In this document: positions 1-64,000 of the stretch, in pieces
Layout: each line of letters starts with the position of its first letter
Position numbering within the stretch: the stretch's first letter is position 1
Source of the DNA: Hydra vulgaris
Lineage: Eukaryota; Cnidaria; Hydrozoa; Anthoathecata; Hydridae
Assembly: GCF_038396675.1 (NCBI RefSeq)
Contig: NC_088931.1
Location: 73,045,001-73,109,000 of the forward strand
Length of the DNA: 64,000 nt
Direction: 5' to 3'
The notes under the pieces: model-generated
The model's input: the letters and a program-made list of their open reading frames with translations, nothing else
Told to the model about the DNA's origin: nothing
Database searches by the model: none
Position numbers and translations under genes: made by a program

Positions 1-15
1 AATAACATATTTAAA

Positions 16-1560
16 ATGCCAAAATCAGATGCTGAAAGATCGAAAGCTTATAGAGCAAGAATCAGAAAAGCTTCGTTAGAAAAAGAAAGACATAAAGTTA
101 TCTAAGGCGGCAGTTATTGACAAGAAAAGAAAACAAACAAAAAAATCAAGCGAAGGTTTGCAACCAAAGGCTATGGAATGAAAAAAAAAACTTGATTTTA
201 ATACTAACGTCAGTCAAAATTCTACGCAAGACAATTCTTATCACTGCAAATCGTCAATGAGAAAGGCATTAAACAAGTATTTATTATATTAACATATATA
301 TTTTTAATATAATTGCTTACACATAATTTGGGTTCTTTTATATCAAATAACATTTTTAGGACAAAACAGGCTCTTCCAAGTCTCCAAATAAAAGACGAGC
401 TACTGCAGAGCAGTTGGGTGCTGAATATGGTCTATGCACTGCTAAAGAAACACATTGAGCTCACTTCACATAAAAAAAAATTGAAAAAGTAAAAGTATTT
501 TATGAAAGAGAAGATATATCAGTTATGTCTCCTGGAAGAAAAAATTGTATGAAAACCGACGAAGAAAAAGTTCAAAAGCGCTACCTAGTTATGAATTTAA
601 AGGAGCTGCATCAACTGTACTGTGAGGAGAGTGCTAGCAAAACAATTAAACTGAGTAAGTTTTGTGTATTAAGACCTACATACATTCTTACGTGCAAAGA
701 TGCACCACTTGAAACATGTGGTTGTATTTATCACAGTAATTTTACTTATTTGTGTGCTGCTTTGGCAAGTAAAATACCTTTTCTATTGTATTGCAATAAA
801 TGGTTAGAAAATTATGTATTGTGCAAGCCCCCAACGTACCAATGTTGGATAATGAAATGTTCATTGTGCTGTGATAGTAAACTATTGAAAGTTTCTTTGC
901 CCAAAAACGGAGATATGGATACCTTAATCACCTATAGTTGCTGGATTAAAGAAAATCATCGCTGTGTACTCAGTCAACATAAAAAAGACATAAAAGGTAT
1001 TTTTTTTAATTTCCGCGACTATTTACCAGAGTTTACTGAGCATCATCTCACTAAAAAGCACCAGTCTGAGCAATACCGCAGTCAAAAAAAAAATCTCAAA
1101 CCAGACCAAATTTTGATACACCTTGATTATTCACAAAATTATACATGTGGTTATCAGGATGCTGTTCAAGCTGCTTATTGGTCGCAGTCAACTATTACCT
1201 TGTTTACAGTTGTAATCTATCGTTACCAATTAGAGCCAAAATCAGTTGTAATAATATCTGACAATAATGATAAAACAAAACGCGCCACTACTACATACTT
1301 AAGCGAAATATTTGATCTCTATTGGATTTATTATATAAAAAAGTTATATTATGGAGTGATGGTCCATGAACTCAATTCAAAAATAGATACATGACCAAAT
1401 TCATACAACATTGCTCTGTGAAATATCATTTTCTAAGTGTAGAATGGAACTTTTTTGCTACCTCTCACGGTAAAGGAGCAGTTGATGGAGTAGGAGGGTC
1501 ATTAAAGCGATATGTTTGGAGCAGCGTAAAAAGCATAGCATTAAATGGGTTGCAAAACTT
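16..1560 (+). pseudogene. Relic of an uncharacterised transposase-like gene
   Basis: A broken gene recoverable in pieces: an N-terminus starting MPKSDAERSKAY at 16, short blocks to 180 and at 361-467, a main open frame 525-1394 (289 codons), and a continuation to about 1560 (GKGAVDGVGGS then KRYVW). The main frame has C-x-C around residues 65-67, an acidic LDYSQNY block (D201, D212) and an ISDN block (D246), followed by the GAVDG motif. I recognise this pattern from a repeat-borne protein family in cnidarians and other invertebrates that looks like an RNase H-fold transposase, but I cannot name it. The acidic residues as catalytic sites are inference. At least three frame breaks occur before 525 and one after 1394, so it is dead. 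The element's left end may lie outside the window. Confidence 0.5.
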
Positions 1561-1599
1561 ATGTTAGACTTATCAACACAGATGATATTAATCTAAGGT

Positions 1600-2395
1600 G
1601 GGCCTTAATAGTTGGCAAGTAAAAAATAGAAAGTTTTTGCTTTCAAAATTCTCTAATATTTTGTAATGGGGTTGCGGAACAATTTTAAAATTTATATATT
1701 AGTAAAAAAAAATTTACTAATATATAAGTTTAAATAAAGTCTAAGATATTTTTTTCCTATATTGGATTTCCGGCTCCGCAAAACATTTGCGAGGCGTATG
1801 AAAGTACATACTCCTAGATATTGAGGGAGCATAAATAGTATTAAGCGTTTGTTGCTTACTCCAAATAAAACGATCCCAATATTGAAGAACCATCATGGAT
1901 AACCTTGATAATGTTATAAAATTCATATTTTTTAACATAATTTAATTAGTTTTTATAATCATTCATCTTTTTTTTAATTTGTTGTTTTTCATTGTTGGCT
2001 TGTTCGTTAGGACCGTCACAGTTACGACCGTCACGACATAAAACTTAATAAAATTCTTGGAAAACTTTAAGCAAAAACTATGAAAATTACCATAAAGTAA
2101 GTTCAATGTGTAGTTAAAGGACACAGCAAAGGATTTTTTTTTACTGTGTAGATGGCTGCATAAAGATTGACAAAGTTTATTTGTTTAGATTTGTCAAGAA
2201 GTAAGCGTTACGACCGTCATGCTACGTTGAGTTGATTTTTCAAATAAGTGGAACACTTGAATGATTTAACTTTTGCTTACTAAATTATATAATAGTATTT
2301 AACATTTCTGGAAATTTTCATGTAAATACCATACTTGATTAATTTTTAATGGCTAAAAAAGCGTCAAATGTTACGTCACGTGCGTGGAATTGCCC
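1600..2395. other. AT-rich stretch without a recognisable gene
   Basis: No coding segment that I recognise. A 65-codon minus-strand frame at 1741-1938 has no recognisable domain. The words ACGACCGTCA near 2020 and 2210 recur in direct orientation (GTTACGACCGTCA), which may mark a minor local repeat. Confidence 0.4.
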
Positions 2396-2404
2396 ATATG
2401 TATA

Positions 2405-2499
<95 letters not shown>
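2396..2499. repeat. (TA)n microsatellite
   Basis: About 100 bp of nearly uninterrupted TA dinucleotides with two TTTA interruptions. Open frames across it translate as alternating I and Y and are not genes. Confidence 0.97.
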
Positions 2500-2980
2500 C
2501 CTATACATCGTTATATATATACTTCTTGCGGTATCAAATCAAAAGTTGTACACATTAATTTGGCTTTTACTTTTAAATATCTGAAAACATTTTTTTTCCT
2601 TACTAAAACAACGATAAATCCTTTTTAAGCAACTTTTAACTTTTTTTTTTTTTTTGCTAGATCTCTTTCAGATTGATTATAAACAACCTATATATAAAGT
2701 GTAATATGCAACACGTTTTAAACAAACTTAAATAATATATATTACGCTAATTTTTGGATGCAAAAATGAAAATTTTAAAAGTAAAAAAAAATCAGTTTAA
2801 TTAGGAAAATAATAATTTTAGATTATATATATTTCCCGATTATCGCGATATCAAACCAAAAGTTGTAAGTATTAATTTAATTTGCAGGATAGCCCACGCA
2901 ATCGCGGGAAGAACTAGTCGAAGCTTAAATTTAGCAATAATTATTTTTTTATTTTTTCTAGGATATAACTACTAAACTTT
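2500..2980. other. AT-rich stretch, nothing recognised
   Basis: Poly-T runs and short TA tracts. The words tatcaaatcaaaagttgta (about 2531) and tatcaaaccaaaagttgta (about 2850) are two diverged copies of one short direct repeat. No coding signal. Confidence 0.4.
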
Positions 2981-2981
2981 T

Positions 2982-3180
2982 CTACTACATAACGCTATAT
3001 AGATACTATATGGCCCGTTACATGGCTTATAAATAGCTCGATATATAGGTACTACATAGCCTGCAGGCTACCCATCCACTGCATAGCTAATGTACAACAT
3101 GCTACAACAAACCTGTTATATTGCTACTACATAGCCCGGTCATAGTTAATACATACTCAACAACATATCTACTATATAGT
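2982..3180. repeat. Degenerate CTACATAG-type minisatellite
   Basis: Words such as ctactacata, tactacatagc and ctactatatag recur every 15-50 bases across about 200 bp, with drifted spacing. It directly abuts the palindrome at 3181. Seen by eye only; period and copy number are approximate. Confidence 0.4.
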
Positions 3181-3188
3181 CTATTTAT

Positions 3189-3271
<83 letters not shown>

Positions 3272-3282
3272 TGGATATAAAT
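3181..3282. repeat. TA-cored perfect palindrome
   Basis: The unique flank CTATTTATATCC at 3181 is repeated inverted as GGATATAAATAG ending at 3282, and the interior is (TA)n with one TACA interruption. The whole roughly 100 bp can form one hairpin or cruciform. The unique flanks rule out an inverted appearance due only to TA symmetry. Confidence 0.85.
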
Positions 3283-3299
3283 AGGATATACTCTAGATA

Positions 3300-4030
3300 T
3301 ACTCAATAGCGACAAAACGTGCTAAAAATGCGCTACAAAGCGACAGTTGTATTAAAGGCAACTATTTGTTGACACCTTAACGTCTCTGACTCAATTTTAA
3401 TGGCTTTTGCTTGTGTATTAAAATTAAAACTTTACCTAGCTTGAGGTATTTATTTTAACAATTTTAAAATAACTTTTGCGTCAAACTAAAAATTTTTTTG
3501 CGAGATATGGAAAATGCAGCTTTGAGAAGGTATATCGCATTAAACGCATATTTGTATACAAATACCTTATGGTGACAGTTTGTACTTTAGATGCGCGACT
3601 AAAAAATACAGATTTTTCTTCCACTAAAACTTTTATTCTTTTCTAAAGGCGAAACACCAAACTTTGTTATTACTATATTGTGTAAGGCTTACATCTTATT
3701 ACACACAATTACTGACTTTCTACAATGATGTTTAACGTTAAGGTGACACACCCTGAAAATTTGAGACCCTTATGCTGATGAAAAATCCCATCGAAATTCT
3801 TTTAAGTGTTGATACTGTATAATACCATAAAGTATCCATAATGAGTTATTTCAAAATCTTGCATTGAGATCCAACAGATTTCACTTTTCTACAACTAATA
3901 TTTATCTCAAGCTATGACAACTTATGAATTCTCCAAAAAATATTATTTCACCTAAAAAAGTCTAAATATTAAATGAAAATACACAGATTCCTTTATTACT
4001 CTTTTTTCTTAGTCATAAAACAATGTGATT
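3300..4030. other. Non-coding stretch with two TTAA-type transposon-like ends
   Basis: No gene is recognised. At 3738 the sequence TTAA followed by GGTGACACACCCTGAAAA resembles the terminus of the intact transposon at 17261 (TTAA then GGTGGCACACAACTGAAAA). At about 3372 the inverted form GACACCTTAA occurs. The two face away from each other, so they do not bound one element. They may be solitary ends of related elements. Confidence 0.3.
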
Positions 4031-5419
4031 AATCACATCAAGAAATAAATGAAGTTGCATGGGAGAAAGTACTTCTAAAACAAAAGTCCACAAATTATGT
4101 TTGCAAGCTTTATGTCGCACCAGATTACCAAGGAGATGAGAGAGCAAGCTTTGTCCACATCATTGAATTGAAAAACTACTTTGACATTTTCGAAGTTTTC
4201 TGGTGTATTTTCTGCAATCGTGACAATCAGTGACTTCTTAACCCTTGTGCTTTTGTGGCCCTCTTGTGACCAAAGTTTGACTGAGTTTTGAAGAGAACTA
4301 TGTGGCTCAGAATCATTGAGCTTTGAGTCAATAAAATTTTAACTCACTTTCAAGAAAGTGAGTTAAAATTTTATTGCCACAAAGATTTTAAAAATTTTAA
4401 AGCCACGACCATCTATTCCAAGCTTTAGAATAGGCTTGCTTTCAAGTTCTCTTGATGATACCTGATAAAGAGCCACTTGGCGATCTTCTGAGCTGGCAGA
4501 AAGTTTTGGGGAGCTTATGGTAAAGTAGTCTCTAAATGACTCGCCACTGTTAACAAGCTTTTTGCTGAAAGTTGGTTTAAACTAACCTTACTGGTCTAAT
4601 CTGGTTGAGAGCAGACCCAAGTTTCTTCATTTCAGTATTTGAAAGCCCCGTTTTCTCTCGGATTGAACCATATTTTGAATACTCAAAGGACCAGGAAAGA
4701 ATTTCTGTGAGCTGATGACCCTAAAAGTTACATTTTAAATTAAAATTATATTATTTACATTTTGTAATGCCAATTAGATCAAATTAATAATTCGGAAAAA
4801 TATTATTGTACATTTCTCTTTTCTTAAAGCTAATAGCACTCCTTGTGGTTGGCAGATCCGAACTGTTACTCTTGGTGATGCATCTTTGCCTTAAATCACA
4901 GTGGATGCAATCTGCTCTGCACCTATTGGGTCTGCCAAATCAAGTTCTCTGAGGTTTCATGACGTTTTTCTTGTGTACAACAATGAGGATGTCCACGAGC
5001 AAACACAGATAAGTAAGTTGTGCACCTTTTTTCAGCTGCAAGAGTTTGTGGACTTGGCTTGTTGCTTGGCTTTTTGCTTGGCTTTCATTAAATTGTAGAG
5101 AGTGTTTCTCTTTTTCATTGGTTTTGGCAATTTTGCAGATCAAACAACTACACTGTGCTGTTTGCCTTGTGATGGTTCTTACAACATCAGAGGCGATATT
5201 GAAAAGGCCTGGAAAATTTTTATCACTTGGCTGATTGATCTTGAATTAACAAGTCATGCAAATTCCAGAAAGCCCACGATCATCATTGAAGTTCACATTA
5301 TTTGAGATAATCTTGTGAATTTTGTTCTGGTAAAATTCTGCCATATTTCTATCTGCTTTTTTCATACAGATTAAGCAAACAGATTTTCTGCAGTCTTGGT
5401 TTTTATCAAACGTAAACAT
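4030..5419 (-). pseudogene. Relic of a repeat-borne protein with an N-terminal zinc cluster
   Basis: Reading the minus strand from ATG at 5419 gives MFTFDKNQDCRKSVCLICMK, then ICMTC and CSCLICKIAK. This is a Cys-rich start (C-x2-C pairs) as in a zinc-binding domain. One frame change near 5250 is needed. Downstream blocks follow in order: a GHQLTEILSWSFEYSKYG stretch (about 4725-4660), a KLGIDGRGFK block with an acidic residue (about 4405), and an IAENTPENFENVKVVF block ending in WCDIKLANI (about 4110). The series resembles a protein encoded by cnidarian repeats, probably a transposase; I cannot name the family. A perfect hairpin (4329-4376) sits within it. Frame breaks and stops make it a pseudogene. 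Confidence 0.45.
4329..4376. repeat. Perfect 23-bp hairpin with 2-nt loop
   Basis: CAATAAAATTTTAACTCACTTTC (left arm, 4329-4351) is followed by AA and then by its exact reverse complement (4354-4376). It interrupts the coding relic on the minus strand just after the LGIDGRGFK block. Such a perfect palindrome suggests a recent templated duplication rather than an old inverted repeat. Confidence 0.9.
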
Positions 5420-5759
5420 GATGGAAAATTAATTTTTGGTGCGCGGAAATGAAATATTTTTTGCATGGACGTAAACAATATGTACGTAATAGTAGGGTAA
5501 GGCTTTTAAAAAAATTTTTTCGAAGCGAGTGAATCCTGAGGCCATTTGATATGCTGAACAAGATTATTAATGAATAATGAAAAATTCAAAAAACGGCACT
5601 CAGATTGCCGTACTTGTCAAGGTGTTATTTTTCTCGTTTGTCACGCAATCGCACGGCTTTCTTCTAAATGTATTTTCTCACCATGTGAGCCGTGCGGCAA
5701 GTCACGTAGGCACACACAGTACACATGATAATCGTCACGTCTGCACTAGTATAAAACAA

Positions 5760-7600
5760 TGGCTACTGCTCCAGAAGTCATTATATTGAAAACATACGCG
5801 ACAAATGATTCAACAAACACAGTAAATAAAAGAAGCGATCGTGTTGTGAAGTGCCTCTTCGATGAAGTTTATAGCGAACAGGAAAAATTTATAACTCGGC
5901 CTAAAATCCAGACTGGAGCACATGTGTTGGTTTGAATGCTTCATCTGTTTACCACAAAACCAGGACAGGAGACTCTGTCTCAATAGGCTGACGGTAAAAC
6001 TGTAGCAGCCAAATTTATCGAAGATTGGATTGCGAAGAACGCTTATACTTGTGTCAAATGTCAAAAATGGCATTTGACATAAGAATATTCAAATGTCAAA
6101 AATGTTGCAAAGAAATTTCGCACTGGCTATCAGAGATTCATCAAATTCTGCAAACAAGAAAGTAGTAAAAGTCATAACAAATTGGACGAATGGTACGTAG
6201 AAGTAAATGAGTTCAACGACAGCATGATCAAGCACGCGTACGACATGTGTACTAAAGACAAGTTGTACCAAAAGAAACTGGAGCAACACTTTGACCAGAC
6301 AATGACAGAAGATGAACTATTCTATCAAAATAACTGTTTTGGGTCTTACACTTTTACGTGTGTCGGCAAATGTCTAGGAAGTGGAGCGAGCAGAAGAAAC
6401 GAATATACCGAAGTCTTTTATCAGTCGAGGAAAAAATACAACGGATTAATGACCACCAAACTGCACGAAAACTGACGTATCCTGCATCACCAAAACATGT
6501 TGACAGCAGCCCTCCCAGTGACTCTGGTCCTTAATTTGAACTTCTCACCATGAATCTGGATAAATCCAATCTATCACCTGCAGTGAGAAGAAAAAAAACA
6601 GATTTTCAATTGCCGTCTACCTCAATGGCGGGCTCCTCTGTGCCAGTACATTGTTTATTTCCAAAAATGAAGATTCAAACTGGTCGTTGCACTGTCGATG
6701 AACTGATAATACGATGCACAGTTTAGTGCATTGCGGACTACAGGGTGAGCAGAAATGATCTCATTGGAATCATCGTGACTACAGCGAACTTAGTATTTGG
6801 ACACTGGTTCACTGCCAGTGACCTAGATAAATCTGATAATACCTCGGAGTCGGAGAGTGACATATCTGGTCCTGGTGACTGAAGCTAAGACGTACATACT
6901 GACGATCTCATACTCTATTAAGGTAATTCAGTCATCACAGTAGGTCTGGATGACACGTCCAAAGCAGCGGGTCATCGTATGTACGACATTAAAACCGAAC
7001 ATATAACTATAATTGATTTAAGTAAACAAAGGAGAACAGTTACTACCGACTACACAGAAAATGCTAGTCATTTGGGATCTTGCTTAAGAATCGCGAAAAT
7101 TTCCAAACAGTTCATAAAACAGAGAGTGTTAATAATGCAGCTTTTAAGCAAAACCACATTGCCGAAAAACTGAAATATACAACATAATTTCGAATAAGTT
7201 AGTGCTGGTAGTATCTACGTACATTCAAAATGATTGTTTTCAGTTGAGTGACAAAATCTATGTTTAACTCGACGATGTCTTGATATTTCTAATAATGGAT
7301 CTTCTGGGGGTGGATGGCCGTAAAATCTCTACGGATGATGAACGATGTTGGGATGGTGTACAAAAATTTTTTGAAACCAAAATTTCTGAAAGCTAAAAGC
7401 ATAGAAAAGTCAATCAACCGCTGGTAAAGACCTTCATATCGCTGGTAAAGACCTGGCACCTCTCACCAACCTAGGGTGCGAATCAGAATTCGCAAAATTT
7501 AAAAACTCAAATTATGTGGTGGCTCCACAACCGTCACTACGGTATCCAGAAAAAATGTAGCGATGACAAATGGTTTACTAAGAGATTCATCCTTTACCGA
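5760..7600 (+). pseudogene. Relic of an uncharacterised transposon gene, head-to-head with the preceding relic
   Basis: Coding pieces run on the plus strand: a start MATAPEVIILKTYATND at 5760, a WIAKNAYTCVKCQKWH block at about 6030 (C-x2-C), an open frame 6182-6475 (DEWYVEVNEFNDSMIKHAYD), a block at about 6550-6850, VGLDDTSKAAGHRMYDIKTE at about 6944-7005, and QRRTVTTDYTENASHLGS to 7080. Weak continuation (KHRKVNQPLVKTF, WHLSPTLGCESEFAKF) reaches about 7540. The DDTSKAAGH block looks like the first acidic motif of a DDE-type transposase, but that is inference. Stops occur at several points. The 5' end lies only about 340 bp from the start of the minus-strand relic at 5419, so the two could be divergent genes of one element. 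Confidence 0.4.
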
Positions 7601-8010
7601 GCTCGCATGCGGGGACAAGGAAAGTGTCTGAAACTGAAAAGATAGAAAAAGAATAAGAAATAGTTAAATCTAATTTAGTACTTTCACTAATTTTTTCCGC
7701 GACTGCGCATGCTAGTACATAGCCCACTCATGAGTGGCCTATGAACAAAATACAAAACTCTTTTGAAAATAAGAAAAACAAATTAATAATACTATTACTG
7801 TAATCTGCTCAAAAGTCTTCTCAAAAAAAAGGCAAATAATAAACAAAGTAAATGGCAAAAAGAAACTAAAAATAAACACTGTTTTTCCAAAGCAATTGCA
7901 AACAAAAATGAACAAATATGATACAAAATTACTGATATATTTAATGATTTTTATAAATGTTGGTAACTTTTCATAAAAATGCCTTAACGCCCCTCCCCTA
8001 CTTTAATCGA
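7600..8010. other. AT-rich stretch, nothing recognised
   Basis: Only short A-rich runs and no recognisable coding block. It separates the plus-strand gene relic from the first LINE fragment. Confidence 0.4.
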
Positions 8011-8645
8011 AAGAATAATTCATGGAAACAAAACGTTTAATTCTTTTTTGAAGAAAGCGCACTCTGTTATGGATGATTTGAAATTTCTTTGGATGAAATT
8101 TGAACAGCCGTAAATTCAGTAAAAATCTACAAGTTCAGGCATCAACAAAATTTATACAATTGCTCTTAAATCAGTTTTTAATATAATTGAATCGCTTCTT
8201 TTAAAAATGTTCAATTTATCCCTAAAAACTTTTTTCCGGATCAATTGAAATTGGCAAGAGTAGCTCATATATAAAATAGCGACGACTCTTTAGCATCCAA
8301 TTAAAAGCCTATTTCCGTACCATCCTACTTTTTAAAGTTCCTTGAACGCATAATGTAATAGACTACTTAAAAAGCAGGAAAACAAGGAGTGATTTAACTT
8401 CAAGCATTCTTAATTTTATTATTTTGGCTGATGATACGAATATTTTCTTTACTCATTCAAAAACAATATTTTCTACCGTAATTCACGAGCTGCGACATTT
8501 AAATGAGTACTTCAAAGCTAATAAACTTTTCTTAAACATCCTCAAAACCAAACTTGTTTTATTTCACAAACCATTTAACTTTGATAATTTACTACTTCAG
8601 CTTCTCCAGCTTATGATCAACAACATTATTATAGAACTAGCTTAA
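8010..8645 (+). pseudogene. LINE reverse transcriptase fragment, internally deleted
   Basis: Blocks typical of a CR1/Jockey-group ORF2 appear in order: ALKSVFNIIESLLLKMFNLS (about 8160-8220), a drifted version of the block PDQLKLARV (FRINWKLARVAHI), a PSYFLKFLERIM-like block (about 8318-8358), then ADDTNIFFTHS from 8427 with LNEYFKANKLFLNILKTK. The region between the fingers and the catalytic ADD motif is missing, so the fragment carries a large internal deletion plus stops. It is unconnected with the better preserved LINE at 26030, although similar in sequence. Confidence 0.65.
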
Positions 8646-8706
8646 AACTAAATAAAACTTGTTAAAAATATAAATATTACTCCTTCATTCATAGTTATTT
8701 CAACTA

Positions 8707-8943
8707 TTGCAATATTTTTTGAGCAAGCACATACTCTTCAACACTAACGAAAATATACGTAAAACAAAAGCAAGTGTTAAATGGTATGCAATATTAAAAG
8801 ATAACATACTTCATTTTACCGCAAATGACGTGCCTGAACTACTAAACGAGGATGTTAAAAAATGGCAAAATGTTTACTGTTTCTTAAACCTTTTATTAAA
8901 AAAGAAAAAAGTTAAGCTAAAAGTATATTCTATTATAAAGTAA
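8707..8943 (+). CDS. 78-codon open frame of unknown nature upstream of LINE ORF1 relic
   Basis: A short plus-strand frame containing KWYAILKDNILHFTANDVPE and ending in a lysine-rich LLLKKKKVKLKVYS tail. The composition is protein-like rather than random AT. It ends 32 bases before the first Met of the LINE ORF1 relic and could be part of that element's leader or the remains of another repeat gene. I recognise no domain. Confidence 0.25.
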   Translation: MQYFLSKHILFNTNENIRKTKASVKWYAILKDNILHFTANDVPELLNEDVKKWQNVYCFLNLLLKKKKVKLKVYSIIK

Positions 8944-8974
8944 GGATAATTATTAAGTATAATTATTCATTACT

Positions 8975-9713
8975 ATGGGTAAGAAAAATATTAACAATGT
9001 TTTTAAGAAATAAAACGACGTTTATATCAAAAAACAGATGAATCAATTATCTCAATAAATTTGGTTCGTGAAATCTTTCAAGAAATGTTTCAAAAATAAC
9101 AGAATGACATTTTAAAACTTATATCTGGAAACTTAAAGTTAACAAATGACAGAATAGGTTTATTATTGAAAGAAGTAAATAACTCAAAAGAAAAGTGCGA
9201 AGTGTTAGAAAAGGAGAATGTAAAGTTAAAAGCCTAAATTAAAATAATATGTGAACGTATGAAAATTTTGAAAAATATTAATAAAGATAGATTTATAAAG
9301 AAAATATAAAGTTAGGCAGTTGGAGGACAAACTTAGAAGAAATTCGGATTGATGGAGTTACCGAAAATGAACTCGAAAATTGGGATGACATAAAAAAAAG
9401 TACTAAATTTATTTGAAATAAATCTTTCTTTAAGTAATATGAATGTAGAAAGAGCTCATAAAATTATTTTATTAATCATAGAGATGGAAAAAAAGATGAT
9501 AATAAGACAAGAACCATAGTTGTTAAATTACAAGGACAATGTTAAAGCGTTGCAAGCTGCAAATAAGCTTAAAGGGTAGGGAATCTACATCAATGAAAAT
9601 TACTCGTTCAAAACGAATAAAAAAAGAAATAAATTACTGGTCGAAATGAAGCTATACAGAAAGAATGGTAAATATTCAATTATTATTTATGACAAAAATG
9701 TTGTTAAAAATTA
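8975..9713 (+). pseudogene. LINE ORF1-like relic (coiled coil plus RRM-type region)
   Basis: Starts MGKKNINNVFKK at 8975. After a stop, a heptad-like segment follows (about 9130-9235, KEVNNSKEKCEVLEKENVKL), then DGVTENELENWDDIKK (about 9350-9400), NVERAHKI (about 9440), TRTIVVKL (about 9508) and GIYINENYS (about 9578-9605). This order, coiled coil then the ENWDD / ERAHK / T-I-V-KL / INENYS blocks, is that of L1-like ORF1 RNA-binding proteins. Several frame changes and stops show it is dead. It is cut 25 bases downstream by the MITE at 9739. It probably belongs to the same LINE as the endonuclease block at 10180. Confidence 0.6.
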
Positions 9714-9738
9714 AGGAATAAGCAAATTTGCTCTTAAA

Positions 9739-10002
9739 AATTGAACCTGTCATTTCAAAAAGGGCATAAGTACAAAATTTTTAACAGTTAGTTTATAAGT
9801 TTGAATTAAAAATTTCTGTATGATTTATGTTTTTTTATAAAAAATAAAAGATACATACTTTATATACGTTCTTTATTTATCTACTTCTATGTTTAATTTC
9901 TTTAGCAACCTAGATATTATTTTAATAAAAACCATGTTTTTGTTGATTTTGAAAAGTTTTAGTAAATGGACTTGTGCCCTTTTTGAAATGACAGGTTCAA
10001 TT
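9739..10002. mobile_element. 264-bp MITE with 33-bp terminal inverted repeats
   Basis: The left terminus (9739-9771) begins AATTGAACCTGTCATTTC. The right terminus (9970-10002) is its reverse complement with one mismatch in 33. There is no open frame inside. It sits between the ORF1 and endonuclease parts of a LINE relic, consistent with insertion into the LINE. I could not define a convincing target duplication, so the superfamily is open. Confidence 0.85.
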
Positions 10003-10179
10003 ATATTACATATTTATTTCAATAATACTCTTATTTAAAATGGTTGACAAATATAGTATATAAAACTTTGAATTTAATTTATTACTAACTAAAAAATCTA
10101 TACTATTAAAAAACATTATAATCCTGATATCAAGTTTTATTATAAAATTAATTTAATAAAAAATACTAACCTACTATAT

Positions 10180-10790
10180 TATAACGTAAATTCACATAAT
10201 ATCATTAAAGGAAGCGAGAACGACTCGTTCTTGATTAAAGTAATTAAAACAATTCTTATATAAAATTAGTAATAATTTTCAAATTATTTGTCTTAGACAC
10301 ATGGTGATGACTAAAATATTGAGAACAATTACAATTTTCATTCACTAAACCACAAAGTGATTCATCAAATTCCGACCCCGGGCAAAGCAGGTGGGAGTTT
10401 GTGTATTTTTATTAAAATTTCATTAATCTATAAAGTTAAGTCAGATTAAGTAACACAGGTGAGTCTTTGTGCATATAACTCGTTAATAAAACCTCAAAAA
10501 GCATTATCGTCCATGCTTAATATAGACCACCATCAGGTACAATTAAAGTGTTTGATGACAACATTAAAAGCGTTATTAAAAATAATTATATATAAAAAAA
10601 AAACTGTTTAACTGGTTGTAACCTCAATATTTTAGATTATGACACAAATAAAAACATTAAACAATTTTTAATGTCATTTTTAAAAATATTTAAATTCCTG
10701 TCATCAATAAACCTTCGCGCATAACTAAAAAAAATAAAAAAGTAACAACAAGATTAAATATTTTTATAAACTTTTATATATAACAATATA
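10180..10790 (+). pseudogene. LINE ORF2 endonuclease (APE-type) relic
   Basis: Degraded endonuclease blocks can be followed across frames: a LETHGDD-like stretch near 10298, PGKAGGSLCIFIK from about 10379, a drifted version of the block YRPPSG near 10526, NLNILDYDTNKNIKQF from about 10622, and INKP followed by a drifted version of the block RITRK near 10705. These are the usual landmarks of the apurinic/apyrimidinic-type endonuclease of CR1/Jockey LINEs. The RT that should follow is replaced by a foldback, a pogo relic and other insertions, and may resume at 12400. Confidence 0.55.
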
Positions 10791-10841
10791 TTCTATTAAA
10801 CCCTTTGGTAGATAAGGATATTTTTAAATATTCTTAAAAAA

Positions 10842-10989
10842 AACAATTATTCAACAAATCTCCCTTTTTCTTGTTCAAATAAACCCTTCGTAATGAAACT
10901 AATTTTAAAAACGATATATAGTTTTTATGACTGTGTCGTTACGAAGGATTTTTTTGAATAAAAAAAAGGGAAATTTTTTGAATAACTGT
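10842..10989. repeat. Foldback with about 51-bp imperfect arms
   Basis: AACAATTATTCAACAAATC... CCCTTCGTAA (10842-10892) pairs with TTACGAAGG...TTTTTTGAATAACTGTT (10939-10989), about three quarters matched, around a 46-base loop. It has no coding content. It may be a small MITE inserted in the LINE relic. Confidence 0.6.
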
Positions 10990-11105
10990 TTTTTAGAAGA
11001 AAAGCTTTCTCTTTTTTTTTTTTTTTAAAGAAAAGCTCATATAATTAAATAAAAGGTAGTCAATGTTTTCAAAGATTTATCAGTAGCTCTTTTTTAAATC
11101 TTTTT

Positions 11106-11155
11106 AAAATTGACTTGAAGTGGCATTTACATAAACGCCACTTTAAGTCAATTTT
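11106..11155. repeat. 19-bp hairpin
   Basis: AAAATTGACTTGAAGTGGC (11106-11124) and GCCACTTTAAGTCAATTTT (11137-11155) are inverted copies with one mismatch and a 12-base loop. Confidence 0.8.
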
Positions 11156-11244
11156 TTTGAATTAAATGAGAAAGCTTTTTTTAAATTATATGAGAAAACA
11201 TTAGATGAAAATAACTTATTTAGTAAACCTCATTGTATCTTTAA

Positions 11245-11830
11245 TTAAGGTGAAACAGGTTTGAGGACAGATCCAAATGCTGGAAAAATTCTTGTTCCGA
11301 AGACAAAAACAGCCCATTACCCTGCGCCATCATGCGACAATTCAATATATACTGTCCTGTTTTGTAGACCAGCAAATGACCAGTTTCTACCTCATTTGTT
11401 ATCTATAAAATCCTCCACCTTTATGATGCATTATGTAAAATGGACCAGAAAATGCAATGTACGGTTCAGCAGGTTAGATTGAGAACTATCTTTTCAAAAG
11501 TTGGATTGACAGGTTTATTATATATGTAAAGAATTTAGAAAAGTCTGTTTTACTACTGTGTGACGGACATAATACCCATTTAACATATTCTACTGTTAAA
11601 AAAGCTAAAGATAATCATATAATTTTACTTTTGTTTACCTCTAAATACAAGTTATGCGTTACAACCTTTTGATATTGATTATTTTGCTCCATTAAAATGC
11701 CATTAAAAGAAGATACTTAAAAATTTGATAAGAGAAAGCAGACATAAAAATGTTAATAGTCTGTATTTTCAACTTTGCTAAATTCTCTTGCAAGTAAGAT
11801 ATATGGTCAATTTTTGAAAAGCAGTTTCAA
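11245..11830 (+). pseudogene. pogo/Tigger-type transposase relic
   Basis: Open from NETGLRTDPNAGKILVPK (about 11250). After a frame change it reads SVLLLCDGHNTHLTYSTVKK (about 11545), then a leucine-rich LPPN-like block, QPFDIDYFAPLK and WKKILKNLIRES (about 11660-11745). The LCDGHNTH block holds the second catalytic Asp and QPFDIDYF the third Asp of the pogo DDD triad; the first is probably the lost MDE-type Asp at NETG. The N-terminal HTH is absent and several indels occur. The fragment lies inside a LINE relic. It is distinct from the nearly intact pogo at 43990, as the residues around the Asp differ (CDGHNTH against LDGHVTH). Confidence 0.7.
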
Positions 11831-12080
11831 TCAGGGCCGTCCCGAGGGGGGAGGGCTCTAGGGGTGTCTAGTTCCAACAGGAAATTAGGAAATTAATTAG
11901 TTAACAAATTTGGACCCTGGTGTCGGCAAAATTGGATTTGTAGTTAGCAATCAGCAGATGTTAGCCAACGAGGATTTTTTTTTTTTTAAGATTTTAGTCA
12001 ACAAAAAATTGTTTTTAGGCCTTACTTAGCGAAAAATAGATATGTCACTCCCCTTTAAAATCTCTTTGGCACGGCCATCT
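11826..12080. mobile_element. Possible hAT-type MITE (CAGGGCCGTCC end)
   Basis: Begins CAGGGCCGTCCCGAGGGG and ends near GGCACGGCCATC, so the outer words CAGGGCCGTCC and GGCACGGCC are loosely inverted. The GC-rich ends and non-coding AT-rich interior fit a small hAT-like MITE. The inverted match is only about 9 of 13 and no clear duplication is visible. Confidence 0.35.
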
Positions 12081-12399
12081 TTTTGATGGTAGTGGTATTT
12101 ACCTTATTGATAAATCAAAACCTATGGTGAAACTAGCGAATATCCAACAAACTGCCACGAACTAGATAATTTTAAGGAAAAAAAAATCATGTTGGAAAAA
12201 GTCTTACAGAGAGCAATCGAGATTGTACTTGTACTTACTCCAAGTAAACATTGACAGCACTCGCAAAAGCAAAAAAAACGTAGAAATTTTCCCTTTTTTT
12301 TGCCTAGATACGTATCCAGGTAAAAAATTCTACTGATCACGTAATCTTACATATTGTTCATATAATATTTAAAAAATTTGTTGAAAAAAAAATACTTTG

Positions 12400-13150
12400 G
12401 GTGTCTTCATGGATCTAAGTAAGGCCTTTGATACAGTTGATACATATAATTATTTTGCCCAAACTCGAAATCTATGGCATCAAAAAATCAAACTTGGCTT
12501 GGTTTAAAAGTTATTTGTCTGACGGGAAGCAATTTATTTCCTACCATGATGGAAAAGCAGACAACATGAACATTACATGAGATGTTCCCCAGGGATAAAT
12601 TCTAGGACCACTTTTGTTTCTAATTTATGTTAATGATTTATATAAAATTTTTTATATTTTAAACACAGTTTTATTTGCCAATGATACTAATTTGTTTTAT
12701 TCTAATAAAGATATTAATATTTTATTTTTAACAGTTAACAAAGAACTTGATCAACTAACCCAATGGTTTAAGTCCAATAAAATATCTCTAAATATTACTA
12801 AAACTAAATAAACATTATTCAATAGTGCCTATAAAAAAGTATACCATTGAAACTTCTGAACCTTTTGATTGATAATAATACAATAAAAAGGGGAAATGTT
12901 ATTAAGGCTTGTAGACGTAATTCTTGATGAAAACATTATATGGAGAAAATATATAAATGTAATGAAAATAAAATTTCAAAAAATATTGGTTATCGTACAA
13001 AGCTAAACAATTTTTAAACCAATCTTGTTTGAAATGCATATATTTTTCATTTTTACATTGTTACCTAAATTATCCAAAGATTGCTTGGTGCAGCACTAAC
13101 GTTACAAAAGTAAACTTTCTGCAAACCAAAACATGCTACTAGTGTTATTA
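12400..13150 (+). pseudogene. LINE reverse transcriptase relic
   Basis: MDLSKAFDTVDT (motif A, about 12410), a motif B remnant (near the cccagggataaa at 12590), then LFANDTNLFYSN with motif C reading ANDT in place of ADDT (about 12675), LTQWFKSNKISLNITKTK (about 12757) and YKSKLSANQN (about 13105). This is CR1/Jockey-type and similar to the LINE at 26030. The N instead of D in the catalytic pair would abolish activity, and stops and frameshifts are frequent. It may be the RT half of the LINE whose ORF1 and endonuclease relics lie at 8975-10790. Confidence 0.7.
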
Positions 13151-13189
13151 CTAATAAAAATCGATTACAGTTAAAACTTCATGTTTTGC

Positions 13190-13735
13190 AGTACTTGATA
13201 GTATAATAAAGCAGTTAACTGAAAGCATTGAAAATCTTAAGAATGTTGCAGAAGAGTTTAACTTGTAACGGCTGAAGCATTTCGGGATATGACCGCAGAT
13301 CAATAAAAAAAGCAAGTCTATAATCAAAAAATATTCGGATACCGATGAAGAGCAATTAAAAATTGAAAAGAAATGTTTCAGATACCAAATTGCAACCATT
13401 ATATAAGATAAATTTATTCGTGAAAAATGCCATCTGGAATTGTTATATTTTAGAAGAATGAGAACTGCAAGATTTATACACAAACATAACAAAAAATTTA
13501 CGGTTGTTTCTAACATTACCAGTAACTGTAGCTACGAGTGAAAGAAGTTTTAGCAAATTGAAACTAATCAAAAACTATCTTTCAATTATCAAAGTCTATT
13601 GTTTTTGTCAATTCCATTTCAATAGGAAGAAGTGCTAGTGAAGATGTCCGTTCTTGGCCAGATGTCGATCGTATAGATCAAAAAAATTTTCCAATAATAA
13701 GGCACGGAAAGTTAAATTTATTTACTAATGTTTTT
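13190..13735 (+). pseudogene. ZMYM1-like hAT transposase C-terminus relic
   Basis: The segment SIIKQLTESIENLKNVAEEF (13199) leads to KKYSDTDEEQLKIE (about 13340), then LPVTVATSERSFSKLKLIKN (from 13518). The SERSFSKLK-type block is the C-terminal hAT dimerisation signature of ZMYM1-like (DUF4371 family) transposases. Two or more frameshifts and a stop are present, and the N-terminal TTF/DUF4371 part is missing. The same signature recurs at 16580 (minus strand), 42860 and 48290, marking four separate copies of this family. Confidence 0.75.
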
Positions 13736-13739
13736 TTTA

Positions 13740-14377
13740 GTAATATAGATAACTAATGTACTAAATGTAATATTTTATATAAAAAAGTATTGATAGCAAT
13801 AAAAATTTTTTTGAAATTACATATTGTTTTTTCCTGTATTTGTTTCCATCTTTTTTTGTCATGCACATTTCGAAAAAAAACTTTAGTTTTGGCGTAAAAG
13901 AGCGCCAAAGTATGTATTTGCGAAAGGTGCCAAAACCCAAGCTACATCTTTGCGGATGATTGGAATTTTATCTTTTATTTTTGTTTTAATATTTTTATTT
14001 TTTTATTTTTTTATATATGTGTATGTGTGAATGTGTATAAGCATTCACTTTTTAAATTTTTTCCTTCTTTTACTATAAATCTATTTCTTATTATCTTGCA
14101 TTAAATAATTAGGCGAACAAAATATCTAGTATTAATAAAAACTAAAAATACATTTTTTTTTAAACAGTTTATTTACTCACCTATATAAATATAACAAGGT
14201 ATAGAAAAGTTTTTTTTGTTTGTTTGTTTGTTTTTGGTTTGTTAGTTATTTTTCATTTAAGTATATTTTTAGTAAATTTTAACGGTACTAAAAAACAATT
14301 TTATTTTTTGATCTTTGTATTTTAGGTTACATGGTTTTTATAAGCTATGTATCTTACAGTAAATATTTCGGGGCTTA
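13740..14377. other. AT-rich stretch, nothing recognised
   Basis: Poly-T, TTTTTATTTTTTTATT and (GTTT)n microtracts. No coding signal. Confidence 0.4.
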
Positions 14378-14543
14378 GGGGTCGTCCATAAATTATGCCA
14401 CGCAATTTTTGACTGTTTTTGACCTCTCCTCCCTCCCTCTTCGGCATAAAATCGTAACACTTAAGAAGCAAGTTTTGTATAAGTCGTCACAAAACCACCA
14501 ACCCCCTCCCCCTTATAGCGTGACGTAATTTATGGACGACCCC
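14378..14543. mobile_element. PIF/Harbinger-type MITE with TTA duplications
   Basis: A 166-bp element with terminal inverted repeats starting GGGGTCGTCCATAAATTA (14378) and ending in the reverse complement (to 14543), at least 26 bp with three mismatches. TTA precedes (14375-14377) and follows (14544-14546), the 3-bp duplication expected for PIF/Harbinger. The interior is non-coding. Elements with this end sequence are known to me from several animal genomes. Confidence 0.88.
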
Positions 14544-14889
14544 TTAGTAATAAGAGAACTACAGTCTTCATTTTGCCGAGGCCATTTAAATCTTTTATTC
14601 ATATACGTTGTAATTGTTAATATTCTTTAACGGCAAAAAATACATATAAAAAAAAAATTTGTAAAATGCGGAAAATTTCAACTGGTAAATTCCGAGAATA
14701 AATTGCAGAACTAGGGTTAGAGTTTTTGTAAATACATCAACTTATTTAGGGAAAACATGTAAAAAAAATAATGCTACATTGGCTGAGGGTCTGGTTTTGC
14801 GCAGCGAATGGGCTAGGGTTAGGAGAAATTTTCCGCAATTTAATCCTGCATTTTACACATTAAAAATTTTCGCATTTCCTAATTTTACC

Positions 14890-16390
14890 GATGTCTCGAA
14901 TACCATATTGTGATATAAAATTTCCTGACTCTTTTGGTATCTCAGCAGAACATTTGAAATACGCAAATTGTGATACTTTAGTAAAATGGCTCATCAAATT
15001 TTTTAATTACTCCATTCATTATGGATGGACACCAATATCAGTGTCGACGTCGATTATTGTACACCTTGTTAAATCGTACAAATAATCTTTAGAAAGCCCG
15101 AGCAACTATCGCAGTATTAGCATTAAACCAATTTTTACAAAAGTTCTAGAGTACCTAATCCTCATTATATGTTCGGATATTAGAGATACTCACCCCCTAC
15201 AATTTGGATTCAATGCTAACAGTTCAACGCTACATGCTGAATTTCTAACTAGCGAAACAATTAAACATTACAACAATTCCCCTGTGTATTTATGCTCTCT
15301 AGATGCAGAAACAGCTTTTGATAGCTGTAACTGGGATATTCTATTTGATAAATTATATTTCGATAAAAAATTGCCACTCTGTAGAGTTAACACTATCTCT
15401 TTGTTATATAACAATAGTAGTGCAACAGTCTCATATCAAGGTTGTAAATCAAACTCTTTTCTTCTAAAGCAAGGAGTAAGATAAGAATCAATTCTTTCTT
15501 CTCACCTCTATAACATTTACACTGAAAGTCTTCTTGAATCTATTAAAAATCAAGGTATTGTCGACACCTATATACGGTAACTTTACTGGTGTGGTAGCAT
15601 ATGCGTATAATATCATACTTTTAAGTTCTACTCTTTCTGGTCTCAAAATGCTGATAAAAACATGAAATATTTACAGTAATTTAAATTTTATTAAAACAAA
15701 TGCCGAAAAAGCTGAGTTCTTGATTTCAGGTTATGCACAAATACAAACCAATACGATAACGACTTCTAGTTATAAAAAAAATCTTCAGAATAAACCTTGA
15801 CATCTGGAATTCACATAGGGTGCTAAACATTCAATTTTTGCTTCAGTCAGTTTTTAAAATGTTGATGAAAAAATCTCAAACTTTAGAGCTGTTGCTCAAA
15901 CTCTTATTCAATCTGAAATCCGGTTTGCCCACTCAAGTTCTATTTCCTATATACATAAATTATTGGCAGTCCCTACCTTAACTTATGGTATGGAGCTATG
16001 TGAAAATAATTCTGCTATGATGAAAAAGCTAAATTTAATTGGAAGGAGTGTGGTGAAATCGCTTGTAAATGTTTTGAAATACAGTAAAAACTATAAAAAT
16101 TTACTATTTAAAATCCAGGAAATTTCAAAAAGCATTCAACAAAAAAATTAAACTTGTTCCTTCGTCTTCTTAATAATAAAACAACTGCAGACATTTTTTC
16201 ACAACTGAAACACACTTCATTTCAATATTCGTTTGTTGGCGACATCCAGGATCTATGCCGTATTCAGATTTTAAATTTTCAAAATTGAATTTGCAAACTT
16301 TGAAGTATGCAATAGGGTGCTGGAATGCAAAAGAACAAAGAGGTATTTTTAAACAAATTCTGGACGAAAAAGTTTTTAAGTGAAAATCAC
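14890..16390 (+). pseudogene. LINE reverse transcriptase relic of a second type
   Basis: Blocks in order: FGISAEHLKYANCDTLVKWL (14937), a YR-I-sI-KP block (about 15107), LDAETAFDSCNWDILFDKLY (15299; motif A), LLKQGVR (15462; motif B), and VAYAYNIIL at about 15594, where the catalytic YADD reads YAYN. Then PTLTYGMELCENNSAMM (15969) and NYKNLLFKIQE (16088). Motif A and the C-terminal region differ clearly from the CR1-like copies at 8010, 12400 and 26030, so it is another LINE clade. Loss of both catalytic Asp residues plus stops show it is dead. A short stretch at 16155-16395 continues the C-terminus. Confidence 0.7.
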
Positions 16391-16579
16391 GAGAAATAAC
16401 TTTCTTATTTATTTTTTTTACCTTGTAAATTACATTAGGTGTTAAATATATGAAATAATAATAATTATTTAAATCTTTATTAACACTAATTCAAATACAC
16501 TAATTTAAATCCTGATTGATTTGCAGTAAAAAACGTAGCATTGGAGAGTTAATAAAATTACAATTTTTTATATAAATAT

Positions 16580-17256
16580 TTTTCTTGCTTTATTTTTTGC
16601 AAATCCATCAATAAATTTATCCGTATTAATGCGATTAAGAAAATCTTTTTCTATATACAGTTTTGCCATGTCATTTAATATACCCCCATACTGCCTCTTA
16701 AAGTTTCGGGACCAATAATGGTCTTTCTCCTAATGCAATAGTTAACGGAATAGTTCTAAACATTTTTAACAACACTTTAACATTTGAAAATGCAGAAAAT
16801 ATTTCTTTTGTAGTTTTGTGAATCTCAGCTATAATTTTTATGGTGTTTTAATTTTTTTCCACAAACAACAAAAACTGTTCAAACTCATCTTTGCGTATAG
16901 CTGTCATCTTCGCATATAGCTATGTTAAACTCCTTACTGTCAGTTAATGCAAACTCATTTATCACTACGTAAATATCCACTATTTTGTTTTTAGATTTCT
17001 GTTTTTACTCTTTGGATACTTCTGAATAAAACAATATACTGAAAGGCTTTACAATCACTTCATATGTTTGAGCTCTTAAAGATAGCTCTGATTTTAATTT
17101 ATTACTATTATGATACACAACATAAAACAAGTTTAAAATATTCTCTTACTATAAAGATTTTATTGTTTTCATCAAAAAATAGCTTCCTCTTTTGCTGTTT
17201 GCATGATTGGTCCTCTTCCATATTGAATAAAAGATCTTTTTTATGTTTTTAAAGTC
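16580..17256 (-). pseudogene. ZMYM1-like hAT relic, C-terminal part (split gene)
   Basis: On the minus strand, GRGPIMQTAKEE (about 17220), KDEFEQFLLFVEKN (about 16895) and FSNVKVLLKMFRTIPLTIA (about 16790) lead into a damaged dimerisation block. This is the C-terminal part of a ZMYM1-like hAT transposase. The gene's upstream half lies at 20050-20620 on the same strand, separated by the TTAA transposon at 17261. Removing that element and one TTAA copy makes the two halves adjacent. Multiple stops are present. Confidence 0.6.
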
Positions 17257-17260
17257 TTAA

Positions 17261-20045
17261 GGTGGCACACAACTGAAAAAAAGCAAGTTTTTTGAAAAAA
17301 ATCAATTTTTAGATTTTTGGGTATTTTGATTCTATAACCATTCCTTGAACATATAAAAAAAAAATTAGTCTCAAAAATGATATAAAAGTTGATTTAATAT
17401 CATTTTAGTAGATGACACTTGAAAATAAATTCCCTAACAACGCCTTAGCAACCATCAGTCATAGGAGTTTTTCTGAATTCAAAACAGTAAAACACCATCA
17501 CAAACTTGGTTTTAATTTGTTATACGCAGACTCTTGTTAGTTTTCAGTTTTAAAAGTCATAATTCAAAATTTTATTTACGAACAAGAGTGTTTTTAATCT
17601 GTTAATGTTAGTCTTTTATACTGTAACTTTTCTCTCATTTTATACCAAATAATTTAAAAATTGATTTCAATTTAGTTGGAATAAAGTTGTTTTTAAATGA
17701 ATAAACAAGGAAATAAAACTAAACAAAATTTATCAAGAAGGATAAAACGAAAATGGAATGGTGTTGTTGGAAATAAAAAATCATCTTCTTCTTACATCTT
17801 ATCATCGACGATGACATCGTCCACAACTCAAGCAGCAAGTAGCTGTTCTAGTGAAAGGAAAATCAAACCCAACTACTCGAATACATTTGATTCTGGAAAA
17901 GATAACTATTTTGTTTTTATTAATTTTTCAATTCTTAAAGAACTTATAGCTAAAACTGCATGCAACAACTGCTTTCAGCCATTACTTTTAACAGATGTTG
18001 ATTCCAGTAGAAAAGGATTTGCACATTTGTTTCAATTAAAATGTGAACACTGTGATTATGTTAAAAGATTTAATTCATCAAACAAATCAATAAATGCTAA
18101 ATTTGATGCAGTAACAGCTAACTCACCATATGATGTTAATATTCGTGCAATAATAGCTTTTCGAGAAGTAGGCTGTGGTTATGGAGCTATAAAAACATTT
18201 TCATCTTGCATGAACTTAAAATGTATATCTGAAAATGGATTTCAAAAATTAAACAAAACTATTATGGTAGCTTATAAAAGTGCTTCAGAGAAAAGTATGT
18301 TATTAGCGACTAAGGACTCTAAAAAAGTTGACATTGCTCAGGATATACTATGTGTAAGAGTTTCAATTGATGGTACATGGCAGAAATGCGGTCACAATTC
18401 ATTGCACGGTGTAGTTACTGCGATTTCTGGGGATAAATGCATTGATATTGAAGTTTTGTCTAAGTACTGCATGGGCTGTAAAATGTGGAACAGTAAAAAA
18501 GGAACTCCAGAATATCAGTGTTGGATAATTGATCATCAATGTGAAATAAATCACAAATCTTCGTCTGGAAGTATGGAGTCTGCAGGAGCAGTAACAATTT
18601 TTAATCGCTCGGTTAAAAAAAATAATCTAATTTATAAAGAGTTTCTAGGTGATGGAGACACTTCTTCATTCAAAGATGTCAAAAACTCAAACCCTTACCA
18701 GGATTTTGACATCACTCCAATAAAACTTGAATGTGTAGGTCATGTGCAAAAAAGATTGGGTACACGACTTAGAAATTTAGTCAAAGCACACAAAGGCACT
18801 AAAACACCTTTATCAGGTAGAGGTAACCTAACAGAAAAATGTATAAATTCTATGCAAAACTATTATGGCATGGCCATTCGTCAAAATGTCAACAACTTGT
18901 ATGCTATGAAAAAGGCAGTTTATGCTATTTTATTTCATTTTACCAACTTTGAAAACCAGCAAATGCAACATCAGTTTTGCCCAAGAGGATTGGCAAGTTG
19001 GTGTAAATATTGGGCTCTAAATAATACAAATTACAAATCAAAATCATGTATACCTATCTGGATTAAGAATCTTATTTTACCAATCATCAAGGATCTTCAG
19101 GCTGATGATCTTCTAATTAAATGTTTGCATGGAACGACGCAAAATGCCAATGAAGCATTAAATTCTATTATATGGTCTCGCGTACCAAAGCACACATTTG
19201 TTAGTAAGTCTACAATTGAAATGGGAACATACTCAGCAGTGCTGCATTATAATGATGGTGCTAATGGTGTATTAGAAGTTTTAAAATACTTTGGTTTGAG
19301 TGGAATTGTTACATTAGCTTCGTCAAGTAAAGTTGACAAAACCAGAATTCGACATATGAAGTCAAAGTCAACGGATAAAAGTAAAATGCAGAGAAAAAAA
19401 ATAAGAGCAGTTAAAAAAGGTTTCATAGACGATCAGCAAATAAAAGAAACAACTGATAGTTACATCTCTGGTGGATTTTGATAATTTTTATGTTGTTATA
19501 TATTTTTTTCTTATTTTTGCTTTTTTCTCAATATGTATTTTTTTAAACTTTGAAACACATTTTCTCATTAACAAAACAGAATTACATAATACAATTTTCA
19601 GGATTTGTTTATCATAATATAATACTTCATTTAACCCTCAGAATTTTCATAAAAAGTTATAGAAAGTGAAATATTGATGTTTATAGTGCTGAATTTATTG
19701 ATATTTCATATATATATTAGGTGATTTTGTTAGAAATGCAATATTTCATGAAATAATTTAAATTATAAAAATTCCCACGGTCAAACAGGGTGAAATATGA
19801 TTAGGAAGCTATGTTCAAAATTTTAGTTTCAGTAGTTGAGGCAAAATTAAGTTATTAGGTTTTGAAGATTTACTAAAAACACATGTTTTACAACCCATTT
19901 TTGGCCATTATGGATAATAAAATTAATTAAAAAAAAAAATTATCTGTTTTTTATTTTATTTTAATATAAAATAATTGTCATTAAAAAAATAAAAATCAAA
20001 ATTTTGATTATTTACAAAAAAACTTGTTTTCAGTTGTGTGCCACC
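17261..20045 (+). mobile_element. Intact TTAA-flanked DNA transposon (Kolobok-like)
   Basis: A 2785-bp element bounded by TTAA on both sides (17257-17260 and 20046-20049). The inverted termini are GGTGGCACACAACTGAAAA on the left and its reverse complement on the right. The match then continues less exactly (AGCAAGTTTTTTG against CAAGTTTTTTTG). It carries one uninterrupted transposase gene (17697-19481). TTAA duplications are typical of Kolobok and piggyBac; the transposase is not piggyBac-like, so Kolobok is favoured. It is inserted in a minus-strand hAT relic and is the best preserved DNA transposon here. Confidence 0.9.
17697..19481 (+). CDS. Mutator-like/Kolobok-type DDE transposase, intact
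   Basis: A 594-residue protein with no stop or frameshift. It should cut and rejoin transposon ends in the nucleus. A basic, Ser/Thr-rich leader (residues 1-60) is followed by two C-x2-C pairs (C89/C92 and C116/C119) that could bind zinc. Then come SIDGTWQK with D225, FLGDGDTSSF with D319 and D321, ECVGHVQKRLGTRLR, QNYYGMAIRQN and QNANEALNSIIW with E485. This order matches the family I know as the Mutator-like transposase domain (Pfam PF20700). D225, D319 or D321, and E485 are the likely triad (inference). The C-terminus is basic. The start chosen is the first ATG, 436 bp inside the left terminus. No intron is needed. It may still be active. Confidence 0.92.
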   Translation: MNKQGNKTKQNLSRRIKRKWNGVVGNKKSSSSYILSSTMTSSTTQAASSCSSERKIKPNYSNTFDSGKDNYFVFINFSILKELIAKTACNNCFQPLLLTDVDSSRKGFAHLFQLKCEHCDYVKRFNSSNKSINAKFDAVTANSPYDVNIRAIIAFREVGCGYGAIKTFSSCMNLKCISENGFQKLNKTIMVAYKSASEKSMLLATKDSKKVDIAQDILCVRVSIDGTWQKCGHNSLHGVVTAISGDKCIDIEVLSKYCMGCKMWNSKKGTPEYQCWIIDHQCEINHKSSSGSMESAGAVTIFNRSVKKNNLIYKEFLGDGDTSSFKDVKNSNPYQDFDITPIKLECVGHVQKRLGTRLRNLVKAHKGTKTPLSGRGNLTEKCINSMQNYYGMAIRQNVNNLYAMKKAVYAILFHFTNFENQQMQHQFCPRGLASWCKYWALNNTNYKSKSCIPIWIKNLILPIIKDLQADDLLIKCLHGTTQNANEALNSIIWSRVPKHTFVSKSTIEMGTYSAVLHYNDGANGVLEVLKYFGLSGIVTLASSSKVDKTRIRHMKSKSTDKSKMQRKKIRAVKKGFIDDQQIKETTDSYISGGF

Positions 20046-20049
20046 TTAA

Positions 20050-20620
20050 AGCCTGAAGGTATCAATAAAGGCTTCCAAAGAATTTAGTAATTCGGATCCT
20101 TTCTTTAAATCACATTTCTTTGGTTAAAGTGATTTAATTGAGGCACTTTATCCATTGCAAAATTGTGTTCCATATTACTGTCATTAAAACATTTTGTAGT
20201 TGTCCGTTTTATTCTGAAGTGACTTCTAACACGGCGACTTTTTTTTTCTTATTTTAAATCGAAAATTTCGTTTAACGCTTCTTTTATGCTATTGTAACTA
20301 AGTTTCACTTCATTCTAATCTTTTACTCAAAATTTAACTGTGAGGAAAGGTTCTTTTATTCAAAGTTTGCCAGCGACTTGTAGAAGATAAATAAAATGTA
20401 AATTAGTTTTAAACAAACATAAAATATTGAACTGCAGAACCAGTTTCTTTTGCAGCGGAATTTCTTACAAAATTTAGAGAATAATTAGCACATGAAACAA
20501 AAACTGCATTTTGGAATATTTTATACATGCTTGTAAACCAGAATATTTCCCTGACATATTTGCAGCATTATCAATATTTCTAATATTCTTCCGTTTTTCT
20601 ACGCTATATTGATATCTCTT
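20050..20620 (-). pseudogene. ZMYM1-like hAT relic, N-terminal part (split gene)
   Basis: Minus-strand blocks NIDNAANMSGKYSGLQACIK (about 20580-20520), VAGKL-IKEP (about 20370), KEALNEIFDLK (about 20290) and NFAMDKVPQLNHF (about 20165) resemble the DUF4371 / RNase H-like core of ZMYM1-like hAT transposases (family form: RGQGYDGAANMSGKY-G). Its C-terminal half lies at 16580-17256. Frame changes and stops are present. Confidence 0.6.
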
Positions 20621-21000
20621 CGTGTATGCTTGCCATACCAATAAACTTTTATTTTGGTAAAATGTTTTAAATATACTTATTAAAACTCTATAGTATTTGA
20701 GATTAAATGATTATAATAATAATAAAATTTAAAAGAATATATATTTATTGCCTTAGTGTATAACTGCAACACGACAAGAAAACAGTTCTATGAAGTATTT
20801 TCTATTTTTTTAGCATTTTATTAATTTCACTTGAGCACCGATAGTCAAGTAATGCCAAAAACTCGGCGACAGTATGATTTCAATATCAAATATGTATTAA
20901 TCCTAAACTGTTTTAAAGAAGGAACTTGTGTTTTTATACATTTATATATTCATTAAATCGATTGTGCTGATGTCGGCAGATTTGTACAAAGCAGCCGACG
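20620..21000. other. AT-rich stretch, nothing recognised
   Basis: No coding or repeat structure that I can support. Confidence 0.4.
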
Positions 21001-21375
21001 GCTTTCCGATAACCAGAGTTAATAATGCCGCCCGGCAGCAAAGTAACTTTCTGCCGAAAGGCCGACTTTTTAGGGAGGCGGAAGCTGTTAGCGGCGGCTC
21101 TCGATAATTTTTTAGCGGCAAAATGTTCTTACTTCCGCTTCCGGTGGCTTCCGCCTTTCTATTGGCGGCCGCAGCCAGTGTTTTTTTTAGAGGCTAAATG
21201 TTTTGGAGGCTGACGCCAATAGAGAGGCGGAAGCCAATGGTGGCCGCCTCCAGAAGAAATTATGGAGGCAAAGCCATTTGGAGGTCACCTCCAATTGCTT
21301 CTGCCTCCTAACTGGCTGCGGCCGTCTAATTGGAAGCGGAAATATTTGCCTACCGCCGGCAGATGTATTGAAAAA
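21000..21375. repeat. GC-rich dispersed repeat with internal palindromy
   Basis: An island of high GC in an AT-rich window, dominated by GGCGGAAGCC-like words and their complement. The left half (ggcttccgcctttctattggcgg region, about 21146) is inverted in the right half (gccaatagagaggcggaagcc, about 21214). A second, diverged copy lies in the opposite direction at 60440-60605, with shared words such as ttttagaggc, aaatgttttggaggc and ttcttacttccgc. Short open frames through it are not convincing genes. Confidence 0.8.
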
Positions 21376-22500
21376 TAATTGCTCGTTAGCTTTAAAGCAA
21401 TTAAATATTAACTAGAAACAAATGTTAAATACTTGACATCAAAGTTTTGTTTTATATGATTTATCAACTATTTAAAAAAAATTTTGAAAAAAAATTATAA
21501 TTTTGTCAGAGCGGTTGTTTTTCTATGACTAGAATTTTCTAGTAATAAATTAGTAACTTTTATTTCAAAACAAGTGTTAAACATTAAAAAATTTGTTTAC
21601 ATGCCTGAAGCAAAAAAGTCAAAAAAAAAACGTTCATGATAAATGATTAAATTGTCAGTTTTTGATCAATGTTTGATATTTTGTCGTCCTTACGTCGCGC
21701 TAAAACTTTAATTTTCGGACCATAACATTAAATTATTTATTTTAGTCATTATATACTGTAAAAATATTTGAAAAACAAAACATCTTTTAAGATTGTTAAA
21801 AATTTATAGAATTAATTTATTTTTGAATTGAACTTTTTCCAATAATCCAAACTTTAACAGAAAAAATTTTTTATTTGCAAGTAAAGATAAAATTTTTTGC
21901 TACAGAATTGAAAATGAAAAACGCGCTTAAGGGGCTGTGCATACGGATAAAAATCATCCCGCCTAACTGGGATAAAAAAACCAACTGAGATCCAGCCTCT
22001 TATATAATTTTAATATTGCGTTCGTATGTAAAATTATTATCCTGCCTAGGCGAGGTTTCGCCTATGAATCACCGGGTTCCCGCTAAGGCGAGGTAAAAAC
22101 TCTTCATATAAACACAAGCTAAAAATTCGGTTGCAAAAAAATTGACTTTCCAAAAAAAAATTATTTTTCGTAAAAGTTTTTATTATTGGAAAAAAATATA
22201 ATTCAAGCTGACATCAAATTAAACTAAATTTGTTAATTATTTATTTTTTAATTATTTTTACAATACAAAATGGTTATAATTAAGAATTTAAGGACAATAT
22301 TTAACCACAAAAAAAATAATTCAGATCTGTAACAAAAATTTAAAAACCACCATTTGATTCAAATTAGTTATTATATATCTTAAAACGTAAATATCGCTAA
22401 ATATCTAGATCTTCAAAAAAAAAAAACAGAAATTTGTTAAAATCATGTTAAAACAAAGCTTTAATAACTACACTTGCAACACGATTTTTGAAGTTATAGT
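21376..22500. other. AT-rich stretch with a small GC-richer block
   Basis: Mostly featureless. At 21930-22100 a GC-richer block with ggataaaaatcatcccgcc and the palindrome AGGCGAGGTTTCGCCT (about 22049) may be a small repeat. No coding signal. Confidence 0.35.
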
Positions 22501-22505
22501 AATGC

Positions 22506-22730
22506 TTAAGCTTTGAAACTCAGCAATTGTCTGCCTAATATAATTAAGCATGATATTCTTTTTTTAACTTTGACATCATCTTTTTTAAGCATAATTTTTA
22601 AACGATTTGTATCTTTTTGATGAAACGCAGGTAAACTTTTCAAGTCAAGTTTTCCATTAAGGAAATTAAAAACTCTGTTAAGACCGCATTTACCGTCATT
22701 GAAGTAAAGAATTCCAGAACTAACAACCAC
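22506..22730 (-). pseudogene. Kolobok/Mutator-like transposase C-terminal fragment
   Basis: A 74-codon minus-strand frame with SSGILYFNDGKCGLNRVFNF followed by a KDTNRLKIM stretch and a basic tail. It aligns by eye with the C-terminus of the intact transposase at 17697-19481 (YSAVLHYNDGANGVLEVL, then KTRIRHM and a basic tail). Only the last tenth of the protein is left. It belongs to a diverged relative, not to a recent copy. Confidence 0.55.
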
Positions 22731-22739
22731 TTAAATCAA

Positions 22740-23440
22740 AAATCTTGTAACAAAAATATATTGTGATCCTATCTGACATATATTTAATTATTTGTTATTA
22801 ACTCTCCTTTTCAAAATGTAAAAAAAAATTTTGCTTCTTTAAATTCCGGTGTAGTATAAGATTTTTACTCTGTTTTTCATTAATGATAAATTTTTATTAC
22901 CCAGTAAAAAATTTCATTTTTTCATCACTTTTTTTTTTACTATTTTTTACCTATTTTATTCCACATTAAAAAACTTGTTTTAATTTTACGTAAAAATATA
23001 TTTTGCGACCACATTGTATTTTGTCAATACTATTGATATAATAGCATTAAATAAATAATACCTGCTTTTTGTAAACAGGTAAAAACAAACAGCAATGTTT
23101 AAAATGTTCAAAAGTATTGAATTAATACTGTTATTTTGTTGTGTGGCTCCGAATAAAATACTTGATATAATGTAAATATTTTAACATACCGTTAATAAAC
23201 CGTGTCATATTCACAACTACATACATCTATAAGTGCTTTTAGTTAGATTTTAAAGTAATTTTAATTGATAATTAAAATTACACGGAATGTATATTATTAT
23301 ACAACCTTTATCAATTACATTAAGTTGTCTATAATTATATATAACGTCATTCATAACAAGTAATAAGGACGGTTTTTTCAAAAAAGTAACTTTTTTTCTG
23401 AGAATTTGTTTACAACAATTTAAGCAGCATATAGAGTAAG
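22740..23440. other. AT-rich stretch, nothing recognised
   Basis: Upstream flank of the BED-hAT relic. No terminal inverted repeat identified and no coding signal. Confidence 0.4.
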
Positions 23441-25760
23441 ATGCAAAACGAACGAGTTAAAGAATTTTTTGAAGTGACTGAAAATAAGAAATGGAAATGC
23501 AAAGTGTGCATAGAAAAAAACTTAATTCTTGCAGGTAATGTTTCTCGCCTCAAAAATCATTTGCATTCAAATCACAAGGATATTGTCATAGAACTTGGAA
23601 TTTTTAAAAGAAAAAGAGTTTAAAACAAAAATCATAATAACGTTGAAAAAGTTGCTATTTTTGTTTCACGTAGAACGGTTAAGTATGATTTTGATATTAA
23701 CGATACAGTAAAAGATTTTGTAAAGTCAATTCTAATAAGAAATTTGCCAATGACGGTTGCTAACATGGGGAAGAATGAAATAATTAGAAAAGCTTTTAAG
23801 CTTTTGGTGTGACATGGAATTGTCAGAAAGTAAAAGAATTTATTCTTAAAGCTGCTAATCAAAATTATGAAATTATTGGAAAAGACATAGAAAATGTATT
23901 TCTATCATTAATGTTTGATTCAGGGTCTCGTCTCAATATGAAAGTTTTTTCTGGAAGTAATCGGTTTACAAAAGACGGAAAATTGTATGATCGAACTTTG
24001 GCAATGCTCACTCAGCACGGACGACAATTTGGGACAGTTTTAGTCGACCAGCTGATTACTATGCTTGTGAAAGTAGGGAAAGGAGAAGATGAATTTTTCT
24101 CAACTTGTTCAGATCAAGGTAAGAACAAGTTCAAAGCTTCTAATAGTATCAAAGAAATGCAAAACCAAATGCTTACTTGTAATGAATTTGTCAAGGAAGC
24201 ACAAAAGTTTGATTTTGAAGATTTTGATTTGCTTGATCGAGTTAATCTCGAAAAAGAAGTTGTTGTTGAAAATTCAGAAAATACAGATCACGAAACTGAA
24301 AGATAATCGCAAACTCTAGAACATGGGAGAAAGTTAAATGTGTTAGAAAAAAATATTGGTACAATCTGCACCAAGATGTTTTGTGGAGCGCACGTTTGCC
24401 AATTAGCTGCTAAAGACGTTTCTGAGCCGTTTGAAGCTACTCTTTCAGAAATAAAAAAATTCATAAAAAATACACGAGCGCCTAAATATGATGCAAGTTT
24501 TGGTAATCTTAAGAGATCACGCAAAGATATTGCTCCGAGATGGGGTAGTACGTATATTATGGTATCAGACATGTTTGAAAAATTTGCTATATATGAAAAG
24601 ATTGAGACGAATCGAAATTACCGCGACCTAAGATTAAATGATGAAATCTGGAAATTTATTGAAAAATATACAAAAGTATTTGAACCAATTTTTTTTGCAT
24701 TGAAGGATTTTTAAAGATTAGACTATACCATGTCGGACTTCTTTTTACGATGGATAAGAATGGTAATGAACTTGGAAAAAATTCCCGATGGAAAAAACAA
24801 TTTCAAATTTAAACTTCTCGATGCTTTAAATATACGTTCGCAAAAATTTTGCGATGCTTTCATTGCTGTACTCTTATTGGGTCCTCATTTCGCATGGAGT
24901 GCTGCTGGTCATGAAGTCTTTGACGATTTATTGAGAAGTCGTGGAGTAAATCACCTACTTAAAATCATAAATAGAATTTGCTGAAATTAATTGACAGGAT
25001 GAAAATGTACGAGATAAAGATGAAGACCGTTTGACTCAACTTTCAGGTATTTCAATATTATTTAATAATTGATACTTAATATTTGATATATAATGATTTA
25101 AATAAAACTTTTATTAAATAGCTTAAATAAAAGAAATTTTTTTTATTTAGCATTCAAAAGTTTTCATTGAAAATCAATAAGAATTCAATACTACTCTTTA
25201 CTTTTATGTTAATAACTTTCATCATCAATAGATAATTAATAATGACTTTAAGGTTAGGGTCATAAATTCATCTATTTTTTCTTTTCAAAAATCAAACTAA
25301 AAATAAGTATAATATTTTATTGATTTACAAGTAAGTTTAGGTCATCGTTAAACCATACATGTTAAGCCAAATGCAAGAATTTATCAGCAAATAACAAATA
25401 TTGTGTATAGTGAGCTACGTATTGGGGTAAATGAAAATTTTAATATTCTTGAATATTGGCATTTAAAACGTGATGATTATAATTGGAAGGAACTCTATAA
25501 GATTTCTCAAGTTGTTTTTTGTGCTATATTTTCTCAGATTAAAGTTGAACGAGATTTTAGTAGTTTTGCAATGGTCTAAGTGTAGACGAAAGTGTAGTTT
25601 TGCAAGTGTAGACCATTGCAATGGTCTAAGTGTAGACGAAAGTCAAGTTCTCAAATGAGTGCATCTGAGAACGCAACTTTCGGATGAAACATTAAAACCG
25701 ATATTAGTCGTGAGACAAAATTTGGATTTGCTTGACAAAGTAAAATTCTTTTAACAACGT
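23441..25760 (+). pseudogene. hAT transposase relic with BED zinc finger
   Basis: The start at 23441 gives a BED-type finger (WKCKVCIEKN with C20/C23, then LKNHLHSNH). After a stop and frame changes the body continues at 23809-24306 (FDSGSRLNMKVFSG, TLAMLTQHGRQFGTVLVDQL), 24340-24714 (MFCGAHVCQLAAKDVSEPF, RWGSTYIMVSDMF) and 24730-24984. A 300-base AT-rich gap (25040-25340) may be an intron. The C-terminal part LRIGVNENFNILEYWHLKR (25411) runs into VERDFSSFAMV (25548), the dimerisation signature. A local 50-bp duplication (caatggtctaagtgtagacgaaagt at about 25568 and 25618) disrupts the end. The transposase would have acted on its own hAT termini; it is now inactive. Terminal repeats were not found. 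Confidence 0.7.
25568..25648. repeat. Local 50-bp direct duplication in hAT C-terminus
   Basis: The 25-mer caatggtctaagtgtagac plus gaaagt occurs at about 25568 and 25618. The second copy forms a palindrome with the preceding agtgtagaccattg. Confidence 0.7.
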
Positions 25761-26029
25761 TAACCTTATAAAAAAAATGAATGTGCGTAACGCTATTTAA
25801 TTTAAAATGTAGAAATGTTAATCAAACTGATTTTTAATTAATTCAATGTGAAATAAAATGAAAAAAGTTTACTTTACTTTCGAAATTCTAAAATTTAAGC
25901 TACTTAATTGTTTTTGTTTACAGTTTAAATTGTAAATTTTGAACGTATAATTTTTTAAATTTTTACTTATTCATTTATTTAAGTTTTTACTTATTATTGA
26001 ATAAAAAAAGAACCTTTGAAAATGAGTCG

Positions 26030-27925
26030 AATTATAAAAATTACAAACGACTTTTTGAATCAATTATAAAATCCTAAAAAAGATCGTACTATAATAACCA
26101 GTTAATAAAATTTAAAAACAATTTACAAAAAACAGGGCGTTTAATAAATGACGTCATTGGTAAAAAAGTATAAATTGTAACAGTCTTCCGAAAAAACTCA
26201 TTATAAATAACTGCGAAATTGTTAATGAATCTTTAATTGCTCAACCGTTTAATCATGCATTTGTTAATTCAGGCGTAAATTTAGCATCAAAAATTAAACT
26301 TAATAAATCTGATTTTAAATCATACCTAACCGCTAATAATACCATAATGGAAAATAATAAATTAACTGAAAAAGAATTATTAAATGCTGCCGCTAATTTA
26401 AAACCAAACAAAAGTCTAGGCGTTGACGATGTTTGCAGTAATGTAATAATAAAATCAATTTCTTATTTAAAATCTCCGCTCATGCATGTTTTACTTTGTC
26501 TTTTGAACAAGGAATCTTTCCTGATAAACTTAAACTTGCTAGGGTGGTACCAGTCTTTAAATCTGGAGATGATACCAGCATTTCCAATTACAAACCAATC
26601 TCAATACTACCATGCCTTTCAAAACGATTAGAATACATTATGTATCATAGATTATTTACCTTTCTAGAAAATAACAATATTCTTTATAACAAACAAATTG
26701 GATTTAAAAAAAATCACTTCACAAATCAAGCAATTATTCATCTCGTTCAAAATATTTTTCAGGCATTTGATGAAAGTAAATATACGCTAGGTGTATTTAT
26801 TGATCTTAGCAAAGCGTTTGACACTGTTGATCATTATATTCTACTAAATAAACTAGAAAATTACGGGATTAAGCACTCAAATTTTAAATGGTTTCAAAGC
26901 TATTTGTCAAATAGGAAACAATACATTTCATTTAGTTGCGAAAAAACTGATAATATGAATATAAAATGTGGTGTTCCACAAGGGTCAATTTTAAGACCAC
27001 TCTTATTTTTAATTTATATTAATGATTTAAGCAAATCTTGTAAGTTACTACACACTATTTTGTTTGCGGATGATTCAAATTTGTTTCACGCTTGTCACGA
27101 TATTAAAATATTGTTTAATTCAGTTAACATGGAACTCATAAAACTCACAGAATGGCTTAATGCAAATAAATTATCAATTAATTTAGATAAAACAAAGTAT
27201 TCTTTTTTCCATCGCTTTCATGAACGCGATAAAATCCCTTTAAAACTTCCAAAACTTTATATTGGCAGTCAATTTATAAAAGGAGAACAATTATTAAAAT
27301 TTTTAGGAGTACTCCTTGACAAAAACGTTACTTGGACAAATTATATACATTATCTTGAAAGTAAAATCTCAAGAAATATTGGCCTACTTTATAAAGCAAG
27401 GCCATTTTTAAATCAAACTAGTTTAAAATTGTTATATTTCTCCTTTGTTCATAGTTATCTGAATTACGCAAACATTGCTTGGTGTAGCAAATCAAAACAA
27501 AATTAAAAAACTTTTTAATAAACAAAAACATGCAATGAGAATAATATCTAATGTAAGCCGTTTTACTCACTCCAAAGAACTATTTATAAAGCTGAATAGA
27601 CTCAATGTCTACCAAATAAATATTTTTCATCTTATAATTTTCATGTATAAAGAGATAATAAACGAACAACACTAAACATTTTTAATTCGTTATTCAAAAT
27701 AAATAAACATAGATACTTAACCAGATACTCAAACAACACCTATATTCAGCCTAAATGTTTTTATGCCGCATCTGAGTTTTCATTATCTATTAGAGGACCA
27801 AAAGTATGGAATAAAATCCTATCTAATAAACCTAAAACTCTTGAAACTCTTGACGAATTTAAAGTAAAATTGAAGCAAATGCTCCTAGTTAGTGATGGAG
27901 TGCTTGACTTTTTCGGGTGACACAG
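26030..27925 (+). pseudogene. CR1/Jockey-type LINE ORF2, RT and C-terminal region
   Basis: The best preserved LINE copy. A frame at 26347-26631 (LKPNKSLGVDDVCSN) shifts into 26496-27506 (336 codons). Landmarks: FPDKLKLARVVPVFKSGDD (fingers), FIDLSKAFDTVDH (motif A, catalytic D), CGVPQGSILRPLLFLIYIND (motif B), LFADDSNLFHA (motif C with the catalytic DD intact) and LKFLGVLLDKNVTWTNYI (thumb). A second frameshift near 27480 leads to KKLFNKQKHAMRII, and a third near 27670 to PKVWNKILSNKPKTLETLDE, ending in a stop at about 27918. It reverse-transcribes its own RNA at the insertion site. Endonuclease and ORF1 are missing, as in 5'-truncated copies. The main RT frame of over 330 codons suggests moderate age. 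Confidence 0.88.
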
Positions 27926-28370
27926 ATAAGTTTTTTTGATTTAGTTTAAAGCTTATCTTTGTCAACCCTTTTATGGTTTTAGTTGAAGCATGCTTAAATA
28001 CATATAAATATATGTATATATATTTTTTATAATTGGAAACGTTCAATTTCTTGTTAAAAACCTTTTTTTTTTATTTTTTTTTTTTATTGCAAATTTTACT
28101 TTGTGCAAATTTATATTAATCTTTATATACTTATTTATTTAATATTTATTTCTAAGAATTTGTTATTTTACTTTTTATTGATTATTTTATTACTTTAAAA
28201 AAAAATTTTTTTTTTTAATTTTTAAATTTAAAAAAAAAAAAAAAAGTTCTTTTTGACCCTGTAACTTTTTGTTTTTGTTTTATCTTTTTAAAAATAAAGT
28301 TTTGTTTTATATATATTGGTAACATTTATATACTCTATACGAAATTATTTATTTTTTACGGAATCAATCT

Positions 28371-28413
28371 CGGGGCTTGGCGATAAGACAAATTGTGTCT
28401 TCTTCTTGCCCCG
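28371..28413 (+). other. 3'-UTR hairpin of the LINE
   Basis: CGGGGC (28371-28376) pairs with GCCCCG (28408-28413) and AGACA with TGTCT inside (28386-28390 and 28396-28400). It lies about 450 bp past the LINE stop. A conserved 3' stem-loop is commonly the RT recognition site in CR1-type LINEs; that role here is inference. Confidence 0.6.
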
Positions 28414-28439
28414 GCCATCTGTAATTGGAAATATTGGTT

Positions 28440-30960
28440 GTATTTATATTTTTATACGGCAAAAAAAGTAGAGAAAAAAAAATAAAGATGCTTAAAAACA
28501 TCTTCATTCACTATTGAATAAAAAAAATTTGAACCTCTAATTCAAAATAAAATTCAAAATTATATTTGGTTAAACTATAATTTATTAGTCGAAATATGAG
28601 GGGGGGGGGGGAGTAATGAAAGAAATCAAGTCATTTATGTTTGTTTTATATATTTTTAAATTATATAACTTAAATATTAATGAAACAAAACGATATGAAC
28701 GCTACGCAGGACAAATTTTGCTAGGTCCCAATGATTTAATATTGTGAAAAAGTCCCTTAGATTTCATGATAAATATAAAATAAATAAAAGTCTAAAATAA
28801 TAAAATAAAAGTAAATAAAAGTTTTAAAATAAACTATTTAGGTATGAAGGGTCTCACAATTTAATTATGTTTAGAGCCCTAGTGAAAGAACGGAACGGAT
28901 TGGCACTGTATATCGGATCGATATTGTATAAAAATCTTTTTAATAATCACGTGCAAAGACTGCTAAAAAAAAAAAAAAAAAAATAACACATAACTACAAA
29001 GTTTTTTAATATAATAATTATTGTCATATGTTATGAAGTTGTTTAATAATGCAGGGACGTCAGGAAAAATCTTTGGACCATAATAACGCAGATCCTAAAA
29101 AGCATGAGGAAAAGTCTTTTTTGGCGAGCCCTCGTTGAATGATCGGTCGTAAACCCAGAAATACAGAAGCTAACTAACAATATTTTGGATTTAAATTAAT
29201 TGGGATAACGAAAAAAGAAATTTGTAATTTTTATTATTTATTATTTATAAAAAAAATAAAGAAATGAAAAAATAATATAAATAAAATGTAAATATAGTAA
29301 AAATAGAGAAAAAGTATACAAAAATAGTGTAAGATGAAAATAATATTATTTTTACAAATACATACCCAATGAATCTTTCCCAACCTCTTTTCGGGCCTGG
29401 TTGTTTGTATATCATTTTTTAGATACTATGTTAGAACTAAGATTCGGCAAGTTACTTACTGTTAACATTACGAATTGTTAACTTAGGCGGAATTTAATTC
29501 TAGTTACCATACATAATTACCGGAAGACGTTGTGAAGCTACTTTTAGTGTATTATAAGTTACTCTTAAGTACTTTTAGTTGTTCTCAAGTGACCGCAGAT
29601 GCCGGTACCGGTAACTAAAAGTAATTTTTCTGGAAGTTGCAGAAATCCTCAAACCCTAAATAGAACTTCAAGGGAGTAAACAAAAAACTTAGTGCTGTAT
29701 TAGGAGAGAGGTCGTTGGGATGGAGGGAGATACTATATTTTAATTTTTTAATTTAATATGAAAGGAAGGGGGGCATATATTTTATTCCGGCTCTGAAAAA
29801 ACTACATTCTATTCAACAGTCATGTTTGCTTTTGTTAACAAAATAAAATTAAAAAGATTTATAATGTTTAATCAAATAAAAAGATATTAGAAAAGCATGT
29901 ATAAGTACTATTATTCGACTAAATCGACTTTTAGTCGAATAGTAGATAATCTAGAGTCGATTAGATCCACTATTAGATTTTTCAAAGTCGACTAATTTCG
30001 ACTAGTAGACTTAGTCGATTTAGTTGAAGTCGATAGCAACACTAGTTAAAACACTTTTTAAATTTAAATTTGCACAAACTAAGTTTAAACCTTAGATTTA
30101 GAATTTACATAAAAGCTCGTGCGCTTTTCCTAAATGATATAATTACGATGTTTAAAAGTTATAAAGTGCGATTCCCTAAGGGCCTCTAACGCAATTATAA
30201 GAAATCATTGTTGCAACGTAAACGGCTAATTACTCTCTAGTGGCTATATATAGGTGAGATTTACAACTATTTCAAACAATTTTATTTTACCTTATCAATC
30301 TTTTTGTTACATAACTCTAAAATGTAACTAAAGTTATAATAATCTAAAATGTAAATCAAATAAAAGAAAAAAAAAATCTCCTTAATCGCTGAGGAACCTA
30401 AGTGAAGTAACGTGTTACAAATTTACTAATAACATAAGCTACTAATTTATTAATATTTGTTGTATGCGTACGAGTAACTAGTAAATCAAAAAAAAATTCT
30501 TTTTTTAAATCCATGCTTTATGCAAGCAGAATTCTATTGGGCCTAGAAATTCTTTTTTTGTTATCTTTTGTAGAAGAAAAAATTACTGTTACGTTTTTAA
30601 ATTTTTTTTTTATTAATTCAGTGTTCTTATGGGGAAATACAAATTAAATTTTTGTTAACTTAATTAACTTTTTTTGGTCAAATTTTTCCATTTCCTTGTA
30701 TTGTCATCGAAAATGATTAAGTGTGCAAAATTTGAGCAAAATTGGTTGAGAAAAAAACTTTCAAAAATTGATTTCAAATTTTGTGGCACACAAACATATA
30801 TATATATATAGAAAGTAACCTTATATAAAGCATTGGAAAAAAACTACTTACTTTTTAGTTTGAATAAACAAAAACAAATAAATTCGTTATTAAGAAAGGA
30901 ATAAGAAAACGAAGCTTCGTTTGGACATATTTCGAATTTGCATTAATTCAAAAATATCTA
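28440..30960. other. AT-rich non-coding stretch
   Basis: No coding blocks. It holds a G13 run at about 28601, an A19 run at about 28964, and a GTCGA-rich segment (29907-30042). CAGGGACGTC at about 29051 could be a hAT-like end without a partner. Confidence 0.4.
29907..30042. repeat. GTCGA/TCGAC-rich palindromic cluster
   Basis: TATTCGACTAAATCGAC and its inverted form, followed by many copies of AGTCGA, GTCGACTA and TCGACTAGTAG in about 135 bp. A dense cluster of short inverted words like this fits the subterminal region of a transposon or an iterated protein-binding site. Confidence 0.55.
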
Positions 30961-30999
30961 AAAAAAATCAACAATTTTACTCAACGATGACGATATATC

Positions 31000-32555
31000 C
31001 GATATTGAGAGCGGTAATGAAAATAGTTTTAAAGAGACTGGTCATAAAAAATTAAACAAGTTATTGATGAACTTTATTGTTGGTACTGATCAGCCGATTT
31101 CGATAGTACGTCATCCAGATTTTGTAAATTTAGTTAGTGAGTTAAACAAAAGCAACAAAATGCCATGCATAAATACGGTGAGCAAACAATTAATTGCATC
31201 ATTTGTTACTGACTCAGGTGCAAACATTTTCTCTGCAGTAAATAAATTTGATGATAATGTTCTTAAGATTCCATGTGCTGGTCATCGTTTGAATCTTGTG
31301 GTTAACGATCTTCTAAACACGAGAGATATAAAAGTAAAAAAAGTAAAAAATGGTTCAAAGCGTTACAAAGTAAAGGATTACGACGATAAAGGAAAATTAT
31401 TTAATAAAGAAATTACAGAAAGTGAAGTTAAAGAAGTTGAAAAAATGAACGAAGACAAATCGGAAATTGCCAAGGTAATTTCATCCTGTAGGCACATTGT
31501 TGGTTCATTTAAGCATTCGGAAATGTTACAAAAAAAGTTAAGAGAAGTTCAAGAAACACTTCGATATGAAACTAAAATAAAGTTAGTACAGGATATAGCT
31601 ATTCGCTGGAATAGCCAATTCGATATGATTGAATCTATATTAACTAATAAAACTGCGTTGGATATGATAAGCATCGAATACCAAAATATAAACAACTATC
31701 TTCCACTGCTAATGAATTTAAGGTGCTGGAGGATTTATGTGATTTGTTACACCCAATTAAAGAGCTAACAAAACTTTTTAGCGGAAAGAAATATGTTACA
31801 GTAACATTTCTGTTTCCAACATTGTATTCTCTACTAAACGGAATACTTGAATCGCAACCCATTTTTACAGAACTAGTTAAGACTTTTCAAAAGGAATTAT
31901 TAAGGTCTCTAAAAGGGCGTTTTAAATACATTTTTGCTAATGATTTTTTTCTTAGCAGCTACTTTTCTTGATTTCAAATTTTTTAAATTTGAGTTTATCA
32001 AAAATGATATCGATAGATATGAATGCATTACAAAGGCAAAAATGTTTATAAAAACATTTTATAAAATGCATCTAAAAGAATCCGAAGAAATCGATATAAC
32101 AATTGAAACAAATTGTTTAAATAACACTTTAAACTCATTAAACAGCTCAACTGACAATATCATAAAAATATTTCAGCAACCGTCAAAGCCATCGTTTGCA
32201 AATACTACTACTTTCGTTAACAACAAAAGACGAAAGCCAATCAACTTAATTGAACTTGTATCAGATAAATCATGTTGTCATTTAATTGAAAACAATGATA
32301 AACTTGAAAAAGAAATAACGATTACAGTCTGCAATACTTTCAGAGCTACGAAAATAGTGCCATCGAATTTTTCCAAGCTAATCAAAAATTGTTCCCGGTT
32401 TTGACACAAATTGCACGGGTAATATTTTCAGTTCCAGTGACATCAGTGCCATCAGAATGCTTATTTAGTTCAACCGGTTTAATAGGTACGGAGCTAAGGA
32501 ACCGGCTGGCGCCGAGCTTATTGAAGCAGTTAGTTTTTATTAAAGAAAACAAATA
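31000..32555 (+). pseudogene. hAT transposase relic (ZBED-like), internally deleted
   Basis: 31064-31768 is open: FIVGTDQPISIVRHPDFVNL, then a jump from MPCINTVSKQ straight to FVTDSGANIFSAVNKF, with IPCAGHRLNLVVNDLL and RWNSQFDMIESIL. The DSGAN block holds a catalytic Asp of the hAT RNase H fold. The segment normally between these blocks is deleted. A frameshift near 31720 leads to VLEDLCDLLHPIKELTKLFS, another near 31950 to AATFLDFKFFKF, then VPVTSVPSECLFSSTG (about 32433), the C-terminal dimerisation block, and a stop at about 32555. No termini were found. Confidence 0.75.
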
Positions 32556-32559
32556 ATGA

Positions 32560-33190
32560 AAAACATTTCTTTATCAAATAATGTTAAAAGAGTTCGAATT
32601 GAACTGAAATTTGTTTTCGCTTATAATTCTCAGTAACTTAAAGCACTTGTTTTTTGAAATTCGACGACTGACTGGTCTAAAAGGTCTACATTTGCCGGCT
32701 TATTTAAAAGGGTAAATTTTTCCGACTAAATGCACAAAAAATCCATCGAGGAGGGAAGGGGTGTGAATAATTTTAAATTTAAGTAATCTTTCCCCATCAC
32801 TGAATGGTTTAGAATTTGTAACTAAAGAGACTAATTTCATAGCTTGCAACAGTAGCATTTACTGCTAAGATAGTGCCTCTTTTTAACAAATGTTGTTGTC
32901 CAACGAACTAATTATAAATTTGTTTTTTGTTTTTTTTCCCTAATTCGTCAATAAACTGGTTAAGTTTCTTAGATGTTTTGAATCATGGTGCCTCCTTAAA
33001 TTATATTCTTTGCACACTAAAACAGATTCATTACATACTAAACATACTGGCACCAAATTAAATTTACCAAAATAGTATTATTTTGCCATATATACATATA
33101 TCTCTATATATAACATATATATATATATATATATATATACATATTATATAAAATATAGTGTATTAAAGTTACTTTTTGGAATAAATTTAA
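32560..33190. other. AT-rich stretch, nothing recognised
   Basis: It includes a short (TA)n tract at about 33104-33140. No coding signal. Confidence 0.4.
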
Positions 33191-34460
33191 CTTTCCAAAA
33201 TTCTTTTTCTTTTCCTTCCTGAAATAATTAAACTTTTCGAAATCTAATTTTATTTTCGAAATTAATTTAGGTTATCAAATATTGTTTGGTTTTTTTCGAA
33301 ATTAATTGCACATTTCGAAATTATTATTTTTCTTTCGAAATTAATTTCACTTTTCGAAATCCATTTACTTTTTCGAAATAATTTCACTTTTCAAAATCCA
33401 CTTTTTTTTTCGAAGTTAATTTCACATTTCGAAATTCTGTTTTTTCTTTCGAAATTAATTTCACTTTTCGAAATCCATTTACTTTTTCGAAATAATTTCA
33501 CTTTTCAAAATCCACTTTTTTTTTTCGAAGTTAATTTCACATTTCGAAATTCTGTTTTTTCTTTCGAAATTAATTTCACTTTTCGAAATCCATTTACTTT
33601 TTCGAAATAATTTTACTTTTCAAAATCCACTCTTTTTTTTCGAAGTTAATTTCACATTTCGAAATTCTGTTTTTTCTTTCGAAATTAATTTCAATTTTCA
33701 AAATCAATTTACTTTTTCTAAATAATTTCACTTTTCAAAATCCACTCTTTTTTTTCGAAGTTAATTTCACATTTCGAAATTCTGTTTTTTCTTTCGAAAT
33801 TAATTTCACTTTTCGAAATCCATTTACTTTTTCGAAATAATTTCACTTTTCAAAATCCACTCTTTTTTTTCGAAGTTAATTTCACATTTCGAAATTCTGT
33901 TTTTTCTTTCGAAATTAATTTCACTTTTTAAAATCCATTTACTTTTTCGAAATAATTTCACTTTTCAAAATCCACTCTTTTTTTTCGAAGTTAATTTCAC
34001 ATTTCGAAATTCTGTTTTTTCTTTCGAAATTAATTTCACTTTTCGAAATCCATTTACTTTTTCGAAATAATTTCACTTTTCAAAATCCACTCTTTTTTTT
34101 CGAAGTTAATTTCACATTTCGAAATTCTGTTTTTTCTTTCGAAATTAATTTCACTTTTTAAAATCCATTTACTTTTTCGAAATAATTTCACTTTTCAAAA
34201 TCCACTCTTTTTTTTCGAAGTTAATTTCACATTTCGAAATTCTGTTTTTTCTTTCGAAATTAATTTCACTTTTCAAAATCCATTTACTTTTTCGAAATAA
34301 TTTCACTTTTCAAAATCCACTCTTTTTTTTCGAAGTTAATTTCACATTTCGAAGTTCTGTTTTTTCTTTCGAAATTAATTACACTTTTCAAAGTCCAATT
34401 TTTTATTTCGAAATTAATTTTACATTTCGAAATTCCTTTTTTTTTTCCGAAATTAATTTG
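33190..34460. repeat. 115-bp satellite array with 38-bp subunits and a 230-bp higher order
   Basis: About ten copies of a 114-115 bp unit; the word ccatttac and its variants recurs at 33361, 33475, 33590, 33705, 33820, 33935, 34050, 34165 and 34280. Each unit consists of three diverged 38-39 bp sub-units, each built on TTTCGAAAT followed by AATTTCAC. Copies at 33820, 33935, 34050 and 34165 alternate between two variants (cacttttcgaaatcc and cactttttaaaatcc), giving a 230-bp period. Both edges fade into degenerate copies. Confidence 0.95.
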
Positions 34461-34719
34461 GCTAGTTCGATTATTTTCATAAGTTTTTATAGATTTTGAA
34501 AAAAAAAAAGTATTTTGGTACCGTTTTAATCAAAAGTTTTCGAAATTTGCAATTTCGATAATGAACCCTAGTGTAAATGTAAAAATGCTAGTTTATTCGA
34601 CTGTTCCAGAAAAACACCATTCTCTGAGACAATTTTTACTTAGTTCGTTAGGAAAGTTCGTAGAACTCCCCTATTAAAAAAAGAAAAAAAAAAAATTTTT
34701 TAATTTTATTTTATCAAAT

Positions 34720-35319
34720 GTTCAAAATAATGTCCATCGTTATCTATACAAAGTTGCATCCTTTCAAGCCATTTGTCAAACGTTTTTTTATACTCTTCTT
34801 TGGGTTACTTTGAAGTAACTTGGTTATGCGAGTTTTTTGACTTTCGACGTCAGTATCATTATCAAGAACTTTTTTATCAAGTCGAATAGCCAATAATCGG
34901 ATGGAGCTTAGTCTGGTGAGTATGGTGGATGGCAAGTTATTGTAATTCCAGCTAGGTTTAGACAATTTGTGACGGTTTCAGTCACATGGGGTCGAGCGTT
35001 ATCATGGAGAAATTTGAAATTTTGAGTGCCTGTTTTAGGTCTTTGCTTATTTATTTCGCATATAAGAGGTTTCAAACAATTTTTTATATAATATTCGCTA
35101 GTAATGGTGTCTCCCTTTTCAACATAACCCAAATGAACAACATCTGTTGTTTTGAAGAAGATGTAGAACACGTTTTTTGGCTGAAACCTGTCGCATCTTA
35201 CTATAGTTCTTGAACTTTCACCTTCACCGACCCAACTAGCATTAGCCAACTTGTGTCCAACTTGTCTCAAATAAAATCACGACTCATCCCCTGTAATAAT
35301 ATCACATAGTCTCCATGGT
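34720..35319 (-). pseudogene. mariner transposase, C-terminal part (split gene)
   Basis: Minus strand from about 35319: RLCDIITGDES (first catalytic Asp in the GDES motif), LRQVGHKLANASWVGEGES, FKFLHDNARPHV (second Asp) and HPPYSPD; then a frameshift and the final block (ITKLLQSNPKKS, GLKGCN). These are mariner hallmarks (D,D34D type). The third Asp lies at the frameshift (SPD then the LAPSDYW-like position). The N-terminal half lies at 40490-40832, and the 5.2 kb hAT (35320-40485) is inserted between PW and RLCD. Confidence 0.88.
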
Positions 35320-35886
35320 AGTGTCCGGACTCTCGATTCGATAAAAACTAGTACGGAACGGAACGGAATAAAAATTTTATTCCGACTTACGGTAAAAATC
35401 TGTTTCGAGAAAAAAAATCTTTCTCGAAAGTCGGAAATTTATCGAATTTTTCGAGAATGCTCGTAATGTTTCGGCAATCATACTTTGTCAAAAAATTGTA
35501 AGTTTATCATTTTTTGTCAATTTTTTTTACTTTAATCCACAACATTTTTGAAGTAATTAGCTTATAGCATATAAAAAGTCTAAGGCATAAACTAACAGCT
35601 CTAATCGTTAGTTTTTAATTCCACAGCTTTTTACAGAAATAAAAAAAATATCTTATGATAAAACAAACTATATTTTTTGTAATAATTAATCAGTGGACCT
35701 AAAATTCAACTTTTTTATCACTTTTTTAATCTTTTATATCACTTAGAGGAACTCCGCATTTGAGCTTTGATCTTCTCTGGCTTTTGACTGGATTTGGAAC
35801 AAATCCTTTGGTCTAATGGACACTCTTCTTTTTTTCTGTTGTGAACCTTGTTGTGATGTTTTATTTCTCTTTAGAGGTTTTGGGGT

Positions 35887-38823
35887 TTATGATACTTTTG
35901 GTGGTTTGGGGCTATCCTCTTTCTCTTCGACTTCCTCCTCCTTCATTGCGTTTGCCTCTTCTCTCTCCTCATCATTCAACAGTTTGATCTTAATTTTTTT
36001 AACCACCAACTCGTAGTTGACCTTGATGAGGGTTAATTTCTTGGAGGTGGAAGGATCCAAGTTCTGCCTTTTTGAACTGATGACGTTTCCACTCTGTAAA
36101 AAGAGCCTTTCACTACTGCTTGAAGCTGCTGGGACACGAGTTTGCTTTCCACCATTGTAATGGGTCCACCTTATGTCTGCCTGATGCTTGAGGCATTGCT
36201 TGGTAAGCATCAAACTCTCTCTGCAGAGATGGCTTTTGTTGGCTGTAAGAAAATATTTATTTTAAAATTGAATTTGTTTTAACTAGATTTAAACAATGGT
36301 TTTTTCTCTGGTTATATTATATCAGAAAAAAGTTTATTTTCATATATCTTAAAAAATAGTAAAACTCTTTACTTCATGCAATAAACAATTGTTTTAGATC
36401 CGATGTATATTTTATTAGAAAAAATGACTTAACTTTATCGCTCAAAATGTTTCCGATCTGGTGTATATTTAATTGTAAAATAGATTTACCTAATATTGTG
36501 TGGTTCTTGATTTTGCCACAATGCTTCCACTTCCTCCATAAATTCATTGTCATCCACCACAATATCAATGTCACTCGAATTAGTAGATTCCTGTCTTTGC
36601 TCATAAAAAGCTTGGGTAGAAGGATGCTCATCTACCAACTTGCTAACAAACCTCCTCATACAGCTTGTACTCTTTCAGAAGAAGATAGTGGTAGCAAGGG
36701 TGAAACAGGTTTCCAATAATGTAGGCAGTGGTGTGCTTTCCCATGTCATTAAATCTTGACTGTTGATTGATCTGTTCCACCAGTTCTTTGCAAAATCTTC
36801 TAACAACTGCAGCAACAAAGTGCGTTTCTGGCTCAGCCTTGAATAACTCAAAGTACTTTGTCATTTTGTAGATGGTGATCATGACAATAAGCATGACAGG
36901 TTCACTGTCTGTTGAGAACTTTTCACTAACGAGTTTCAATGACTTAAAAGCTGGGAGTAATCCTTGCATCAATTCAAAGTCATTATTTGATAGAATAACA
37001 TCCTGAAAAAAAATTGAAACTAAAGTAAAAAATACTTTAATAAAATTATTGGCTATTATTTATATACGTTTAATATTTCTATTAAAATATAAACCTATTT
37101 TCAAAATTAGGTGTTCGTAAAAAGTATTCCTGTTTGTCACAAAATAATTTTCCAAAAATGTTTTTTTCTTTTTTCTTCTTCTTGAAAGCATAAAAAAATT
37201 ATCACGCACCTCAAGAAGTTGGTTTCCTTTCTCTCTAATTTAGATCAATGCCCTCTTCATCCTCACAATTGACTCCAACATCATGTAGATGGAGTTCCAC
37301 CTTGTTGCAGCAGGAGAGATTATTTTGACATAATCACAATCAATTTATCTACATTCTTTTATAATAGCTTGACATGCCAGTGATGATCTGTGGAATTTGT
37401 TTGACAATTTGATCGCATTTTCAAGCATTTCCTTGAGCTCTTTGATGTTGTTGATGGACCTGCTGAGGTCTGTGTTTAACAGATGGTCACCACACACCAA
37501 TGAAGAACAGCCACCAACAGTCAGTAATGGGATTGCAGCTTTCATTGGTGCTGCTGCATCATGAACAATTATTTTTCGATTGACATCTTTCAAAACAGGG
37601 TATTTTGCCATCATTTCATCAAGACCCTATATTTTTTTAGAAGTTTTTAATTTGTTCAAGATATTTTTGAATAACATGAATTGAACGATAAGTTGATCAT
37701 TTTAGTTATTAAACATCATATTATATTTTTGAAAATAGATAAAATATTTTTAAAAAGCGTTAAAATTTTTGAAAAAAAAAAAAAAAAAAATTACCTTGAC
37801 AATCATGTAGGATGTATGGCGGCCAGTAAAGTTGTCAAAATTCAAAATAAATTTTTTCAACTTAAACTCCTTGCTGATGTAGTGAAGGGTAAGTGAAATA
37901 AATGGGTTTTCAGCTTTGGAGGTCTTGCAGTCAGTAATCAGTGCCACACCTCTGCAATCTGGAAGATCCATATCCAATTCAGACTTAATTACACTCATGA
38001 AAGCTGAATACAAAAGTGGCAACTTGTACTTCTTAAAAGTGGTTGGGTCCTTGATTGACACCCTAGGATTGAAGTACTTGACAAAGTCTCTTAAGGGTTA
38101 CCTGCAACTTCAAAGGCCGATCCTTAAAAAAGAAAAATGCTAACCATATAACAAAACCTGAGGCATTTTCTGGATTTATGCTACTCAAGTTATTAAAATA
38201 TTATAGATTAATTTGAAATGAATATGAAATGCTTTTTGAACTTTTTAAAAATATATGACTTATAATGTTCTCATTAAAAAGGATTTTTAATTGCGCTTAT
38301 TAAAAAATTATATATCTCTTTAAAAATTACTGGTAATTTTTATCTCAATCTAATGAATTTAAATTGTACTATTGTTTAAAATACAACTTACAAATTTTTT
38401 ACCTGTTCTGGCAATGAACTTCATAATTTCCATGTCAGCCTCCAACTGTTTCTTGTGTTGAGAGGAGTACTTTCCAAGGCCATATTCTGCAAGAGTTTTC
38501 TGAGACCCCATGGCTTTCATTTTTTCATTCTGAGAAAGGGTATAGTGGACTACCTTGTCTTGAGCCTCGTCAAGGCCAACAGTTGCCTCATGGATTTCTT
38601 TGAGGTCCTCAGCCCTTTTCTCCTCCCGTTCAGCCATCAGTTTGGTCAACTTTGCAAAGTCTTGTGGGTGCTTTGACTTAAGGTGGTACCTGGCAATGAA
38701 GGTTGAAGATTGCTGCATTTTTAATTTTTATCCACACTTTTTACATACAGCAAGGAGGTAGTCTAATTTAGGAACAATTTCCTTGTCAAAGAAATTCCAG
38801 AAAGCATTATTTGATTTTGGCAT
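35887..38823 (-). pseudogene. Five-exon BED-hAT transposase gene
   Basis: A gene with four short GT-AG introns. Exon 1 (38823-38403) gives a BED finger (W, C-x2-C at AVCKKCG, then RYHLKSKH) after one in-frame stop. Exon 2 (38122-37795) gives KYKLPLLYSAFM and GVALITDCKTSKAENPFIS, with the first catalytic Asp in ITDC. Exon 3 (37626-37210) gives GLDEMMAKYPVLKDVN and PAATRWNSIYMMLES. Exon 4 (37002-36490) gives DVILSNNDFELMQ and FVAAVVRRFCKELVEQINQQ. Exon 5 (36242-35887) gives EFDAYQAMPQASG and PAASSSSERLFLQSG, the dimerisation signature, ending at the stop at 35887. Introns are 280, 168, 207 and 247 bp. Small frameshifts in exons 2-5 indicate decay. It is more complete than any other hAT gene here except the one at 48123. 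Confidence 0.82.
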
Positions 38824-38829
38824 TTTGAT

Positions 38830-40200
38830 TTGAGTTCACTAATAATTTTTTAAACTTTATCACAAAAATTCAACGAACAACAAAAAGTTTTTTTATTCAA
38901 TATTTTCTTCAAATTTTTGGCTTCTTGCCTTTATCAAAACAAAAGTAGACTGAAGAAAATTTTCTTCATCCTTTATATTCAACAAACTTAGAAATATTTT
39001 AATTTTAATAAAATTGAATTAAAATTAAAAAGTATTAACTGACTAGAAATTATTATCAATATCAATATTTTTTTTTTTTTTCGATAAAAGATCTTACAAT
39101 CGAGGTCATTTACAAATAGTTAAAAACTACTCTTAAGTAAATACCATGAAATAGCATTAATAATACAAATAACAATGATAATATAATGATGATAAATTAT
39201 AAGAATAATAAGAAAATTATATGATAATAAATCAATATCAACTTTAAAACAACAATTGAATATAATGCACAGACAGGAAAGTTACAAACAGTTATGTACC
39301 GACAAAACGTAACACCCTACCATGTAACTTAAACAATTACTGCAAAAAAAAAGTAACAATGTTTTAATAAATATAATAATCTTGATATCAATAATAATAT
39401 AAATAAAAGTAGTATAAATATTTCATTAAAAAATAACAATAAATAAACAAACAAAAAATTTTCAATAATACTCACAAATAAAAACGTGTCACCCACTTAC
39501 AAACAAACATTTAGTCACGAAAAATATAGAGTTTTCTCAATAAATGACAATAATAAAATAAATAAGTAAATCATATCAAGCAAACACATATAGTCTTTCA
39601 AAAATAATAAAGTTTAAAAAATATTCTTTTTCCTTTCTGCATAAGCGGAGCAATTTTTATATATTTTTAAAATTCTTTTTAATTACTTTCCATTTTTGAA
39701 TGTTTTTTTTCTTTTAACTTTGTTTTTTTATCTTTTTCTTATCTAATTTTTTTCTTTTTTTAATTGGTTTTTAATTTTTTTTTAGTTTTTGTTTTTTTAT
39801 ATCTTTTTTTTCTTTTCTTCATTCTCTTTATTTTTATTTCATTTTTTTTTTTTTTTTATTTTATTCTTTTTTCTCTATCTTTCTTTTTTTTTTAAATTTA
39901 TTTATAAAATTCGTTATAAAAAAGCATCCGCCATTCCAGAAGTCTCTGCACTGTCTGATTATACAAAATTAAATTAGAAATGATAATTGTCTAGAAATTA
40001 TTAAACAAAGATTACATCAAATTTTAATTTTTACCACAAAAAAATTAAGAAGTGAATTCAACTAAAGTTATTAATTGAAATAAAATAAAAATAAACAAAG
40101 AACAATAAAAAATTTATTGTAAAATTTAAAGGTAAAAAAAATGTAAAATGTATTTAAAAACATAGTCGTCAAAATTGAAAATTATTGTAAACAATGATTT
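38830..40200. other. 5' flank of the hAT gene, AT-rich
   Basis: Upstream region of the five-exon gene, inside the element. It contains T-rich tracts (39640-39900) and many AATAAT-type words and no coding blocks. An open frame in the T-rich tract (39789-39977) translates as Phe-rich low complexity and is not a gene. Confidence 0.5.
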
Positions 40201-40489
40201 TTTTCGAAAATACTCGAACAGAAATTTATAAATATTTTATTCATTCCGACGTTGCGAAAAAACTCGGAAACGAGAAAACAATAATTTATCGTTTCCGAAT
40301 TTTTCAGTTTTAATTGAAAATTTCTCGAAATTTCTCGTAAACCGGAGTTTAATTCGACAAAGTCCGGACACTAATTCCGACGTTACGATAAAACTCGGAA
40401 ACGAGAAATAATAATTTATCGTTTCCGAATTTTTCAGTTTTTATCGAAAATTTCTCGAAATTTCTCGTAAACCGGAATTTTATTCGACA

Positions 40490-40832
40490 TAGTCCATGGG
40501 CCGTTTCTGAAAAGGGCTAAATTTTCCTTACATGCCTCAACTCTATTCTTGCGATTTTGATCGGTTAACTCGTGGGCTATCCAACGTGATGTTAGTTTTC
40601 TTTTTTTAAGTGCGATGTGAATGATTTCGTTGAATTTAAAACGATTATTCGATTTCAGGGCTTCAATTATATCATGTGTTGCATGCGGATTTTTTTCAAT
40701 AATGGCTCGCACACGTTCAATATTCTCAGCTGTATACGTGGTTCGAGGGTGCCCTGAGCGAGGATCATCTTCGAGACCCATTAATATTATGTTCAATTTT
40801 TTGTTTCGAAATAATTCTAATGCCTTAAGATT
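40490..40832 (-). pseudogene. mariner transposase, N-terminal part (split gene)
   Basis: Minus strand: LKALELFRNKKLNIILMG, then GLEDDPRSGHPRTTYTAENI, RVRAIIEKNPHATHDIIEA, a FKFNEIIHIALKKRKLTSRW block and ENLALFRNGPW. These are the helix-turn-helix and linker region of a mariner transposase. The next codons (RLCDIITGDES) are found at 35319 beyond the inserted hAT, which fits a single original gene. The very N-terminus is missing. Confidence 0.88.
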
Positions 40833-40991
40833 CTAAAGAGTTATACACCAACCAATAACAGAATAACGGCTTTATCAAGGTTGTTGTCCTGTACAAGACA
40901 TGTTGACTTGTACAGGTCAAGAACAATAAGGACGCCTGCGGCCGGAAACTCTTGCCGGAAAAATTCCAGTAACTTGGTTGCGCATTTTTAG

Positions 40992-40994
<3 letters not shown>

Positions 40995-41087
<93 letters not shown>
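40995..41087. repeat. (TA)n microsatellite
   Basis: About 90 bp of unbroken TA repeat immediately 5' of the GPCR-like fragment. Confidence 0.97.
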
Positions 41088-41088
<1 letters not shown>

Positions 41089-41180
41089 CATAAAATTATA
41101 AATAATGTCTCGCACAAAATTTATATAAAGAGAAAGTATTAAATTCAATTTGAAAAAGGAAATTTACTTTAAAAAAATTT

Positions 41181-41450
41181 TTATAGGTGATTATATACCT
41201 GGAAGTGAACGTTTAATATGACATTCTTATTGGGTAGTATATAAAAAGAAAAAAAAAACGCGGGAGTAAAAATCATACTAATGTAATAGCCAGCCAAGTG
41301 AGCGTAGTACGTTTTTATTAGATTTAAACCTAATAAAAACGTCCAAAGAATGATTAAAAAACATATTGTGCCCAATGGGAGAGGTAAGGTGGTAGCTGCC
41401 TTGATAAATTTATTTTTGCGCTCTTGTTCCAAGAGACTTCTTAAAATCAT
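41181..41450 (-). pseudogene. Possible GPCR fragment (TM6-TM7 region)
   Basis: An 89-codon minus-strand frame with LEQERKNKFIKAATTL, a basic loop-6 motif resembling the cytoplasmic end of TM6 in class A receptors, followed by two hydrophobic segments (PLPLGTICFLIILWTFLLG and YYISMIFTPAFFFSFYIL) and PNKNV. The order (KAA-x-T hydrophobic helix, extracellular loop, second helix ending in Y-x-L-x-NKN) recalls the TM6-TM7 end of a rhodopsin-family receptor, but the NPxxY motif is not intact. No upstream TM segments are found. It is the only candidate for non-transposon gene material here and it is weak; chance is possible. Confidence 0.3.
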
Positions 41451-41992
41451 CTTAAAATACTTTGTTTAAATATTATAACTATTATGCATATTTTATTTAT
41501 TAATAACATTAATAATAATAGTTATTATTTGTATTATAAATATATAAATTATCATTATAAATAATAATTATTAATATGTTATGGATACAGCGGCGGTTTT
41601 AAGCACATGCAAAGCAGGCATTTGCCGGTGGCCTCGCGCTCAGGTGGCCTCGCATTTTTTTTTCTTAGTACAACTAATATAAAAAAATTTTCTTAGTACA
41701 ATAAATATAAACAACGAAACTCATTTATTAAAATTCAATATAATGTATGCGTACAGTATTTTTATAAACAGTATTTTTATAAAATATTCAACTTTACATA
41801 TACATCTATTATTATGTATGTAGCAATTTTTTTTTGCGTTATACATAATGCCTGGCAACCATATGAAAGAGTATGCGGTTTCTAGTCTCATATACATTGA
41901 CAATGACTGTGACAAATATATCTTTGCCCATATACACCTACACGTCTCAAACGCTTTTTCTGTTTTTCCATCCTCCTAACTGAATGACTTTT

Positions 41993-42100
41993 TGTTTGTT
42001 TGTTTATTTATTTTATATAATAAAATAAATAAACAAACAAACTTTGTATAAAACCGCTACAACAAATCCGGGTATTTGTTGTAGCGGTTTTATACAAAGT
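41993..42100. repeat. Two adjacent perfect inverted repeats at a deletion junction
   Basis: First, TTTGTTTGTTTATTTATTT... pairs with its inverse around about 42018 (arms about 23 bp). Second, ACTTTGTATAAAACC... (42041-42067) pairs perfectly with its inverse (42074-42100), 27-bp arms around the loop CCGGGT. They sit exactly where the upstream part of the transposase gene is missing. Confidence 0.92.
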
Positions 42101-42104
42101 TGCA

Positions 42105-43029
42105 GATTCAAGTTCAATTGAAGTTGCTGTTTCTGAAGCTAACGGTCTTGCAAATGAGATATCCTTATATCAGTTTATACTTTCACTTACAATTTGGCAT
42201 GATTTATTGTTTGAAATTAACAAAGTAAGTAAAGTTATGCAGAATCCCTCGGCAGATATTTCTATTATGATAAAATTGGTGGAAACTACGAAAATTTTTT
42301 TAGAATCATTCAGAAGTGATGAATCATTTGAAGCGATTATTAAAAAATCTGAAGAAATAGCTATAAAATTAGGTACTGAGCCAGTATTCCCTCAAGTGCG
42401 GCTTAGCCGAAAACGACGCTTTTTTGAATATGAAGGAACTGATACACCTCTAAATGGAAAGTCTAAATATAAAGTAGATTTTTTTAATGCAATAATTGAT
42501 GTTGCATTAGTAAGCTTAAATGAAAGATTCAAAATGCTTGATTCATACAACAAAATATTAGGTTTTTTAACCAGTACCGAAAAAATGCGAAGTTTAGATG
42601 CAAATGAATAGTTGAATGATTGTAAAAATTTAGAAATATCACTGAGAAATCCTAGTACAGAAGAATCGGACGTGAACCATGAAGTTATACTCGGAAATAA
42701 ATACATTTTTAAGAATGGAAGCTTCGGCGGAATTGAAAGGTGCACTGGAAATTTTGAAGTATATTACGGCAAATTCTTTAATCGAAATTTTTCCAAATTT
42801 ATTTATTGACCTACGAATTTTACTAACTTCCCCTATTTCAGTGGCAAGCGCAGAGAGGTCATTTTCCAAATTAAAACTCATAAAAAACTATTTACGTTCC
42901 ACTATGGGTCAAGACAGCTTATCTGCATTAGCTTTAATTTCCATTGAAAATAAAATAAGTCGGTCCTTGGACTGTTCTGATTTAATTGATGAGTTTGCGT
43001 CTTTAAAAGTCAGAAAGGTTAAGTTTTAA
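42105..43029 (+). pseudogene. ZMYM1-like hAT transposase, C-terminal third
   Basis: Frame 42207-42611 (FEINKVSKVMQNPSADISIM, KLGTEPVFPQVRLSRKRRFF) shifts near 42670 into 42679-43029 with LIEIFPNLFIDLRILLTSPI, SVASAERSFSKLKLIKNYLR, TMGQDSLSALALISIENK and SRSLDCSDLIDEFASLK. The SAERSFSKLKLIKNYLR block is the dimerisation signature, and the ending (DLIDEFASLKVRK) is intact to the stop at 43029. This copy has two breaks only (stop at 42611, one frameshift), so the decay is mild. It lacks the zinc finger and most of the DUF4371 region. Confidence 0.85.
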
Positions 43030-43289
43030 GTCAATGTAATCGATCCTCCTAAAATCTGCGAAAAAAATAAATGGTATCGCATTTTGAGTAGTCTTATTAG
43101 TGCATCTTCATCCAAAATAAAAAAAATACTTAATGTACATTTAAAACCTATGTGCGTTTTTTGCTTCGTTACGTTCTAATAAATATCCAAAACACAATAG
43201 AACACAAGAATTAAAAACTCAACTAATATAATGGAAAACTTGCCTATAGCCTCCCATATGGTAAATCCGCCACTGTATGGATACATGTT

Positions 43290-46969
<3,680 letters not shown>

Positions 46970-47500
46970 CAGGGGCGGACGCAGGTTTTTAATTTCCCCC
47001 GTCAAAAAAATGCGCCTTACGCCATGTTGTAAGTGACGCAACTACGCCCACAAAGCAAATAGAAAAAATGGGGGGGGGGGAGTAAGGGCGGATCCCGACC
47101 ATGTAGTAAAGGGGGGTGGGCAAATTTTTCTTTTCGTTCGATCCAAACGATTAAAGGGGGCGATATACAGGTTTAACAGGTTTACAGATTTACAGGTTTA
47201 ACGATTTTTATACAGGCAAGCCCAAAAAAAAGAATTTAGACTACACAATTTTATGCCACTTTTAAACAGCATACCAAATTTACTTACGTTTTTACAAAAT
47301 GTTATTATTAAAAAAAACATTTAAGGGGGGCCATCGCTCCCATAGCCTGCCCGCTATGTATCTCCTAAATCCTCCTGCCTTTGGGCTAAAGGATTTAAAG
47401 GGATTTTCTTTTTGCTATTTTATTGAGAAGCCCATATCTTAGTTTTACTTTGAAACTTTTTTTATATATAAATATATAATAAATATATAAACCAACAAAT

Positions 47501-47569
47501 GATTGTTTCGCCCAATATCAGGGCTCATCAGCATGTCTAGGAATATATTTATTCCGGACATGGACAATC
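47501..47569 (-). ncRNA. Hammerhead ribozyme (stem III open)
   Basis: Read on the minus strand: GATTG (stem III 5' strand), TC, then CATGTC (stem I, 6 bp, pairing with GACATG) around an inner hairpin GGAAT / ATTCC, then CTGATGA, stem II GCCC / GGGC with loop TGATATT, GAAA, and CAATC closing stem III (5 bp). All core bases (CUGAUGA, GAAA, GUC at the cleavage site) are present. Cleavage is expected between minus-strand bases at 47563 and 47562. Stems I and II are closed and stem III is open. It should self-cleave. Such ribozymes are known in Penelope-like elements and other retroelements; here it lies between the hAT stop codon (48123) and left terminus. Confidence 0.9.
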
Positions 47570-48122
47570 GGAGAAAGAAAAATTTAGCACTGAAAAGACA
47601 AAGACAAAAATACAAATGGATTTAAATACATCGTGAAATAAAAAGATATATATATTCTTATATAACAAGATTAAAAAAAAAAGACATACCAAGTTAAGCC
47701 TTAACAACAAGAAAGAAGATCATTTTTGATCAAATAAAAAGAAAGCTAATGGTTTTGACAACTACAGTAAAAAACTGATTTAAATGGCACAAAAACTTAT
47801 GAATGTTATTAGGTTGATTGAGAGAAAATTTATTGGAAATAATTTTTTTAATTTTTTATTTTGTCGCTAAATTAGAAAATGATATAAAGAGATGGTCAAA
47901 AAGAGATGGTTAACGTTTGCCTGAACTTTGACCACTAATCATATAGTTAATCCTAAACAAAAGTATGGGGTTACATTTAACCTGTCCTGTTAAGGACACC
48001 ATTGAAGTCTTGGCCTTTCCAGGGGTTTCCATGCCTATTTGTTAGCTGTTATATGAAGAGAGGTGATAATAGACAAAAATTTCTAAAGTTGTTGGTATGT
48101 ATTAGAATAAACAGTATAGACA

Positions 48123-51100
48123 CTAATAATTGAAATCAAGTCGTCTATTTTTTATAGAAAATCTATTGATAACATTATCAATACATGGAACAATTTCTTG
48201 ATGGATATACATTAATGCCAAACTGTTAAGTCGATCTTCTGACATTGTTGTTCTCATATAGTCTATTAACCGACGCATAACAGAAAAACTTCTCTCACAC
48301 TCACATGAAGTAACAGGAAGTGTCCCAAGTATCCTTAAAGCTATCTTAATATTTTCAAATCCAGGAAATTATATCGATTTAAGAGTAAAAGATATATTGT
48401 CAGGAATAGTCCCAGAGAAACTTTCCCAGTATTTTTCCCAAAGAACTAGTTCCCCATTCAAGGCACTGATATTAGGGAAATCATCTATATAAAAATCACA
48501 GAATATTTCAAACTGCTTCCTCCAACACAATTGGGTTTTGGGTCTTTTAAGAAAAGAAATAATATTAAATGGAATAATTGATAACCCTTTATATGCAGCT
48601 ACAGTTTCTGATTTAAATCTTGTAGATATAGATGTAGATATATGATCTATAAGAGGGATAGTAACAGCTCTTTTAAAGTATTCTGAAACAGACTCTGATG
48701 GAACATTAAATCGATTTTTTTGAATAGAACAGGTTCTTGGTTTCAAAACAAAAATTTCAGCTTTACTTAAAAGCAAACATGCTGCTTCATAGCAGTTATT
48801 ATGAAAACTATCTATATCATTTCTGATGGAAATAAAAGTATTTTTAAGAGCTGTAATAAGATGCAAACCGTCTAAGATATCAATAGTTTTTGATTGCAGC
48901 AACCGAGTAACAGGTATAGTAAAATCAAAGACACGTGTTGTCACAACTAAGGTAAAGACAAATTGAAAAGTGCCAATGGAATTTAAAAAAGTAGAAGATT
49001 TGTTTTGTGTGTCTTTGTTAACAGAACTCTCAGGGGAAGCCATGATACATAAGGCATGGAAAATAGATAAATAATGTTCAAGAAAAGTGTTTAAACCATC
49101 TATACGCTCAATCCATCTAGTTCTACAGATATCTTTTAATTTTTTTTTATGCGTTTGAGGTTCACGCTCTAAAATGCTAGCTTCTAAAAACTTTTGACTA
49201 TTTTCTGAATAATTAAAAAAATAAGAAAGTTCGCGAACTTTATTAAAAACCTCTGCAAACTAATAGGACATTACACGATTCACAAACTGATATGTTCAGT
49301 CGATGGCTATGACAATGTGTATACAAAGTCTTTGAATTTATATTGAGAACCTGAGCAGAAAGACCATTTATATACCCAGAGACAGAACTGGCTCCATCAT
49401 ATCCCTGACCCCTACAGTTTTTTATATCTAGATTTAAGTTGCTTACACAATTTAAAAGAACATTAAGCAAATCTTTTCCTTTAACTCCTTCATTACAATG
49501 AATAAATTGAATAAAGTCTTCTCTGATATTGAGATCACTATCAACAAATCGTAAAACTAATGACATTTGCTCTTTAGTAGATGAGTCACAGGCTTCATCT
49601 GCAATTATTGAAAAAAAAAAACATTTTTGCGAACTTCAGATAGTATAGATACACTAATTTCTTCACCACAGCATTTAATAATTTCATTTTGTGAAGTCTT
49701 CGAAATGCAGGAGGCATTCTTTGAACAGTTATTAAGATGAGAGCCTAAAACATCATTTCCATTGCGTACAGCAAAATTTAAAAGTTTATTAAAACAACCA
49801 GTTCCACATTTCGAATATTCTCCAGCCTCTGGAAGATATTGTGAATCATCTCTGTGGCCTCTCAAAGGGGTATTGGTTTGACCGCAAAAAATTATAGCAT
49901 CAACAATAGGACGAAGTATTTGGCGATTTTTTATTATTTTTTCTTTTACATTAGTATCAATGATGACATTTATTGGTTGACTTATGCCTGAGGAATGACT
50001 CGAAAAAATATTAAAAACAGGCATAGTAAATGCATGTAAACCATTTTTAGTTGACTCATGATTTGAAAATGATCTAATAGCATCAGACCATTTATTGAAA
50101 GGCTCCAAATACAAATGTGTTAACTTACATGATCTTAGTTTGAATTTATTGCCAAATAATACACAAGATAAACAAAATGCACCATCAGTACTTTTAGAAT
50201 ATCTCAGCCAAGAAAACTCTTTCAACCAAAGATATCTAAACAGACGACCAGAATCTTTTGGGAAAATGTAATCTTCATTAGGAATAAACATATTTTTAGT
50301 TATTAAAAAAATTTCAAGGTCAGTTAAAAATTCAACCTTTTGTCTAAAGAAAGCACCATCATTTTGCTCAAAAGACTGGAGAGCATTTATTACTTCTTTA
50401 GGTGGTAAAATAATGTTCGAAAGGCATTCAATATTATTATTATTATAAAAATTAGGTACTTTCCTGATGCTTGAAGATTTTGTAAAAAAAGATTTTGATA
50501 GAACAGTCCTTAGATGTCTTTGAGTGAGAAGAAACATCTTTACTTAATGTTAATGATTGAGAAGATGTTGTCAATTGAGAAGAAGACATTGCTAATTGAG
50601 AAGAAAATCTATTTGATTTTAGAATACAAGATGTATTTTGTAAGATTGCATTAGTGGGTTCTAAGTCTGGGTTTGTTTTATGAAAGAATGTAAGGATAGA
50701 GTAGGGCTTTTTATTTGGATTTTTGGCTACTGTGCTGGGTACAATTGTAGCAACTTGATCAATGGTGGTCTGTTTTGTATCTAGAAATTTATTAGGTGAC
50801 AAGACTGGCAGCAACTTTTTCGAAATTATTGTTTCTGATTTACTGGAAAGTTTACGCTTTTTAGGAATAAAAATTAGTGGGACATAGTGATTATGCTGAA
50901 ATGTACCGGACTGAAAATTCCCATCATAACAAAACAAAATGTAAAATGGATAACAACATTTAATGGGAGTACGTGGTGAGATCTCTTGGTTAAAAAATAT
51001 TTTATACTTTTCAACACCGAAATCTGGGTAACAGGAAACAATATTACAAGAAAGAACTGATGATAAACCTAACAAACATAAAAAACCAGCCCATTTTTCT

Positions 51101-52022
51101 GTGCTCTCACAGTTTGCAATTGGTTCAGCTTTAATAATATTATTATTTTCGAAGCCAGAATCTAATGCAGAATGAGATACTGACATACACAACAAACTTT
51201 TGAGATTAATAAAATGAGAACTATAATCAGAAAATATTTTTGAAAATAAAGGATGCTTACAGTAATAATCAGCATGTGTATAAATTTCAAGGGACGTTAA
51301 AACTCTTAACACATTCATCAGTGTATTGTCAGCAACAAAAAATAATGATGCAGAGCTGTACATACAACTTCCAGATGCTTCAGACCTTAAGAAAAAAAAT
51401 ATATATTTACTTCATGTTTTTAAGAGCTAAACTTCTTTTATCAATAAATTTAAAATTGAGTAAAAAATCTTTGCTTTTTGAACAAATTCATAAATCAAAT
51501 CAATAGTCAAGAATTCAGACAAACCAACTAATGATTTTGACATGTAGGAATATAATTTATACATCATGAACATATTATATACATACATGTCAAAATCATT
51601 TGACGGTGTTGACACTTATTAAATGTTGATTAGTCAACGAGTGTAATTTGTTATAGATTAGATTAATACGGTATTAACAATAAATATTTTTACAAAAAAG
51701 TATTAAATTTTGTGTTAAAACATATTAACTAATTGTAATAAAATACAATAAGATAATTATTTTTGAAAAAAAGTAAAGTGACTTACCTTAGAGCAATACA
51801 ATGCATTTTATTGTCTTTTAAGTAAGAAGGGATACAAACTTCGGCACATATATTTCTTCTTATTGTGCCATCAATATATCGACTGAAAAGACCTTCGTTA
51901 CTAACCCTTTTGTTATTGTTGTAAATAAATGTATCCAATAAAGTTTCATAAAATGTATTTAAATCGACAAGATTATCGGTTTTAAATCTTTTAAGTACAT
52001 CATCAATCAAGTTGTAAGCCAT
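48123..52022 (-). pseudogene. OTU-like protease + TTF finger + DUF4371 + hAT dimerisation transposase
   Basis: Exon 1 (52022-51787) ends at a consensus donor (AAG|GTAAGT). A 401-bp intron ends at 51386 (TTTTTTTTCTTAAG acceptor). Exon 2 runs to 48123. Residue order: OTU-like region with SEASGSCMYSSAS (Cys86) and FQHNHYVPLIF (His243/His245); a Ser-rich linker; a TTF-type finger (FRYLWLKEFSWLRYSKS, FCLSCVLFG, SFSNHESTKNG); DUF4371 (GTGCFNKLLNFAVRNG, ADEACDSS, CRGQGYDGASSVSGYING, THCHSHRLN); and the C-terminus LPVTSCECERSFSVMRRLID, stop at 48123. DUF4371 plus hAT is the ZMYM1-like arrangement; the OTU domain at the N-terminus is unusual. Breaks: frameshifts near 50500, 49610 and 49270 (the first two at homopolymer runs) and a stop at about 48370. 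Otherwise well preserved. The protease role is inference. Confidence 0.83.
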
Positions 52023-52139
52023 GCTTAAACGTTAAAAATTTAAGGAAATACTTTGTTTATAGAAGGGAGTTCTTTGAGTTACTTGAATTCTTTTAAGTTG
52101 TTTATCGATCTTTGCAACCAATCAAATTACTGCTGCAAA

Positions 52140-52390
52140 TGCTGCAAAGGATAGTTTACACTAAACATGTTGTTTTTTTTAAACGAATCAGATTGTTACT
52201 TTTAATAGCGTAAACCAATGAACTTATCCAATTTTCTCATATCCTGCAAAGTAGAGTTTACATTAGCAAGTTTTATAAAATAGCTTTCTCATATCCTGCA
52301 AAGTATAGTTTACATTAGCAATTTTTATAAAACACTTTTTCAAACGTCCGCAAAGCATAGTTTTCACTATAAACTTTATCTAATTATATT
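52140..52390. repeat. 52-bp direct repeats upstream of the OTU-hAT gene
   Basis: ctcatatcctgcaaagta starts at 52236 and again at 52288, and a diverged third copy (tcaaacgtccgcaaagca) starts at about 52340. A partial word (gctgcaaaggatagttta) lies near 52147. Period 52. The position just inside the element's right terminus fits subterminal transposase binding sites. Confidence 0.8.
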
Positions 52391-52516
52391 TTCTAACAAA
52401 AATATATATATCGGCAATTAATATTAGGCGGGCGTTAGACGTCATAATACATATTTTTATTTTAATTTTTTTACCCCGTCACTTGCAGCACTTGACGGGG
52501 TTTAAGTCCGCCCCTG

Positions 52517-52666
<150 letters not shown>

Positions 52667-52685
52667 AAACAATATAAATAATATA

Positions 52686-53045
52686 GATTAGTATATACGA
52701 CTAATTTATAATAATATTATATAATTTATAATATAATATTACTAATGATATATAATAACTATATACGATACGTAATAATAACTATAAACGATATAGATAT
52801 AAATATAGATTAATTTATACGACTAATTTATAATAATATGTTATAATTTATAATATATTTCTACTATAATAATATTATTAATATATATAATAACTATATA
52901 TGTTACGTTATAATAACTATAAACAATATAGATATAAATATTATAGATTAATATATACGACTAATTTATAATAATATTATATAATTTATAATATATGTAA
53001 TATATTTCTAATATAATATTACTAATAATATATATAACTAGTAAT
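52686..53045. repeat. AT-only minisatellite of about 120-138 bp
   Basis: The word gattagtatatacgactaattt recurs at 52686, 52808 and 52946 (spacing 122 and 138), followed each time by ataataatat and tataatttataatat. About 2.7 copies. Confidence 0.8.
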
Positions 53046-53059
53046 TATTTCAAATAAAT

Positions 53060-55400
53060 TGTAAAATAGGCTTTTTACAAAATTATAACCTTACCTTTTT
53101 CAAGGTCAACAAGCAATCGAAAAGTCCATACTTGATTTTCCTCAGTCTCATAAACCACATCAAACAAAGTTTTTTTTAAGTTAGGAGTTGACTTGTTTAC
53201 TCGAAGAACTTCACCTGACATCAAAAGTATTTTTTAGTGTCGATTTTCATTATTTTATGTTTAATAAATTTTCTAACAAGATAATTAACATCATTTAGAA
53301 TGACAGCCAAGATGTTTGTTTTTTGTTGATTTGCTAATTGAGACAGTCTTGCATTCTTTAATTTTTCACTTAACTCTTCATTCTGTTTTGCAATCAAAAT
53401 ATCTTGTTCTTTTCTTTCAATAAGAATAACTCTTCTCTCAATGGGCTCTGGAAAAGTCCTTGTTCTAATAACTGATTGTAAATTACTGAACAACTCATAG
53501 TTTGTTAAGTCTATTCGCTTACTACCATGCATTTTAGTTTTGTAAAAATATTTAGATTCACATTTATATTTAGATTTACATTTTAGATTCACATTATCCA
53601 TAACATATCTATAAAAATCCAACTGTGCTCTTAATATTTTTTTGCTCTTAAATGTGTCAACTAACAAAACATATTCATCATCTGCTTCTTTTGAGGTCAA
53701 TCACACCTTCGTCCTCAATTTTAACAACTTATCAACCAATTGAAGAAGGCTTTATCTTTAGCTGTTTTTTTAGCTTTATGCTTTTCAGACAACCTTTCAC
53801 TCATTTCAAACTTTAATTCTAAATGACGTTGTTTGTATTTATCTTTTATTTTATTAAAGTTTGTTGAAGCTTTTTTAGCAATGAGTCACGCTCATCTAAA
53901 GTCTTTTTATCCAACCAGTCTAGTGTTTTGTTTTTATACCACATTGTATAAGCTTGTATAGTTTGTATTTTGGCATTTGGCTTTGTACGAATTAAAATAT
54001 CCAATAACGCAAAGTCACTTTCTGACACTTTGTTTGTTGTTGGAACATTCTCTGCAGCCTAACTTATATTATCAGAAGGATGCCAATATTTACCTCCAGG
54101 AAGTTGATCAGCAGATTTTCTTTCCAGAACAACTAACAAAGAATGAAAAATTACCTCTAATGTCTGCTGTGTTAAAATATTTAAATCAGTGTCATTAGTC
54201 TCTTCAAATAATTTATCATACAAAATATCTTTATGAATATTAACATCACTTGGACTGAATATAAGTGTTTTCGAGATCATAATCGATGATGCATTTTTAC
54301 ACAAATCTGAATGTTTCATTTTTAGGGTTAACAAAAATGGATTCATATCAAGAATACTCTTTTGTGATTCAATTATCTGCCAAAGTGGACCTGTAATTAT
54401 GTTATCAACTATTCCAAGAGCCCGCACTTCTGCTAAATATAATTTGTTGCTTATATCTTCTTTAACTGCAAGTAAAAGATTATTTTGATTTGGTCAATTT
54501 TGAAAAAACTCTAAAACATCTTTTGAATGAAAATACAAAGCTGCAGCATTATAATGTAATATATTAAATCTGTTACCAACAAAGGGTGCAAGCATACATT
54601 TAATACCCAGCAACTCCAGCTTCATCACTTCCTCTTACATGAAAAGCTTCTCTATATCTATCTTTGCTTGTTTTTTTAAAACAATTGTGATAACTTCATT
54701 AACTTTGTTCATGCTGACATTCAAAGAAACTAACTCCATAATAACTTCTCTTATATCATTAGAATACCTTCCGTTTTGAAATGTTATTATTCTGCGATCA
54801 TGAAGAAGAGAACTTAAATTAAAATCTTTATTTTCTTTGCTTAATACTCTAGTGTTAGGAGAGTCGGTATCTTTTTCAGGATTATTTAAACTGTTAAAAG
54901 ACAAATTTTCATGTTTATTTACTACCATGCTAAACTTCTTGTTTACATAATAAAATTTTTTGCATGTAATTCTTTTTTTCTCATGAAGGAGCGCAACTTT
55001 ATTGTCACTTTTTTCAAGCTTAACTAACAAAAGTTTAACTTTTTTATTAAGATTTTTAATGACTTTATTATAAAAATCTTTTAATTCTTTTATTTCCTTA
55101 TTTTGTTGCTTTTTTAATTGATGAATCTTTGCTTTATTACTTGCATGTAATAGTTTATATGTCCTTCTAGGGTCGTTAGATGTAAATTTTTTTTTCATAT
55201 TACTAATACGAACATTAGCAGATTTGAACTTATTTATACAACCAGATGAAGCAAAAGTTTCAATTTTTTTAAACAGTTTTTCGAGGTTTGTTGGTTCAAT
55301 TTTCTTTTTTTACCCTTCGTTTTATTTTTTTCACTTGATATGCATAATTCACAACTAGTTTCCGAAATAGACGGCTTAATGAGCATCAGCTTATAAATAT
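53060..55400 (-). pseudogene. Relic of a recurrent cnidarian transposon gene, family unnamed
   Basis: Minus strand, in order: a CINKFKSANVRISNMKKKF block and a coiled coil (KKQQNKEIKELKDFYNKVIK, from 55198); FQNGRYSNDIREVIMELVSL (about 54775); then, after a missing middle, KLELLGIKCMLAPFVGNRFN (about 54620), ALGIVDNIITGPLWQIIES (54427 frame), QLPGGKYWHPSDNIS, VSESDFALLDILIRTKPNAK, a stop and frame changes, and a lysine-rich tail (53700-53221) ending at about 53070 with a splice-donor-like GTAAGG. I know this block order from repeated genes in cnidarians and molluscs, probably a DDE-type transposon, and cannot name it. The central part that should hold catalytic residues is deleted. A further upstream piece may lie at 59672. 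Confidence 0.6.
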
Positions 55401-55463
55401 CTCTTCTTTTATTGTTTTTTTTAACGATTTAAATTTATCTACAACAATTTTAATTTTCTTGTA

Positions 55464-55681
55464 TGTGATAATAGCTGATCGTCATAAAACTTTATTGTTA
55501 CGTTTATAAAATTCTTGTCATAATATTATTAAAGTTAATTGATGTAATTTATTAGTCAAGTCATAAGCTATTTTTGTATATAATTACGCCCTCGAGAATT
55601 TTTGTTTCTGTATAAAAGTTGTAAATAGAATTTAATAAAGAGAGTCAAAAATAAAAGTAAAACAAAGTTGTCGTAATAACA
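55464..55681 (+). repeat. 5' LTR
   Basis: 218 bp, TGTGATAA...TAATAACA. It contains a TATAAAA-like box (tgtataaaagt) and an AATAAA signal (tttaataaagag), consistent with a promoter and polyadenylation site in the R/U3 region. Confidence 0.93.
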
Positions 55682-56146
55682 AGCTATTTCGGCAGTATGG
55701 CATCTGTGGCAAAAATGATTGGAAAATTTGATGGATCTGGAGATGTTGTAGTGTGGCTGAAAAAGATCAAACTGGTGGGCTATTTCGGCAGTATGGCATC
55801 TGTGGCAAAAATGATTGGAAAACTTGATGGATCTGGAGATGTTGTAGTGTGGCTGAAAAAGATCAAACTGGTGGGAGAGCTGCAAAATATGGGCAATCTT
55901 TCATTGATCGTTCCGCTGTTACTTGAAGGCAGTGCGTTTGCATTATATGAGCAACTTGGTAAGAGCCAAAAAACCGCCGCTGCGGACATTGAAAAAGCTC
56001 AACTAGATGCATTTGCAGTCGATGGCTTTCAAGCTTACGAGCAGTTCAGAGGTCGGAGATGGAATGACAGTGAATCTGTTGATGTGTATTTGGCCAGTTT
56101 ACGTCAACTTATGGGTTTGGCCAGCATTGAAAGCGAAGAATTATAG
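55682..56146 (+). pseudogene. gag-like region with in-frame 96-bp tandem duplication
   Basis: Begins MASVAKMIGKFDGSGDVVVW at 55697. The 96-bp segment 55682-55777 (32 codons) is repeated at 55778-55873 with one substitution in the repeated Lys-Phe/Leu region, duplicating the N-terminus in frame. The frame ends at a stop at 56146 (after SIESEEL). Gag packages the element RNA. The duplication and stop suggest local damage after the LTRs diverged little. Confidence 0.8.
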
Positions 56147-56529
56147 CAAAGAGCGTTCATAACTGGATTGCCGGGTGAAATTTCAAAGCAGCTACGAGCA
56201 CAAGTAAAAATATTTGGGATCAGGTAACAGGATGCATTAAACCATGCACAAGTACTCATGACGGAAAAACAAAAGAAGAGTACGCTTCAACAAAAATCTC
56301 TTTTTTTCTATAAACATGTTTAAAAACCATCCGCTACTGATTTTACCTGCTACAAGTGTGCAAGCCTGGACATGTTGCCCGAATCTGTTTTTCGAAGAAA
56401 CAAATTGTTAATGATGGAATAAAATGCTTTAGATGTGGAGAATCTGGACACATTGCAAGATTTTGTTCGTTGCATCAGGGAAACTTAAATGGGGAATCGC
56501 GAGCGCCAGCTTTTTCCCTTAAAAACTAA
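56147..56529 (+). pseudogene. gag C-terminal zinc knuckles, frameshifted
   Basis: Two C-x2-C-x4-H-x4-C knuckles: the first is broken by a frameshift (CYKC then CPGHV in another frame), the second intact (CFRCGESGHIARFC, about 56429-56471). They sit just before a short stop-terminated tail at about 56529, before the protease block. Confidence 0.75.
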
Positions 56530-56549
56530 CGGCGCTTCCAATATGCACT

Positions 56550-59427
56550 GTGCAAGTGAACACCTTCACAGGAAAAGCACTGGTTGACAGCGGATGCACT
56601 CGAACTATTATTTTAAACAACATGGCTCAGAAAGCCGGTGTTCGTATCAGAAGAAATGAACTAATGGTGTTGGCTGTTAATGGAGAATTTGTGAAAACGG
56701 AGGGAGAAGCTACAGTAACATTGATTATTGTAGGAAAAAAGCTCAAAACATCAGTAATGGTTCTGAAAAGTGTTGTCAACGGTATTGATGCTATTATTGG
56801 TATGGATGTCATAAATCGCTATGGAGGAGTGCATTTGTACAATGGAAAAATTGAATTTGGTTTTGTTTCAATTCATGCAGAGAAACAAGCTGTTGGTATA
56901 AAGGACAAGGGTTTTGATGCTTATTTTGATGGTACAAAGTGGACTGCTAAATATAAATGGAAACAAGGTCAACCGCAACTGAGAAATTCTGTCGCGTAGT
57001 ACAAGGTAAAACCCCAGTTATTACATCAATTTAATGACAAGATGGACTTATGGGTAAAAAATGGCTGGTTGAAACCATGCAACAAAGAAGAAAAAAGTAC
57101 AAAAGGGATTGTCCCGTTAATGGCTGTTGAGCAGGAAAATAAAGGAAAGATACGACCTGTTCTGGATTTTCGCAAATTGAATCAGTATGTTAATTCACAT
57201 AATGCCTCAAGTGACGCATGTGATAAAAAAGTTAGAAAATGGAGAACTGTTGGTGACAAATTTGCAACGCTTGATCTTAGATGCGCCTATATGCAAATAC
57301 ATATTGATCCGAGTTTGTGGGAGCATCAGAAGGTAGTCTAAAAAGAAGAAAAATACTATCTTACACGTCTTGGTTTTGGGTTAAATTCTGCCCCAAAAAT
57401 AATGTCTTCAGCCTTAGGCAGTGTGTTGAATCTCAATGCAGGTATTAGTGAAGCAACTGACCACTACATTGACGACATAATTGTTAATTTGGAAAAGACA
57501 TCAGTTGAAAAGGTCGTAAACCATTTAGCGTGTTATGGATTGGTAACGAAAGAGCCGGTGCAATGTGATACTGCACGAGTGTTTGGTTTGCAACTGTTAA
57601 GAAATGAAAAAAAGAAGCTTTGTTGGAAACGTGGAAACATCATTCCAAAGTCACAAGATATCAAAACTGAAAAAGTAACACGACGGAAACTTTTTTCAAT
57701 ATGTGGACACTTATTAGATTACTATCCTGTTGGAGGGTGGCTTAGAGTTGCCTGCAGTTTTATAAAACGTCATAGTCAAGGAAATGCTTGGGATGATCTA
57801 ATCGGAAATCAAGCTCAGTCATGGGTAATCGAAATATTGCGCCGATTAGAAGTTTGTGATTCTGTGAGAGGGAAATGGAATGCTAAAGGGATTCGAAATG
57901 GAGCAACATTGTGGTGTGATGCTAGCAGCATGGCAATAGGGGTTGCTGCAGAATACGATGGCGTAGTAATTGAGGATGCAGCCTGGCTTCGAAGTATAAA
58001 TGATGTTATGCATATTAATATTGCTGAATTAGATGTTGTGGTGCGTGGGATAAACCTGGCTGCTAAGTGGTATATAAAGAATTTGTCAGTATTTACTGAT
58101 TCAGTAACAGTTCATGGATGGCTAAAACGTATGCTGACTGAAAGTCATAGGATTCGATCAAATGCATTATCAGAAATGCTTATTAAAAGAAAACTTTCTC
58201 TATTGCAAGACCTCATAAAAGAATATAATATAAACATCACGTTAAAATTGGTTCCGTCCTCCAAAAACAAAGCTGACGTGTTGACAAGAGTTCCAAAAAT
58301 TAAATGAGCTTTCACAAAGAAGTACTAAAGAGCTATGTGGAGTAAGTATTGCTGAAGAAATTCGTAATTGTCACTCAAAGCATCATTTTGGCGTTAATCG
58401 GACAATGTTTACAGTGCAACAAAGACTTCCGCACGTATTAAGAAAAGATGTTGAAGAATGTGTTCGCAAATGTTGTCAATGTAATTCAATTGATCCAGCG
58501 CCAATAAAATGGGAAAACGGAGTGCTAAATGTACCAGACGCATGGCATTGAATTGCTTGTGATGTGACTCACTATAAAGGGTTACCATATTTAACAATGA
58601 TTGACTGTGGACCAAGTCGGTTTGCAATTTGGAGAAAGTTGCCTCGCGAAGATGCCAAAAATGTAGTAAGTCAATTGGAATCCGTATTTAGGGAGCATGG
58701 CCCACCGCAAGAACTGTTGATGGATAATGGAGCGGTTGTAAATCTAGTAAATTTTCAAAAATATGTGAAAAATGGTGTGTAAAAAAGAAGTATAGATGTG
58801 CATATAGACCATCAGGAAATGGGATTGTGGAGCGTAACCACCGCATAGTATAACGAACAGCTGCGAGGGCACAAATATGTCCGTTAGTAGCGGTATTTTG
58901 GTACAATGCAACACCAACGGTGGGAACAAACGAGGAATCTGCACCTGCTTCTCAAAAAAATAAGTACGTTTGGCGTCAACCAATTCAAGAGGAGAAAAAC
59001 CCTGAAACTCAGGAAAGATCACGACAAGTTATGAAAACTTATAGAATTGGAGAAAAAGTTTATGTTCGCCCCGCTGATGCAAAGTGCACTTCAGTTTGGA
59101 AAATTGGTACTGTAACTGACATACTCACAAACACAAATATTGAAATTGATGGTGTACCAAGACATGCGAGACGTGAGAATAGCTCCTGCCTCAAATTCTT
59201 CAAACGCTTCAAGTAAAATTGTTATCAGTGAAGAGGTTGACAGTAATGAAAGTGATTTAGAAGATTTAGACATTTTTGCTGCACGAGAGGATGGAACTGA
59301 AGAAACAGTTGTTGACGCTGAGGAGGAAGCTGATGGCAGAGAAATCGTCGATAATTTATTACCAGCGATCAGACGATCAACCAGAGAAAGGAGGAAGCCG
59401 ACATATTTTAATGACTATGTTACTTAA
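56550..59427 (+). pseudogene. pol region (protease, RT, RNase H, integrase)
   Basis: Protease DSGCTRT at about 56587 and IIGMDVI at about 56797. RT from 57042 with PVLDFRKLNQY (57157), FATLDLRCAYMQIHID (57261; catalytic D) and HYIDDIIV (57463; catalytic DD), an in-frame stop at 57339. RNase H has LWCDASSMAIGVA (57911) and VFTDSVTVHGWL (58089). Integrase has a degraded N-terminal zinc region (58330-58550), YLTMIDCGPSRFAIW (58587), HGPPQELLMDNG (58698) and, after a frameshift, a PSGNGIVERNHR block (58810). The tail has KVYVRPADAKC and RRSTRERRKPTYFNDYV ending at 59427. Multiple breaks; breaks only are described and nothing is joined. Confidence 0.85.
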
Positions 59428-59448
59428 GAACTTCAGTTCTTGGGGTGG

Positions 59449-59666
59449 TGTGATAATAGCTGATCGTCATGAAACTTTATTGTTACGTTTATGAAATTCT
59501 TGTCATAATATTATTAAAGTTAATTGATGTAATTTATTAGTCAAGTCATAAGCTATTTTTGTATATAATTACGCCCTCAAGAATTTTTGTTTCTGTATAA
59601 AAGTTGTAAATAGAATTTAATAAAGAGAGTCAAAAATAAAAGTAAAACAAAGTTGTCGTAATAACA
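59449..59666 (+). repeat. 3' LTR
   Basis: 218 bp, the same ends as the 5' LTR, three substitutions (A to G twice in a CAT/TAT context, G to A in ctcgag). Followed by the TTGTA duplication. Confidence 0.93.
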
Positions 59667-59671
59667 TTGTA

Positions 59672-59830
59672 CAAGCTGAAATTATTTTCAGTTACTGAAA
59701 ACAAATTGGAGAATCGGCTTCTGAAGTTCGAGCACACCATTTTCAAAGATTTATCACTCAAGCATAGATACCAATCATATAATTCTTTATTATTCATTAT
59801 GATAAGGCTAATTTTATACAAATATTGTAT
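59672..59830 (-). pseudogene. Probable displaced piece of the relic at 53060
   Basis: Minus-strand frame YDWYLCLSDKSLKMVCSNF then RSRFSNLFSVTENNFSLY. If the LTR element and one TTGTA are removed, this reads directly into KIKIVVDKFKSLKKTIKEE on the other side (about 55463-55400). The frame continuity suggests the LTR element landed inside this gene. I do not know this N-terminal segment from any family. Confidence 0.4.
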
Positions 59831-59839
59831 TATACAATT

Positions 59840-60430
59840 AAATTATTCTATTGTTTTTGCAAATTAGATACCGAAATAATTTTTGAAACAATATTAAGAC
59901 GGACTGAAAGGAAGAAGAGGACGGGATTTAGCAGGTTTTAACTTAAATTTAAAAATTAAGCTGAATACCCGAATATTAGCAAAAACTTTTTTTAAAGTTT
60001 TTTTAGACCAACTTATTCATTACAAAACCAAAAAAAAAGAAAAAAAGAAAAATAGTTATATATTATTTTAAAGGATGCTAGAACGCAAATAAAATAACTT
60101 CAAGCTAAAATAATTACAAAAACTTAATTAAAACCGCTCCTACAGCCGGATAAACTGATATTGAAAATTCTAGCAGATATTTTATGAAAGATTAATCATT
60201 TTACTTTTCGTAAAACGTTTTACTATGGCATAATAGATTAAAAAAATCGGTCTAAATTTAATCTGAAAAAGTCTTCTTTATATATAAAAAACTTCGCAAA
60301 TTTTATCTACGGAATTTGTCACGTGACTGAAGTGCCTATTCTTAGACTCATCTTTTTTAACAAACAAAAAATAGAATTATTTTTTGCGTCTTAACTTAAA
60401 TATTATTGTTTTTTCTATATTTAATGTTTA
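59840..60430. other. AT-rich stretch, nothing recognised
   Basis: No coding signal and no termini recognised. Confidence 0.4.
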
Positions 60431-60439
60431 TTAAAAATT

Positions 60440-60605
60440 TCTTTGGTCGGCCTCCAAAACATTTTGCCTCTAAAAAAGAACTCTGCCTGCGGCCACTAAT
60501 AGAAAGGCGGAAGCCACTGGAGGCGGAAGTAAGAACATTTTAAAGCTAAAAAATTATTGAGAGGCAGCAGCCGTCGGCTGCGGAAGAAAAGCGGAGGCGA
60601 GAACA
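60440..60605. repeat. GC-rich dispersed repeat, second copy (inverted)
   Basis: The reverse complement matches 21065-21215 in many words (ttttagagg, aaatgttttggagg, ttcttacttccgc, ataattttttagc), about 85% by eye. It is cut short relative to the first copy. Confidence 0.78.
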
Positions 60606-60903
60606 TCTACGTCGTTTATCAACACTGACTGAGATAACATCTATTACAAATTTATTTCACACAATGGTTTTTCTTATCTCTAAATACTTAAAAATTAAAT
60701 TTTAAGACAAAAATAACTAATCTTTTGTTTTAAAATTGTAGATATAATTGAAATATCACACAACGTTGATGTCACCGAAATTACTTATTTAAATTTTTTT
60801 TTTTTTTTTCAATATTCAAATGATCAGAGTATGTAAATTAAAGGATTTAATATTAATAAACTATCAATAAATTTCTCTTAATATATTACAATACTAAAAT
60901 TAA

Positions 60904-61035
60904 CCCTTTCTTTCCCGATAAATGAAATATAATAAAAAATTACAATGATATAAAAATTTAAAAAAAGATAAAACAGGGTTTGCTTTTTGAATTTAAAGTT
61001 TGTGTTGCCAAATGGCAACATTGGGAAAGAAAGGC
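60904..61035. mobile_element. 132-bp piggyBac-like MITE
   Basis: TTAA precedes (60900-60903) and follows (61036-61039). The termini CCCTTTCTTTCCC and GGGAAAGAAAGGC are inverted over 12 bp. CCC-starting termini next to TTAA are typical of piggyBac-derived MITEs. An internal palindrome GTTGCCAAATGGCAAC lies near 61004. Confidence 0.75.
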
Positions 61036-61089
61036 TTAAATGAGTTTTCAAGATTAGACAACTAAGATTTTTCCCATTTTGCCCAAATA

Positions 61090-61367
61090 CTGTGGTCTGG
61101 GATAAATATTTTCGCGGACACAAAAAAAACAACAAGCCCCGGTTACTATTTTACGTTAGATATCCAACGTAAAATACGTTAGATATCTAACTATTTTATG
61201 TTTTCTACTATTTTCCAACTATTTTCATGCCATGCCAACTATATTACGTTAGATATCTAACTATTTTACATTAGATATCTAACTATTTTATGTTAGATAT
61301 CTAATGTAAAAAGTAACCAGGGCTTGTTGTTTTTTTTGTCCGCGAAAATTTTCATGCCAGACCACAG
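61090..61367. mobile_element. 278-bp MITE with about 80-bp inverted repeats and TA duplication
   Basis: The termini CTGTGGTCTGG (61090) and CCAGACCACAG (to 61367), flanked by TA (61088-61089, 61368-61369), extend inverted through tattttcgcggac and acaacaagccc to about 80 bp each. The interior has several copies of TTAGATATCTAA or a one-base variant (61148-61310). The TA target suggests a Tc1/mariner-group MITE. Confidence 0.88.
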
Positions 61368-61424
61368 TAGGTTGACAAAGTGGGAAAAATTTTAGTATTT
61401 ATGTTATACTTCGTATTTATGTTA

Positions 61425-62160
61425 GGGGAGAGTGGGACACCATGATACATGGGGCACCATAAAATATTGTAATAGTGGAGGCATTTTAAGAGTTGTGACA
61501 ACCACTTTCATATAGTGAAACAGTTACTACTAGAGCTATGTTTTGAAAAATAAATTATATCAATTGACATCATTAGGCCTGCGACAGGTCGAAATTGTGT
61601 TTTTTTGATGACAAAGTAATTTATTAATTTTTAAAGCTCATAAGTTTTAATCTCATTCAATATGTCTATCGGTTAATAACATTATTTTGTAAACTACAAT
61701 CCATAAGTTTTTTACTTCATTAAACAAAACCATTGCAAAATAAGTTGATACTAAAAATAAAACGATTGTTTTCTATTAGAAAGTGCAAGAAAACTTGATA
61801 CATCATTTGTGAGGAACCTTAAAACTGTAGAATAGTATTCCTTGTGTCATAAAGAAATCTAAAAATCATTTCTTTTAATATTTATACTCAGTTTTTAAAA
61901 GACTTATGTATATATGATACAAGGAGATCCCATTTCAATACAAAGCCATTATTTATGGACGCTTAAGAATGACACTTAAAACAATATATTATCTGGTCTT
62001 CTAAAATGTGATTTGGACCATTGGGTGCATTATTTGGGTTATAATTAATAATTTGTTTATATTTCAAGTAAAAATCTGCCTTTTCTCTGTGTTTTATACG
62101 TTTTATTTACGTTTTTATGATGCCTATAGAATGTATCAAGGTACCCCATGGCAAGGGCGT
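61425..62160. mobile_element. Possible pogo-like element end and subterminal repeats
   Basis: TA then GGGGAGAGTGGGACACC (61425) shares the first nine bases (GGGGAGAGT) with the terminus of the pogo at 43990. The word TGATACA or its inverse recurs at about 61451, 61796, 61914 and 62131. No matching right terminus and no coding frame were found. Confidence 0.35.
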
Positions 62161-62274
62161 ACTTGAGTTAAGGCCATGATTTACCTATAACTTTGTTTCT
62201 TTTACTCATTCGCGTTTCGCGTAAGTAAATAAAAATAAAAGTATCAAATTGAATTAAATACTTATTTAAAATTT

Positions 62275-62275
<1 letters not shown>

Positions 62276-62370
<95 letters not shown>

Positions 62371-62378
62371 AAATATTG

Positions 62379-62412
<34 letters not shown>
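62276..62412. repeat. (TA)n tract with palindromic flanks
   Basis: Two TA blocks (62278-62361, 62381-62411). The flanking words TTTTGTGTGTATA and TATACACACACAAAA are inverted, so the whole can form a hairpin like the one at 3181. Confidence 0.88.
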
Positions 62413-62747
62413 CAAAATATATACCAACACAAGGTTGATAGTCAAATACTTAAATAACCAAGATTATATTTCTCTTTTTCATTTTAGAAAATTTGTTGGT
62501 TATATCATCAATGGATATAATAATATGCCTGTGAACATGCAGCAAAGCCAAAGCCATTAATCAATTTTGGCCTATTCTCAATCTTAACCATGTTTCAATC
62601 TTCAAAAATATGTTTTAGGCCAATATTAGCAAGTAATAGAAAAATGGAAACAAATATGAACAAGTATGTTTTTATATATTTTTTACACTTATGTTTTTCA
62701 AAGTGCTATCGTTTTAGTAATATCTTTCCTTCTTTATTTTTTTTTTT

Positions 62748-63098
62748 TTATGTGTACCAAAAATGGGTAGAAAAATTATGACTAGGAATATTAGTCATCT
62801 CTAACAATTTATATTTCATAGTATCAGTAATTTTATTTGAATTTGATACAGTTTCTTTTTTTAGTACATAGTAACCAACGTCAGTAGGAAACTCATTACA
62901 CATATTCATTGATGTACTTACAATAGGTGGTTGACTATTCTGATCTTTAATTTCTTGCAAACACTGAGGTAGATCCGGAGAATTCGATAGTTTTTCAATA
63001 TCGCTATTTGATTCACTCGAATTTGGAGAAATATTGTTAGTAGTTTCATTTTTCGGGCGTTTGTCCAGCCATTTTGATAAATAAACTTTGTGTAGCAT
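62748..63098 (-). pseudogene. TTF-type hAT N-terminal fragment
   Basis: A 116-codon minus-strand frame starting MLHKVYLSKWLDKR at 63098, with a Ser/Asn-rich stretch (PNSSESNSDIEKLS) and then FPTDVGYYVLKKE and DTMKYKLLEM. In ZMYM1-like hAT genes the block (FPTD-G...) follows the leader and precedes the TTF finger (family knowledge), and I believe this is such an N-terminus. The rest of the gene is not found downstream. Confidence is moderate because the matching is by eye. Confidence 0.45.
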
Positions 63099-63099
63099 T

Positions 63100-63660
63100 G
63101 CGTTTACTCATATTAACATTAATAGTTAAGCTTTTATTAAAACTTAATATATATCAACTCAAAACAAAATGCAATAAATTTTTGTAATAAATAATAATCC
63201 AATTTACATTTAGTCATTATCACTACCTACTTTATATCATGGCTAAATACTTAGTATAAGTTAATTGGTAATACCACAGATTATATGATACTAACTCTGT
63301 TCACTCGGGATGTAAACAAAAACCACAGTAATACGGTTTTGTAGTAATATATATTAACGTATTATTACCGTGTTATACGGTATAGATTATTATCTTCTAT
63401 ACCGTGCAAAAACTATGTAACCACTATGTAAAAATATTATCACCGCCACAAAATCAGTGTAACTACAGTGCAGGCATAGAATTATTATTAAGTATGATAT
63501 CATTACGATTTACGATATTTTTCAAACGGACAATTTTTTAAATAAATTATTAATTAATATATTATTTAGAAAAAAATACGAGATATGGGGAGGGGGGCAA
63601 ATACCTTCCCCCCCCCCTCCCTTTCTCCTGAAATATGTCCTTGCTCCATGAGCAGGGTAC
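63100..63660. other. AT-rich stretch with G/C-run hairpin
   Basis: Contains atacggtatagattattatcttctataccgt (about 63375-63407, inverted words) and GGGGAGGGGGG / CCCCCCCCCCTCCC (63580-63621), able to form a hairpin. No coding signal. Confidence 0.5.
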
Positions 63661-63670
63661 AATGAAATAA

Positions 63671-64000
63671 GTTTTTAACTTTACTTTAAATAGTCTCACA
63701 AGCTTAACCTCTTATATTTTGGTAATTTATAAATTTAATTTTGTTGGTATAAATTTACTCTTCAAATTAAACCAGTTGCCTAAAATAAAAGACGTATTAA
63801 AAAAATTGTTACGAAGCAAAAACCAAAAGTGTGTCATGGTCAGAGTTGTTAACAAGGCCAAAAGTAACAAGGCCAAAAGTAACAAGGCCAAGGCCACATG
63901 TTACAAGGCAAACGCCAAAAGTTACAAGGCCAAGGACAAGAGTTTTAAGGTCAAGGCTAAGAATAAGAGTTTCAAGGCCAAAGTCTACGCAAACATTTTC
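63671..64000 (+). CDS. Open frame with lysine-rich repeats running off the window
   Basis: Open from 63671 (stop at 63668-63670) to the window edge, 110 codons. First Met at 63836, then VNKAKSNKAKSNKAKATCYK and YKAKDKS / FKVKAKNKS type units. At the DNA level a minisatellite based on AACAAGGCCAAAAGT (63850-63990) with units of 15, 21 and 27 bases, all multiples of three, keeps the frame open. This could be a repetitive coding region or simply a triplet-multiple minisatellite. The protein family is unknown. Confidence 0.3.

Follow-up and report, generated by a model that had tools for sequence, protein, structure and literature searches.

The 64,000-nt stretch of Hydra vulgaris DNA analysed here (positions 73,045,001 to 73,109,000 of contig NC_088931.1, hereafter the window) carries a hAT element of 5547 bp at 46970..52516, which reads on the minus strand and is bounded by the target duplication ATATA. 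The left terminal inverted repeat, which forms the 3' end on the sense strand of the transposase, is CAGGGGCGGAC (46970..46980, plus strand) and the right one is GTCCGCCCCTG (52506..52516, plus strand); the CAGGGGCGGAC repeat is found at both ends of the element. The transposase gene region occupies 48123..51363 on the minus strand, with a frame that is interrupted in the window copy. Its stop at 48123 agrees with the frame ends in other copies, and its upper bound of 51363 was set by the methionine that starts the frame of copy L012. In L012 the frame is open over 1078 amino acids and contains DUF4371 (PF14291) and Dimer_Tnp_hAT (PF05699), both above the cut-off, and thus encodes a hAT transposase with the C-terminal dimerisation domain. 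Among the 15 copies with both ends, the target duplications match at 5 bp in seven, are ambiguous within TA repeats (allowing 5 bp) in four, and match at 6, 7 or 8 bp in three, and one copy matches at no length. Families of hAT elements with 5-bp duplications have been named hAT5 (PMC12730594), and the present element, with duplications mostly of 5 bp, is hAT5-like. The insertions of L010, L011, L013, L017 and the window copy lie in TA-rich repeats, a possible target preference. Beside the hAT element, a separate ORF at 44377-45675 on the minus strand encodes a DDE_1 / HTH_psq transposase, which we take to be pogo or Tigger-like.

Descriptor, fold and covariance model locate a type III hammerhead ribozyme motif at 47501..47569 on the minus strand. 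It has the same orientation as the transposase gene, some 550 nt beyond the stop of that gene and some 530 nt short of the element terminus. Read from 47569 to 47501, the minus-strand letters are GATTGT, C (followed by the predicted cut), CATGTC, C, GGAAT-AAATAT-ATTCC, TA, GACATG, CTGATGA, GCCC, TGATATT, GGGC, GAAA and CAATC, in the hammerhead order of open stem III, GUC, hairpin stem I, CUGAUGA, stem II and GAAA. Stem III has 5 bp plus the core U-A pair, stem I has 6 bp and stem II 4 bp. Since the open stem is III, the ribozyme belongs to type III, and it has the CUGANGA and GAAA cores, an NUH cleavage triplet and all three stems of that class. The UC of the GUC triplet lies at 47563..47564 on the minus strand, with the predicted cut between 47563 and 47562; this position, 3' of 47563, is presumed from the hammerhead consensus. 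Stem-loop I (47532..47562) consists of 6 bp, a C/UA internal loop, an outer 5-bp extension and an AAATAT loop, and in the window copy it holds an AATAAA (47553). It is followed on the same strand by the CUGAUGA catalytic core (47525..47531), stem-loop II (GCCC-UGAUAUU-GGGC, 47510..47524), the GAAA catalytic core (47506..47509) and a conserved, partly GU-rich 3' flank, ATTTGTTGGTTTATATAT (47483..47500). A sequence-only reading of this DNA had proposed a complete minus-strand hammerhead, with three stems, both cores and GUC, placed between the stop at 48123 and the left terminus on the strand of the gene. The structure is borne out by the sequence, the fold of the isolated RNA and the descriptor, and the placement by the element termini at 46970 and 52516.

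As an isolated RNA of 75 nt, the hammerhead is the minimum fold (-22.1 kcal/mol, z -3.5 against shuffles). The minimum fold of a 321-nt RNA is different: stem II and the stem I hairpin are kept, and competing pairs take up the strand of stem III as well as some of the core. When searched with a strict descriptor of type III, which demands CUGANGA, GAAA, UH and no stem shorter than 4 bp, the window gave a single site, and 60 windows simulated with an order-1 Markov model gave none. At gathering thresholds Rfam gave no match anywhere in the window. At loose thresholds RF00008 (Hammerhead_3) aligned to the core with 19.1 bits and an E value of 0.23, under a gathering score of 48.5, which is a library cut-off and neither a structural nor a biochemical feature. 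The low score is probably due to the long insertion in stem I, where 21 nt remain unaligned compared with 3 in the model. With a covariance model made from copies of the hAT family, whose training set includes one copy identical in sequence to the window ribozyme, the ribozyme scored 106 bits and the rest of the window at most 10.7. A covariance search over the window upholds the hammerhead with the family model but not with RF00008 at its gathering score. Searched genome-wide, RF00008 gave no matches, and equally none in control genomes, which makes that search uninformative; the core letters of the ribozyme had no exact match in viral contigs and prokaryotic genome contigs.

Directly 5' of the transposase frame there is a long imperfect hairpin (AATGATTTTGACATGTA ... 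TACATGTCAAAATCATT) at 51511-51611 on the minus strand. It was matched in 14 of the 21 copies of lineage A (window included) and in none of the four upstream pieces searched from lineage B (both lineages are described below). In a targeted alignment to the ribozyme minus core this hairpin scores 55, just short of the best of 1000 shuffles (55.4). When the element was scanned, the score was 27, with a 95% null of 29, and a second ribozyme at the 5' end is not claimed.

The ribozyme has a fixed place in the hAT family. A 421-bp query gave 40 scored places among 130 candidates, all 40 of which were read, window included. With the ribozyme itself as query (75 bp), 40 places were scored among 111 candidates; all of these 40 fall in hAT copies, and the 13 that were new were all read. 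Both queries, together with L070, which was found by its transposase, yielded 54 copies, and the ribozyme region lies within hAT sequence in 54/54. Seventeen of the 20 copies taken in about 10 kb align through to the end of the 3' terminus. As 53 of the 54 copies either are the window or were found with the ribozyme in the query, two ribozyme-blind tests were made. In the one, a query with just the 251 bp on the 5' side of the ribozyme yielded 40 scored places among 89 candidates, and 40/40 had the ribozyme region in an intact or decayed state. Of these places 36 were copies already known and four were new, all four with the ribozyme region; L074 is nearly intact (89 bits), and L075 and L076 are decayed (52 and 40 bits). 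In the other test, 33 of the 47 transposase places at 48-100% identity had the ribozyme region downstream, and none was seen to lack it among the places read there. The 33 places comprise 30 by position plus L071, L073 and L075; the piece read for L072, one of the other 14, starts just 3' of the ribozyme position and is uninformative. The transposase-found copies outside the covariance model scored 99.7 (L070), 95.1 (L073) and 89.3 bits (L071). In total, 60 copies have the ribozyme region inside a hAT element.

The state of the ribozyme varies among these copies. The strict descriptor matched 35 of the 54 copies scanned and failed in 19, and the core is unchanged in 45 of the 53 extracted copies, or in 47 of 53 if GUU and N7 changes are allowed, which we take to be variants permitted by the hammerhead consensus. 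Many single copies have a broken ribozyme, which is what one would expect of dead copies. In copy L044 about 26 nt are inserted into loop II, and L077, a lineage B copy found by the blind query, has lost 13 nt including stem II, with the remainder of its ribozyme intact. There is one ribozyme in the window and one at each positive locus. The only direct repeat around the ribozyme (47300-48130) is one 14-nt tandem, away from it; no frame of at least 100 amino acids overlaps 47037-48368, and no reverse transcriptase or GIY-YIG ORF lies there. A nested retroelement was rejected on the lack of flanking direct repeats and the fact that no A or B copy was seen lacking the block. The features of a Penelope-like element or retrozyme are also missing, with no tandem or dimeric ribozyme units and no matching ORF. 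The sequence-only reading had left room for two origins, capture from a retroelement and a genuine part of the hAT. Comparison with the other copies supports the latter, and the pattern expected of the former, with sister copies free of the ribozyme and a nested retroelement as its carrier, was not found.

The copies fall into lineage A, near the window, and lineage B. The DNA identity of lineage B is 80-86% over the 421-bp query and 79-87% over the transposon in L049, a B copy that aligns through the transposase, and its protein identity, measured in those seven B copies among the 54 that gave a transposase match, is 48-79%. At least one copy of lineage B, L034 with its upstream L051, is a deletion derivative without most of the transposase, in which the ribozyme block is kept. 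By eye, L031, L037 and L041 have the upstream junction of L034, and in these four (L031, L034, L037, L041) the ribozyme block is kept, with private changes. The transposase query also finds families at 38-46% amino-acid identity. In the distant sister families (three copies at 46%, two at 39%) 0/5 had a hammerhead between stop and terminus, within a sample of 1.9 kb at the 3' end only, where the best score with filters off was 9.6 bits (E 0.7); the terminus ATCCGCCCCTG is present in all five. A loose regex match in L065 was rejected; it lies beyond the terminus and, by eye, is without the stem I hairpin. The comparison with sister copies thus gives a divided picture: all A and B copies read carry the ribozyme region, but the more distant sister families do not have the ribozyme in the five 3' ends read. 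Its probable history is a gain in the common ancestor of A and B, or else a loss in the sister families.

A passenger sequence would be expected to change like its flanks on every branch, and internal and terminal changes were therefore compared. The main tree was built from the flanks only and holds 41 of the 53 extracted copies, the 12 copies L053-L064 being excluded; it is also without L044 (loop II insertion; unextracted) and L071-L077 (found later). On this tree the ribozyme (69 sites) has 5 internal-branch and 53 terminal changes, and the flanks (298 sites) have 112 and 297 (Fisher P=0.0011). The terminal rates of ribozyme and flank do not differ (P=0.087), whereas the internal rates do (P=8e-6), with about five-fold fewer internal changes per site in the ribozyme. 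If the upstream flank is the sole comparison, the same tree gives P=0.008, and for stems and core (43 sites), with 1 internal and 30 terminal changes, P=0.0012. Moreover, the ribozyme is the least-changed 69-nt window on the internal branches of the aligned 3' region: the minimum over 180 overlapping windows outside it is 13 internal changes, compared with 5. These five changes suit the fold, as they comprise C-G to U-G, U-A to U-G, an unpaired C that became U on two occasions and the loss of one loop-closing pair. A repeat with IQ-TREE gave 6 internal and 51 terminal ribozyme changes (P=0.008), with P=0.023 against the upstream flank only and P=0.006 without L070 and L052. Also with IQ-TREE, lineage B plus the window was not significant (P=0.16), and lineage A alone had no power (P=1).

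MK-like tables showed no effect (P=1.0 and 0.64), with L053-L064 aligned to an upstream flank that is largely absent in them; the tables were set aside because these copies are mostly without aligned flank and were chosen by ribozyme similarity. The tree copies except L070 were found with ribozyme-containing queries, and the near-free terminal decay argues that this choice by similarity did not make the pattern. Base pairs changed on both sides amount to 0/21 (25 distinct sequences, whose stems hardly vary), so the fold rests on constraint and covariation gives it no support. In addition, conservation continues into the block immediately 3' of the ribozyme, with one internal-branch change in the 20-nt bin 47497-47478, and the ribozyme alone does not account for this. 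The pattern of change points to purifying selection, and suggests that it acted on the ribozyme while the element was mobile; having changed much less than its surroundings, the ribozyme seems to be a functional component rather than an accidental insertion.

AATAAA signals occur upstream of the ribozyme at 47860 and 47834 (291 and 265 nt before it) and downstream of it at 47424. Given the two upstream signals, the mature mRNA may end before the ribozyme. As a group, hAT-hAT5 elements have been reported to be expressed in particular Hydra cell populations (PMC12220107). From the sequence we infer that the element, when transcribed in sense, would give an RNA that folds and cuts itself after GUC (C at 47563), and that the cut would part the transposase coding portion from all downstream RNA. 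Its most likely use would be to limit transposase output and to stop read-through from the element end into the host. If the downstream AATAAA is used, the cut would strip the poly(A) tail, leading to less transposase; if an upstream AATAAA is used, a co-transcriptional cut in the trailing transcript could aid termination before the element end. We consider it rather probable that the type III hammerhead is a built-in, selectively maintained part of the hAT5-like element, which would cut the sense RNA 3' of the transposase and so limit transposase or read-through. We also incline, with somewhat more reserve, to the general proposition that a eukaryotic cut-and-paste transposon uses its own hammerhead on its sense transcript, to control dose by RNA alone or to terminate transcription.

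Other explanations of the conserved block have to be weighed against a built-in ribozyme. The palindromic stretch might act at the DNA level, as a transposase-binding or end-recognition site, with the hammerhead consensus kept for another reason. It is known that hAT transposases bind subterminal repeats, the GACATG arms are seen again in the near-5' hairpin, the conserved block extends past the ribozyme, and L034 (upstream L051) retains the block without much of the transposase. However, a protein site would have no need of the hammerhead core and stem II, both of which are among the conserved letters, and sister families with a nearly identical terminus manage without the block, and we regard a DNA-level role as unlikely. 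The roughly five-fold deficit of internal changes, at similar terminal decay, speaks against a frozen passenger, that is, a piece of a retrozyme or Penelope element that entered the common ancestor of A and B and was inherited without function. The lack of direct repeats flanking the ribozyme does so too, as does its type III architecture, compared with type I in animal retroelements. This origin, which we hold to be quite improbable, would agree with the occurrence of animal hammerheads in such retroelements (PMC7229834; PMC6155905), with the borderline resemblance of the near-5' hairpin to the ribozyme minus core, and with the lack of the ribozyme in the sister families read, by which a single gain is possible.

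It is very improbable that the ribozyme serves an RNA-borne stage, whether by ligation of the cut end into a circular molecule or by supplying a retrozyme-like RNA. Circular RNAs have indeed been linked to those plant retrozymes that carry type III hammerheads (PMC4918200; PMC7229834), but a unit circle requires two cuts and there is one ribozyme per locus here, and the terminal inverted repeats and target duplications indicate DNA transposition. Finally, a chance resemblance to the hammerhead, with which the missing Rfam match at the gathering threshold would agree, is scarcely credible in view of the complete core, the empty result for the 60 simulated windows and the constraint across lineages.

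The reading of the ribozyme as a built-in part of the element has a wider meaning. A DNA transposon has no RNA intermediate, and a type III hammerhead kept by selection therefore calls for a different use, which could be the control of transposase expression or transcript termination. If this is true, self-cleaving RNA would be a working part of a class II element. Furthermore, Hydra is experimentally tractable and its transposon transcripts have been recorded, which makes cleavage, transcript ends and dosage directly testable.

Among the titles and opening parts of abstracts listed from the open-access literature, a scope outside which most subscription papers fall, there was no hammerhead in a hAT or other cut-and-paste element. 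The element shares hAT domains, terminal inverted repeats and mostly 5-bp duplications with the hAT5 group, but has a ribozyme, of which the available part of the hAT5 description makes no mention (PMC12730594). According to the available text of the hammerhead literature, animal genomic hammerheads are mostly of type I and in retroelements, and type III occurs mostly in plants (PMC7229834; PMC6155905; PMC3088659); type I hammerheads have been reported in cnidarians (PMC7229834). The comparison with retroelements drawn in the sequence-only reading needs correcting in one respect: the present hammerhead is of type III, and those of animal retroelements in the available text are of type I. The hammerheads of Penelope-like elements, Terminons and non-LTR retrozymes in animals have, as here, the core within a mobile element; they are of type I and often tandem, whereas the present one is of type III, single and in a cut-and-paste element. 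RF00008 (Hammerhead_3), from plant satellite RNAs and plant LTR retrozymes, has an open stem III, the same core and a similar loop II that starts with UGA; the present ribozyme differs from it in its animal host, its longer stem I, its single copy in a DNA transposon and its score of 19.1 of 48.5 bits. The discontinuous hammerhead in the 3' UTR of mammalian Clec2, as described in the available text (PMC6155905), has a similar type III arrangement in a 3' UTR, but it is split and belongs to a host gene, whereas the ribozyme in Hydra is compact and belongs to a transposon.
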